From: Candidatus Saccharimonadota bacterium
GTDB taxonomy: Bacteria > Patescibacteriota > Saccharimonadia > Saccharimonadales > Saccharimonadaceae
NCBI GenBank assembly: GCA_016282495.1
Contig: JAEEKR010000014.1
Span: 1 to 57,265 of the forward strand
Direction of reading: 5' to 3'
DNA: 57,265 nucleotides
In this document: one piece after another, positions 1 to 57,265 of the stretch
Layout: each line of letters starts with the position of its first letter
Position numbering within the stretch: the first letter of the stretch is position 1
Notes under the pieces: model-generated
Told to the model about the DNA's origin: nothing
The model's database searches: none
What the model saw: the letters and a program-made list of their open reading frames with translations, nothing else
Program-made: the position numbers and the translations under genes

Positions 1-1
1 A

Positions 2-250
2 AATAATAATAAACTTAACAAAGAACCAGTAGAAGTGATTGCACTTTTCGGCTACAAAATGACCCCGTGTCAGCCGCTGACTTTTAGAAGGCGCTATGGG
101 AATGAAGTCGAGGTGACTGAGTTGCTTAGCTCTCGCATTAAATTTGCGGGCCAGGTCACTTATCACATCTTTGATGTACTGGTTGGGCAGAAAAAATATC
201 AGCTCGAGTTCAACTCGGTTGATCTTTCGTGGCATGCCACAGCTGCTTAG
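2..250 (+). CDS. Hypothetical protein, 5' end probably outside window
   Basis: Frame is open from the window edge (NNNKLNKEPVEV...) to TAG at 250; listed ORF begins at an internal GTG (35). Confidence 0.5.
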   Translation, partial: NNNKLNKEPVEVIALFGYKMTPCQPLTFRRRYGNEVEVTELLSSRIKFAGQVTYHIFDVLVGQKKYQLEFNSVDLSWHATAA

Positions 251-264
251 TTAGTTTAAAAGTC

Positions 265-291
265 CCCCTGCGTTCTACAGGGGTGATTTTT
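265..291 (+). terminator. Rho-independent terminator after first ORF
   Basis: CCCCTG-cgttcta-CAGGGG stem (265-270/278-283) followed by TGATTTTTA. Confidence 0.65.
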
Positions 292-326
292 ATATTAGGC
301 GCGCTCTAAACTTCCGAAAAAATGGT
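279..326 (+). repeat. Direct repeat copy R1 (AGGGGTGATTTTTATATTAGGCGCGCTCTAAACTTCCGAAAAAATGGT)
   Basis: About 44/48 identical to R2 at 1877-1923. Confidence 0.85.
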
Positions 327-343
327 TATGATATAATGAGAAC

Positions 344-1189
344 ATGGAAGAAAATGATACAACCAACAACCAAGGTAAAATTCTTAATGTGAAAACTTCG
401 AATATTTCGATTGTAAAAAAGTTTTTATTGTGTGCTACGATAATATGCTTATCTTTAAGCGCGCTAATAGGCATTTTTATTATTTTACTCAATCCGAGAG
501 ATATTAGTGTTTATAGGATTATCGGAACAACTACAATTTTTGGCATTCTTGCGCTTATTACGACAAATAATGTATTTCGACTAGAAAGTGGCAGTGCGGC
601 GATTAGAAAGATGTCTATTGCTGCTATTATTTCTAATCTTTGTTGGGCAATAATATTATTATGTTTGGTTTGGGGCGTTTTTGATTTTATGTACGAAAAA
701 TGTGATTATGTATCATCTTGTCTGCAGGATTATTTTAATTTCATGAAAGTCATACTCAAAATTTTGTCAATTTCGATTACTACTTCAATTAGTTTTTCGA
801 TTATTACGAATTTTCTAAGCTTTAGAAGGTATGTTAGTGCAATTAATATTTTGAGTATTACTGGTATTATATGCACTGCTATTATTGCTTTTCGATCGGT
901 TGTCACTACGTTATCTGATAAATATGATTTATTGTTTACAGCAGATGTCGCTTGGCGCTTTTATGCGATTTTGTTGATTATTCTAGTATTTTGTCTTGTC
1001 GTAGCTGCTGTACTTTCTAAAGTTCAGGGCAACAAAGAGAAAGAGAAAAAATTGCAGGAGAGTTTGAACGAAAATAAAACTAATGAAGCCGAGCTTAGGG
1101 CTCGTCTTGAAAAAGAGATTCGTGCCGAAATCGCTGAAGAGCAAAAAAATAACACCAATCCTGAGCAGGATAGTAGCGCAAATAGTTGA
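344..1189 (+). CDS. Multi-pass membrane protein of unknown function with charged C-terminal tail
   Basis: Several hydrophobic segments; TGATATAAT 6 nt upstream of ATG. Confidence 0.75.
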   Translation: MEENDTTNNQGKILNVKTSNISIVKKFLLCATIICLSLSALIGIFIILLNPRDISVYRIIGTTTIFGILALITTNNVFRLESGSAAIRKMSIAAIISNLCWAIILLCLVWGVFDFMYEKCDYVSSCLQDYFNFMKVILKILSISITTSISFSIITNFLSFRRYVSAINILSITGIICTAIIAFRSVVTTLSDKYDLLFTADVAWRFYAILLIILVFCLVVAAVLSKVQGNKEKEKKLQESLNENKTNEAELRARLEKEIRAEIAEEQKNNTNPEQDSSANS

Positions 1190-1197
1190 AAAATAGA

Positions 1198-1869
1198 ATG
1201 ACGAAAATGGTTGAATCGAAAGCTTGGAACTGGGATATCGTAAAAGGGGAACACGAAAAATATTGGCAAGAACCAGCGGTGGAATCTTATTATCTTATCA
1301 ACAGATGGCTTTCCCAGAACAAGAGTGATTTTTTGGATCTAGGTTGTGGGCTCGGGAGACACACAATCCAATTCGCGAAAGCTGGCTTTTCTACTTCAGG
1401 ATTTGATTTAAGTGAAACTTCAATCAAAAAAACGAAAGAATATGCCAAGGAATCTGGTGTTCAGGTTGATTTAAAAGTGGGTGATATGCTAGATCTTCCC
1501 TATTCTGATAAGAGTTTTGATTGTATTTATTGCCGCAATGTGATTTCCCATACGGATACTGCCGGAATGAAAAGAATTGTTTCTGAGCTTAAAAGAGTAT
1601 TAAAGAAAGACGGCGAGTGCTATTTAACTTTAGGTTCAAAACAAACTTGGGGATTTCAGCAAAATTGGCCGGTAGTAGATGACAATACTAAAATCCGTGT
1701 TGAGGATGGACCAGAAAACGGCATTCCGCATTTTTATGCTGACTATGATTTAATTTTGGAACTATTCAATGATTTTGAAATTGTTAATATTTTTCATATT
1801 GAAGATTTCTATACTAAAAACGATAAAACATTTAGCTCTTTTCACTACCATATTCTAATCCGAAAATAG
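1198..1869 (+). CDS. Class I SAM-dependent methyltransferase
   Basis: FLDLGCGLGRHTIQFAKAGF motif I and GDMLDLPYSDKSFDCIYCRNVISH; ORF track starts at TTG 1186, ATG at 1198. Confidence 0.85.
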   Translation: MTKMVESKAWNWDIVKGEHEKYWQEPAVESYYLINRWLSQNKSDFLDLGCGLGRHTIQFAKAGFSTSGFDLSETSIKKTKEYAKESGVQVDLKVGDMLDLPYSDKSFDCIYCRNVISHTDTAGMKRIVSELKRVLKKDGECYLTLGSKQTWGFQQNWPVVDDNTKIRVEDGPENGIPHFYADYDLILELFNDFEIVNIFHIEDFYTKNDKTFSSFHYHILIRK

Positions 1870-1876
1870 ATTTTAT

Positions 1877-1923
1877 AGGGGTGTTTTTTATATCAGGCGC
1901 GCTCTAAATTTCCGAAAAATGGT
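1877..1923 (+). repeat. Direct repeat copy R2
   Basis: AGGGGTGTTTTTTATATCAGGCGCGCTCTAAATTTCCGAAAAATGGT; see R1. Confidence 0.85.
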
Positions 1924-2045
1924 GGGGCTCAATTAACCAGGTTTTAACAGTATATAAAGAAGATGTCCATGAAAGGTTAGTTGATATTTGTAGATTCGAT
2001 GTTATATTATAATTAATTACAAATAATAACGGCAGAAAACCAAAG

Positions 2046-3104
2046 ATGCAGAACGAAGTCAGAACTTGTAATAAATGCGGAAAGACTAAACCGTTAGATG
2101 AATTTGTCTTTGAAAAAAGATCTGGTAATTATCTTAATTCTTGTTTAGAGTGTCATAGGCAATACCACAAAGAATATTATGAGCGTTTGAAGGCTAAAAA
2201 TGCCAACAAAACAGTTTCCATTGACCCGAATAAGACTAAAAAATGCATTAAGTGCGGAATGGAAAAACCGCTAACCGAGTTTGGAATTGATAAAGCGAAC
2301 GCCAAGATAGTTAATACATGTAAAGCATGCAAAGCACTCGCAGCGAAACAGCATTATATTGGGAACAAAGATAAAATACTTGCTTATGCCCAAGAATATA
2401 GGGAGATTAATAAGGAGAAAATAAATGAATACCAGGCTAATTATCGGCTAGAGAATGCGGAGCAACGCAGAGAATACAGTAGACAATACAATAAGGATCA
2501 TCAAGCCGAGATTAGCATTAAACGCAAAACTTATAGACGAGAACATCGAGATGAGTTTAGAGAGCGCGATAAAGAGTATGCTCGCACCCATAAAGAGCAA
2601 ATAGCAAAGCGTTATAAAGAGTGGGCAAAAGACCACTCCGAACAGTTGGCGGAGTACAATAAAAGATACCGAGCCGAGAACGCCGAAATTATTAGTAAAA
2701 AACGCCAAGAATACGATAAGAAAAACCGCCCACGAATTAGAGCCTATATTAAGAATAAACGAGAGACGGACCCACTTTTTAAACTAAGCACACAAGTTAG
2801 AAACCTAATAAACAAATCACTTAAAAATAGAGGCTATGGTAAAGATACCCACACTTACGAAATTTTAGGTTGTGATTATGAAACTCTATTGGAGCACCTA
2901 AAGCAAAGTTGGCTGAATAATTACGGCACAGAATGGGATGGCGAACCCTATCATATAGACCATATCATACCGCTGGCTACGGCTAAAAGCGAGCAAGACG
3001 TAAAAGACCTCTGCTATTATAAGAATTTGCAAATGCTAAAACCAAAAGATAACCTGGTTAAAAACAAGAGCTTAGATTGGCGTCTTGATCCGAAAAACAA
3101 ATAG
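2046..3104 (+). CDS. HNH endonuclease with two N-terminal zinc ribbons and a repetitive charged helical linker
   Basis: CNKCGKTKPLDEF...CLEC, CIKCGMEKPLTEF...CKAC; C-terminal YHIDHIIPLATAKSEQDVKDLCYYKNLQMLKPKDNLVKNKS. Confidence 0.85.
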   Translation: MQNEVRTCNKCGKTKPLDEFVFEKRSGNYLNSCLECHRQYHKEYYERLKAKNANKTVSIDPNKTKKCIKCGMEKPLTEFGIDKANAKIVNTCKACKALAAKQHYIGNKDKILAYAQEYREINKEKINEYQANYRLENAEQRREYSRQYNKDHQAEISIKRKTYRREHRDEFRERDKEYARTHKEQIAKRYKEWAKDHSEQLAEYNKRYRAENAEIISKKRQEYDKKNRPRIRAYIKNKRETDPLFKLSTQVRNLINKSLKNRGYGKDTHTYEILGCDYETLLEHLKQSWLNNYGTEWDGEPYHIDHIIPLATAKSEQDVKDLCYYKNLQMLKPKDNLVKNKSLDWRLDPKNK

Positions 3105-3266
3105 GGTTTATTGTTGGGGATTTAACCGCAAAAATACAGAGTTAAAATGTGGTTTTTGGCGTATTCTTGTCGCAAAAATGGCATAAAAATATCCCTCTAT
3201 TTTTACAAGGGATTTAACAGGCATTTACGAATTACGAAATAGTTGAAAACTATTTTATAACCTGAA

Positions 3267-3343
3267 TGGTGGATCTTACTGGGCTCGAACCAGTGACCTT
3301 ACGAATGTGAATCGTACGCTCTAGCCAACTGAGCTAAAGATCC
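3267..3343 (-). tRNA. tRNA-Val(CAC), CCA encoded
   Basis: Complement folds as GGATCTT TA GCTC..GAGC G TACGA TTCACAT TCGTA AGGTC ACTGG TTCGAGC CCAGT AAGATCC A CCA; anticodon CAC. Confidence 0.93.
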
Positions 3344-3348
3344 AGATG

Positions 3349-3364
3349 TGGTATAATTATACCA
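3349..3364. promoter_or_regulatory. Perfectly palindromic bidirectional -10 region TGGTATAATTATACCA
   Basis: Plus-strand -10 at 3352-3357 (prfA), minus-strand -10 at 3356-3361 (tRNA-Val). Confidence 0.75.
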
Positions 3365-4422
3365 TGAATTTTGAGAAATTAGAGCAAGAGAAAAAAGAGA
3401 TAAATGACTTTTTGGCGAAGCCAGAGGCTTATTCTGACCCTGATTTTGCTAATAAATCACGTAGGCTTTCTGAGATTGAAAATATTTTGGAGCTAAATAA
3501 GAAACTTGAGCAGTTTTCTGCGAGTTTGAGAGAGGCGAAGTCTTTGATGGATGATCCAGAACTTGGCGAAATGGCACGAGAAGATGTTGAAAGTTTGACT
3601 AAGAAAATTGCCGAAACTCAGGCTGAATTAGATGAGTTTTTGATTCCGCGAGATCCAAATGACGATAAGCCGGCAATTCTAGAAATTCGCGCTGGGGCTG
3701 GTGGCGATGAAGCTTCCCTTTTCGCGGGTGAGCTTTATCGTATGTATCTAAAATACGGCGAGAACCACGGGCTTAAAGCCGAGCTGATTTCTAAAAATGA
3801 AAATGAAGCTGGCGGAATGAAAGAAGTGATTGTAAAATTTACGGGTGATAGGCCTTACGGAAAGCTGAAATTCGAAGGCGGGGTGCACCGTGTCCAACGT
3901 GTGCCAGTGACGGAATCGCAAGGAAGAATTCACACTTCGACTGTAACCGTGGCGGCACTTCCTGAGGCAAGCGAAACTGATCTTGAAATTAAACCAGAGG
4001 ATTTGCGCATCGATATTTATCGTTCGGGCGGGCATGGCGGTCAAGGTGTAAACACGACTGACTCCGCTGTTCGCATTACTCATCTCCCAACAGGTTTGGT
4101 TGTGGCGATGCAAGACGAGCGTAGCCAACAGCAAAACCGCGTAAAAGCGATGAATATTTTGAGATCCCGACTTCTCGAAAAGAAGCGTGAAGAAGAAATG
4201 AAAAATGCCAGTGAAGCCAGAAAATCTTTGATTGGCACTGGTGATCGTAGCGAGAAAATCCGCACTTATAATTTTCCGCAAGACCGTATTACTGACCACC
4301 GAATTCACTATTCGCGCTCGAATATTGTCCAAGCGATGGATGGTGATATTGATGATTTGATTGAGGAGCTAGCAAAAAATGAACGTGAGCTCATGGCTGA
4401 CGATAGCCAAAAGAAAGATTGA
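3364..4422 (+). CDS. prfA: Peptide chain release factor 1
   Basis: [49 protein letters not shown] at 3364 preferred over 3346. Confidence 0.97.
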
Positions 4423-5170
4423 CGCGCTTGATGCGGAATTGATTCTTTTAAATACTGTTGGCGAAAAAGATCGTTCATTTTTGACGCTTCATGATGATAG
4501 AGAATTAACTGAAGAAGAATTAAAAAAGGCGAACGGATTTTTAGAGAGACGGGCTTCAGGCGAGCCGCTGGCTTATATTCTAGGCTATAAAGAGTTTTAT
4601 GGGAGAGATTTTTTAGTCGCGAAGGGGGCGCGCTCGCTAGTTCCGAGGATAGAGACGGAAAGTATTATTGAGATGGTAAAAGCTTTAAAGCTTGCACCGA
4701 GAAAAATTTTAGACATTGGTACTGGGAGCGGCTGTATCGCAATTACTTTAAAACTAGAAAATGAGGAAGCGGAGGTCCTTGCGAGTGATTATTCGCGAGA
4801 TGTATTAGAACTCGCAAAAGAGAATGCAAAAAAACTAGCCGCGGATGTGAAGTTTATCCAGTCAGATTTGTTAGATAGTATTGACGGTGATTTTGATTTG
4901 ATTGTGGCAAATCTTCCATATGTGGATGAGAATTGGGGTTGGCTAGATAAGGAGGCACTTGCTTTTGAACCTAAAGAGGCGCTGTATGCGGAAGATAGCG
5001 GTCTTTATCTAGTTAAAAAGTTGATTCTTCAGGCAAAAGGACGGACAAACTATTTAATTTTAGAGTCGGATACTTCACAACAGAATGAAATAATTGAATA
5101 CGCAAAAGAATTTGGTTTTAGTTTGACTCAAAAAGATGATTTTATAACAGTTTTTGAGACAAAGCCGTGA
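4379..5170 (+). CDS. prmC: Protein-(glutamine-N5) methyltransferase of release factors
   Basis: [15 protein letters not shown] and NLPYV motif; overlaps prfA 3' end. Confidence 0.95.
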
Positions 5171-6349
5171 TTATTCTTGGTATGCTTCTAATGTTACGTT
5201 GATGGCAATTTCTTCCCCGTTCCTTAGGATGGTAAGTTGAACAGTATCACCAACCATATACTCGCCGATAAGCGAGGATAAGGAGCCGGCCTTACCAATA
5301 TTGATGCCACTGATGGCGGTAATAATATCTCCGTCTTTAACGCCGGCTTTTTCAGCTGGTGAACCACTAATGATAGCCGAACTTCTTTTTGAATTGTAAA
5401 CGTATGCGCCAGCGGAAACTGGTAGATTGTTTTCTTTAGCGATATCTGGAGTAATATTGATGTAGCGTATGCCAAGATATGCACGGCTGGTGTCACCGTT
5501 TTTAATAATATTGTTAAGCATACCCTTAATGCTTGAGATTGGTATAGCGAAACCAAGGCCTTGGCCATCTGTGGAAACAGCAGTATTAATACCAATAACT
5601 TCGCCAGCAGCGTTGACAAGAGGACCGCCAGAATTGCCAGAGTTAATAGCTGCATCGGTTTGAATCATATCGACAAGGTCTTCGGATGAGGAGGCACTAC
5701 TATCGGTGGCAGTAATAGAACGTCCAACACCGGATATGATTCCCGATGTGACAGTGTTTTGGAATTGACCAAGAGCATTGCCGATAGCGATGACTTGTTG
5801 GCCTACACTGATTGTTTTAGAATCACCTAGTTTTACGGTTGGGAGGTCTGAAACGCCGTTAATTTTAAGAAAAGCGGCATCATTCAATGGGTCAGTAGCA
5901 ACAACGGTAACGTCGTCGTATGTGGTGCCATCATCTAGGATTACAACGCTGGCGCTTGTTCCTTCGACGACGTGTTTATTGGTCAAAATGTAACCATCTG
6001 AAGTAATAATCATACCCGTACCAGCCGAAGCGTAAGTGGCGTTTTGACCGAAGTAGTCCATAGAATTAGTTTCCGACACGATTGACACGACGCTTGGTGA
6101 AACGGAATTTGCAACATCAGCAATAGAGCCTTCAGTAAAGTTGGCCGAGTTTCCGTCCACTCCGCCATTGGCGACTGTGATTGGGGTGTCAGACTTATTC
6201 ATTTCTATGATAATTAAAGTTAAACTGGCAATTGATATAAATAATGCAAAGACGGCTATAATGCACAGTGGCAGATTTTTGTGCCCGTGTTTTTTCTTCT
6301 CCTCGTGCTTAATAGTTGGTAGAATTTGTTCTACTTTGTTATCTTCCAT
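5171..6349 (-). CDS. HtrA/DegP-like S1C serine protease with PDZ domain, N-terminal membrane anchor
   Basis: GTGMIITSDGYILTNKHVV, TDAAINSGNSGGPLVNAAGEVIGINTA, PDZ SPAEKAGVKDGDIITAISG. Confidence 0.95.
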   Translation of the reverse strand: MEDNKVEQILPTIKHEEKKKHGHKNLPLCIIAVFALFISIASLTLIIIEMNKSDTPITVANGGVDGNSANFTEGSIADVANSVSPSVVSIVSETNSMDYFGQNATYASAGTGMIITSDGYILTNKHVVEGTSASVVILDDGTTYDDVTVVATDPLNDAAFLKINGVSDLPTVKLGDSKTISVGQQVIAIGNALGQFQNTVTSGIISGVGRSITATDSSASSSEDLVDMIQTDAAINSGNSGGPLVNAAGEVIGINTAVSTDGQGLGFAIPISSIKGMLNNIIKNGDTSRAYLGIRYINITPDIAKENNLPVSAGAYVYNSKRSSAIISGSPAEKAGVKDGDIITAISGINIGKAGSLSSLIGEYMVGDTVQLTILRNGEEIAINVTLEAYQE

Positions 6350-6359
6350 CCCACTCCTT

Positions 6360-7163
6360 TTATATATGTGTATTAAACTTTGGATCGCTAAAATTAAGAA
6401 TAATAATCGTGATAATTAAAATACTGAAAATAGTAGGTATCAAAATATCCTCTGCTTTAAGTTCGCCGTCATGTTTTTCTATGGATTTATAGGTGTGGTC
6501 AAAGAAAAAGGCGGCTAGGGTTAGAATGACGGCGGTTTGAGATACGAAGATATTAAGAGGAAAATTGTAAACGATCATCCAATGGTTGCAAAGCCAGGAA
6601 ATTTCAGCAAAAACCAATCCACAAATTAGAGTAATGAATGTGGATTTTTCGTGCTGATTCTGAATGAGAATGTGACGACTTGCACTATAGCCAATAATGA
6701 ATTCTGTAAGGATGATAAAAATTGGATTAGCAGTGGCTAACATCATTGATGCAATGTTTGAACCGATAAAAATAGCAAAAAGAGATTGGATTAAAGTGCC
6801 TGTGGTTGTCTTTAGCGGTTTGATGAATAATAGCCAGGCAATATAGACAATTGAAAGGATTATATAGAACCAAGTTGCGTAATCTGCGCCGATGTTGTTG
6901 ATGTAGTAGTAGTAAGCTGAGAGTACTATACCGATTCCGACGACGAAATCAATTAGACTTGATTGAATGTTGGCGAACCAATAACGAGGTCGTACTGCGA
7001 AAATGCGCCATTTTGAGATTAGTACGAGTAAAATTCCAAAGAGCGGGCTGTTGCTGACATATGTAAGATAGATGGACCCCGCAGCAAGGAGGATATTTAG
7101 AAGAATATGTAAGAATGAACTGAGGGCGTTTCGGCTTTTGCGAATAAAAATAAAATCTGCCAT
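6360..7163 (-). CDS. Multi-pass membrane protein of unknown function
   Basis: Multiple hydrophobic helices; own extended -10. Confidence 0.8.
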   Translation of the reverse strand: MADFIFIRKSRNALSSFLHILLNILLAAGSIYLTYVSNSPLFGILLVLISKWRIFAVRPRYWFANIQSSLIDFVVGIGIVLSAYYYYINNIGADYATWFYIILSIVYIAWLLFIKPLKTTTGTLIQSLFAIFIGSNIASMMLATANPIFIILTEFIIGYSASRHILIQNQHEKSTFITLICGLVFAEISWLCNHWMIVYNFPLNIFVSQTAVILTLAAFFFDHTYKSIEKHDGELKAEDILIPTIFSILIITIIILNFSDPKFNTHI

Positions 7164-7214
7164 ACGTTTGTATTATAGCATAAAAATTACTCGATATGTG
7201 CTATAATATTGGTA

Positions 7215-7859
7215 ATGGAAGAGATACAACCAAAATTTTTTCAGAAACATCCTTTGCTTAAAGATGCATTAAGTTTGGTGATTTTTATCTTTTGTGTGGT
7301 GGCGGGCACTATGTTCCTTAATGCGTTTGTCTTTCGTTCTTATAATGTTGTGGGCGGTAGTATGGAAAATACTCTGCTCCAAGACGATCGCGTGATAGTT
7401 AATCGTTTTGCAGTCAGCTGGTCTCATTTTATAGGCCAAGAATACATACCTGAACGCGGGCAAATCATTGTGTTTGCAAACGGCGCTGCAACTGGCAATC
7501 TGACTTGTGATGCTCCTGATGGTATTCAGGATCAGTATATTATCAAGAGGGTAATTGCTTTTCCAGGTGAACGCGTAGTTGTAAAAGATTCAGTGATGAC
7601 AATTTATAATGAAGAACATCCGGATGGTTTTGTTTATGATGATGAATGGCGTGTAAGCGATGATGATGGTCCGAAGAAAGAAGTGTCGGGTTCGGTTGAT
7701 TTAGTGGTGCCAGAGGGTGAGCTATTTGTCTCTGGCGATAACCGCGAGGGCCTGAATTCTAAAGATTCTAGAAATGGTCTTGGTACTGTGCCTTATTGTA
7801 GAATTGTAGGCCCAGTTGTGGTGCGTATCTTCCCAATTACTCGTTTTAGATTTTTCTAA
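7215..7859 (+). CDS. lepB: Signal peptidase I
   Basis: GGSMENTLLQDDRVIVNRF, YIIKRVIAFPGERV, VSGDNREGLNSKDSRNGLGTV. Confidence 0.95.
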   Translation: MEEIQPKFFQKHPLLKDALSLVIFIFCVVAGTMFLNAFVFRSYNVVGGSMENTLLQDDRVIVNRFAVSWSHFIGQEYIPERGQIIVFANGAATGNLTCDAPDGIQDQYIIKRVIAFPGERVVVKDSVMTIYNEEHPDGFVYDDEWRVSDDDGPKKEVSGSVDLVVPEGELFVSGDNREGLNSKDSRNGLGTVPYCRIVGPVVVRIFPITRFRFF

Positions 7860-8806
7860 TTTTCTTGAGCTAGAATTTCTCGGACTTCTTTGGTGGAGTG
7901 AGTTTCCATAAGTTTGGCTCGAAGGTTTGATGCGCCTGGGAAATTGTTAAGATAAATTTTAAAGAAATGTTTTAGCGGCTCAAAGGAGTGATAGTTCTCT
8001 TCACAGGCTTTATCGAAAAGATTAAGATGGAGGTTTAAAAGCTCCATTAATTCTTCCCTGGTCGAGGTATGATTGGTAAAGCAATATGGATTAGCAAAAA
8101 CGCCACGTCCGATCATGAAACCATCTAAGTCGGGGTATTTTTGGTAGAGTTGTTCAGCTTCTTCACGGGTTTTGATGTCGCCGTTAATAATCAACTTGGT
8201 GTTTGGCGCGATTTCGTTTCTTAGTTTAATTATTTCTGGGATGAGTTCATAGTGGGCTGTAACTTTAGACATTTCTTTTCTAGTGCGAAGGTGTACGGTG
8301 ATGGCAGCGATATCTTGTTTTAAGAGTAGCGTGAGCCAATCTTTGTACTCTTTGAGATAGGTAAATCCGAGCCTAGTTTTAACGGAAACTGGAAGATTTG
8401 TGGCTTCTTTGGCGCGTTTAATACATTCTACGGCGAGCTCTGGAGTTTTGATCATGGCGGCGCCACCACCGGCGCGATTAACATGGCGATCCGGGCAGCC
8501 CATATTTATATCCACTCCTGAGAAACCCATTTTATCAAGCGCGTGCGCAAGTTCCGAAAAATGATCTGGATTTTTGCCCCAAATTTGAGCGATGATAGGG
8601 GGATCTGTAGGGGCTATTTTTAGTCTATCGAGAGCGTCGTGACGTCCTTTTTCAGAGGCAAAGCTAGAAACATTGGTGAACTCAGTATAAAAAAGATCTG
8701 GGCGGCCAGCTTTGGCGATAACTTGGCGAAAAATAGCGTCAGTTACGCCTTCCATTGGGGCGAGGATGAGAAACGGTTTTGGTAGGTTTTCCCAGATGTT
8801 TTGCAT
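7856..8806 (-). CDS. dus: tRNA-dihydrouridine synthase
   Basis: APMEGVTDAIFRQ, DINMGCPDRHVNRAGGGAAMIKTPE, MIGRGVFANPYCF. Confidence 0.93.
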   Translation of the reverse strand: MQNIWENLPKPFLILAPMEGVTDAIFRQVIAKAGRPDLFYTEFTNVSSFASEKGRHDALDRLKIAPTDPPIIAQIWGKNPDHFSELAHALDKMGFSGVDINMGCPDRHVNRAGGGAAMIKTPELAVECIKRAKEATNLPVSVKTRLGFTYLKEYKDWLTLLLKQDIAAITVHLRTRKEMSKVTAHYELIPEIIKLRNEIAPNTKLIINGDIKTREEAEQLYQKYPDLDGFMIGRGVFANPYCFTNHTSTREELMELLNLHLNLFDKACEENYHSFEPLKHFFKIYLNNFPGASNLRAKLMETHSTKEVREILAQEN

Positions 8807-8822
8807 TTTATAATTATAACAT

Positions 8823-8851
8823 AAAAAAGAGGCCCTATAAAGGGGGGCCTC
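8823..8851 (-). terminator. Rho-independent terminator of the small zinc-binding protein gene
   Basis: GAGGCCC(8829-8835)/GGGCCTC(8845-8851) stem with A6 on + (U6 on - transcript). Confidence 0.8.
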
Positions 8852-8857
8852 AGCCCT

Positions 8858-9034
8858 TTACACGACGCCAGCTCCTTTGCAAGTAGGGCAGGCTCTGTTT
8901 GGCTCAAAAAGGCCGCCAGTAATCTGTCCTTTGCCGTTGCAAGTCGGGCAAGGTCGTTTGCTGCTTGCACAGTGGGCTGCTGCCTCCTTTTCGGTAAGGC
9001 AGGGTTTGCCACAGTGCGGGCAAGCATAGGTCAT
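8858..9034 (-). CDS. Small Cys-rich protein with DnaJ-type CxxCxGxG zinc motif
   Basis: MTYACPHCGKPCLTEKEAAAHCASSKRPCPTCNGKGQITGGLFEPNRACPTCKGAGVV; AGAGG SD upstream. Confidence 0.75.
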   Translation of the reverse strand: MTYACPHCGKPCLTEKEAAAHCASSKRPCPTCNGKGQITGGLFEPNRACPTCKGAGVV

Positions 9035-9109
9035 AAGGTTCACCTCTTTTCTATGATGAATTATCAGAAAAAATTGGAGTGTGACAAGATAATACCAGTT
9101 TTTATCATC

Positions 9110-12100
9110 TTATGCAAGCATGAGTTCAATGAATTCTTTGATGTCTTTATGATTTTTATCGACATCTGGCTCGATGTGGAGTGGCGAATCTTCGTTTAAG
9201 AAGTCGAGGTTTTTGATATGGAAGAATACGGAAGATAAAAGTTTTTTGAAGGTTTCGAAGTCTTTGTCGTTATATTCGTAGACTTTATCATAGACTTCGT
9301 CGTCTTTATCTGGATTTACGAAGAGGATATGGCCATTTGTGACGGTGTAATTGCGGTAAGTTGGTGACGCATTTAAAAGGAGTTTATAGAAATTGAGTTG
9401 GAGCATATAACGGAGAAGAGAGGCATTTCCCCACCAGTTTTTGGTGGAATGATAGACTCCAGTCTTGAAGTCGTAAACTTCAATAGTCTTTTTCTCTTTA
9501 TCGATTGTGATGTGGTCGATTTTGCCGGTAATAGGGATATCGTTATAAGCGAGATGTTCTGGATAGAAATCGACCTCTGCTTTGCCAGCGCGGATGATTC
9601 TTCCGAAAGCTTTAAGTGATATCTCGAGAGCGTGCTTGCCGCGTTCTAATAATTCTTCGATGTCTTCTGGTGGGAGTGGGGTCTTTTTGGCCTTTTCTAG
9701 ATAGAGGCTGATTGCTTCTTCGTCGCTGATGTTTTCTTTGGTGATTTTCTCGAAGATTTCGTGAATGAGGCTGCCATATTCTAGGCTAATACTGGTTGGC
9801 TCGCCTGGGGCTTTTAAGAGGTAGATGTTGTAGAAACTAAGTGGGCCGGCGTAGACAATATCGACAAAAGTAGAGAGGTGAGTGGCGGAGAGTTTAAGAT
9901 TCTCGACGCGTTTTTCGATGATCGGGCGAAGCTTTGGAGTGAGATTTTGGTATTTGGCGGTCCAGCTGGCACGAAGGTCGGTACATATTTGACTACCTTT
10001 AATATCTTCTTTGTGGTTTACTACGAGTTGGTTTGGTAGATATGGGGAGATGAGCTCGTTCTTGTCGTTTAGAAATTCGGAGAGATATTCAAGGTGTTTT
10101 GGCGATTTGCCGGAGAAATCTTTGACGGAGCTGGTGATAGTTAGGTTGGTTTTAGCACGAGTTGCGGCGACGAAAAGGAGGCGAATGCGTTCGCTATCGG
10201 TGGCGCCGGTGTGGCGGATAAAGGTGAGGTTTTTAGGGAGCGATAGCATATTGTTATTCCCTTTGCCTTTGCCCCAGGCGCTGTCGTCGGCGGCGATAAG
10301 GAAGACATGAGAAAACTCAAGACCTTTAGACTTGTGTGCCGAGAGGACTTGAACGGCATCTTCGGCATCTTTGTATGGACTGGTGCTGGTTAGAGGTGTG
10401 TTTGCAGCCTCGTAATCGTCAATAAATTCGATGAGGTCTTTTAGCTTTGGAGATTCGACTCTTAGGTGTGCTTTTAGTTTTTCTTTAAGAACGTGGAGGG
10501 ATTCGTAGAGCTCAAAGTTTAGACCCTCGGAAGAATTTTTGGTGTAGAATTCGAGGAAATCAGATTTAAACTCTAGATTATCTAGCTTGGTGGTGCCGAT
10601 GATGCAATCCAGGATATATTCTAGAGGTAGATTTAAGGATTTTAGGACGAGCGCAGAGAGGAAGGTGCCAATGTTTTTGAGCTTTTCGTCATCTGATTCC
10701 ATGAGATAGTCAAGGCCGGATTTGTGGCTTTTTGCGGCGTTTTCAACGGCTTTGATGGCGGTGTAAGTATCGACTTCCCAGAAATCAAAACCAAGGATTT
10801 CGAGGAGTAGGTTGGCGGTTGGTTTGCTGTTTGCGGTATTAAAAATAAAGCGGGCGATGGTGAGAATTTGGTGGACATATTCGTTTTCAAAGAGGTTTTC
10901 GCGTTTTTCGTAGGCGATGTTGATTTCGGGATGGTTTTTTAAGTATGGCAAAATCGGCGTGATGTATTTGTGCTTTGGCGCGATGATAGCGATTTCGTTT
11001 TGTGGTACGCCAGCATTGACTAAGTTGGAGATTTTGTCGGCGATCCAAAAATATTCGGCGTCGGAAGACAAAAACTCATGGCGAGAAATCTGGGATTTTG
11101 CTGGATTTTCTAGATGAGAAACGAGGGATTTGTTTAGGTTTAGCTCTGGTTCGGTTTTAATAAAACTGTCGTCTACTTGGTCGATAATTTTGCGAGAAAA
11201 ATCGAGGATTTCTTGAGTGCTGCGGTAGTTGTGGACGAGATTAATCACCTTGGCTTGGTAGTGATTTTTGAAATTTTTGAGGCTGGAGGCGCTAGCGCCT
11301 TGGAATTCAAAAATGGCTTGGTCGTCGTCGCCTACGGCCATGACGATTGGATTTTCGTAGTCTGTGAGCTGCTTGATAATCTCGAATTCTTCTGGGTTGG
11401 TGTCCTGAAACTCGTCGAGGAGGATAAACTGATATTTTTCAGAGAGAGTGAGGCGAAAACCGGTATCATTTTTAAGAACGTTGATGGCCTCGTGAATCAT
11501 ATCGGCAAAGTCAAAGAGATTGTTTTCCTCGAGATATTTTTGATAAATTGCCATGATGTGAGAAAGCGAGAGGAGTTTTTTATTGGCGATGCGGTCTTTC
11601 AAGCGATAGTTTTTGTTATTGTCTTTTTCAAAATAAGAATCTTTCCAAGCCGATAGCGGCCTGATTGAGTTTGTAGCTTTAGCTTCGTCCAAAGCTTTCT
11701 CTAGATCTTTGGCAATGTCGCCGATATTTCTTGGGACATTATTTACAATAAAGTCGTTTTTGGTGTGATTTTTTAGAACTTCGAAGATTGGTTCGTAGAC
11801 TTCTTTTAGATTTGGCTCAAAAACGCGCGGAGTGAGATTAACGAGAAATTCGGAGATGACTCTACTTAAGACTTCGCTATCCTCGAGGTTTTTCTCGGCG
11901 ACTTTAGCTAGGTCTTCGGCGGTGAGGCCAGCGGATTTGGCGGAATTAATGGTGTCAGCGATGTCGGCGGCGCCGTCGCCTCTTAAAATATCAGAAGGAT
12001 CGAGTGTGCTTTGAATGTTTTTGATGATTTTAAACTTGGTGACGTCATCGATTGGCTCGTCGAAGCGGCGGTTGATTTTTTCGGAATAATTATTGTAAGC

Positions 12101-12382
12101 GGCGAGAATTTCGCGACCAAAGGCGTGATAGGTGTTGATATTAACTTTTACCGCGTCTTTACCGATGATAGAATTTAAGCGTTCACGCATGTTGGCGGCG
12201 CCAGATTCGGTAAAGGTGATACAGAGGATATTTTCGGGATTGGTATCGGTATTTTCTAGGATGTAGGCGACTTTTTTTGACAGCAGCTGAGTTTTGCCGG
12301 TACCCGGACCAGCGAGGACGAGAAGTGGGCCCTCAAGATATTCAACAGCTTTTCTTTGTTCTTCGTTTAACTCAATTCCCAT
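9110..12382 (-). CDS. UvrD/Rep family ATP-dependent helicase with C-terminal PD-(D/E)XK nuclease domain
   Basis: LAGPGTGKTQLLSKKV, LLDEFQDTNPEEF, VGDDDQAIFEFQGAS, GKIDHITID...VYDFKTG. Confidence 0.93.
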   Translation of the reverse strand: MGIELNEEQRKAVEYLEGPLLVLAGPGTGKTQLLSKKVAYILENTDTNPENILCITFTESGAANMRERLNSIIGKDAVKVNINTYHAFGREILAAYNNYSEKINRRFDEPIDDVTKFKIIKNIQSTLDPSDILRGDGAADIADTINSAKSAGLTAEDLAKVAEKNLEDSEVLSRVISEFLVNLTPRVFEPNLKEVYEPIFEVLKNHTKNDFIVNNVPRNIGDIAKDLEKALDEAKATNSIRPLSAWKDSYFEKDNNKNYRLKDRIANKKLLSLSHIMAIYQKYLEENNLFDFADMIHEAINVLKNDTGFRLTLSEKYQFILLDEFQDTNPEEFEIIKQLTDYENPIVMAVGDDDQAIFEFQGASASSLKNFKNHYQAKVINLVHNYRSTQEILDFSRKIIDQVDDSFIKTEPELNLNKSLVSHLENPAKSQISRHEFLSSDAEYFWIADKISNLVNAGVPQNEIAIIAPKHKYITPILPYLKNHPEINIAYEKRENLFENEYVHQILTIARFIFNTANSKPTANLLLEILGFDFWEVDTYTAIKAVENAAKSHKSGLDYLMESDDEKLKNIGTFLSALVLKSLNLPLEYILDCIIGTTKLDNLEFKSDFLEFYTKNSSEGLNFELYESLHVLKEKLKAHLRVESPKLKDLIEFIDDYEAANTPLTSTSPYKDAEDAVQVLSAHKSKGLEFSHVFLIAADDSAWGKGKGNNNMLSLPKNLTFIRHTGATDSERIRLLFVAATRAKTNLTITSSVKDFSGKSPKHLEYLSEFLNDKNELISPYLPNQLVVNHKEDIKGSQICTDLRASWTAKYQNLTPKLRPIIEKRVENLKLSATHLSTFVDIVYAGPLSFYNIYLLKAPGEPTSISLEYGSLIHEIFEKITKENISDEEAISLYLEKAKKTPLPPEDIEELLERGKHALEISLKAFGRIIRAGKAEVDFYPEHLAYNDIPITGKIDHITIDKEKKTIEVYDFKTGVYHSTKNWWGNASLLRYMLQLNFYKLLLNASPTYRNYTVTNGHILFVNPDKDDEVYDKVYEYNDKDFETFKKLLSSVFFHIKNLDFLNEDSPLHIEPDVDKNHKDIKEFIELMLA

Positions 12383-12428
12383 GCCAATATTATAGCATTT
12401 TCGGGGCTAGGCTACGCGCCGAAGATAA

Positions 12429-12863
12429 TTATTTTAGATCATCAAAAACGCCGTTGTCGCCTAGTGGGAAGATTAAGTTTAGACAATAGCTTGCAATGAC
12501 GATAAAAATAAGGAATAAAATACATATTAAGTAGGAAATGCCTTGCGCGTTTTTTTCGTATAGTTTTTTGGGGTTACTTTTTTTATAATAAACTGATCGT
12601 TTTTGTCCTTCGTAATGAATGCCATCCCAGCTGCCGCTCACAAATTCCCTATGGTGATATTTCTTCCCGTTTACTTCGTATTCCCATTTCATATATGTTT
12701 GTGTTCTATCATAGTCAACGGTCATTTTGACCAGAGTTTCTTCTGTTACGGCATAATGTTTTTCTTTGTATGCATCTCTTTGTTTATGATATTTTCCAGT
12801 AGAAGCAAAAATAATTGTTAGTATGCCAGATATTACAGTCAATATACATATCCAAATAACCAT
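12429..12863 (-). CDS. DUF3592-like two-TM protein
   Basis: TM-YDRTQTYMKWEYEVNGKKYHHREF-...SVYYKKSNPKKLY-TM layout. Confidence 0.6.
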   Translation of the reverse strand: MVIWICILTVISGILTIIFASTGKYHKQRDAYKEKHYAVTEETLVKMTVDYDRTQTYMKWEYEVNGKKYHHREFVSGSWDGIHYEGQKRSVYYKKSNPKKLYEKNAQGISYLICILFLIFIVIASYCLNLIFPLGDNGVFDDLK

Positions 12864-12920
12864 AACAATATTTTATCACAAAGTTAGTTTTATCTTGGGT
12901 GCGTAAGGTAGTTCCGGAAA

Positions 12921-13412
12921 TTATTCGACTTTGAGGATTTTGCCGGTGCCGTATTCTAGGTGGAGGAGACGTTGGTTGCGGGAGCCACGGAACTTGAGGG
13001 TGAGGTCGCGTTCGGCAAGGATAAAGCGGCCGTCGATGAGAGCGTCGAGAGATTTTAAGAATTCCCAAGCGGCACCGCCGTAATCTTTGATTTCTTCATA
13101 GGTGAAGCCGGAAAAAGACCAAACGTTCCAGCCGAGCTCGTTACGGCAGAAATCGGCGATTTCTTTGCAAGCTTCGGGCTGAACGAATGGTTCGCCGCCA
13201 CAGAAAGTGATGCCAGACTGACCTTTGAAAGTCTTTAATTCTTTTTTAATTTCTTCTACGTCTATTAGTACGCCGGCATTAAAATCCCAGGTTTCTGGAT
13301 TTTGACAGCCTGGGCAGTGATTTGGACAACCTTGTGTCCAAAGCACTGCGCGGAGGCCGTAGCCGTTAACTATATTGTCGTGTTCTAGTGGTCCTGATAG
13401 ACGAATTTGCAT
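12921..13412 (-). CDS. nrdG: Anaerobic ribonucleotide reductase activating protein (radical SAM)
   Basis: WTQGCPNHCPGCQNPETWDF, GITFCGGEPFVQPE. Confidence 0.95.
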   Translation of the reverse strand: MQIRLSGPLEHDNIVNGYGLRAVLWTQGCPNHCPGCQNPETWDFNAGVLIDVEEIKKELKTFKGQSGITFCGGEPFVQPEACKEIADFCRNELGWNVWSFSGFTYEEIKDYGGAAWEFLKSLDALIDGRFILAERDLTLKFRGSRNQRLLHLEYGTGKILKVE

Positions 13413-13421
13413 TTTAATCCT

Positions 13422-15764
13422 TTAGCTTTTGCCTAGAGCTTTTTTCTGAGTTCTTTTAGCTTTTTCGCGAGCGGATTTTTCTTCTTTGTTGTAGACGCCG
13501 GCGAGATTGTGTTTGACGCGGGCTTTTTCCTCGGCTTTTTTAGCGTCGTTCCAGCGATCTAGAGTACCAACAAGGTAGCCAGTGATGCGGCGAAGACGTT
13601 CGAATGGAATATCTCCTTCTAGACGGCCACAGGATGGACAGCGATCGCCAGCGATGATACCGGTGAAACCACAAACAGGGTCGCTGTCGACTGGATGGTT
13701 GACAGAACCGTAGCCGATGCCGCAATCGTGCATCTTGCGGATGACGGCTTCGAAGGCTTCGATGTTGTTGGTTGGGTCGCCATCGAGCTCAATGTAGGTA
13801 ATGTGGCCAGCGTTACAGAGGTTGTGATATGGGGCTTCGATCTCGATTTTTTCGAAGGCGGAGATTGGATAATATACAGGCACGTGGAAGGAGTTGGTGT
13901 AGAATTCCCTGTCGGTGACACCTTTGATTTTGCCGTATTCTTTGCGATCCATTCTAGTGAAGCGGCCAGCAAGACCTTCGGCTGGAGTGGCGAGAAGCGA
14001 GAAGTTGAGTTTGTATTTCTTGCAGTATTCATCGCATTTTTCACGCATGTGGGAGACGATATCAAGGCCGAGTTCGCGGGCGGTTTCGTCTTCGCCGTGG
14101 TGTTTGCCAGTCATGGCAACGAGAGTTTCGGCGAGGCCGATGAAACCAATGGAAAGGGTACCGTGTTTGATAACGTCGCGGAGCGTGTCATTTGGCCCAA
14201 GTTTTTCGGAACCAAACCAGTTGCCTTGGCCCATCAAGAATGGGAAGTTGCGGACGTGTTGGTTGGCTTGGAATTCAAAGCGGTCTAGGAGCTCGTCTTT
14301 GATGAGGTCCATGACGCGATCTAGGTCTTTGTAGAAGGCCTGCCAGTCGGCTTCGCGGCGTTCTTTCAAGGCGATACCGTGTTTGATACCGAGACGGACG
14401 AGGTTAAGCGTGGTAAAGCTGAGGTTGCCACGGCCGGTGACGATACCATCGGATTCTGGGAAGACGCTAGCAAAGACGCGAGTGCGGCAGCCCATGGTGG
14501 CAATTTCGGTGCGGTAGTCACCTGGTTTGTAATATTTGAGGTTGTATGGAGCGTCGATAAAGCAGAAGTTTGGGAAGAGACGCTTGGCAGAAACTTCCAT
14601 TGAGCGTTTGAAGAGATCGTAGTTTGGATCTTTTGGATTATAGTTGATCCCCTCTTTAACTTTAAAGATAGAGATTGGGAAGATTGGAGTTTCGCCGTGA
14701 CCTAGACCAGCGTCGGTGGCTTCAAGGAGAGCTTTGCTAACGAGGCGGCCAGCTGGAGTAGTGTCGGTACCGAAGTTGATTGAAGTGAATGGAACCTGGG
14801 CGCCAGCACGGGAGTGCATGGTGTTGAGGTTGTGGACAAAGCCTTCCATGGCTTGCATGGTTTGGCGTTCGGTGTCTTTGACGGAAGCCGCGATAACTGA
14901 TTTTGGCACTTTGGCCTTGATTAATTTTTTATCGTCGCCAAGTTCGATGTCATCAGCGATTTTGGCAGTGATTTTTTTATCGGTAAACTCATTGTATTTT
15001 TCTAGGTTGGATTTGAGGGCTTTGCGGAAAGTTTTGTTGACGCCTGGAGCCATGGCGTAGTCGAAGTTAGGGATGGATTGACCACCGTGTTGTTCGTTTT
15101 GGTTAGCTTGGAGCATGATAGCTGCAAGTGCCGCATAAGAACCAATGGAATTTGGGGTGCGAAGATGGCCGTGACCAGTATTGAAGCCGCCGTTTTCGAA
15201 TAGAACAAATGGATCGGATTGGCAACAAGTCAAAGTGCCGGTGGCATAGAAATCGAGGTCGTGGATGTGGATGTCACCGTTGTCATGAGCATAGGCAATG
15301 TCTGGGCGAAGCAGGACTTCTTTAGCGAAGACTTTAGAGCCTTCGGCGCCGAATTGGAGCATTTTACCCATGGCAGAGTTGCCATCGACGTTAGCGTTGC
15401 CGCGTTTGACATCTGAATCTTCGGAAGCGTCAGAAATGGAAATGGTACGATAAATCTTCATGAGATCGCTTTTAGCTTCGCGGGCTTGGTTGCGTTCTTG
15501 ACGATAGGTGATGTAGGCTTTGGCAGTCTTCTTGAAAGCCGATTCCATTAAGACTTGTTCGACGACATCTTGGATTTGCTCGACGGATGGAGTGCGCTTG
15601 GTTACGGTTTCGTTTAAGCGTTTAACAACTTTGTCTGCGAGCGATTTTGCGCGTTCTGCTTTAAATTCGCCAGTGGCGACGCCGGCTTTTTCAATCGCAT
15701 CAGCAATTTTTTCAGGTTTAAAATCTACTATTTTTCCGTCGCGTTTGACGATTTTTTTGAACAT
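13422..15764 (-). CDS. nrdD: Anaerobic ribonucleoside-triphosphate reductase
   Basis: ATP-cone N-terminus (KRDGKIVDFKPEKI), C-terminal CGFTGIIAGDRCPSCGR and RRITGYLVGTLDRWNDAK glycyl-radical region. Confidence 0.97.
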   Translation of the reverse strand: MFKKIVKRDGKIVDFKPEKIADAIEKAGVATGEFKAERAKSLADKVVKRLNETVTKRTPSVEQIQDVVEQVLMESAFKKTAKAYITYRQERNQAREAKSDLMKIYRTISISDASEDSDVKRGNANVDGNSAMGKMLQFGAEGSKVFAKEVLLRPDIAYAHDNGDIHIHDLDFYATGTLTCCQSDPFVLFENGGFNTGHGHLRTPNSIGSYAALAAIMLQANQNEQHGGQSIPNFDYAMAPGVNKTFRKALKSNLEKYNEFTDKKITAKIADDIELGDDKKLIKAKVPKSVIAASVKDTERQTMQAMEGFVHNLNTMHSRAGAQVPFTSINFGTDTTPAGRLVSKALLEATDAGLGHGETPIFPISIFKVKEGINYNPKDPNYDLFKRSMEVSAKRLFPNFCFIDAPYNLKYYKPGDYRTEIATMGCRTRVFASVFPESDGIVTGRGNLSFTTLNLVRLGIKHGIALKERREADWQAFYKDLDRVMDLIKDELLDRFEFQANQHVRNFPFLMGQGNWFGSEKLGPNDTLRDVIKHGTLSIGFIGLAETLVAMTGKHHGEDETARELGLDIVSHMREKCDEYCKKYKLNFSLLATPAEGLAGRFTRMDRKEYGKIKGVTDREFYTNSFHVPVYYPISAFEKIEIEAPYHNLCNAGHITYIELDGDPTNNIEAFEAVIRKMHDCGIGYGSVNHPVDSDPVCGFTGIIAGDRCPSCGRLEGDIPFERLRRITGYLVGTLDRWNDAKKAEEKARVKHNLAGVYNKEEKSAREKAKRTQKKALGKS

Positions 15765-15821
15765 AAAAAATGACCTCCTTTAATTTGCACCTTATATTTT
15801 TTGTTTTATTGATTTTCTATG

Positions 15822-15874
15822 ACTCTATATGTAGTGTCTGGGACTATTTTATGACACTAAATATGTGGTGTCAA
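15822..15874 (-). promoter_or_regulatory. nrdD promoter with two NrdR-box-like dyads
   Basis: TTGACA (15869-15874, -), 17-bp spacer, TAAAAT (15846-15851, -); dyads ACTCTATATGTAGTGT (15822-15837) and ACACTAAATATGTGGTGT (15854-15871). Confidence 0.65.
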
Positions 15875-15944
15875 TAGGATTTTGCTTATTTTTATTGTAA
15901 TATTTACAACGATTTTACAGAGGTGGTATCTGAATAATAAAATG

Positions 15945-18458
15945 CTAGTGTTTGAACTTTTTATGTAGTTCTACTGTGACAAATGGAATGATGAATGAGA
16001 TTAATATGACTATAACAAGTGGTAATACGGGAACGCTTGTAACATGAAGCAATAATCCGAGTGGGCCAAAAACTGCCAAGCTTTGAAGAATGATTGCTAA
16101 AATGAGAGATATGATAAAGCTAGGGTTTCTGACTTTCAGTCTTGAGATAGCGGATTCGTGGATACCACGGACTGTGAAAGCATTGGTCCATTGCATAACC
16201 ACAAGCGCTACGAACGCGAGCGTATTAGATTGTTCGTGGGTTAGGAACTGACTAGAAATGTAGTATGTGCTAAGCGTGATAGTAGCCATAGTGATGGCAA
16301 TGATTACCATGCGTCTAATGAGGTAGCCGGATAGAATTGGGGCATCTTTTGGTTCTGGCTTACGTTTTAAATAATGCTTTTCGGATGGCTCGAGTCCGAT
16401 CGGTATAACCATTAGTGAATCTGTGACTAGGTTGATCCAAAGAATCTGTACTGGATAGAGGAGTTGTTCTCCGCCAAAGATCAGCGCGCCAACCATGGTC
16501 AGGATTTCTCCGGCATTGGTAGCAAGTAAATATACGAGCATGCGTCGAATGTTGGCTAAAATGATACGTCCTTCATGCATGGCCTCGATGATGTTTTTGA
16601 AGTTGTTATCTAGAAGCACAATATCGCCGGCGTCTTGGACAATGGCTGGGCCATCACCCATAGCGATACCGACGTGGGCATTAGTGAGAGCTGGAACGTC
16701 ATTGACGCCGTCGCCAGTCATGGCAACGATTTCGTTTTTCTTGATTGCGGTTAAAATTCTAAACTTATCTTCTGGTGTGACTCTTGCAAAAACCATAGTT
16801 TTTTTAACAATCTCCTCGAGGTCTTCATCTGGCATATTACCCATTCTTGAACAGTCAAATACTTGAGAAAAGTTGTTGGCCAGCCCTAGCTTTTTGCCGA
16901 TAGCAAAGGCGGTTTGGGCATGATCGCCCGTTACCATTTTAACTTTAATACCGGCAGTGGCGGCTTGTTTGATTGCAGGGATGGCTTCGGTGCGGACCGA
17001 ATCTGCAATGCCGATCAGGCCTCTGAAAGAAAAAACATCACTTTTATTTAGGCGGTTCAATTCATTAATTTCATGTTCGAGTTTGGTAGTGGCGATAGCG
17101 ATGACTTTATAGCCAGCATCACTCAATTCCTCTAGTTTAGCTTCAGCTGCTTCTCTATTCTTATCACTAAGTTTACACTTTGCAAAAACCGTTTCTGGAG
17201 CGCCCTTGATTACTAAATGCAGTACACCAGTTTTTGTCTCATATAGATTGCCGGAAATTTTCAAGGATTGATCGAACGCGTATGTGTGAACTGGACCGGT
17301 ATCCGCAAGATAGGATTTGTGTTTTTTGACGTAGTCTCTAATGGCAGTGTCTAGAGGATCGGTAGTTTCGGTTGCTGGTAAAGCGGATTCGGCGATAGTT
17401 TTAACAAAGTCTTTATCTTCGTCTTTGATTGACCAGATTTCTTGTAAGGATAATTTGTTTTCTGTGAGCGTGCCGGTTTTGTCGGATGCAATCGTGGTGA
17501 CGATGCCAATAGACTGAATGGCGCGCATCTCTTTAATGAGAGCGTGTTTTTTAGCCATGCGACGTGCGCCAAATGCTAGAACGATAGAGATGGCAACTGG
17601 CAAGCCTTCTGGTACTGCAGATACGATCATCGCGAGCGTAAATTCGGTTGCGAGGAAAAAGTTGATGCCGTTTACGAGCTGAACTATTAGAATAATTACG
17701 GCTAGCGATACTACAGCGATGGCGATTTTAACGATAAACTTATTGATTTTATCTTGAATTGGGCTAGATGATTCGGCAGACGAAGCAAGTGAGGCGATTT
17801 GGCCATATTCGGTGTTATTGCCGGTGGCGGTGACCAGCATTTTGCCGTTGCCAGTGAGGATGAATGAGCCAGAAAAAAGGATATTCCTTTGCTCATATAC
17901 TTTTTTGCTGCCAGAAATGGCTTTGGCGTCTTTAGCTATGGCGTCAGATTCGCCGGTGAGCATGGATTCGTTGGTGAGAAGGCCGGATTCTTCAATGATG
18001 CGACCATCGGCTGGGACACGGTCGCCTTCTTTGAAGATGACAATGTCTCCTGGGACAAGTTCTTCGGTGCTGATTTCGACCTCTTCTTTATTTCTAAGTA
18101 CGGTGATTTGATGCACGGTCTTTGCATGTAAACTTCTTAAAACGCGTTCGGTAGAAAAATCTTGAATGTAGTAGATGGTAGCGTTTACGGCGATGATAAT
18201 TGCGATAATGATAACCTCGGCCCAGTCTTGTTGGATGGCTGACAGAATCATGGCCGAAATTAGAATAATCATGAAAACATCAATGAATGGTTCGAGGATT
18301 TTTTTCCAGAGTGGAGTACTCTTAATATCAAGGATGTTTTTACCGTATTTTTTTTGGCGTCTTTTGACCTCGGCGTCTAGTAGGCCGGTGTCAGGGTTAG
18401 TTCTGAGACGCTCCAAGCTCTCTTTAACGGTTTGGTTATAGAAATTAAGCATATACAT
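15945..18458 (-). CDS. P-type cation-transporting ATPase (Ca2+-ATPase-like)
   Basis: SDKTGTLTENKL, MVTGDHAQTAFAIG, MTGDGVNDVPAL, PEGLP in TM4. Confidence 0.95.
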   Translation of the reverse strand: MYMLNFYNQTVKESLERLRTNPDTGLLDAEVKRRQKKYGKNILDIKSTPLWKKILEPFIDVFMIILISAMILSAIQQDWAEVIIIAIIIAVNATIYYIQDFSTERVLRSLHAKTVHQITVLRNKEEVEISTEELVPGDIVIFKEGDRVPADGRIIEESGLLTNESMLTGESDAIAKDAKAISGSKKVYEQRNILFSGSFILTGNGKMLVTATGNNTEYGQIASLASSAESSSPIQDKINKFIVKIAIAVVSLAVIILIVQLVNGINFFLATEFTLAMIVSAVPEGLPVAISIVLAFGARRMAKKHALIKEMRAIQSIGIVTTIASDKTGTLTENKLSLQEIWSIKDEDKDFVKTIAESALPATETTDPLDTAIRDYVKKHKSYLADTGPVHTYAFDQSLKISGNLYETKTGVLHLVIKGAPETVFAKCKLSDKNREAAEAKLEELSDAGYKVIAIATTKLEHEINELNRLNKSDVFSFRGLIGIADSVRTEAIPAIKQAATAGIKVKMVTGDHAQTAFAIGKKLGLANNFSQVFDCSRMGNMPDEDLEEIVKKTMVFARVTPEDKFRILTAIKKNEIVAMTGDGVNDVPALTNAHVGIAMGDGPAIVQDAGDIVLLDNNFKNIIEAMHEGRIILANIRRMLVYLLATNAGEILTMVGALIFGGEQLLYPVQILWINLVTDSLMVIPIGLEPSEKHYLKRKPEPKDAPILSGYLIRRMVIIAITMATITLSTYYISSQFLTHEQSNTLAFVALVVMQWTNAFTVRGIHESAISRLKVRNPSFIISLILAIILQSLAVFGPLGLLLHVTSVPVLPLVIVILISFIIPFVTVELHKKFKH

Positions 18459-18578
18459 TTAGTATAGCTGATTTTTTGGATAATTTAAAGGGGCGAAAAG
18501 AGTAAAATATTTGATTTTTTATATTTTATGTTGTATAATAGAATTATAAATCTATTTTGTACTTTAGGAGTGATACGG

Positions 18579-19148
18579 GTGAAGCATTTTATTCGATTTT
18601 TGATGTTGCTGGTAATACTACTTGCGATCTTTGTTGCTTTTCAAGATAGGATAGTTTTTAACTCAGAAGAACTATATTATTCTTGGAAAGAAAACAAAAC
18701 ATTGCAAGTTGGTAATCGAAATTATGAAGATGATTTACAGAACGATAAGTATTGGAATGGCAGAACATTTCTACTCGATGTTTATGCTACAGATCTTGGT
18801 TATATTCCGGCAGTCAAAAGATTCGAACCTCAACTTATGAATGGCGAGAAATTAACTATTTGGCGTTGCGGAAAAAGAAAGTTTTCGGTCGATAACAAGA
18901 AAAACACATTTATTGACGTAGTTGGAGATGAGTGGGAAGAGCTTATAACCACAACTGAATATGTTGATGATGGTTTTTCAATCAGGCTTGGCGATGTAGT
19001 GCTTAATGATGTTGATGAAGAAACTGTTATATATGCCGTTTCGACAATTTTAAACCTCAGAAAAAATGATTCTTTGCGCAGCGCTTCCGATGGTGTTCGC
19101 TGTGACCTTGAAGATTATCACACCAGCAGAAAGGGCGTCTTAGGCTAG
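18579..19148 (+). CDS. Single-pass membrane or secreted hypothetical protein
   Basis: GTG after AGGAG; MKHFIRFLMLLVILLAIFVAF signal/anchor; intrinsic terminator follows. Confidence 0.65.
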   Translation: MKHFIRFLMLLVILLAIFVAFQDRIVFNSEELYYSWKENKTLQVGNRNYEDDLQNDKYWNGRTFLLDVYATDLGYIPAVKRFEPQLMNGEKLTIWRCGKRKFSVDNKKNTFIDVVGDEWEELITTTEYVDDGFSIRLGDVVLNDVDEETVIYAVSTILNLRKNDSLRSASDGVRCDLEDYHTSRKGVLG

Positions 19149-19160
19149 ACGCTCTTTTTT
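19135..19160 (+). terminator. Rho-independent terminator
   Basis: GCGTCT(19135-19140)/AGACGC(19147-19152) plus TCTTTTTT. Confidence 0.75.
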
Positions 19161-19167
19161 CATGCTT

Positions 19168-22100
19168 TTACACGGTTGTAGTGCGATTTCTAATATCGTT
19201 GTAGATGATGGCGTACTCTGTTATGACGGTTTCTGAATCAACCGCGACGTTATTACCAGAATCTATATAGGTTTTCTTAGTATAGTCATTGTCGTCTGTG
19301 AAATCATATCTGGTAGATGGGTCATATTCGGCGATGTAGTTTAGATACTTCATTGTTTCTAGAGCAATAATAACATTCTCCTTTGTTAAACCAGATTGTC
19401 GTGCAAGAACCCCTTCATAGGAATTATCTAGAGGGTGATTACTATAATATTCTTCTAGATATGCAACTTCGGATGAAGTATACTCTGGGTCGATAGACTC
19501 CATTAGGCGCTGGTCTTCAAGGAAGCGTTGATAATATTCGCCTTCTTCTGACCAGCTTGGAGTAGCAGAAGTGACTCCATTCCCATAATCGGCTCCCCCT
19601 GATGTATTACCCGCTACGCACGTTTCTCCCGTGATCCAGCCAATATTCCTTGCTACGTTAGTGTTTTGGATTACATCTAATGCATCGCCTATGATAGGGA
19701 TTGCACCAATACCGGAATTAGCTATCGTATTTGCGGCTTCAGAATCTGTTTCTACTGTGCCAACTTGGAAGTCATTTGAGATGTTCTGATCGGCAAAGCC
19801 AAAAGTTGATGAACGTTCGCTACAGTATTTAACGTATTTTGATAAATTAGACCCTTCTTTTATTTTTGGCGCTCCACTTGAGGTTTGGCCATCAAAGTTT
19901 TCGCCACCATCAAGATTTGCTACTCGGTCGATGATGTCGATAGGGTTTTCTTCTATGGTTTTACTTTTTACATCTGTTACAATATACGGGTTGCAGTATG
20001 CGTCGCCTACAGCTCCGATAGATTCTAGGTATGGGCAATTGCCAGTTCCTTCGATCATTTTCGCAGCTGTAACTGCAGATGCAGAAGGAAGTATAGAATT
20101 TAGAGAACTCTTTGTAATATTTCCGAGAGTCGTTAATAAGCCGGAGGCTGTGTAGCTAGTGGTATAGAATGAAGCAAATTTTGTGAGTAGCGAACCTAAG
20201 AAAGTGTATTGAGATGTCGCATCAAAAGGACTACGGTTGGCGCGTTCGTATTCGGCATTATCAGCGATTACTTTTTCATGTTCAATTGAATAAGCTAAGA
20301 GCCCGCTTTTATTTGTTAATGAACCTCCTCCAGATCTATGATTGCTCCCCATATACATATTTGCGCCAGAAACAAGTGCATTGCCAAGATCCTCTCCAGC
20401 TAGGTTGCTAATCAAATCCCTGGTTAGCATAGCAGCTAGCTTTGGCACGATTAGCTTTATTGCAACTGTTACAGCGGCTCCTATTGCTATACTTGTAGCA
20501 ATACTTACACCAACATCCTTGATTAAAGAAGTTCCCATTGACAATATAGCTTCCACGACTGATATTACGGCGCTTGCTGCTGCGGTTGCGATTTTAGCGA
20601 TAGTACAAGTCACAAATGATACTGCTCCAACTCCAAGTTTTTTTAGTATTCCATCGAAACTTCCTGAAATATTGAACGATTGGACACTCGGGTCGTTTTG
20701 GTTTACTGCCGTATTGCCATATAAAGCAGCAATTCCCGCAGATTGCATAGCCGATACATTTTCTCTTGTAGTATATTCTTCTATATCATGACTTTCATCA
20801 TCTTCTCTAACACTATCTACGGTGATTCCGTCTTCGTCGGTGACTCTCCAGCTTTTTGTATCAGCGGTAGTCACTAGAGATTCCGATAAGACGTGGATTG
20901 GAGAATCAACACCTTCTCCGTATTGTGTTTTTTGAATGGCTTCAGTAAAACTCGATATTAATTTGACAACTTGTAAACCTTCAGCCGCTGCAGCTAGGAT
21001 GCTAATTGAACCAATAACACCTGCGACTGCGCATACGACGTTTGCTGTCATTTGTGCTACATTAGCTGCGCCAGAGGCTTTGGCTGCCTTGGCTGATTTT
21101 GCTACTTTATTAGCCTCTGCTTTAACGTCATCAACGTCCATCCCAGCCTTTACCTTTGACTCTTCGCCTGGGACCTCGCTAATTTCTCCGGTTTTTGTCC
21201 CGTCATCGTTCGTTTTCGATTCGATATCCCCTACTTTCGCCCTCCCAGATACTTCGTCTGCACCTTTACTCATATCTGATTTTGCGACATCTAGCTCTGC
21301 CGCTTTCGCAGACTTAGTATTTCCTGCCTCCTCTGCTTCCACCCTTTCTCGGAAGTTTTTGAAGTGGTTTCGCGAGGTGTCTATTCTATTTATGAACCGA
21401 AGTGTAAGGTTATCAAACCAGGCTCCAACAGAACCTTTCCAGGTACGAGATGCTTTATTGTAAGCATTTCTAAAATCGGCCAGTTTTGAATATGCCTCAT
21501 CAAAACTTATGGATTTACCAAATTTTTCGCCATCCAGTTCAAACCCATCACCAATTTTTGAGGCTAAACTGTCGTCTGGAGCTATAAGCGTTCTTGTTGG
21601 TGAACCATCATCTAATGCTAAATATGTTTTGCCGCCTATCTCGACTTCTTCTATTCCTTGGGCTTTTAACTTAGCACTTTGTTTAGACGTTATTTTAAAT
21701 TTATGTTTTCCAAAGAATGTCGTATGTATACAATCTTTTGTTAAACCGCCGTTTGTTTGATACCTAAAGAAACTTCTTGATCTTAAGGAAGTACTAACCC
21801 CCATTGAGTCGAAGTTACCAATGAACTGCGAAACTAAGCTAAATGGCATGAGACTTTGGCCACCAAGCATAAGGCCGCCAACGCCCATAAACAGTGCGAT
21901 AATGGCACCAATTGGGCCACCTTTTTTAAGTTTGCCTTTAAGACCGCCTTTTTTGCCTCCGGCTTTGGCTCCACGCACATTATTTATGAAACTTCCGCCA
22001 GCTTCGGCGCCTAGAACACTTGCTGCTCCCGCGCCAGTTTTAGCAATTGGACTAGCTACAGCGCTTTTTTCGGCATCGCCTAGGTTTCTGCTTGCGTCCT

Positions 22101-22272
22101 CTGCTTTTTCGGCTTTTTTTGATCTTTTTGGTTTTGATGTTTTATAAAAATCAGAATCGCCATAGGCGTTATCTTCTTCTGACCCAAAAAGGCCATAAGA
22201 GCGTTCATCTTCTGGCTGAAATAAGCCATACCTCTCTTCTTCGGAATCTCCCTTATTACGACCAAATGCCAT
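19168..22272 (-). CDS. Very large multi-domain membrane protein of unknown function, possible secretion-apparatus component
   Basis: 1034 aa; acidic N-terminus with repeated YGLF motifs, Lys/Gly-rich segment before the first TM, central Ala-rich TM clusters, Cys-containing C-terminal domain. Confidence 0.75.
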   Translation of the reverse strand: MAFGRNKGDSEEERYGLFQPEDERSYGLFGSEEDNAYGDSDFYKTSKPKRSKKAEKAEDASRNLGDAEKSAVASPIAKTGAGAASVLGAEAGGSFINNVRGAKAGGKKGGLKGKLKKGGPIGAIIALFMGVGGLMLGGQSLMPFSLVSQFIGNFDSMGVSTSLRSRSFFRYQTNGGLTKDCIHTTFFGKHKFKITSKQSAKLKAQGIEEVEIGGKTYLALDDGSPTRTLIAPDDSLASKIGDGFELDGEKFGKSISFDEAYSKLADFRNAYNKASRTWKGSVGAWFDNLTLRFINRIDTSRNHFKNFRERVEAEEAGNTKSAKAAELDVAKSDMSKGADEVSGRAKVGDIESKTNDDGTKTGEISEVPGEESKVKAGMDVDDVKAEANKVAKSAKAAKASGAANVAQMTANVVCAVAGVIGSISILAAAAEGLQVVKLISSFTEAIQKTQYGEGVDSPIHVLSESLVTTADTKSWRVTDEDGITVDSVREDDESHDIEEYTTRENVSAMQSAGIAALYGNTAVNQNDPSVQSFNISGSFDGILKKLGVGAVSFVTCTIAKIATAAASAVISVVEAILSMGTSLIKDVGVSIATSIAIGAAVTVAIKLIVPKLAAMLTRDLISNLAGEDLGNALVSGANMYMGSNHRSGGGSLTNKSGLLAYSIEHEKVIADNAEYERANRSPFDATSQYTFLGSLLTKFASFYTTSYTASGLLTTLGNITKSSLNSILPSASAVTAAKMIEGTGNCPYLESIGAVGDAYCNPYIVTDVKSKTIEENPIDIIDRVANLDGGENFDGQTSSGAPKIKEGSNLSKYVKYCSERSSTFGFADQNISNDFQVGTVETDSEAANTIANSGIGAIPIIGDALDVIQNTNVARNIGWITGETCVAGNTSGGADYGNGVTSATPSWSEEGEYYQRFLEDQRLMESIDPEYTSSEVAYLEEYYSNHPLDNSYEGVLARQSGLTKENVIIALETMKYLNYIAEYDPSTRYDFTDDNDYTKKTYIDSGNNVAVDSETVITEYAIIYNDIRNRTTTV

Positions 22273-22351
22273 ATTGGTCTTATTTTATATCATGTGGCCA
22301 AAAAACACAAGCATATTGACTTTTCTGGATATTTGTGCTCATAATGAGATT

Positions 22352-22552
22352 ATGAGTCGCCAAAACAAACATTCTAAAAATCAGATCTATGAACCAAAAA
22401 GGTGTTGGGTTGGTGAGATTCAAAAGATCTGCTATGCCTCAAAAGAAGAAGCTGAAGTGGCGGCTAAAGTTACTGAATATGATCATGGTGCTAAAAATCT
22501 TGGCGTTTATAAATGCGAGTATGGTGATCATTGGCATTTGAGTTCGAAGTAG
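22352..22552 (+). CDS. Small conserved-looking protein with YKCEYGDHWHLSS tail
   Basis: ATG at 22352 with TTGACT-18 bp-CATAAT exactly 6 nt upstream; 66 aa. Confidence 0.6.
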   Translation: MSRQNKHSKNQIYEPKRCWVGEIQKICYASKEEAEVAAKVTEYDHGAKNLGVYKCEYGDHWHLSSK

Positions 22553-24524
22553 TTTTTTTCATGATGCCACTATCGGGAGCCTTTACAGGCAATTTTTTAT
22601 TGTATTTGGTTTTATTTTTGATAAGTATTGTTTGTGGTTCTCCACGTTCTCCTGTGTTTGAAAATGGTATTAATGAAATTGTATTATCGATATTTTTGTT
22701 TAAATCTGTGATGGTAAAATGATTTTCGGTTAACTTGCCAAGGAACGCATCATTTAGGATTAGATATACATTCTCTTCTTCCGATTTTGAAAAATCAATT
22801 GTGATTGAGTTTTCGTTTTCAGCATAATTGATTATTTTTGTTTCTGTTTCTACTTCATCTATTTTACTTAAGACATCGAGTTTGGCAGACATGGTGCCAA
22901 TTAAACCATTTTTGTCTGTAATTCTAACTTGGATATATCCTGAAACTGGTTCGAAGTAAACTTTGTTGATGGTGGGGTTAACTGTGGTTGTTTCAAAAAC
23001 ACCGTCACAGTCTAAATCCCATTCGTATTTCGTAATATTCGACGAGGCAATTGAGCTGCTTGCATCAAAGAGCAGTTCTTCCCCTACGAGAGCACTGTAT
23101 TCCGGATTGGAAAGAATTGCAGTCGGTCTTTCGATAATGCTATCTGTAGATAAACTGAGCTCTCCAGTAACATCGTATACTTTGCCTCCAGTAGATTCGG
23201 CTAGACTATGATATTCTTCGGCTGTTTCTGGTGTTGTGATGATATAGAAATTTACTGGATCAATTTCTAGACTACGTCTTACGACTTGGTGAAAACTAAC
23301 TTTATCTATGTCGATTGGATGATAACCAGCATCTGTTAGAAGTACAACAGTTTTTACGGCCCCAAGCTTCCATTTTTCGGTGTCTAATACTTTTAGTGAT
23401 GCCGACATTGCCGATTCTAATTCGTCGCCACCGCCAGAAACGGTGATGGAATCCAGTTCTTCTTTGAATGTGTCTAAGGTGCACGTTTCAAATCCGCAAT
23501 GCCTAATTGGATCGAACGGATCGGAAAGATCCCGATATTCGTATAATGCGATGCGGCCGTCCATATCTATGGCTTCCTTAGCTAGTCTTAGAGCCTCAGA
23601 TTTGTATTTTTCGATTAAGCCAGACATTGAGCCAGTTGAATCTATCAAGATTGCTACATCGTGCGTTGATAGATTGACCTCGACTTTTGGTATTTTATCT
23701 GGAAAATGATCAGAAAGCTTATTATTAATTACTTTTGCTAATTTGTCATATATACCGTCTGATACGTAAGAGACGTGGCTTTTTAATGGCTGGAGGATTG
23801 AAATATATTTGCTACAAATTATGTCGTGATAATTACACCAAGCACCTAGTTTGTCGATATAGTTATTTGGTTGATACGGATCATTTTTCCCCAATATTCC
23901 TTCATATGCTTTGCAGTCTGGCACGTAAGCACGGTAATTAGATAAGTTTTTACCGCGGCAAGCGTCTGGATTTGATCCAGAACCTTCTGGTAAGTACAGT
24001 TTTGGGTCCCCTAAAGTGGCGGCGTAAATTATTTTGGAAGAATCTATTGTCTTGATGGCGTTAGACACTACAAGGCCGCCCTGTGAATATCCAGAAATTA
24101 CATATTTAGTTGATTTGCAGTTAGAACTTGTAGCATTGATATAAGAAGTCAACTCTTCCGTTCCTGTTTTTACACTATCGCCAAACGCATAAGATTCTCC
24201 TGCGCTCACATAAGCACCTATACTGTTGATAACTTCAGACAACGAATTAAACCCGATTGCCGTAGCGGGATACTGGTGACCATTCTGTGGCGAGCTGCCT
24301 AGTTCGTAAAAACTGTATTTTATACTTTTACCGCTGATGTTCTCTTCGATTTTGTTTTTAAATTCTTGATAATTTTTATCATTTAATGATTCGCCTGAAC
24401 CTCTTGCGAATACAAAAGCCACGTCTTTACATTCATCCTTTGAAATAGTTTGGCTGTTTTGAACGTTTAGTAATAGCAGCGGCAAAAGTAGCAAGCTGTA
24501 TTTGATTTTATTAAGATATTCCAT
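22491..24524 (-). CDS. Secreted cutinase-family esterase fused to VWA and PKD-like domains
   Basis: Signal peptide; VAFVFARGSGES, VISGYSQGGLVV, CNYHDIIC...H cutinase motifs; VAILIDSTGSMSG VWA MIDAS; LFDASSSIASSNITKYEWDLDCDG PKD-like. Confidence 0.85.
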   Translation of the reverse strand: MEYLNKIKYSLLLLPLLLLNVQNSQTISKDECKDVAFVFARGSGESLNDKNYQEFKNKIEENISGKSIKYSFYELGSSPQNGHQYPATAIGFNSLSEVINSIGAYVSAGESYAFGDSVKTGTEELTSYINATSSNCKSTKYVISGYSQGGLVVSNAIKTIDSSKIIYAATLGDPKLYLPEGSGSNPDACRGKNLSNYRAYVPDCKAYEGILGKNDPYQPNNYIDKLGAWCNYHDIICSKYISILQPLKSHVSYVSDGIYDKLAKVINNKLSDHFPDKIPKVEVNLSTHDVAILIDSTGSMSGLIEKYKSEALRLAKEAIDMDGRIALYEYRDLSDPFDPIRHCGFETCTLDTFKEELDSITVSGGGDELESAMSASLKVLDTEKWKLGAVKTVVLLTDAGYHPIDIDKVSFHQVVRRSLEIDPVNFYIITTPETAEEYHSLAESTGGKVYDVTGELSLSTDSIIERPTAILSNPEYSALVGEELLFDASSSIASSNITKYEWDLDCDGVFETTTVNPTINKVYFEPVSGYIQVRITDKNGLIGTMSAKLDVLSKIDEVETETKIINYAENENSITIDFSKSEEENVYLILNDAFLGKLTENHFTITDLNKNIDNTISLIPFSNTGERGEPQTILIKNKTKYNKKLPVKAPDSGIMKKTTSNSNANDHHTRIYKRQDF

Positions 24525-24652
24525 ATTTTCCCTTAATTAGTTTTGGTGGCAGTTTAGAAAAAGCCTTTAAAAACTACAACCTTAAGCGTAATTAACTTGT
24601 GATTTGATTTTTGATTTGTTTTAAGGTAGGATATAAAAAAGAGGCGAAAAAG

Positions 24653-25195
24653 ATGACAAAACAGCTTGAATGGGATCAATATTTTATGGACATTGCCGAT
24701 GAAGTGGCAAAAAAATCTAAGGACCCCTCCTCACAAAATGGGTGTGTGATTGTAGATTCTAGGCATCGTCCGGTATCTTTTGGTTATAATGGTACGATTC
24801 AAGGTGCGGATGAAACTAAGCTGACACTGTCTGAACGTCCAATGAAATATTATTTTGCTATTCATTCCGAGATGAATGCGGTGTTGTTTGCACAGCGAGA
24901 TTTGACCGGTTGTACTTTATATAATCGTATTGCAACATGTGAAAACTGTTTGAAATATTGTTTGCAAGCAGGAATTAAAAGGTTCGTATATAAGGAACTT
25001 CGTGTTGCTTCTTATAATAAAACTACTAAAACTATGACAAATGTCGACACCGATGAGGCTGTAATCAGGCTTCTTGCTGCAATGCCTGAAGTTGAAACTT
25101 TAAATATTACTAACGGGAAAACTTATACCCAGGATATACTGGATTCTTATGATAAGAATTCTGAAGAGTACAATCGCTTAGCCAAGTGGATTTAG
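24653..25195 (+). CDS. dCMP deaminase/cytidine deaminase family
   Basis: HSEMNAVLFAQRDLTGCTLYNRIATCENCLKYC zinc site. Confidence 0.88.
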   Translation: MTKQLEWDQYFMDIADEVAKKSKDPSSQNGCVIVDSRHRPVSFGYNGTIQGADETKLTLSERPMKYYFAIHSEMNAVLFAQRDLTGCTLYNRIATCENCLKYCLQAGIKRFVYKELRVASYNKTTKTMTNVDTDEAVIRLLAAMPEVETLNITNGKTYTQDILDSYDKNSEEYNRLAKWI

Positions 25196-25196
25196 T

Positions 25197-26609
25197 TTAT
25201 TGATTTTGCGCTTCATTTTGTGATTGATGCAAATATAGGAAGATAGGTAAGGTACCAACTCTGGTATCTTTGGCGGTTTCACTCCACTGACTATCGCCAG
25301 TATACATACCACCTTTATATAGATTTGTCCCTGTATAAACATATGAAGAATTTGTGTCGTGATAATCCCTGGCGCCTGTTCCGTTGAAAGTTTCGGTGAA
25401 CATAGCGATGCTAGATAATGTTGATAAATCGTTTTTAAGATTAAATCTCTTAGTATTATATTTAAACTGTGAAATTTCCCTCTTAATTGCATCGATAGCT
25501 GCCGGTGCAAAGTCTTCGAAATAGATTCCTTTTGGCACAAGTGTGGTGGTTTGCCCTAGTTTTTGGCCATTATGAAGATAGGTGCTGAAATTGCAACCCG
25601 ACTCTCTGTAGTGGATAGCACAGATCGTTTCTGGAAGAATATTTAATCCAGTTTCTTCTTTGACTGTATTGGCAATTTCTTTGTAGGTTTCGATATGCTT
25701 TTCGTAGATGTTTTTAACTTCTTCAAGTTGTTTTTTCATGGAATCGGTAAGCTCTAGTTTTACGTTCATGTCCATTTCTACTGTATCGTCTGGGTTTTGG
25801 ATGTTTTCAGCTGTTGTTCCACTTGCTTCTGTTCCATTTTCGGTAGTGGTTTCGGTTTTTGTACTTTCTTCTTTTGTCGTTTCTTCTTTTGTGGTGCTTG
25901 TCTCAGGTATAGTAACTTCGTTTGTTTCTTCATTGAATGAGAAAGGCGTTTCTTGTTTTGGTTCGTCTACGATGTTTTCTATACTGTTGCCGTTGGTTGG
26001 TTCGGCAGCATACGTTTTTTTATTGCCTTTTTTGGCGCTAGCAACTGTCGTGACTGTAGCTGCAACGAGTAGTGCCGCAATGACCTTTTGTCCTATTCGC
26101 TTGCGTCTATTCTTAATTTCGCGTGCTTTTTCTGAAAGATTATCCGTTTCTTTTTTAGCTTCCTGTTGTTGATGATGGTGAACTTTAGTTTTTTCTATTG
26201 GAGAAAAACTTTTTTCGGATTTCGTGAAATCTTCATCTGTAAAATGCAGTGTTGAAGGTTGAATTTTTGGGATTTCGAGATTTGTAGTTGAGCTAGAATG
26301 CTTAGAGTTTGGAATTGATGGCGGAGAGAATCGTTTAGTTGGTTGGTCGATTTTTTCGTCTGGTGAATTTTTTTCTGATTTAAAGTGTGGAATTTCAATG
26401 GAACCTTGAGTTTTGGGTTGACTATTTGGTAGTGGCCCAAGTGTCAGATTTTTGTTGTTTGCGGGAGAATCGTAACGCGGGTCTATTTTATCAAATTCTC
26501 GTTCTATCTCTCTCGTTATTCTTTTGATTTCTGCTTCTACGTCAATAGATTCCCATTCATTGGGAGATTGTTCATTATTTGTAGAACCGATTTTTTCTGG
26601 TAAACCCAT
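25197..26609 (-). CDS. Membrane-anchored putative lysozyme/lytic-transglycosylase-like protein
   Basis: Long disordered N-terminus, TM (KVIAALLVAATVTTVASA), Thr/Glu-rich linker, C-terminal TICAIHYRESGCNFSTYLHNGQKL...FNGTGARDYHDTNSSYVYTGTNLYKGGMY. Confidence 0.65.
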   Translation of the reverse strand: MGLPEKIGSTNNEQSPNEWESIDVEAEIKRITREIEREFDKIDPRYDSPANNKNLTLGPLPNSQPKTQGSIEIPHFKSEKNSPDEKIDQPTKRFSPPSIPNSKHSSSTTNLEIPKIQPSTLHFTDEDFTKSEKSFSPIEKTKVHHHQQQEAKKETDNLSEKAREIKNRRKRIGQKVIAALLVAATVTTVASAKKGNKKTYAAEPTNGNSIENIVDEPKQETPFSFNEETNEVTIPETSTTKEETTKEESTKTETTTENGTEASGTTAENIQNPDDTVEMDMNVKLELTDSMKKQLEEVKNIYEKHIETYKEIANTVKEETGLNILPETICAIHYRESGCNFSTYLHNGQKLGQTTTLVPKGIYFEDFAPAAIDAIKREISQFKYNTKRFNLKNDLSTLSSIAMFTETFNGTGARDYHDTNSSYVYTGTNLYKGGMYTGDSQWSETAKDTRVGTLPIFLYLHQSQNEAQNQ

Positions 26610-26639
26610 AATACTTATTGTAAATTTTTTTTGCTATTT

Positions 26640-27287
26640 TTACCAGACGATTTTTGCTTTTCCCCATTTTTCGAGCTGTTCATTGGTTTTAGAAAAGTGT
26701 TTACAACCAAAAAATCCACTGTAGGCGGAGAGTGGTGATGGATGGGCAGCTTCTAGAACAAGATGTTTAGATTGGTCTATGAGTGATTTTTTACTTCTAG
26801 CGTCTCTGCCCCAAAGCAGAAATACTAAGTGATCTTTAGTTTCGTTAAGATACTTAATAGTTGCTTCGGTAAAGGTTTCCCAACCGTGGTTTCGGTGTGA
26901 ACCGGCTTTGTGGGCTTCTACTGTGAGGACATTGTTCAAAAGTAAAACTCCTTGATCTTGCCAGTTTTTGAGATAACCAGTTTTATTGGTGTGATGACCT
27001 ATATCACTATCGATTTCTTTATAAATGTTAACTAAAGATGGAGGGATGGGCTCGGAATTTGGCACAGAGAATGCTAAGCCGTGAGCGGCGCCAGGTGTGT
27101 GATATGGATCTTGGCCGAGAATTACGACTTTTACATCATCTAGATTAGTTGTAAAAGCAGAAAAAACCTGAGTTTTCTTTGGGAAAATAGTTTTATTTGC
27201 GTATTCTTCAGATAAAAATTTAGATAATTCCTGAAAATAAGGTTTTCCAAATTCTGATTCTAAAAAAGGTTTCCAACTTTCGTGCAT
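26640..27287 (-). CDS. ung: Uracil-DNA glycosylase
   Basis: VVILGQDPYHTPGAAHGLAFSVP, HPSPLSAYSGFFGCKHF. Confidence 0.97.
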   Translation of the reverse strand: MHESWKPFLESEFGKPYFQELSKFLSEEYANKTIFPKKTQVFSAFTTNLDDVKVVILGQDPYHTPGAAHGLAFSVPNSEPIPPSLVNIYKEIDSDIGHHTNKTGYLKNWQDQGVLLLNNVLTVEAHKAGSHRNHGWETFTEATIKYLNETKDHLVFLLWGRDARSKKSLIDQSKHLVLEAAHPSPLSAYSGFFGCKHFSKTNEQLEKWGKAKIVW

Positions 27288-27311
27288 AGAATTATTATAG
27301 CATTGAAAAAA

Positions 27312-27331
27312 GAGTCGACCTTAATCGACTC
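27312..27331 (-). terminator. Rho-independent terminator overlapping 3' end of the 27.3-27.7 kb gene
   Basis: GAGTCGA/TCGACTC stem, A6 on + immediately outside. Confidence 0.7.
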
Positions 27332-27734
27332 TGGTGTTTTTGAGGATCTTGATTGAATTTTTGAATAATCTGTTTCTGCTCGGGCTTAAATCATTTGCTA
27401 TGAGCGTCTCAAACATTTTGATTCTTTTTTGCCGGTAGACTTCGCGGTATTCTACGGGCATTTGTTCCATCAGCATGATATCGATTGCGCCGCAGCGATC
27501 CTCTTCGTTTTTTACCTTAGGTGCAAGGTTTTTATAACATCCCATACAAATGCATTCATGAGCTCCAGCATAATATGCATAAAGCTCATCTGCTTTTTTA
27601 TCTACTGTGGCTATTCCTTTACTATTGAATCTAACGAGTGTATCAGTGTTGCATGGTGCCACTTTAGAGAAATCTTCTCTTTTGATACGGAATGGTATTA
27701 ATGTCCCTTTGACAGAGATATAGTATTTTCTCAA
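27321..27734 (-). CDS. Hypothetical Cys-containing protein
   Basis: 137 aa, TTG start behind AGGGGGG SD; TTGACT-17-TATAAT promoter upstream on - strand. Confidence 0.65.
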   Translation of the reverse strand: MRKYYISVKGTLIPFRIKREDFSKVAPCNTDTLVRFNSKGIATVDKKADELYAYYAGAHECICMGCYKNLAPKVKNEEDRCGAIDIMLMEQMPVEYREVYRQKRIKMFETLIANDLSPSRNRLFKNSIKILKNTRVD

Positions 27735-27810
27735 AGTAATCCCCCCTTATATAAGATTTAACTATATCTTTATCATTATAGCACAAAAGAGTAAAAAAGT
27801 CAATATCTGT

Positions 27811-29229
27811 CTAGTTTTTGAGTTTTTGACGAAGAATTTCCTGGGCAGATGATGGGTTGGCTTTTCCTTGTGATGCTTTCATAACTTGGCCTACGAGGAA
27901 ACCAATTACTTTCTCTTGTCCGGCCTTGAAATCTTCTTGAGCCTGTTTGGTGGCTGGATTGGCTAAGACCCCATCGACGATTTTCTCGAGCGCGCTAAGA
28001 TCGTTTTCTTGAAGGAGATTTAGCTCTTTAGCGATGTCACGAGCGGTTTTTTGTTTCATGTCTGGATCGAAGAATCGTAAGAAAACTTCTTTTGATGCGG
28101 TTGATGATAGCTCTTTCTTCTCGGTCATTTCGCAGAGTTCGGAAAGTTGAGTTGCAGTTGGTAAACTATTTAACATTTCAACGGATTTTTCTTCGGCAAG
28201 TAGGACTGAAGTGAATAAATTAGATACGCGAGCGACACTTTTTTCTTTAAGTTCAGCCAACTTTTCCATCAACGGTTTGTAGTCAAGGAGGATTTCGAGG
28301 GTGTCGTTTGCGATGATATTTTTGAATTTTTCACGGTATTGTTTTGGAGTGGTTGGGAGCTTGGCGGCTTCTTCTTCGATAAACTTTTTAGATAAACGAA
28401 TCGGTGGAAGATCTGGTTCTGGCATATAGCGATAGTCTTGAGCCTCTTCCTTGCTACGTTGTGGAGTGGTTTTGCCAGTGGCATCGCTCCAGCCACGAGT
28501 TTCTTGTTTGATTTTTTCTCCTTTATCGAGGAGTTTTGACTGACGTTCGTATTCGTATTCTACGGCATGTTCGACAGAGCGGAAAGAGTTTAGATTTTTG
28601 ATTTCGGCGCGAGTACCGAGTTTGTCGGAGCCTTCTGGTGCGAGTGAAATGTTAACATCGAATCGCATATTGCCGTTGTAAAGATCGCCGTTAGTGACTC
28701 CAGCATAAACCATAGCACGCCAGAGTTCTTTGCAATAATCGTGAGCTTGTTTAGCTGAATGAATGTCTGGCATAGAAACGATTTCGATGAGTGGCGTATC
28801 GACGCGGTTTAAATCAACTAACGAATAATTGCTAAAATGCGTGAGTTTACCGGCGTCACCTTCTAGATGGGCGTGCTCAATGCGAATTTTAGTACCATCT
28901 GGAAGTTCGATATAACCGGCGCCAATAATTGGGTGATAGAACTGAGTAATTTGATATCCTTTTGGTGAATCTGGATAGAAATAATGCTTACGATCGAAGC
29001 GAGAATTTGGATTTATTTCGCAGTTCATGGCTTTGCCGGCACGGATAGCAAACTTAATTGCCTCGCCATTCAATCTTGGTAGCATGCCAGGGAGAGCGTA
29101 ATCAACGGGAGACACACAAGAGTTTGGTTCTTTACCGCGAGCGTCATTATCGACTTCGGAGAAGAGTTTAGTTTTGGTGGAAAGTTGAACGTGACATTCA
29201 ATGCCTACTGTAATTTCGTATCTGCTCAT
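27811..29229 (-). CDS. gatB: Asp/Glu-tRNA amidotransferase subunit B
   Basis: VGIECHVQLSTKTKLFS, RFDVNISLAPEGSDKLGTRAEIKNLNSFR. Confidence 0.97.
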   Translation of the reverse strand: MSRYEITVGIECHVQLSTKTKLFSEVDNDARGKEPNSCVSPVDYALPGMLPRLNGEAIKFAIRAGKAMNCEINPNSRFDRKHYFYPDSPKGYQITQFYHPIIGAGYIELPDGTKIRIEHAHLEGDAGKLTHFSNYSLVDLNRVDTPLIEIVSMPDIHSAKQAHDYCKELWRAMVYAGVTNGDLYNGNMRFDVNISLAPEGSDKLGTRAEIKNLNSFRSVEHAVEYEYERQSKLLDKGEKIKQETRGWSDATGKTTPQRSKEEAQDYRYMPEPDLPPIRLSKKFIEEEAAKLPTTPKQYREKFKNIIANDTLEILLDYKPLMEKLAELKEKSVARVSNLFTSVLLAEEKSVEMLNSLPTATQLSELCEMTEKKELSSTASKEVFLRFFDPDMKQKTARDIAKELNLLQENDLSALEKIVDGVLANPATKQAQEDFKAGQEKVIGFLVGQVMKASQGKANPSSAQEILRQKLKN

Positions 29230-29651
29230 TAGATTGCTCCTAGATCTTTTAATGCCTGTTTATAGACTAAAAGTGCATGTCTGGCTTGATTATAATCTAG
29301 TTGAAAATTGTGCTCATGTGCAATTTGGTTGCGGAGTTTGTGCGCGTGCCAAACGGCGTTGGTTTGTGTAAATCTCGTGTTGCCGAGTTTTTTCATGCGT
29401 TCCCCCATGGTTTTGCCAGGAACGCCCATTTCACAAAGAGCTTTATCTAGCAGCTTGTCGGCGTTTACTACGGTCATGTTATAGGATGCCTTATTATCTT
29501 TTATAAGATTGTTTTCTATTTCCAGAAAATTAGTTTGATATTCGACAGTATCAAATGAATGACTACGTTTACTGGTGAGTAAAATGGCGACGAATATTAA
29601 TACGCCTACTACAAGGACAGCAACGAGAAAAACTATAGTTGAAGATTGCAT
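29229..29651 (-). CDS. Membrane-anchored HEPN-like small protein inside the gatCAB operon
   Basis: N-terminal TM; C-terminal helical domain with HAHKLRNQIAHEHNF (R-x4-H). Confidence 0.7.
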   Translation of the reverse strand: MQSSTIVFLVAVLVVGVLIFVAILLTSKRSHSFDTVEYQTNFLEIENNLIKDNKASYNMTVVNADKLLDKALCEMGVPGKTMGERMKKLGNTRFTQTNAVWHAHKLRNQIAHEHNFQLDYNQARHALLVYKQALKDLGAI

Positions 29652-31021
29652 TATTTTAGCTCCTTTGCAAAGTTAATTAGAGTTTTGTCGCTGCGACGTG
29701 GGCCGATGAGCTGAAGTCCGGTTGGTAGGCCTTTTTCGCTAGTGCCTGCTGGGATAGTAAGGCCTGGTAGACCGGCTAGGTTAATTGGGACAGACATAAC
29801 ATCTTCTAGATACATTGAAACTGGATCGTTGACCTTTTCTCCGAGTTTAAAGGCTTGGTTTGGTGAAACTGGGGTAAGAATAACATCGCATTTTTTGAAT
29901 GCTTCTTCATATTCTTTGATGATGAGCGTGCGGGCTTTTTGGGCTTTGAGATAATAAGCATCGTAAAACCCAGACGAGAGTACGAAGTTACCAATCATGA
30001 TGCGGCGCTTGTTTTCATCCATAAAGCCTTCGTTTCTGGAGGAAGTATAAATACTCTCTAGGTCTGTGATGTTGTCACTGCGGAAGCCGTAGCGGATGCC
30101 ATCATAGCGAGATAGGTTGCTGGCGATTTCGGCTGGGACAATAATGTAATAAACGGCAAGAGCATATTTTAGGCTTGGCATGCTTAGCTCTACGATCTCG
30201 TACCCCTGTTTTTTGAGCTTTTCTACCTTTATCTTAAGCGCGTGAGATAGTTCCGGTGAAACGGCATCGTTGTCGAAGTCTTTAATGATGCCAACTTTTT
30301 TAACTTCTTTAGCCTCTGACTTGTCGTAATAGTCTGGCAAGGTGGTGAGATCGTTTTTATCTTGGCCAGCAGTGATAGACATTAAAAGATCCATATCTTC
30401 TGGGGTTTTAGTGAAGAAACCAATACAGTCGGTGCTAGAAGCCATAGCGATGACGCCATAGCGAGAAATGGTGCCATAGGTTGGTTTAAGACCGTAGATA
30501 CCGTTGAAGGAGGCTGGTTGTCTGATTGACCCGCCAGTATCGGTGCCGGTGGCAAATTCGACGATATCTAGAGCAACAGCAACAGCAGAGCCACCGGAAG
30601 AACCTCCGGCAACGCGAGCTTTATCGGCGGAGTTTAAAGTTGGACCAAAATAGGAGTTTTCGGTGGAAGAACCGTGGGCAAAAGAGTCCATGTTGGTGCG
30701 GCCAATCATGATAGCGTCTTCGTCTTCTAGTTTTTTGACGGCGGTAGCAGTAATAGGACTTTTAAATGGCTCTAAGATTTTGCTGGATGCAGTGGTATTC
30801 CCTTCTTTACTGAGGAAGTTATCTTTTAAAGCATATGGGACACCGGCGAGTTTGCCGACTTTTTCGCCATTTGCGATTCTTTTGTCGATTTCGGCGGCTT
30901 TTTTAAGGGCGCCTTCTTCGTTTAGAAAGGTGAAAATATTGTAATCTTCAAAATGTTTGGCCTTGGCCAAAGCATCTTTTACGAGTTGAGTTGCAGTAAC
31001 GGTTTTATTGGCGATTTTCAT
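29651..31021 (-). CDS. gatA: Asp/Glu-tRNA amidotransferase subunit A
   Basis: YALKDNF, VAGGSSGGSAVAVA, GTDTGGSIRQPASF amidase signature. Confidence 0.97.
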   Translation of the reverse strand: MKIANKTVTATQLVKDALAKAKHFEDYNIFTFLNEEGALKKAAEIDKRIANGEKVGKLAGVPYALKDNFLSKEGNTTASSKILEPFKSPITATAVKKLEDEDAIMIGRTNMDSFAHGSSTENSYFGPTLNSADKARVAGGSSGGSAVAVALDIVEFATGTDTGGSIRQPASFNGIYGLKPTYGTISRYGVIAMASSTDCIGFFTKTPEDMDLLMSITAGQDKNDLTTLPDYYDKSEAKEVKKVGIIKDFDNDAVSPELSHALKIKVEKLKKQGYEIVELSMPSLKYALAVYYIIVPAEIASNLSRYDGIRYGFRSDNITDLESIYTSSRNEGFMDENKRRIMIGNFVLSSGFYDAYYLKAQKARTLIIKEYEEAFKKCDVILTPVSPNQAFKLGEKVNDPVSMYLEDVMSVPINLAGLPGLTIPAGTSEKGLPTGLQLIGPRRSDKTLINFAKELK

Positions 31022-31308
31022 TATAGTACCTTTGGAATTTTTATTTGATTATCTTCTTGTTCTTTAGAGAGAGCTAGAAGTTCTTCTCTGGTGGCTTCTT
31101 GAGGGATGATTTCGTCGTCTCGCCAAACGTTTTCCATTTCGAAAACTTGATAGGTTGGCTCGACATCTTTAGTGTCTAGCTCGTCTAATTGAGAAATATA
31201 ATTGATGATGCTTTCTAAATCTTTACCAAGACTTTTAGAATCTTTTTCAGACAATGAAAAATCTGACAATTTTGCCAAATGTTCGATTTGTTTGTCGCTT
31301 GTATCCAT
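31021..31308 (-). CDS. gatC: Asp/Glu-tRNA amidotransferase subunit C
   Basis: IEHLAKLSDFSLSEKDSKSLGKDLESIINYISQLDELDT; ATG 31308 preferred over TTG 31314. Confidence 0.92.
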   Translation of the reverse strand: MDTSDKQIEHLAKLSDFSLSEKDSKSLGKDLESIINYISQLDELDTKDVEPTYQVFEMENVWRDDEIIPQEATREELLALSKEQEDNQIKIPKVL

Positions 31309-31351
31309 AGTCAAAATTATACCACGAAAATCGATAATATACAGGGGAATT

Positions 31352-33361
31352 TTACTTTTTCATTTCGCTTTTGATGGAGTCGATTTGATCGCGAAGGAGT
31401 GCGGCTTGTTCGAACTCTAAATTGGCCGCAGCGAGTTGCATTTGGGATGTGAGTTCTTTGATAAGTGTCGGGTATTCTTCTTTTGGCACTTTTCTTAGAT
31501 CTAGTTTGCTGGTCTTTTCTTTTTCTGGAATGATAGCGCGTAGCCCTTCTCCGACAGCTTTTTTAATAGATTTAGGAGTAATATGGTGTTCTTCGTTGTA
31601 TTTCTGTTGAATTTCGCGACGGCGGTTGGTCTCCGAGATGGCTTTTTCCATGCTTTCAGTGATGTTGTCGGCGTACATGATGACTTTGCCTTCGACGTGC
31701 CTGGCGGCGCGACCGATGGTTTGGATAAGCGCTGATTCGGATCTTAAGAACCCTTCTTTATCGGCATCTAAGATGGCAACAAGTGAGACTTCGGGAAGAT
31801 CAAGCCCCTCGCGCAATAAATTAATACCGACTAATACATCATAAACTCCAGCTCGTAAATCTCTTAAAATATCGCCACGCTCTAATGTGTCGATATCGGA
31901 ATGTACGTAGGCGGTCTTTATGCCACGCTCTTTGAGATGTTCGGTTAAATCTTCAGCCATACGCTTTGTGAGAGTAGTAACTAAAGTGCGTTGTTTTTTA
32001 GCAATGCGTTGATCGATTTCTTCGAGAAGATTATCGATTTGGCCGTTTGAGCCTCTTACCTCAACCTCTGGGTCTAGGAGTCCGGTTGGGCGAATGACTT
32101 GTTCGGCTGGTTTTGGTGAGTTATTTAATTCATAATCTCCTGGAGTGGCGGAAATATAAACTACTTGGTTGATGTGCTGGTTGAATTCGTCAAACGTGAG
32201 CGGACGATTATCAAGGGCGGATGGTAGCCTAAATCCATATTCTACAAGAGTTTCCTTACGAGAATGATCGCCGTTGTACATGCCACGGACTTGAGGCAAT
32301 GTCATATGCGACTCATCGACAAGCAATAGAAAATCTTTTGGGAAGAAATCAAGAAGCGTAGAAGGCGGTTCGCCTGGTTTTCTGCCATCTAGATGTCTAG
32401 AGTAATTTTCGATTCCCTTTACAAAGCCAGTTTCGGCTAACATTTCGAGATCATATTTTGTACGCTGTGAGAGACGTTGTTCTTCAAGATATTTTTGATT
32501 TTTCTCAAAGTAGGCCACTCTTTCATCAAATTCTTGTTTAATGGTGATTAGGGCGTGTTCTAGTTGGTCTCTAGGTGTAACATAATGAGTGTTTGGGAAA
32601 ATATGAACATGTTCTGGTTTTTCGCGGACTTCAATAGTGAGCGGGTCGATGATTTTGACAGATTCGAGATTATCAAAACCAAATTCAAAGCGATAAGCAT
32701 ATTCACCGTTGGCCGGGAATAGATCAATAGTGTCTCCCATGACGCGGAAATTACCGCGTTCAAAAGCGATATCGTTGCGGTGGTATTGCATAGTAACAAG
32801 GTGCTTGATGAACGATTGTTGATCTAAAGCAAGAATTCCATTTTCATTTTGTGGTGTTTCCCAAGAGCCATTCTTTTTGGTGAGTGGCAAAGACATGGCT
32901 GTGTAATGACTTGGCGAACCGATGCCGTAGATACACGAAACTGATGCAATTACGATAACGTCATCCCGAGTTAATAATGCTTCAGTAGCGCCGTGACGTA
33001 AACGATCAATTTCGTCGTTTATTGCGGAGTCTTTTTCGATGTAAGTATCGGTAGAAGAAATGTAAGCTTCTGGTTGATAATAATCAAAATAACTAACAAA
33101 ATAGTGAACTTCGTTTTCTGGGAAAAAGTCGCGAAATTCTGAGTAGAGCTGTGCCGCGAGGGTTTTGTTGTGAGCTAGGATAAGGGTTGGTTTTTGTACA
33201 TTTTGAATAATGTTGGCCATGGTGAAAGTCTTACCAGAACCCGTTACGCCGAGCAAAGTTTGTTCCCTAATTCCCTTTTTAATGCCTGCAGTTAAATCGG
33301 CGATAGCTTTAGGCTGGTCGCCGGTAGGCTTGAATTTACTAACTAACTTGAACTTTGGCAT
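31352..33361 (-). CDS. uvrB: Excinuclease ABC subunit B
   Basis: [32 protein letters not shown]-terminal UVR motif. Confidence 0.98.
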
Positions 33362-33375
33362 ATTCTAATTATATA

Positions 33376-34074
33376 TTAACCATTACTGGCGCTAAAGCCA
33401 TCGTAATAGTTGGTTTTGATTTTTGGATGGCCGATTTTATTTGCGGCCGCAACGATTTCTTTAACGTTGTCTGTGAGTCTATAAATTTTGAGATCGCTTG
33501 ATTTGATTAATTTATTCGTGAGCAATTTTGAGCTATAAAACTTGTCTAACGGTTTCCAAAAAGATTTGCCAAATAAGAATACTGGCATTTTTGGCATCTT
33601 GCCTTCTTGCATTAGAATTGTTATTTCGGAAAATTCATCCATGGTACCATATCCGCCCGGGAAAAAGACGTAAACTTTGGCTGACATAGCGAGCATGACT
33701 TTGCGCGCAAAGAAATATTTGAACTGAAGCATATCGGTAAGATAAGGATTCGGATGTTGTTCATGCGATAATGTGATATTTAAACCAATTGAACGACCTC
33801 CGTATTCGTAGGCTCCTTGATTGGCTGCCTCCATGATACCTGGACCACCACCAGTAATGACAGTATGGCCGTTTTGGGCAAGTAGCTGTCCGAGCTCTCG
33901 GGCTTTTTGACAGTATTTGCTTTCTTGTGGAAGTCTGGCGGAGCCAAAAATTGTGACGCCTTGCGGGAAGGTGCGAACAATCTTTAAGCCATCACTTAGG
34001 TCTTTAGCATAGGCAGAAGCTCGCTCAAGATCGGCAAGGTTTAATTGTTCAATCGTATCGTGGTCAGCGAACAT
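33376..34074 (-). CDS. LOG family (TIGR00730) protein
   Basis: ITGGGPGIMEAANQGAYE, FFPGGYGTMDEFSEI. Confidence 0.9.
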   Translation of the reverse strand: MFADHDTIEQLNLADLERASAYAKDLSDGLKIVRTFPQGVTIFGSARLPQESKYCQKARELGQLLAQNGHTVITGGGPGIMEAANQGAYEYGGRSIGLNITLSHEQHPNPYLTDMLQFKYFFARKVMLAMSAKVYVFFPGGYGTMDEFSEITILMQEGKMPKMPVFLFGKSFWKPLDKFYSSKLLTNKLIKSSDLKIYRLTDNVKEIVAAANKIGHPKIKTNYYDGFSASNG

Positions 34075-35039
34075 TATTTTACCTCCTGTATTGGCATTGG
34101 ATGGAGTTTTTCTTCTCCAGTTAAAATACCTTTTTTAGCACCGAGATTTTTGACTACTGATGTAGAATTGGCTGCACCAAAAATCAGAGATTCTTTAAAC
34201 GAAAAACCATAAGCTAGATGAGCTAGGAAACCAGAGCCCATAGCATCTCCTGCTCCAGTGGAATCTTTTACTTTAACGTCTTCGTAGATCCCGAGACGAT
34301 ATGTCTCGATACCGTTGGTAGCGATGGCGCCCATGGAGGCGTCGGTAATAATCACAGTTTGGACATAATTAGACAGCTTAGACAAGAGCTCAGTTAGAAG
34401 TTGACCAGGAACAATTTCGGCCGCCTCTTGTTTATTCACAATTAAAACATCTACCTCGTCAAGTAGCCCGATAAGCTTTTTTTGTTGTTTTAATTCTGAG
34501 AGGCCAGGATTGAACATAACCTTACAGTTGATGGAATGAGCTTTTTCAAAGAAGCGAAGCAATGTATCCATATCTCCGCCTATGGTGGTAGCATAGAGCC
34601 AGTCTGGTTGTATGAGATCTAGGTCTGATTCGTCGAAGTTATTAAATTTAGAAGAAGAGCCACGGTGGGTTAGAATGGTTCGTTCACCGCTTTTTGCATC
34701 TAGGAGGATGACTGAACATCCGGTGTTTAGTTTAGTAGAAAAGCCAACATAACTACTATCTATCCCCTCATCATCAAGAGTTTGCAAAATCGCTTCTCCT
34801 GCTGGGTCTCTTGATATGTTACCTATAAATATTGCTTCGTGACCGTGTCTGGCAAATGATGTGGCGGAATTAGTGCCACCACCACCAACTTCAAATGAAA
34901 TTTTGTCAATGTCGACCTTGCTGCCGATTTCAAGTTGGCCGAAAATTGATTGACCTTTGTAGTTTGAAGAAACGAAGTCGTCTCGATCAATGAGATAGAT
35001 ATCCTGTAGTGCCGACCCTAAACTGACGATTCTTGCCAT
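34074..35039 (-). CDS. PfkB/ribokinase family carbohydrate kinase
   Basis: GGGGTNSATSFARHG, DSTGAGDAMGSGFLAHL. Confidence 0.92.
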   Translation of the reverse strand: MARIVSLGSALQDIYLIDRDDFVSSNYKGQSIFGQLEIGSKVDIDKISFEVGGGGTNSATSFARHGHEAIFIGNISRDPAGEAILQTLDDEGIDSSYVGFSTKLNTGCSVILLDAKSGERTILTHRGSSSKFNNFDESDLDLIQPDWLYATTIGGDMDTLLRFFEKAHSINCKVMFNPGLSELKQQKKLIGLLDEVDVLIVNKQEAAEIVPGQLLTELLSKLSNYVQTVIITDASMGAIATNGIETYRLGIYEDVKVKDSTGAGDAMGSGFLAHLAYGFSFKESLIFGAANSTSVVKNLGAKKGILTGEEKLHPMPIQEVK

Positions 35040-35695
35040 TAGATAACTACTCCATTTTTATCTAATTCTTCGGTAAGTTGATTAAAAACTTCAGGAGCAT
35101 TTTGGGCGTGGCTAATAGCACTTCCAACGTTGATTACGTCAATCCCACTATGAGCTAATGCGCGAACATTTGACATATTAGCACCTCCATCCCAGCCAAT
35201 TTCAATATTTGGTTTAATAGAGCGAATGATATCGACTTTTTCCGTTTGAAGAAGATCGGCTTCTCCACCCTGCATCCCTAGTTTGCCAGAAAAGATAAGC
35301 GCATGATCTGCAGCTTCGAGGTATTGTTTGGCTTTTGAACTACCAGGATAGGTTTGTTTTAAGAAAGCTACGCCTGTTTTGATTCCAGCGTTTTTTAATT
35401 GGTCAAAAATTGGTAGAAGATCTTCGCTAGCTTCACAGTGAAAGATTACCAGAGATGGATTTATTTTGATGAGAGTTTGGATATGTTGAGATGGATTTGT
35501 CACCATCATGTGGACATCACAAACGGTCTTGTCTTTATTCCACCAGATGTTGGATTCGTCGATGGTCTGGTTTTGAGCAAATTCGCCGTCAGTGATGTCT
35601 ACCTGGATGCGTTTAGCGAAGTTGTTATAAACCTCTATGTAACGACGATATTGGCTAATATCTGTAGCAAGTACTGCCGGTACAATTACTGCCAT
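35039..35695 (-). CDS. Ribulose-phosphate 3-epimerase-like
   Basis: VPAVLATD, QVDITDGEFAQN, VCDVHMMVTNP, IGWDGGANMSNV. Confidence 0.85.
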   Translation of the reverse strand: MAVIVPAVLATDISQYRRYIEVYNNFAKRIQVDITDGEFAQNQTIDESNIWWNKDKTVCDVHMMVTNPSQHIQTLIKINPSLVIFHCEASEDLLPIFDQLKNAGIKTGVAFLKQTYPGSSKAKQYLEAADHALIFSGKLGMQGGEADLLQTEKVDIIRSIKPNIEIGWDGGANMSNVRALAHSGIDVINVGSAISHAQNAPEVFNQLTEELDKNGVVI

Positions 35696-36141
35696 TATTG
35701 ACCCTCCTCATCTAGGCGATTATTTCGACGCACTAGGCGCTCTTCGTTTAAAAACTCCGTGTTTAAAAAAGTTTTTGCTATATTTTTCATTTCTTCAAGT
35801 TCTTGAAAATCAGCTGATAAGCAAAGAATGTTAGCATCGTTGTGTTCTCGTCCAATCTTGGCAAGTCTAGTATTGAAACCGACTATAGCTCTGATACCTT
35901 TAAAACGATTGGCTTGGATAGAAATGCCATGAGCTGAGCCGCAGAGCAAAATGCCGTAGCTTCCTAGGCTTTCTCGGACTGACTTTGAGACTTTCGTTGC
36001 GAAATCATTATAATCATCGGTTTCTTGGTAGCTATCAGCGCCAAGATCGACTACCTCAAAGCCGTTCTGTATAAGATATTCGGCTAGTCGGTTCTTTTTT
36101 TCGAACCCGCGGTGGTCTGCTCCGATGAAAATTTTTGTCAT
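35695..36141 (-). CDS. rpiB: Ribose-5-phosphate isomerase B/LacAB family
   Basis: IGADHRGFEKKNRLAEYL, LLCGSAHGISIQANRFKGIRA. Confidence 0.93.
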   Translation of the reverse strand: MTKIFIGADHRGFEKKNRLAEYLIQNGFEVVDLGADSYQETDDYNDFATKVSKSVRESLGSYGILLCGSAHGISIQANRFKGIRAIVGFNTRLAKIGREHNDANILCLSADFQELEEMKNIAKTFLNTEFLNEERLVRRNNRLDEEGQ

Positions 36142-37173
<1,032 letters not shown>

Positions 37174-37204
37174 TTATAGCACGAGCAGGATGAAAATAGC
37201 TAGT

Positions 37205-37282
37205 GTTTTTTCGGAACTTTTGAACGCGTTTTCATCAGAAAATAACAGGGTGGTCGGAAGTTTCGAGCGCGCTTCTATAAAA
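37205..37282 (-). repeat. Two diverged copies (R3, R4) of the GCGCGCTC..TTCCGAAAA repeat on the - strand
   Basis: Reverse complement reads TTTTATAGAAGCGCGCTCGAAACTTCCGACC...GAAAACGCGTTCAAAAGTTCCGAAAAAACACTAGC. Confidence 0.6.
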
Positions 37283-37312
37283 CAAAAAAAAGACCCCGAA
37301 GGGTCTTTTTTC
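37283..37312. terminator. Bidirectional rho-independent terminator downstream of rpsG
   Basis: AAAAAAAAGACCC-cgaa-GGGTCTTTTTT. Confidence 0.8.
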
Positions 37313-37320
37313 GAAACCAA

Positions 37321-37800
37321 TTAAGCGCGAGCGAAGTGTGCGAAAGCACGGTTTGCTTCGGCCATGCGGTGGCAGTCTTCTTTTTTCTTGAAGGCGGCAC
37401 CAGTTTCGTTGTAAGCATCGATAATTTCGAGCTCGAGGCGTTTGCTGTATGGCATGCCTTGGCGGGCGCGAGCGGATTGAACGAGCCAAGAAAAGGCAAA
37501 GTGTAGCTGACGGTGACCAGAGATTGGGAATGGAATTTGGTAGTTAGCACCGCCTACACGACGAGACTTAACTTCAAAGTCTGGTGAAACGTTAGCGAGA
37601 GCCTTTTCGAAAACTTCGACAGGATTTTCGCTACCTAGTTTTTTGGCGGCACCTTCTAATGCAGCGTAAACTGCGCGTTCGGCAGCTTGTTTTTTGCCAT
37701 CGAGCATTGATTTATTGATAAGGCGTTGAACTAAAATTGATTGATATTTGCGATCTGGGAGGACTTTGCGTTCCAGAGATTTAGTAGTTTTGCGTGGCAT
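37321..37800 (-). CDS. rpsG: 30S ribosomal protein S7
   Basis: MPRKTTKSLERKVLPDRKYQSILVQRLINKSMLDGKK; AGGAGG SD. Confidence 0.98.
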   Translation of the reverse strand: MPRKTTKSLERKVLPDRKYQSILVQRLINKSMLDGKKQAAERAVYAALEGAAKKLGSENPVEVFEKALANVSPDFEVKSRRVGGANYQIPFPISGHRQLHFAFSWLVQSARARQGMPYSKRLELEIIDAYNETGAAFKKKEDCHRMAEANRAFAHFARA

Positions 37801-37802
37801 AA

Positions 37803-38216
37803 TTACTTATCCTCCTTTTTGGCACCATATTTAGAACGACCTTGTTTGCGGCCTTGGACGCCTTGAAGATCGAGGGTACCACGAACAATATGATAACGAA
37901 CACCTGGAAGATCTGGCACACGACCACCGCGGACAAGCACAACAGCGTGCTCCTGGAGGTTATGACCTTCACCACCAATGTAAGCCCAAACTTCTTGACC
38001 GTTAGTAAGACGGACACGAGCAACTTTACGAAGAGCTGAGTTCGGTTTCTTTGGTGTTTTGGTAGTTACTTTGATGCAGACACCACGTTTGAGTGGAGCA
38101 GCTTGATCATAGTAACGGGTTTTAAGCGTGTTTACGATTGAACCTAGTGCTGGAGCCTTGGATTTTTTGGCTGAGCTTTTTCTAGGTTTACGAATCAACT
38201 GATTAATAGTTGGCAC
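37803..38216 (-). CDS. rpsL: 30S ribosomal protein S12
   Basis: [53 protein letters not shown]. Confidence 0.99.
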
Positions 38217-38254
38217 AGTTAAAATATCCTTAATTATAAGTTAATAATTGATTT

Positions 38255-38330
38255 GCTTGGTTGTTTACAGCAATAACAATCAAGCGTGAAACTCTTATCC
38301 TGTATTATACAGGTATAGTGTTAAAAAGTC
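38255..38330 (-). promoter_or_regulatory. rpsL-rpsG promoter and structured 5' leader
   Basis: - strand TTGACT-17 bp-TATAAT upstream; leader hairpin GCTTGATTGTT/AACAACCAAGC (38255-38285). Confidence 0.65.
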
Positions 38331-38334
38331 AAGC

Positions 38335-39612
38335 TTATCCTTGGGCTTTAACGAGAAATTCGAGAGTTTTTTCGATGGTGAGGCGATTTTTGACTTCCAT
38401 GCGAACTTGAGGATCTTTGAGGTTGTTAATAGCCTCTGGGGATTTTTGATAAACGTCTCTTAGCTCGGCGATTTTGGCGTCGACTGTGCTATCGTCTACA
38501 GTGATTTTTTGCTCTTTAGCGAGTACTTGGAGTGCAAGCGATGCTCTAACTCTTGCTTCGGCAATCTTTTTGGCTTCTTTTTCCCATTCTTCTTCAGTTT
38601 GGCCAACTTGCTTGAGATAGTCATCGAAGCTCATACCACGAGAGGCAGCGTTGCGGCTGATGTCATCTTTGATGTAATGGAGTTGGTCAGAGATTAGGAT
38701 TTCTGGTACTGGGATTTTGGATTTAGCAACGAGAGCGTCGACGAGATCGTTTTTGTATTTCTCGTTGGCTTTGTGCTCGTTTTGGATTTCGAGATTTTTC
38801 TTGATATCGGCTTTAAGTTCAGCCATGGTTTTGAACGGGCCACACTTTTTGGCTAGTCCATCATCTTCGGCTGGTTTTTTGAGTTCGTTGACTTGTTTTA
38901 GCAATACTTCAAAAACTGTCTTTTTACCGGCAAGATCTTTGCTGTGATAATCTTTCGGGAAGGTGAGGTCAAGATTGAACTTGTCGCCTGGTTCATGGCC
39001 AACGATTCCTTCTTCAAAGCCTGGAATAAATTGTTTTGAGCCGAGGCCTAGAGCGAAATCTTTAGCGGTGCCACCATCAAAGGCTTTGCCGTCTTTTTTA
39101 CCAACGAAATCGATGATAACTTCGTCGCCCATGGCTGCTTTTTTCTTGACAGCTTTCTTTTCGGCATACGCATTCTTGATGTTTTCGATAACTTCGTCAA
39201 TATCTTTTTGGCTAGCTTTAGTCTCAACTTTTTTGACTTTCAAGTTTTTGAAGGCGCCTAATTTGATATCTGGTAAAATGTCGGCTGTAGCAAGATATTC
39301 GGCGGTTTCGTTTGGAACGTATTTTATTACGTTTACTTCTGGCATCATAAGAGGAGACTCTTTAGCTTCTTCAAATGCGGCCGGAATAGTGGAGCGGATG
39401 GCAATTTCTAATGCAGCATTGTTGATTTCGTTTGGATCAAGGTTTTTTTCGGCAACGGATGCTGGCACTTTGCCTTTTCTAAAACCTTGAACTTTAATTT
39501 CTTTTGCAAGATGCTCGATTGCTTTTTTGCGAGCGGTTGATAGATCTTTTTCGTCAAGGACGACTTTAAGCTCCACCCTAGTGTCGGATATTTTCTTTGT
39601 TGTAGTTTTCAT
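38335..39612 (-). CDS. tig: Trigger factor
   Basis: VQGFRKGKVPASV, GDEVIIDFVGKKDGKAFDGGTAKDFALGLGSKQFIPGFEEGIVG. Confidence 0.96.
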   Translation of the reverse strand: MKTTTKKISDTRVELKVVLDEKDLSTARKKAIEHLAKEIKVQGFRKGKVPASVAEKNLDPNEINNAALEIAIRSTIPAAFEEAKESPLMMPEVNVIKYVPNETAEYLATADILPDIKLGAFKNLKVKKVETKASQKDIDEVIENIKNAYAEKKAVKKKAAMGDEVIIDFVGKKDGKAFDGGTAKDFALGLGSKQFIPGFEEGIVGHEPGDKFNLDLTFPKDYHSKDLAGKKTVFEVLLKQVNELKKPAEDDGLAKKCGPFKTMAELKADIKKNLEIQNEHKANEKYKNDLVDALVAKSKIPVPEILISDQLHYIKDDISRNAASRGMSFDDYLKQVGQTEEEWEKEAKKIAEARVRASLALQVLAKEQKITVDDSTVDAKIAELRDVYQKSPEAINNLKDPQVRMEVKNRLTIEKTLEFLVKAQG

Positions 39613-39619
39613 GGGGTGA

Positions 39620-41236
39620 TTATATCACAATATGGTCGTCGTAAGAAGTGCGGAGGTTTTTTATAATCTGTTTTTGCTCGATACCTAGTTTGATATCTGG
39701 ATTTAAAATACTATTCGGGTCAAAAATTTCTTTGATTTTTTCGTAAAGATTTTTGCGCTCTTCGCTCATGGCTGGGGTTGTGACGAACGCTTTGCTGCGA
39801 CCTTCTGGTGCGCCACCAGTGAAGGAACCCTTGTGTATTAAAATAGCTTCGTGGAATACTCTTATTAGACTTATAATTGGAGGCTCTATGGTTTTGTCGT
39901 TCTCATCTTTTTTTGGCTCCAGCATTTCTAGTTTAATATCTGGTCTTACATAGTAGTTTTCTGTGGCAAAGGATCCATAGATTGGTAAATCTATTTTGAA
40001 TTTCTTTTCAATTTTAACTAAATCCTCTATAAATGCACCGAGCTCTAATGATGGAATGTAAAAATCATCCAAGAAACCGAATCTTTCGCCACGCGCATCA
40101 CTGTTGAGATAGTTATTTAGCGCACCGATCAACTCCTTTAAATAAATTTGGTTTTCTTTATCTTCAACGAAGTAATTTGATCTTCTTGGAAGATGTTCTA
40201 AACATTTGCTAAAATGTTTAGAATTCTTTTTGTTACTTTCGTTGAAATTTAATACAACGAGAAAACTGTCATCCCCTGTTTTCTTTGTGATAAATTTTAA
40301 CTTTTTGCCGTATTCTTCTGATTTTTCGAAAATCCGCATGTCATAAATGTTCGCTTCGGCTGGATTCAGTGGTAGGGCGAAATTAAGAAATTCTAACGCT
40401 TTTTGAATTGAGTTGAATGTAACGAGCAAGTGCCTTGAAGGTGATGGTGAGACGTCGCAACGTAGTATTATTTCAGAGATAATGCCAAGTGTGCCTTGTG
40501 AAGCCAAGAATATTGGAGCAAGGTCGAATGATTTGTCTGTTTTTACGCAAGTTACTGCTGGATAACCACTAGAATCGTAGCTACTATTTGCTAGATTATT
40601 TATCGTTTGTTTTTGATTCGATAATAGTTCGTCAATGTTTTTGTAAATCCTATTTTCGAATGATTTGCCATCTTTAAGTTGTTCCATCTTTTTATGGCTC
40701 ATTTTTGTAGTCTGTAAGCGATCTCCGTTTGATAACACTGCTTCGATTCTTTCAATATGCTTGATGACGCCTCCATATTTTGATGCGAAAGAATCAACTT
40801 GGCAATTAGCAATTATCCCGCCAATAGTGTGCCCCGGATGTGCGTTGATTGCGATTGTCAACCCATGTAATGATAATGCCGAGTTTAATTGCCCTAATGT
40901 GACCCCGGCTTCTACGCGTACGAGTCTGCTACGAGGATCTATTTCTTTGATATGGTTCATCTTTTCCATAGAGATAACCATTCCGTTTGTGAGGTCTGCA
41001 CCAGTTTTATCTAAGCCACTGCCTCTTACTGCAATTGGGATTTTGTAGTTTTTAATTGCTAGTTGATTTATAAAGGTTAGAATTTTGCTGAGATCTTGCG
41101 TATTCTCCGGTAGAGCAACGAATCGTGGTTTTATTTTCAATATAGATCTATCTGTAGAATAAGCTTCAAGAATTGCGTCTTTGTCAAAGACGTTGCCTGA
41201 GATGTATTGGTTGAGATAACTTGCTACTTTATTCAA
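39620..41236 (-). CDS. FAD-linked oxidase (GlcD/D-lactate dehydrogenase-like)
   Basis: PIAVRGSGLDKTGADLTNGMVISMEKMN, GHTIGGIIANC. Confidence 0.88.
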   Translation of the reverse strand: MNKVASYLNQYISGNVFDKDAILEAYSTDRSILKIKPRFVALPENTQDLSKILTFINQLAIKNYKIPIAVRGSGLDKTGADLTNGMVISMEKMNHIKEIDPRSRLVRVEAGVTLGQLNSALSLHGLTIAINAHPGHTIGGIIANCQVDSFASKYGGVIKHIERIEAVLSNGDRLQTTKMSHKKMEQLKDGKSFENRIYKNIDELLSNQKQTINNLANSSYDSSGYPAVTCVKTDKSFDLAPIFLASQGTLGIISEIILRCDVSPSPSRHLLVTFNSIQKALEFLNFALPLNPAEANIYDMRIFEKSEEYGKKLKFITKKTGDDSFLVVLNFNESNKKNSKHFSKCLEHLPRRSNYFVEDKENQIYLKELIGALNNYLNSDARGERFGFLDDFYIPSLELGAFIEDLVKIEKKFKIDLPIYGSFATENYYVRPDIKLEMLEPKKDENDKTIEPPIISLIRVFHEAILIHKGSFTGGAPEGRSKAFVTTPAMSEERKNLYEKIKEIFDPNSILNPDIKLGIEQKQIIKNLRTSYDDHIVI

Positions 41237-41277
41237 AAAACCACCCTTTAATTCTTTTTAATTATAGCATAAGAAAT

Positions 41278-41889
41278 TTAAATTGAAAAAAGTTTTTTAA
41301 GCTCTTCTTGAATTTCGTTTGGAGTCGGAGAAGCATCAAGTGTTGATATACCGAATTTTTTCGCAATTTTTAGATATGCGGAATCTACTGCATGTTGGAA
41401 ATCCATCGATTTTGACTCGAAAGTGTCTTTTTTTGAATTATCATCGCGTGTTGTTTCTCTTGTTAGACGTGTGTCATCATCTAATGTCAAGATAACTGAG
41501 TGAGTTGGCTTTATATATGCTTTTGGCATGAAATCATTAGTAATTTCTATTATTTTATCAATTGAGACACCTTGACCATAGCCTTGATATGCTAGCGTTG
41601 ACCACCAGTTTCGAGCTGAAATTACAATTCCACCAGTTCTTAGAGTTGGTTCGGCAATTTTGCGCCATAATTCTAGCCTAGCAACTGTAAATAGTAATAA
41701 ATGGCTTTCTGGTTCTAAGTTGTATTTTTTGTTTTTAATAATCTCGCGAAGAGCATGAGCTGATTCTAAATCTCCATCTGGCTCGTGAAATGTAACAACT
41801 TTTTTGCCTTGTTTTTTAAAGCTATTAGCTAACATTTCTACTTGCGTAGATTTACCTGTGGCGTCTTGTCCTTCGATCACAATATACAT
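41278..41889 (-). CDS. tmk: Thymidylate kinase-like
   Basis: YIVIEGQDATGKSTQVEMLANSF, FHEPDGD. Confidence 0.88.
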   Translation of the reverse strand: MYIVIEGQDATGKSTQVEMLANSFKKQGKKVVTFHEPDGDLESAHALREIIKNKKYNLEPESHLLLFTVARLELWRKIAEPTLRTGGIVISARNWWSTLAYQGYGQGVSIDKIIEITNDFMPKAYIKPTHSVILTLDDDTRLTRETTRDDNSKKDTFESKSMDFQHAVDSAYLKIAKKFGISTLDASPTPNEIQEELKKLFSI

Positions 41890-42479
41890 TATTTTTCTCC
41901 TTCACGATATTTTTCGATACAGGCTGGGCATAAGGCACGATATTCGACTTTAGATTTCCCATCGTCGATTAAAATATCTGGGCCGTCGAAGACTATTTTA
42001 TTGTCTATGAATCGACAATTCGCTGTGGCTTTGCGGCCGCACTCGCAGATTGTTTTTAATTCTTCAATGTCATGCGCAATTTGTAAAAGTCGTGTAGCAC
42101 CCTCGAAGCCACTATCGGTTTGTTTAAAGTTTAATCTTAAACCATAGGCCATTACTGGTATATCTAATTTTATAGTTATTTGCATGAGCTGATCTGCTTG
42201 TTTTGGCGTCATAAATTGGGCTTCGTCTACAAGTATGCATGAAACATCAGAAAAATTTGATTTAACTTTTTCGTAAATATCATCTTCTTTTGTGAAACAA
42301 AAATTTGTTTCTCTTTCTGGACCAATACGCGTTAAAAGCTTAGTTCCATTTTTGGAATCTGTTGCCGGTTTTATGACGCAGACTTTATGACCGCGTTCTT
42401 CATAGTTAAAGGCGACTTGGAGAAGTTGCATAGTTTTACCACATCCCATAGCGCCATATCTAAAATATAACTTTGCCAT
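41889..42479 (-). CDS. tdk: Thymidine kinase
   Basis: FRYGAMGCGKTMQLLQVAFNYEERG, ILVDEAQFMTPKQADQL, VEYRALCPAC. Confidence 0.95.
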   Translation of the reverse strand: MAKLYFRYGAMGCGKTMQLLQVAFNYEERGHKVCVIKPATDSKNGTKLLTRIGPERETNFCFTKEDDIYEKVKSNFSDVSCILVDEAQFMTPKQADQLMQITIKLDIPVMAYGLRLNFKQTDSGFEGATRLLQIAHDIEELKTICECGRKATANCRFIDNKIVFDGPDILIDDGKSKVEYRALCPACIEKYREGEK

Positions 42480-42486
42480 AGCTAAA

Positions 42487-44271
42487 TTATTGCACGGTTT
42501 CAGAAAATTGTGAATTATAAAGTTCGGCGTAAAAACCGTTTTTTGCTATTAAAGTTTTATGATCGCCCTGTTCGATGATGTTACCATCTTTTACTACTAG
42601 AATTAGATCAGAATTGCGAATCGTGGATAACCTATGCGCTATGACAAATGATGTTTTATTTTTCGTAAGTTTTTCAAAAGCGTCTTGAATTATTTGTTCT
42701 GTACGGGTGTCAACATTAGAAGTTGCTTCGTCTAATATCATCATTGGTGGGTTGGCTAGCATGGCGCGCGTGATCGTTAGAAGCTGTTTCTCTCCAGCTG
42801 ATATGTTATCTGAATCTTCTGAGATTATTGTGCTATAGCCATGCGGTAGTGATTCTATGTAGTGATGCATGTTAGTAATTTTTGCGATTTTGACTATTTC
42901 GGAAAGTGTAGCATTTTTGTTGCCATAGCGAAGGTTTTCTTCGATAGTTCCATTAAACAGCCACGTGTCTTGAAGCACCATACCAAATAGTTTACGCACG
43001 TTTTGACGACTGAGAGTGTTGATTGACGTTCCATCGATTAAAATTTCGCCTGAATTTGGTTCATAAAAACGCATTAATAGATTGATAATTGTTGTTTTGC
43101 CTGCTCCTGTAGGACCGACGATGGCAATTTTTTGTCCAGGTTTGATTTTGGCAGAAAAATCATGAATGACTAATTTGTTCTTTTTATAACCAAAATTTAC
43201 ATTCTTAAATTCTACAGATCCCTTAAAGTTTTCAATTTCAATGGTTTTTGTGGTTTCGGATTCCTCTTCTTCATCTAGAAATTCAAATATTCGTTCAGAT
43301 GCCGCAAGCGTTAATTGTATAGTTGCGGCGATGTCGGATAGGTTGGTGATTGGACGATTAAATTGATTGACGTATTGAATAAAAGCTTGGATATTTCCTA
43401 TAGGAACTTTTCCACTAATAACTAACTCTCCACCAATTATACAAATGATTACATAACTAATGTTTGTAAATATGTGAGTGATTGGGAATGCTAATGAGGA
43501 GAGAAATTGGCTTTTCCATGTTTCCTTATATAGTTTGTTATTTACTTTATTGAACTCTAATATACTTTGTTCTTCGTGGGAATTTGTTCTTATAATATTT
43601 AGGCCAGAATAGTCTTCTTCGATATCGCTGTTTAGTTCTCCTAGCGTCGTTTGTCTCGATACAAAATGTTTCTGGGCTTTTCCTGCTATTTTACCTACGG
43701 CTAGGAATGATATAGGTACTGTAATAATAGCAATGGCGGATAAGGTTAACGATATGATAACCATCATGACGAGAATACCGATGATAGTTGTTACGCAGTT
43801 TGCTATTTCTGCAATTTCATTAGAAAGAGAGTTAGCCATGATATCGATATCGTTGCTCATTCTCGACAATGTGTCGCCATATTGGTGATGATCAAAATAT
43901 GAGGTTGGTAAACGATGAATTTTATTAAGTATTTTTTTACGAAGGGTTTTAGTGTATCTTGCGGTCATTACTCCAAATACTATTTCTTTGAGATATCCGA
44001 AACCAGAAGCAAGTAGAAATAGTATTATTAATAGCAATGCTGAACTAGAGACACTTTGCCAGTTTATAGCTCCGTTTTCTGATAGACTGCTTACCGCATT
44101 TGTGGTCATGTCGCCAAGGATTTTTGGTCCGAAAATTGATAGTATGGAAGATAGAATAGTAAGTATTGTCCCTGTGATAATATATGGTAGCCATGGTTTT
44201 AGCGATATGATTAGTTTTTTTGCGGAATACCTGATATTTTTTGGCTTTTGAATACTTTTAGGCTTTGGCAT
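42487..44271 (-). CDS. ABC transporter, TMD-NBD fusion (half of a heterodimeric exporter)
   Basis: VGPTGAGKTTIINLL, ISAGEKQLLTITRAMLANPPMMILDEATSNVD. Confidence 0.95.
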   Translation of the reverse strand: MPKPKSIQKPKNIRYSAKKLIISLKPWLPYIITGTILTILSSILSIFGPKILGDMTTNAVSSLSENGAINWQSVSSSALLLIILFLLASGFGYLKEIVFGVMTARYTKTLRKKILNKIHRLPTSYFDHHQYGDTLSRMSNDIDIMANSLSNEIAEIANCVTTIIGILVMMVIISLTLSAIAIITVPISFLAVGKIAGKAQKHFVSRQTTLGELNSDIEEDYSGLNIIRTNSHEEQSILEFNKVNNKLYKETWKSQFLSSLAFPITHIFTNISYVIICIIGGELVISGKVPIGNIQAFIQYVNQFNRPITNLSDIAATIQLTLAASERIFEFLDEEEESETTKTIEIENFKGSVEFKNVNFGYKKNKLVIHDFSAKIKPGQKIAIVGPTGAGKTTIINLLMRFYEPNSGEILIDGTSINTLSRQNVRKLFGMVLQDTWLFNGTIEENLRYGNKNATLSEIVKIAKITNMHHYIESLPHGYSTIISEDSDNISAGEKQLLTITRAMLANPPMMILDEATSNVDTRTEQIIQDAFEKLTKNKTSFVIAHRLSTIRNSDLILVVKDGNIIEQGDHKTLIAKNGFYAELYNSQFSETVQ

Positions 44272-46012
44272 TTTTTAGCTCCTTTTGGTATTCTTTTTCT
44301 GAATATTGTGATTTGACGATTTCGCGATAAATCTTACATTTCTTCAATAGTTCGTGATGGTTTCCTTGCCCTACGATTCGTCCTTGGTCTAGAACGATGA
44401 TATTTTCTGAATCTTTTATAGTGTTGATCCGTTGAGCGACAATAATAGTAACTATATCTTTCGCGTATTGTTTAAGTTCTGATCTTAATTTTTTGTCCGT
44501 TTTCATATCTAATGCCGAGAAGGAATCGTCAAATGCGAGTATTTCGGGTTGTTTTGCAATTGCGCGTGCAATAGACAAACGTTGTTTTTGACCGCCTGAT
44601 ACGTTGTCGCCATTTCTGGCAATACGAGATTTGTAACCATCTTCGAGTTTATCGATAAACTCTTTTGATTGTGAAATTTTTGCCGCTAGTTCGGTATTTT
44701 TATCGTCTGTTTCATGATTTCCGAAATTGATGTTCGATTCTACTGTGCCCGAGAAAAGAAAACCACGTTGTGGGATATATCCAATTTTTGACATTAGATC
44801 TTTTTTGGAGTAATTTTTTATGTTTAGATTATTTACTAGGACTTCTCCTTCGGTTGGGTCATAAAAACGCATGAGCAGACTTAATATGGTTGATTTTCCG
44901 GAGCCTGTTGGGCCAATGATGGCTGTTGTTTCTCCTTTCTTTGCTGTAAATGTGATATTTTCTAGCACATTTTCTTCTGATGATGGTCCGTATGAAAAAC
45001 TTACATTTTTAAATTCAACTGATAGATTTCGTGATGGAGTTCCTTCAGTTTTATTTTTCCAATGAATTTTTGATTTGTTGTGTAATACTTCATTAATGCG
45101 TTTGGCTGAAACATTAGCTCGTGGAATGCTGAGAAATAGAAAAGTTAAAATGAAGAAAGACATTGCTACTTGCAGAGCATATTGCATGAATGCCATCATG
45201 TTCCCGAGATATGACATGTCTGTAGATAAGTAATGAATTCCTACCCACACGGATAGTAGACATACCCCATTGAAAATAAATGTGATAAGTGGGCTTGCTA
45301 AACCGATGAGCTTGGTAATAGAAATAATGGTGCGCGTAAGTTCGGTGTTAGCTTCTTCGAATTTTTTCTTTTCTAGTTCTTCATTGTTGAATGCTCTGAT
45401 TACGCGAAAACCAGTTAGATTTTCGCGGGTTAGTAATGTGATTTTATCTAGCAGTTTTTGGAATATTTTAAACTTTGGAAGAAGTGCTGAAAGAATGAGA
45501 ATTGCAAAAAATATAATTAAAGCTACTGCTAATGCAATTATCCAAGTCATTTTTGGCGCCGTATTGAATGCTTGGATAATTGCGACAATACACATCATCG
45601 GAGCCCTTAACATCATTGACAATATTAAGATGTTTGCTTGTTGAACCTGATTGATATCGTTGGTTGTACGAGTAATGAGGGATGCTGCGCTGAATTTGTC
45701 TAAATCTGATGAGCTAAACGTGAGAATTTTTACGAAAATTTCTTTTCTTAAATCACGCGAAAAGCCTGCTCCGATTTTTGCACTAAAAAATGAGGATATA
45801 ATTGCTCCGATTATGATAAAGATAACATATAACAACATTTTGCCACCTGTTTGCCAAATGTAACTTGAATCGGATTTTGAGATGCCGTTATTAACTATAT
45901 CCGCCATCATGGCTGGCAGTTGTAGTGTGTACCAAGTCTGCAATGCAATTGCTGCGAGCAGAATAATAATTTGCCACCAATATGGCTTTAAAAATTTTGC
46001 CAATTTAAACAT
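44258..46012 (-). CDS. ABC transporter, TMD-NBD fusion (partner)
   Basis: IGPTGSGKSTILSLL, NVSGGQKQRLSIARAIAKQPEILAFDDSFSALD. Confidence 0.95.
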   Translation of the reverse strand: MFKLAKFLKPYWWQIIILLAAIALQTWYTLQLPAMMADIVNNGISKSDSSYIWQTGGKMLLYVIFIIIGAIISSFFSAKIGAGFSRDLRKEIFVKILTFSSSDLDKFSAASLITRTTNDINQVQQANILILSMMLRAPMMCIVAIIQAFNTAPKMTWIIALAVALIIFFAILILSALLPKFKIFQKLLDKITLLTRENLTGFRVIRAFNNEELEKKKFEEANTELTRTIISITKLIGLASPLITFIFNGVCLLSVWVGIHYLSTDMSYLGNMMAFMQYALQVAMSFFILTFLFLSIPRANVSAKRINEVLHNKSKIHWKNKTEGTPSRNLSVEFKNVSFSYGPSSEENVLENITFTAKKGETTAIIGPTGSGKSTILSLLMRFYDPTEGEVLVNNLNIKNYSKKDLMSKIGYIPQRGFLFSGTVESNINFGNHETDDKNTELAAKISQSKEFIDKLEDGYKSRIARNGDNVSGGQKQRLSIARAIAKQPEILAFDDSFSALDMKTDKKLRSELKQYAKDIVTIIVAQRINTIKDSENIIVLDQGRIVGQGNHHELLKKCKIYREIVKSQYSEKEYQKELKNAKA

Positions 46013-46104
46013 TATAGGATTATTCTAATGAGTTTAATTTAATATTTCAAGGGATTTTTTCTTTGCGAATAATTGTTATGGTATAATTGTAAAAAAGGAG
46101 GTTA

Positions 46105-47181
46105 ATGTCTAGAAAAATTGAAGTCGATACTAAAACATTTGTACGCTTTTGGCTGGTTATCTTAGCTTTTGCATTGGTCGGATTGTTTATTTATAAGGCT
46201 TTGACTGGATTGATTATTGTTGGTATTTCTATCTTTTTAGCAATAGCTATCAAACCTCTTGTAGATAAAATTGATTCACTTGATAAAAAGAGGAAACGCC
46301 CTGCTCTATCAGCGACTTTGGCTTATTTGATCGTGGTTTTAATAATTGGAATAATAATTGCCGTTATTGGGCCAGTCGTGGTGCAAGAAACTACTAAATT
46401 TGTTAATAATCAACTTCCCGACACGATAAATAGTATTGATGAGTTTGGAAAAGGCATTGGTATTAATATAAAAGATTCTGTTTTTGACAAATTTGACGTC
46501 AACAACTGGGGAGATGTGCTAGGGAAAATAGGCGATACTCTGTTCAGTGGAATTGGGACTATTGCCGGTATTGTTACTTCTACTATTTTGGTGCTAGTAC
46601 TTACTTTATTGTTTTTGCTTGAGGGGCCAGCAATGATGAATGAATTCTGGAATTTGCTTTCTGGTAAACATCGAAATGAGTCTGTCGATGAAGCGAGAAG
46701 GGTTACTTCTAGGATGGCGCGTGTGATTTCGTCTTATGTTTCAAAGCAAATTTCTATCGGACTTCTTGATGGGGCGATGACTGTTTTTGTCGTTTTTCTA
46801 CTTTCTATTATTTTTAACTTTTCGCCTGGTCTTGCACTCCCGATGGGTATGATTACAGCTGTATTGTATTTGATACCAATGTTTGGCCAAGTCATTGGCT
46901 GTGTTTTGGTTGCAATTCTATTGTTCTTCAATAGTCCAATTGCTGCTTTGATATTTGCTATTTTCTATATTATTTATGCACAAGTCGAAAATAATGTTAT
47001 AGCTCCAAAAATTCAGGGTGATTCTTTACACCTTCCTCCTGTGCTTATCTTGGTCGCTATCACCATTGGTATTTATATGTTTGGCCTAATCGGTGCCATT
47101 ATTGCAGTCCCAATTGCGGGATGCCTTAGAGTGTTACTTGAAGAATACCCTAGAATTAGAGAATTGCAAGAAGGAAAATAA
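46105..47181 (+). CDS. AI-2E family transporter/permease
   Basis: Multi-TM; YIIYAQVENNVIAPKIQGDSLHLPPVLILVAITIG; SD AAAGGAGG. Confidence 0.9.
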   Translation: MSRKIEVDTKTFVRFWLVILAFALVGLFIYKALTGLIIVGISIFLAIAIKPLVDKIDSLDKKRKRPALSATLAYLIVVLIIGIIIAVIGPVVVQETTKFVNNQLPDTINSIDEFGKGIGINIKDSVFDKFDVNNWGDVLGKIGDTLFSGIGTIAGIVTSTILVLVLTLLFLLEGPAMMNEFWNLLSGKHRNESVDEARRVTSRMARVISSYVSKQISIGLLDGAMTVFVVFLLSIIFNFSPGLALPMGMITAVLYLIPMFGQVIGCVLVAILLFFNSPIAALIFAIFYIIYAQVENNVIAPKIQGDSLHLPPVLILVAITIGIYMFGLIGAIIAVPIAGCLRVLLEEYPRIRELQEGK

Positions 47182-47188
47182 ATAGTTT

Positions 47189-48538
47189 TTAGTTTAGATA
47201 CTGCCAGATTTGACCGTCTGGCGTATCTTTTATTGCGATGTTTTGTTCTTCCAGTTTTGTTCTAATTTCATCTGATTTTGTGTAATCTTTGTTTTCTTTA
47301 GCTTCTTTGCGAGCCGCTATAATGGCTTTGATGTTTTCGTTAATATTTGGCGCGTCATTAATTAGATTTAAACCAAAAAGTTCATCTATTTTTTGCCAAT
47401 CAGACATAGATAATTCTGAATTATCAATTACCGAAAAGGCGGCGGCAGAGTTGAGATTATCGTTTATAGCGTTTGAAATTTCGGCCATTGCTTCTTTGTT
47501 GTCTTTAATGTCGTCTTTCTGATAGGTTATAGCGATACGGTTTCGCCAATTGAGGCGGCGTTTTTTTGCTGCAGCTAAATCATCGAAAGTGAAATTGCGG
47601 TCGCCTTTATAGTGGCCTTGTAATACCCAAAGTTTGAAATCCATTGGTGAGAAACCGCGATTGGCTAGATCCTGAAGCGAGTAGACGTTGCCAAGAGATT
47701 TAGATACTTTTTGACCATCGATTTTGATAAAATCACAGTGCAGCCAAAAATATGACATTTGTTTTTCATAGGCCGCTTCGGACTGAGCTATTTCGTTTGT
47801 GTGATGGATTGGAATATGGTCAATGCCGCCAGTGTGGATATCGATAGTTTCGCCGAGTTCTTTGTGAATAATCGCGGAGCATTCTAGATGCCAGCCTGGA
47901 TACCCTGCTTTATTTTGGTAGTTCCATTGCATCGTATGGTTTTCGCCTGGTTTGACGTATTTCCATACCGCAAAATCTGAAACGTTTCGTTTTTCGGAAC
48001 TGAAGTCTACACGTGCGCCGGCTTTGAGGTTTTCGAGATCGAGTTTGGCAAAATTAGCATAGGTAGGAAATTTTGCGGTGTCATAATAAATACCATCTGC
48101 GGTTTCGTAGGTGTAACCTTTTTCCGTGAGCGTGTCTACTAAGGACTCTTCTTCTTCAATGTAATTTGTGGCGCGGGCAAATTTATATGGTTCAACTAGA
48201 TTCAGCGTGTGGTAACTTTTTATGAAATCTTCTATATAAAAATCTGCGATTTCCCAAACGGTTTTATTTTCGCGCTTGGCGCCTTTTTCGAGTTTGTCTT
48301 CACCTTCGTCAGCATCTGATACTAGGTGACCAACATCGGTAAGATTAATAACACGCTTAATTTTGTATCCATCAAACATTAATGCGCGTACGAGAAAATC
48401 CCAGTAGATATATGATGCAAAATTGCCTATGTGGGGATAGCTATAAACTGTTGGGCCACAGGAATAAATTTTGACTTCATCTTTGTTTTTTGGATTAAAA
48501 TCCTCTACTTTTTTGGTGAGTTGATTATATAGTTTCAT
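47189..48538 (-). CDS. cysS: Cysteinyl-tRNA synthetase
   Basis: YSCGPTVYSYPHIGNFASY, GWHLECSAI, KIDGQKVSKSLGN. Confidence 0.98.
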   Translation of the reverse strand: MKLYNQLTKKVEDFNPKNKDEVKIYSCGPTVYSYPHIGNFASYIYWDFLVRALMFDGYKIKRVINLTDVGHLVSDADEGEDKLEKGAKRENKTVWEIADFYIEDFIKSYHTLNLVEPYKFARATNYIEEEESLVDTLTEKGYTYETADGIYYDTAKFPTYANFAKLDLENLKAGARVDFSSEKRNVSDFAVWKYVKPGENHTMQWNYQNKAGYPGWHLECSAIIHKELGETIDIHTGGIDHIPIHHTNEIAQSEAAYEKQMSYFWLHCDFIKIDGQKVSKSLGNVYSLQDLANRGFSPMDFKLWVLQGHYKGDRNFTFDDLAAAKKRRLNWRNRIAITYQKDDIKDNKEAMAEISNAINDNLNSAAAFSVIDNSELSMSDWQKIDELFGLNLINDAPNINENIKAIIAARKEAKENKDYTKSDEIRTKLEEQNIAIKDTPDGQIWQYLN

Positions 48539-49523
48539 TGTCTTCCTTTTTCGCTTCGGATGATAATTGATCGGTGATATTAATTAGTTCCCTGACAGTT
48601 TCTTCATAAGTGGTATCGTAGGTTCTGAAACCGGCAGCATATTGATGTCCTCCTCCGCCGAAATAGCCCGCTATTTGATCTGCAATCGGGAGTGATGTGC
48701 GAATCTTTCCGGTGACTTTGCCGTCTGGATAGGTTTTGATTGCAACTGCGACCTCGACATTTTCTACTAGGCGTAATTCTTCTAGGATTAAGACATTTGG
48801 ATTGTATTCGTCGGAAAATTCACGGATGTCATCCCATGGAATATGAACTGTGGCGAGCTTACCATCTAGTGAATACTCGATTCTCTTGATAAGGTCGGCT
48901 TTGTAATCCAGGATACGAGGTGATTTCTTCATGAATTCTCTACGACGTTCTTCGAGTTCAGATATATTTACACCAAGATCGACGAGTTCTGCTGCAATGC
49001 GTAAAGTTTCGGAATTCATGGATGCGCTAGTAAAGCCTAATGTGTCAGACATAATTCCGGACATAATTGCTTCGGCGGCTGATTTTTCAATTTCAATGTT
49101 ATTATTATTCGCAAGCTCATAGATAAGCTCGCAACAGGCTGGGCGAGTTTCGATAATTGAAGTGTGTTCAAAATCTAGGTCGTCTGGTGTTTCGTGATGG
49201 TCTATTACTAAAACTGGGGTGCTATATAGCCTGTTATTGATAGCAGAATCATCTAAAAGTTTGGACAATAAAACTGTTGCGGCCGTGTCGACAATAATAT
49301 AGCCATCGGCTTTAAAATCGAATTCATTAGTGATTCTGGACCAATCTGTAAAATAACGGAGATACTTAGGGATATCTACTGGACAATATAAAGATATCTC
49401 TTTGTCTTTCAAAAGATAATCAAGTGCGATGGCAGATCCTAGCGAATCTCCATCTGGGTTTTCGGCTTGAATAATGCAAATCTTATTCTTGCCATCTAGA
49501 AATGTTTTGAATTCATTGTCCAT
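48525..49523 (-). CDS. DHH-family phosphoesterase (NrnA-like)
   Basis: ENPDGDSLGSAIAL, VIDHHETPDDL, GGGGHQYAAGF. Confidence 0.92.
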   Translation of the reverse strand: MDNEFKTFLDGKNKICIIQAENPDGDSLGSAIALDYLLKDKEISLYCPVDIPKYLRYFTDWSRITNEFDFKADGYIIVDTAATVLLSKLLDDSAINNRLYSTPVLVIDHHETPDDLDFEHTSIIETRPACCELIYELANNNNIEIEKSAAEAIMSGIMSDTLGFTSASMNSETLRIAAELVDLGVNISELEERRREFMKKSPRILDYKADLIKRIEYSLDGKLATVHIPWDDIREFSDEYNPNVLILEELRLVENVEVAVAIKTYPDGKVTGKIRTSLPIADQIAGYFGGGGHQYAAGFRTYDTTYEETVRELINITDQLSSEAKKEDNETI

Positions 49524-49572
49524 AACTGTATTATAACATATCTGATGATTCTCCTTGTGTTATAATAATTTC

Positions 49573-50727
49573 ATGGAAATAGTAATGGTTATTATTGGGG
49601 CGATTTGTATTCTGCTGCTGATTGTTCTGATTTTCAAAAAACCTAAAGCAGAAGTTGATATGTCTAAAATCGAAGAGCGTATGATCCGAATTGAAAGTGA
49701 GCTCGATAAGATTACGCCTAAGATTTCAAACGAATTTCGTGAAAATCGTAAAGAGATTTCGAGCAATTTTGAGACAATTCAAAAAACTGTCGATAATCGC
49801 GTAAAGAGTTTGCAGGATGATAATGCTAAAAAATTGGAAGAGATGCGCCAAACTGTTGATGAGAAACTGAAAGAGTCTGTTGAGAAGAGATTTAATGAGA
49901 GCTTTAAGACGATTTCTACACAGCTTACCCAAGTCTACGAAGGTCTTGGTGAAATGAAAAATCTTGCAACTGGCGTTGGTGATCTTAAAAAAGTAATGGA
50001 AGGCGTTAAAACTCGTGGAATTTATGGTGAAGTGCAACTCGGTGCGATTATCGCCGAAATGCTTGCTCCTGGCCAATACGAAGAAAATATTGCGACCAAG
50101 AAAGGTTCGCAAGACCGAGTAGAGTTTGCAATTAAAATGCCGGGTAAAGATAGCAATGTATTTTTGCCGATCGACTCCAAATTCCCAGTTGAGAATTATT
50201 CAAGATTAATTGCGGCTTATGATAAGGGTGATAAGACTGAGATTGAAAAATATCGTAAAGCTTTGTCTGATGATGTTAAGACTCAGGCTAAGAAGATTTC
50301 AACAAAATATCTTGACGTGCCTGCAACGACTGAGTTCGCGATGATGTTTGTGCCAACTGAAAGTTTATATGCCGAGATCTTGCGTATTCCTGGTCTTTCG
50401 GACGAGGTTAGAACTAAGTTTAGCGTGTCGATTGCTTCTCCTTCGACTTTGCCTGTAATGTTGAACGGGCTTCTCATGGGCTTTCGTTCAGTGGCTATTG
50501 AGAAGCGTTCGGCTGAAGTTTGGCAAACGCTTGGTGCAGTTAAAACTCAATTTGGTAAATTTGGAGATCTTCTTGATGGCGTCCAAAAGAAACTAACCGA
50601 ATCTGCAAATAAAATTGAATCCGCGAAAACCACATCTCGTCAGATTGAGAAGAAGCTTTCTGGTGTTGAGGTCCTGTCTGAATCAGAATCTGTAAAGATG
50701 ATTGGCAATATTTCTGTAGAAGACTAA
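49573..50727 (+). CDS. rmuC: DNA recombination protein RmuC
   Basis: TRGIYGEVQLGAIIAEML, FLPIDSKFPVENYSRL; ATG 49573 preferred over 49555. Confidence 0.95.
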   Translation: MEIVMVIIGAICILLLIVLIFKKPKAEVDMSKIEERMIRIESELDKITPKISNEFRENRKEISSNFETIQKTVDNRVKSLQDDNAKKLEEMRQTVDEKLKESVEKRFNESFKTISTQLTQVYEGLGEMKNLATGVGDLKKVMEGVKTRGIYGEVQLGAIIAEMLAPGQYEENIATKKGSQDRVEFAIKMPGKDSNVFLPIDSKFPVENYSRLIAAYDKGDKTEIEKYRKALSDDVKTQAKKISTKYLDVPATTEFAMMFVPTESLYAEILRIPGLSDEVRTKFSVSIASPSTLPVMLNGLLMGFRSVAIEKRSAEVWQTLGAVKTQFGKFGDLLDGVQKKLTESANKIESAKTTSRQIEKKLSGVEVLSESESVKMIGNISVED

Positions 50728-51329
50728 AGGTTAGTGCGGTTTTCTAGAGCTGCACTCAAGGTGATTTGGTCGGCATAGGCTAGGTCTACGCCTAGTGGCA
50801 AGCCGCGAGCTAGGCGCGTGATTTTAAGTTCTGGGTATTTTTCAATAATCATTTTTTGCAAAAGCAGGGCGGTGGATTCGCCTTCTACAGATGGGTTTGT
50901 GGCAATAATTATTTCCTTAACGTCATCTTTTTCGATACGGTCAATGAGTTCTTTGATATGGAGTTGGTCGATGGTAATTCCGTCGATCGGAGAAAGTGCT
51001 CCGCCAAGAACATGATAAGTGCCTTGATACTGTTTGGTTTGCTCTATGGCATAAATATCTAGTGGCTCTTCCACAACGAGCACTGTAGATTTGTCTTTTT
51101 TCGGATCGGAGTATAGAGGCGAAACGTCATCGTTTGCGTCAATTAACGCGAATGTAATTGGGCAAGACTTAATGTTGGTATGGAGATTTAGGAGCGATTC
51201 CGAGATATTTTTAGATATCTGAGGGCTACTCTTGAATAAGAAGTATGCATATCTTTCAGCCGTGCGGGGGCCTACCCCTGGTAAATGACCAAGAGCTTCA
51301 ATTACTTCCTCTAAAGTTTTTGGCAACAC
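50724..51329 (-). CDS. recR: Recombination protein RecR
   Basis: LGHLPGVGPRTAERYAYFL, YHVLGGALSPIDGI, LARGLPLGVDLAYADQITLSAAL. Confidence 0.97.
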   Translation of the reverse strand: MLPKTLEEVIEALGHLPGVGPRTAERYAYFLFKSSPQISKNISESLLNLHTNIKSCPITFALIDANDDVSPLYSDPKKDKSTVLVVEEPLDIYAIEQTKQYQGTYHVLGGALSPIDGITIDQLHIKELIDRIEKDDVKEIIIATNPSVEGESTALLLQKMIIEKYPELKITRLARGLPLGVDLAYADQITLSAALENRTNL

Positions 51330-51353
51330 AATAACCTCTCTTACCTCTTATGC

Positions 51354-51382
51354 TTGACAAAAATAACAAAGTGTGCTATAAT
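51354..51382 (+). promoter_or_regulatory. Consensus sigma-70-type promoter antisense to ybaB/recR
   Basis: TTGACA (51354-51359), 17-bp spacer, TGC-TATAAT (51377-51382). Confidence 0.75.
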
Positions 51383-51388
51383 GGAAAG

Positions 51389-51441
51389 ATAGACTTAAAA
51401 TCCTAGATTCCCGAGACCGCCCATGAGTGGTTTCATTTTTT
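51389..51441 (+). ncRNA. Candidate ~53-nt antisense small RNA
   Basis: Starts 7 nt after the -10; ends at GAGACCGC-ccatga-GTGGTTTC stem followed by ATTTTTT. Confidence 0.4.
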
Positions 51442-51691
51442 CCGTGGCAATCTCTTGTGCTTTGGCGTAGCCATCACGCATGCAGTTTTCGATCCAGCGT
51501 TCGAGTTCATGAATATCATCTAGATCAACTTTCTCTGGATCGATGGTGACTTTCTTGATTTTTAGTTCTCCGTTGATTTGTACTACAACAGCGCCGTCGC
51601 CAGCTTCAACTTCAACGATTTCGTTCTTAAGCTCTTTTTGTGCTTTACGTAATTGATTGACCATCTTCATTTGGTCCATAGTCGCGCCCAT
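51395..51691 (-). CDS. YbaB/EbfC family nucleoid-associated protein
   Basis: KMVNQLRKAQKELKNEIVEVEAGDGAVVVQINGELKIKKVTIDPE. Confidence 0.93.
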   Translation of the reverse strand: MGATMDQMKMVNQLRKAQKELKNEIVEVEAGDGAVVVQINGELKIKKVTIDPEKVDLDDIHELERWIENCMRDGYAKAQEIATEKMKPLMGGLGNLGF

Positions 51692-51703
51692 AGTTATTAA
51701 CTC

Positions 51704-53152
51704 CTAATTATTATTGACTGTATATACGTATATTCTATCAGAATTTTCGGTTTTTGGGGAGGTGATGATACGAGATAATTTGACATTCTCTGGTAGATTG
51801 TCGATTTTTTGGAGGGAGTAAATATCGTTATCTAACGTGTTCGGCATAGAATTTAATATAGTCATATTTCTCTTCTCTTCTAAAATTTGATAGAATGCGA
51901 GATTTGGGTTGCTTTGTTCTACTAACAGACTAGATCCATCATCGATTTTAGCGTTGATAATTGATAAATCGTTACTATAGAAGCTAGCAACGGATGGGTT
52001 GTAGCGATACCCTTCCATGTAATGTGAGAGGTCAGATATAATGATAACTCCTAGGAAAATAGAAATTGGTAGAATACCGAACACTCTAGCATATGGGTTT
52101 TCTGGGAAGAGACCATACCATTTTTCAAGGATATAGCGAAGACCATGTGCAACTAAAATTGCGAGCGGTATGATGATTAGCATGGCTGAACTTGGATTTA
52201 GTCCAGATAGAAATACGGTGAAGAGGGTGAAGTAGAAAGCGATTGAGTTTCTGGATGCGAAAAAGCCTCTGGACGTTGATAAAACACCGATAATTGCAAT
52301 TGCAACGGTTGCAAGATTGATAAGTGGTGAAAGATATACGCTTTCTAAGTGGCCGTTCCAGGAGAAATAAGGCACAAATGCTTCTTTGAGATTGTGCCAG
52401 AAATCGCCAAGATTGAAGTTTTTAGCAAATAATAATTCCATAACGACATCGGATCGATTGATAATATTCATAACAATTAAGCTGACGCCACCTAATATGA
52501 TTATAGACGTAATAATCAGTGGGATTTTTGGCAGCTGCTTAATGGTGAAGCGGAGATGTGGATTGAATAGGGTAAATAATATAATGAAGAAAATCAGGTA
52601 TGGTAAGTGTGGGGTGAATAAAGAGAATAATAATGCAAAGGCAAACACAAAGCAGTAAAGTGGACGCGGTCTTTTTACTCCTTGAATCTTAGAGCCAAGC
52701 CAGAGTAGAAGTGTTGGCCAAAAGACAAGCATAATTAGAGGTGTGCCTGAGCCGGATAGCCATAAGAATGGGACAGACAGAACTGTTAAGATAGATGCAA
52801 GAAGTGCGACGTTACTCTTAAACCATCGGTTTAGAAGAAGTATCAATAGAAAACCAAGGATTATACCCATAAGTATGCTTGGTAGTTTAATGGCATATTC
52901 AGTGAATCCTATGAATTTAATCGAGATTTTTTGCAGTATATGATAAGGAAGATCTACGAGGCTTCCTGTGGTAATAGTTTCTGCGTGAAGATTATAAGAT
53001 GTAGCTGCTGATTGCATTTCGGCTTCAGATAAGCCGTTTGGTGCAATTCTTGGCATTATGAGAAGTAGCGCGATAAAAGCAATGCCTAAGAGAATATATC
53101 CAATATGGAACCTATAACGATACAAAAAAAGTTTGGAAATTGGTTTTTTCAC
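51704..53152 (-). CDS. Multi-pass glycosyltransferase-like (GT39/ArnT-like) membrane protein
   Basis: Multi-TM; SEAEMQSAATSYNLHAE, TEYAIKLPSILMGIILGFLLILLLNRWF. Confidence 0.75.
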   Translation of the reverse strand: MKKPISKLFLYRYRFHIGYILLGIAFIALLLIMPRIAPNGLSEAEMQSAATSYNLHAETITTGSLVDLPYHILQKISIKFIGFTEYAIKLPSILMGIILGFLLILLLNRWFKSNVALLASILTVLSVPFLWLSGSGTPLIMLVFWPTLLLWLGSKIQGVKRPRPLYCFVFAFALLFSLFTPHLPYLIFFIILFTLFNPHLRFTIKQLPKIPLIITSIIILGGVSLIVMNIINRSDVVMELLFAKNFNLGDFWHNLKEAFVPYFSWNGHLESVYLSPLINLATVAIAIIGVLSTSRGFFASRNSIAFYFTLFTVFLSGLNPSSAMLIIIPLAILVAHGLRYILEKWYGLFPENPYARVFGILPISIFLGVIIISDLSHYMEGYRYNPSVASFYSNDLSIINAKIDDGSSLLVEQSNPNLAFYQILEEKRNMTILNSMPNTLDNDIYSLQKIDNLPENVKLSRIITSPKTENSDRIYVYTVNNN

Positions 53153-53179
53153 ATAAACATTATAGCATGGATTTTGGTT

Positions 53180-54550
53180 TTAGTCTTCGTCTTTCCTAGT
53201 TTCGTCGAGTGACATGAATCGCAGTAGTTCTGGGTGGAAATAGAGTTTGATTTTGCCAAGAGAACCGTTGCGGTGTTTGGCAATAATGAGCTCTGTTATA
53301 TTGGTCGGTTCGTAATCATCCTCGTTTTGGTGATAATAATCGACACGGTGTAAGAATGTGACAATGTCGGCATCTTGCTCGATAGAACCTGATTCGCGAA
53401 TATCAGACAGAACAGGTCTTGGATCGTCACGGCCAGTGACGCCACGGTTTAGCTGAGCTAATGCAACTACGGTGACGTTTAACTCACGGGCTAGGTTTTT
53501 GAGGCCTTGGGATATCTCGGTAACTTCTTGTACGCGGTTCCCTGCGTAGCGATCTGAACCGACGATAAGCTGAAGATAATCAACAATAATGAGCCCAATG
53601 TTGTGATCGTGAACTGCGCGGCGGGCTTTGTTGCGTATTTCTAGGATATTCATGCCGGCGCTATCGTCGATATATAGTGGGACATCGCTCATTTCACCTA
53701 GGGCATCGCTAATTTTTGGAAAATCCTCGTCAGAAATATTTCCAGTGCGGAGATTCCAGTTGTTGATGCCAGAGACATCCGACACGATTCTATCTACGAT
53801 TTGGTTTTTAGGCATTTCTAGAGAGAAGAATAGTACTCCGACTTTGTTGATTGATGCAACATTGTAGGCAAGGTTTTGCGCGAATGTAGTTTTACCCATG
53901 GCTGGACGGGCACCTATGATGAATAGATCGCCTTTTTGCAGACCTGCGGTTTTTTTGTCTAGATCAGGAAAACCAGTTTTTAGTCCACGGATTGCGCCTT
54001 TGGTTTTACGGAGCATTTCGATACGGTCGAAAGCGTCGACAAGAAGGTCATTTAGGGCTACGTAGTCGCTTTTGATGTCTTTGTCGGACACCTCAAATAA
54101 ATCTTTCTCGGCTTGGCCAATAAGTTCATCAATTTCAGCATCTTCGCTAAAGGCTTTTTCGGCAATAACGGTGCCTGCTCTGATTAACTGCCTCCTGATT
54201 GACATTTTTTTGACAATGTCGGCATAGGCTTTAGCGTGTGATGATGTAGGCACGAAATTTGTGAGTTCTGTAATATATGCGGCACCGCCGATGCTTTTTA
54301 AGGCTTTTAGGGCACGTAGCTCTGCAGTAAGAGTGAGCAAATCGATAGGTTTTCGGTGGTCGTAAAGTGATACCATGGCCTGAAAGATTTTGCCATGTTT
54401 TTCTTCGTAGAAATCTGATGGGTGAACGATTTCTAGAATCTCTGGGAATATGTTGTCAGAAATAAGAATTGCACCTAGCAGGGATTTTTCTGCATCTAGA
54501 TCTTGGGGCGGAATGCGCCCGTCGGTTTTAGAATAAGTCTTCTCCGCCAT
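53180..54550 (-). CDS. dnaB: Replicative DNA helicase
   Basis: PPQDLDAEKSLLGAIL, IIGARPAMGKTTFAQNLAYNVA, LIIVDYLQLI; start MAEKTYS preferred. Confidence 0.98.
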   Translation of the reverse strand: MAEKTYSKTDGRIPPQDLDAEKSLLGAILISDNIFPEILEIVHPSDFYEEKHGKIFQAMVSLYDHRKPIDLLTLTAELRALKALKSIGGAAYITELTNFVPTSSHAKAYADIVKKMSIRRQLIRAGTVIAEKAFSEDAEIDELIGQAEKDLFEVSDKDIKSDYVALNDLLVDAFDRIEMLRKTKGAIRGLKTGFPDLDKKTAGLQKGDLFIIGARPAMGKTTFAQNLAYNVASINKVGVLFFSLEMPKNQIVDRIVSDVSGINNWNLRTGNISDEDFPKISDALGEMSDVPLYIDDSAGMNILEIRNKARRAVHDHNIGLIIVDYLQLIVGSDRYAGNRVQEVTEISQGLKNLARELNVTVVALAQLNRGVTGRDDPRPVLSDIRESGSIEQDADIVTFLHRVDYYHQNEDDYEPTNITELIIAKHRNGSLGKIKLYFHPELLRFMSLDETRKDED

Positions 54551-55913
54551 TTTCTTTGATTTCCTCCACTTCTCCACCCATTATATCAGAGATTTTGGAA
54601 TTAACAGGTGTTTTTTTGAAATCATTTTGGTCGTGAATTTTAAGCGTTCCGTTCCCGAGCGCTTTTATTAGAGATTGTTCATTTTCTTTTTTCTTTAACA
54701 TATCATGAATGAATTTGTTTTTAGGATAGAGGTGGAGTGTTTCGTCTTTAAACTCATATTCAACGTCTCTTGCTAGTGTCTGAGCTAATAGTTTAGGACT
54801 GACTTTACTAACGTAATGATTAAAATTGAATTCACCTGGTGTTATGTTTTCTACTATTGGTTCTGGTGTTGTCTCTTCTTTTGCTTCTGCAATAACTTTT
54901 TCTTTTCTTATTACCATTGAGCTATTTTCGGTGGCTTTAATTGCTGTAGTTTTTTCGGCTGAAACTTGAACAATCCCAGTTTTAACCAGTTTTAAGAATG
55001 CGAGAAGGAGTTTTGCTTCTGGGAAGGGATTTGTAACGTTTGGTAGTTTTTCAAGAAGTGGAAATAGCTGCGGATCTGGGTGATTGATAATGTGCTTAAT
55101 AATTTCTTCGGCTAAGACTTCCGGTTTGATACCGTTTGCAATAGTCTCTTTGATGAGGCTCGCGATTTTTGTTTGATCTTGAGTTGTGTAAGAGCTAAGT
55201 AATTCTTCTATAATTTGATCTTCCGGGAGGCCGATAGCGTTAATGATCTTTTCTTTAGTGAGCTTTTCGTTTATTGACATAGTGGCTAGTTGGTCTAGGA
55301 GAGATAATGAATCACGAAAAGAACCGCCACCTCGTTTAGCAATTAATTCAATTGCTTCATCGTCAATATCAATTTTTTCTTTTTTTGCTACATTTCTCAG
55401 ATACTCTGCCATTGTGTCTATGTCGGCGAGTTTGAAATTGTAGGTTTGTGCACGAGATGTAATGGTGATTGGAACTTTGTGAGCGTCGGTTGTGGCCATA
55501 ATAAATACAACGTGCTTAGGTGGTTCTTCTAATGTTTTTAAGAGCGCATTAAAGGCCGATTTACTGAGCATGTGAACTTCATCGATGATATATACTTTGT
55601 ATTTACCGGTTGATGGGGCGATGGTGGCTTTTTCTCGGAGTTCACGAATATTGTCGACACCTGTGTTTGAAGCTGCGTCGATTTCGATGATATCGAGGTA
55701 ATTATCTTCGATTTCGTAGTTAAAACCATTAATGGCGTGAGCAAAAATACGTGCAACCGATGTTTTGCCTGTGCCGCGCGGGCCAGTAAATAGATAAGCG
55801 TGTGAAATCTGGTTGTTTTTGATGGCGTTTTCTAAAGTTTTGGTAATCTTAGACTGACCGATAATATCGGACAGCTTAGTAGGACGGTATTTTCTATACA
55901 AAGCCTTCTTCAT
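54528..55913 (-). CDS. dnaX: DNA polymerase III subunits gamma/tau
   Basis: LYRKYRPTKLSDIIGQ, HAYLFTGPRGTGKTSVARIFA, IDEVHMLSKSAFNALLKTLEEPP. Confidence 0.98.
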   Translation of the reverse strand: MKKALYRKYRPTKLSDIIGQSKITKTLENAIKNNQISHAYLFTGPRGTGKTSVARIFAHAINGFNYEIEDNYLDIIEIDAASNTGVDNIRELREKATIAPSTGKYKVYIIDEVHMLSKSAFNALLKTLEEPPKHVVFIMATTDAHKVPITITSRAQTYNFKLADIDTMAEYLRNVAKKEKIDIDDEAIELIAKRGGGSFRDSLSLLDQLATMSINEKLTKEKIINAIGLPEDQIIEELLSSYTTQDQTKIASLIKETIANGIKPEVLAEEIIKHIINHPDPQLFPLLEKLPNVTNPFPEAKLLLAFLKLVKTGIVQVSAEKTTAIKATENSSMVIRKEKVIAEAKEETTPEPIVENITPGEFNFNHYVSKVSPKLLAQTLARDVEYEFKDETLHLYPKNKFIHDMLKKKENEQSLIKALGNGTLKIHDQNDFKKTPVNSKISDIMGGEVEEIKENGGEDLF

Positions 55914-55951
55914 TGACTTTATTATATCAGAGACTAATTAAAAATTATAGA

Positions 55952-56470
55952 TCACAAAGCGGCTTCAACGGCAGCCCAAACGGCATTGTCGTTGTCTGCT
56001 GGAACAACTACTGATACTTGCGAACCTTCTTTGAGGTGGAAATAAGTAACTGAAGCATAGAGGATTTCGTATTCACGGCCGGAAACTTCTACATAATATT
56101 TGTCGTCGTGATGAATAAGAGTACCAATAACGGTTTTTCTTTCGACTGGACCAATTTGTTTGTAAAGGAATTTGCCTTCTGGAGTGATGGTGAGTTTCAA
56201 AATATCACCTTCTACGAGTTTGGACTTGCTGGCATAGTTGGCTGGAACTGGGAAATTCTTACCGTCAGGGCCAATCATGACCTGACCATCAAAGACACCT
56301 TCGATGATTTTGCCATCTGGATCGGAAATGACAGTTTCTCTAGGAGCGGTGATGGTTTCTCCGTCGCCAAGAATTGATATCAAAAGTTCCTTGGCTGCGG
56401 CCAAGTTGGTTTCTGCTTCGCTGATTAAACTACGGAGTCTTTTTATTTGTTTTTCTGGTAACTCAGACAT
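55952..56470 (-). CDS. Hypothetical protein: N-terminal helix plus beta-rich domains
   Basis: SD GAGGTG; MSELPEKQIKRLRSLISEAETNLAAAKELLISILGDGE then beta-rich segment; TTGACA-type promoter upstream. Confidence 0.75.
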   Translation of the reverse strand: MSELPEKQIKRLRSLISEAETNLAAAKELLISILGDGETITAPRETVISDPDGKIIEGVFDGQVMIGPDGKNFPVPANYASKSKLVEGDILKLTITPEGKFLYKQIGPVERKTVIGTLIHHDDKYYVEVSGREYEILYASVTYFHLKEGSQVSVVVPADNDNAVWAAVEAAL

Positions 56471-56604
56471 CACCTCGCATCCTGTCTGTTAAAAATTATA
56501 TTACTGTTATTATGATATATTTTTAGTTGTAAAATGTCAACAAAATTTTATGAAACTTTTCCACCAAAATAACACGGGTGACGTGCAAAATGTTGTAAAA
56601 AATA

Positions 56605-57036
56605 CTAGATATGATGGTATTTGCCACCATTTGTAATTTCGTAGGCACGATAGATTTGTTCGATCAACATTACACGCATCAACATGTGTGGGAAAACCAA
56701 GTTGGAAAAACTCCATACAAAATCTGCTTTTTTTCGTACCTCCTCGGTTACTCCGAATGCTCCGCCGATAATAATGACTATGTTTTTCCCTTCAATGAAT
56801 TTTTTATCCAGTTTTTGCGATAATTCAATTGAGCTAATATTCACGCCTCTTTCATCAGTTAATATCACATATTCGTCACTTTTAAAGTTCCAATCGGCTA
56901 AGATTTTATTTAGTTTATCTTCCTCGTAAAACTCCCACTTTACGTCGTATGGTTTACGAAGCCTCTTTTCGTATTCTGTGATTCCCTCTGCTACCCAGCT
57001 TGGACTCTTTTTGCCGCCGGCGATTATTCTTATCAT
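56605..57036 (-). CDS. rlmH: 23S rRNA (pseudouridine1915-N3)-methyltransferase
   Basis: MIRIIAGGKK, YVILTDERG, IIIGGAFGVTEEVRKKADFVWSFSNLVFPHMLMRVMLIEQIYRAYEI. Confidence 0.95.
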   Translation of the reverse strand: MIRIIAGGKKSPSWVAEGITEYEKRLRKPYDVKWEFYEEDKLNKILADWNFKSDEYVILTDERGVNISSIELSQKLDKKFIEGKNIVIIIGGAFGVTEEVRKKADFVWSFSNLVFPHMLMRVMLIEQIYRAYEITNGGKYHHI

Positions 57037-57057
57037 GTTGCAATTTTCCTTTACTTT

Positions 57058-57073
57058 TGATATAATTATACCA
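57058..57073. promoter_or_regulatory. Near-palindromic bidirectional -10 region TGATATAATTATACCA (rlmH / rplJ)
   Basis: + -10 at 57061-57066, - -10 at 57065-57070. Confidence 0.7.
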
Positions 57074-57150
57074 GTTACCAAAGACAGCGACGGGGTTTTC
57101 CTTAATAATGTCGCCGAGGCATTTCTTGAATTTAATTGGTAACGCTGTTT
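57074..57150 (+). ncRNA. Probable ribosomal protein L10 leader (rplJ 5' UTR)
   Basis: GTTACCAAAGACAGCG...TTGGTAAC: closing helix 57074-57081/57136-57143 and inner GCGAC/GTCGC hairpin 57087-57091/57110-57114; directly upstream of rplJ. Confidence 0.6.
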
Positions 57151-57186
57151 AAAAACTTAGCTAATCGTTTACCAAAGGAACTTTTT

Positions 57187-57265
57187 ATGGCAATTTCAAA
57201 AGATAAAAAGACTACATTGGTTGCTGATTTAACGAAACTTCTTTCCGACGCAAAAATGACTGCTT
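57187..57265 (+). CDS. rplJ: 50S ribosomal protein L10, N-terminal fragment (truncated by window end)
   Basis: MAISKDKKTTLVADLTKLLSDAKMTA; AAAGGAA SD. Confidence 0.85.
   Translation, partial: MAISKDKKTTLVADLTKLLSDAKMTA

Follow-up and report, generated by a model that had tools for sequence, protein, structure and literature searches.

How the Saccharibacteria attack, or feed from, their actinobacterial hosts is largely unexplained at the enzyme level. The 57,265-nucleotide contig JAEEKR010000014.1 (referred to here as the window), from a Nanosyncoccus-type Saccharibacterium in the same genus as Candidatus Nanosyncoccus alces (L113, NZ_PRLM01000006; genome G175), raises the question of whether these bacteria secrete an esterase for this purpose, since it encodes a protein, P0001, that a sequence-only reading had described as a secreted fusion of cutinase, VWA and PKD-like domains. 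Pfam profiles and an AlphaFold model confirm this open reading frame and the order of its domains (Table 1). Chance can be excluded as the origin of the reading frame because homologues of P0001 are present in 53 of the 199 genomes of the family and cutinase matches are found in 99 of the 104 sampled genomes of the genus. The full-length model, built from a 28-sequence alignment (pLDDT 84, pTM 0.77), has a disordered tail and predicts a further beta domain, absent from the earlier list of domains, between the PKD-like region and the C-terminus.

Table 1. Features of P0001 and their positions in the window.
Feature	Position	Strand	Evidence
P0001, 677-aa ORF, putatively secreted cutinase-VWA-PKD protein	22491..24524	minus	ORF, Pfam and homologues
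Signal-peptide-like hydrophobic leader, residues 1-25	24450..24524	minus	read from sequence by eye; low-confidence helices in model
Cutinase domain, residues 32-263	23736..24431	minus	PF01083 E=2.1e-17; domain model; PDB fold matches
Ser147, putative nucleophile in GYSQG	24084..24086	minus	invariant in 38 homologues; aligned with solved cutinases
Asp234, putative catalytic residue in C-x3-D-x2-C	23823..23825	minus	invariant; aligned with Fusarium cutinase
His250, putative catalytic residue	23775..23777	minus	invariant; aligned with Fusarium cutinase
VWA domain, residues 289-453	23166..23660	minus	PF25106 E=2.8e-10; PF00092 E=5.6e-6
MIDAS DSTGS, residues 295-299	23628..23642	minus	D295-S-T-G-S299
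PKD-like beta domain, residues 466-543	22896..23129	minus	PF18911 E=4.7e-4, below cut-off; beta strands in model
Additional C-terminal beta domain, residues about 560-637	22614..22847	minus	strands in model, pLDDT about 79-90
Sortase-type motif LPVKAPDSG, residues 645-653	22566..22592	minus	counterpart of genus-wide C-terminal PKAPNTG
24-residue tail and stop	22491..22565	minus	enters antisense of convergent gene 22346-22552 (+)

Cutinase fold and catalytic residues

The N-terminal domain of P0001 matches the Pfam Cutinase family (PF01083) with 64.1 bits against a curated cut-off of 25.9 (E=2.1e-17). Because integrin VWA folds swamped the fold search with the full-length model, in which VWA-containing integrin-beta chains rank top, a separate model and search were made for the cutinase domain. 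The resulting model (38 homologues; pLDDT 91.7, pTM 0.90) matches solved cutinases and acetylxylan esterases: each of the 50 PDB entries listed is a cutinase, a CE5 acetylxylan esterase or a mycobacterial cutinase-like protein, and the two best have TM scores (target) of 0.74 and 0.77. The triad proposed from the motifs GYSQG (Ser), CNYHDIIC (Asp) and KSHVSY (His) corresponds to Ser147, Asp234 and His250, which line up with the established triad and do not vary among 38 domain homologues and 28 full-length ones, whose identity falls to as low as 26%. Arg41, Ser43, Gly44 and the cysteines around Asp234 are likewise invariant. In a profile alignment of the homologues, the C-x3-D-x2-C motif and the His match the Fusarium and Trichoderma cutinases. 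As in the Fusarium enzyme, Asp234 is flanked by cysteines, here predicted to be of the disulphide type. Among the 80 nearest named loci (hereafter near relatives) the GYSQG motif is found in all 80 and the Asp/His motif in 79.

The likeness to cutinases and CE5 enzymes of solved structure (1cex from Fusarium, 4psc from Trichoderma and the Penicillium acetylxylan esterase 1bs9) comprises the fold, GYSQG, C-x3-D-x2-C, the His and an Arg-Gly-Ser strand. However, P0001 is only about 17-21% identical to these proteins, its domain is longer and it is fused to the VWA-PKD region. With acetylxylan esterases among its best structural matches, it is as likely to be a glycan deacetylase as a lipase.

MSMEG_6394, Rv3802c and phage LysB belong to the same superfamily and share the triad logic of P0001, but are not close to it in sequence, and we know of no VWA or PKD domain in any of them. 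Close homology to LysB, a mycolyl-arabinogalactan esterase, was considered and rejected, as the only match, to LysB of phage Rey, has E=2e-3. Mycolic acids are mostly absent from gut Actinobacteria, and LysB lies far from P0001 in the cutinase tree as its most remote row and longest branch. Both points make it very unlikely that P0001 hydrolyses mycolyl esters, in the manner of LysB or the mycobacterial cutinase-like proteins, in mycolate-bearing hosts such as Gordonia, an activity with which the weak matches to Rey LysB, to the "Gene 12 protein" 3hc7, to MSMEG_6394 and to Rv3802c would nevertheless be consistent. In its favour too, one Saccharibacterium, Mycosynbacter amalyticus, is described as requiring host mycolic acids (Rose et al. 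2025, as cited in PMC12592800).

VWA and PKD domains

Both PF25106 (VWA_4) and PF00092 (VWA) recognise the second domain above cut-off, and its DSTGS sequence conforms to the DxSxS pattern. A VWA domain is found in 78 of the 80 near relatives, 73 of which retain the MIDAS. In a genus designated g11 (12 loci examined) the VWA domain has been lost and the triad retained, and the predicted catalytic part is therefore the constant element. The PKD_4 profile (PF18911) scores 20.6 bits on P0001, below its cut-off of 27, and 34.2 bits on the homologous region of an Arthrobacter protein described below. Domains of the VWA and PKD types usually serve in interactions.

Distribution and gene neighbourhood

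Outside the genus of P0001, cutinase-encoding genomes comprise 33 in the same family, eight in other families of the order and three in another order, and the gene is patchily absent in other genera of the same family. Across 381 genomes of the phylum, above-cut-off cutinases are confined to the Saccharimonadia. The near relatives belong to Saccharibacteria or to an unnamed rumen bacterium, and those with a stated source come mostly from ruminant gut metagenomes.

The main alternative to an envelope substrate would be plant esters from the diet. P0001 would then be a feeding enzyme of the rumen or gut, a CE5-type acetylxylan esterase or cutinase with VWA-PKD as its substrate-binding modules, as might be expected from the ruminant gut origin of its relatives and from the presence of acetylxylan esterases and the Trichoderma CE5 cutinase among the top fold and sequence matches. 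We consider this unlikely, since the spread of the enzyme family follows lineage throughout the Saccharimonadia and takes in a second order and several further families, the nearest non-saccharibacterial homologue is actinobacterial, and Pfam found no carbohydrate-binding module in P0001.

In family f33, which belongs to the other order, a longer protein devoid of a VWA domain carries the cutinase domain as its C-terminal part (L145, L148, L175 and L198). These sequences are placed apart from the order-level group in the tree, and it is possible that they represent a separate acquisition. Our literature search found no paper on a saccharibacterial cutinase or on the Rhodococcus cutinase-VWA fusion considered below.

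An operon partner or a secretion-system neighbourhood was rejected, as what is conserved around the cutinase gene is a dCMP deaminase, a uracil-DNA glycosylase and, in convergent orientation, a small gene. The small gene, at 22346-22552 (+), is conserved near the cutinase gene in 62 loci and has no Pfam match; its 3' end is overlapped by the cutinase reading frame of P0001. There is also no Pfam match to the neighbours at 19168-22272 (-; 1034 aa) and 25197-26609 (-; 470 aa), the latter of which has, by eye, a lytic-transglycosylase-like C-terminus.

Relationship to actinobacterial proteins

The known hosts of Saccharibacteria are Actinobacteria, a phylum that includes Arthrobacter. The link to this phylum made by the sequence-only reading is strengthened by our finding of the whole architecture in Arthrobacter and Rhodococcus, together with the restriction to the Saccharimonadia noted above. 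Plasmid NZ_CP104273 of Arthrobacter sp. zg-Y1110 carries an 831-aa open reading frame (L137:7821-10316) with the same domain order as P0001, to which it is 33% identical over 89% of P0001; compared with the saccharibacterial protein L026, identity is 42% in the cutinase, 62% in the VWA and 45% in the PKD domain. It differs from P0001 in its long Pro/Ser/Thr linker, its C-terminal membrane anchor and the GC content of its locus (60-66%). The plasmid annotation covers only the part of this frame from its middle onward (8886-10316), as a "PKD domain-containing protein". The closest homologues of the 831-aa frame are saccharibacterial. More distant cutinase-VWA-PKD proteins are encoded on Rhodococcus plasmids (e.g. 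WP_231783644). These "cutinase family proteins" share with P0001 the succession Cutinase, VWA_4, PKD_4, but are only 23-26% identical, and their cutinase domains form a distant clade of their own.

Phylogenetic analysis, in which the actinobacterial comparison set consisted of plasmids and phages only, placed the order-level saccharibacterial cutinases and the Arthrobacter sequence in one deep group (92/82) of the cutinase tree, within which the family of P0001, minus two divergent rows, groups with Arthrobacter (99/98). In the full-length tree the Arthrobacter protein groups with L026, L050 and L036 (93/95), inside the saccharibacterial clade. Constraining it to lie outside the family is 20.5 log units worse for the full-length alignment (p-AU 0.053), and the same constraint gives p-AU 0.073 for the cutinase domain alone. 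The earlier suggestion that the cutinase had been acquired from hosts is thus not established by the phylogeny, and the nested position of the Arthrobacter protein makes a reverse transfer, from parasite to actinobacterium, possible. The shared architecture is evidence of gene exchange between Saccharibacteria and Actinobacteria, which is well supported, although the sequences would allow either direction; a move of the gene out of the parasite into an actinobacterium, or its spread from a donor outside the sample, fits at least as well as a host origin.

A sortase-type motif at the C-terminus

In 62 of the 80 near relatives the protein stops 2-5 residues past a PKAPNTG-type motif. The consensus C-terminus of the genus is I/V-P-K-A/T-P-N-T-G-R/K-x-COOH, with IPKAPNTGR-COOH as a typical ending, and the entropy at P, K, A, N and T, in rows picked by the P and G adjoining N-T, is 0.9-1.3 bits compared with 3.4-4.0 in the preceding 30 residues. 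P0001 itself has LPVKAPDSG, followed by 24 more residues whose codons extend into the convergent gene on its antisense strand. A hidden membrane anchor past the stop in another frame was considered and rejected, there being no hydrophobic segment downstream of the motif in any frame of the 12 loci read. The hydrophobic segment and positively charged tail that would follow the motif in an LPxTG-type substrate thus appear to be missing in the genus, and this sortase motif without a membrane anchor, as we read it, is a feature that the sequence-only reading had not reported. In two other proteins of the genus, the anchored L241 and L244, a membrane segment comes after PKAPNTG or PKAPDSG, sortases are encoded in all ten genomes tested, and homologues outside the genus often have a C-terminal membrane segment and, in a few cases, an LPxTG-type motif. 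We infer that the anchor has been lost in the genus, so that the protein is released or fixed in some other way. One speculative and rather doubtful possibility is a natural "sortag", whereby a sortase acting in trans would couple the anchor-less soluble esterase to the surface of the parasite, or even to that of the host. If functional, the anchor-less motif would represent a new way to attach a secreted enzyme to a surface.

The membrane anchors and LPxTG-type tails of many homologues outside the genus point to the parasite's own surface and, together with the sortases, would agree with a self-directed enzyme that serves in acyl remodelling or surface maturation of the saccharibacterial envelope rather than that of the host. 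The loss of the anchor in the genus of P0001, the usual role of VWA and PKD domains in interactions and the patchy absence of the gene in other genera of the family, which speaks against a core self function, render this quite improbable.

Proposed function

We favour, with a probability of roughly 0.5, a role for P0001 as a serine esterase of the cutinase/CE5 family that is docked by its VWA-PKD region on a neighbour or host and hydrolyses envelope esters for an epibiont dependent on external fatty acids. P0001 would be exported by Sec and act outside the cell, the VWA-PKD part would bind it to an adjacent cell (the best candidate being the actinobacterial host), and its cutinase domain would cut ester bonds in envelope lipids or acylated glycans, thereby weakening the envelope and/or freeing fatty acids that the epibiont may be unable to make. 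The computations themselves show the cutinase fold, the conserved triad and cysteines, the VWA domain with its MIDAS and the near-universal occurrence in the genus; secretion, docking and hydrolysis of host-envelope esters are inferred from there. The ketoacyl synthase family PF00109 was found in none of 20 genomes of the genus, as against all 14 controls; fatty acids are therefore probably obtained from outside, and such a supply would give a lipase-like enzyme an obvious use. Against this proposal we count the acyltransferase family PF01553, which is present in only 10 of the 20 genomes and not in G000 and so weakens the case for a route by which freed fatty acids would be used, the lack of an operon partner, the acetylxylan esterases among the structural matches, and the ruminant gut origin of most near relatives with a stated source, a setting in which the enzyme might instead act on plant esters from the diet. 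P0001 is a concrete and easily assayed candidate, being a predicted secreted protein that is conserved in the lineage and has a full triad, and its bearers seemingly lack fatty-acid synthesis.

In-frame TGA codons in g11

The cutinase homologues of six g11 genomes (L037, L038, L039, L040, L041 and L042) contain in-frame TGA codons, mostly at Trp positions. Within the coding part the next base is always A, and one site, E-TGA-R, is common to five genomes. A genome-wide TGA=Trp code in g11 is rejected, since the 22,821 aligned codons of G094 contain no further in-frame TGA, none is present in ValS (matches of 18 genomes) and RF2 is intact. A degenerate pattern for tRNA-Trp(UCA) matched no genome at all and is hence uninformative. 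These codons look like cases of gene-specific UGA read-through, in which tRNA-Trp may take part, rather than a new code. Comparison of L039 with L041, which have two TGA codons in common, gives a dN/dS of about 0.07, indicative of purifying selection.
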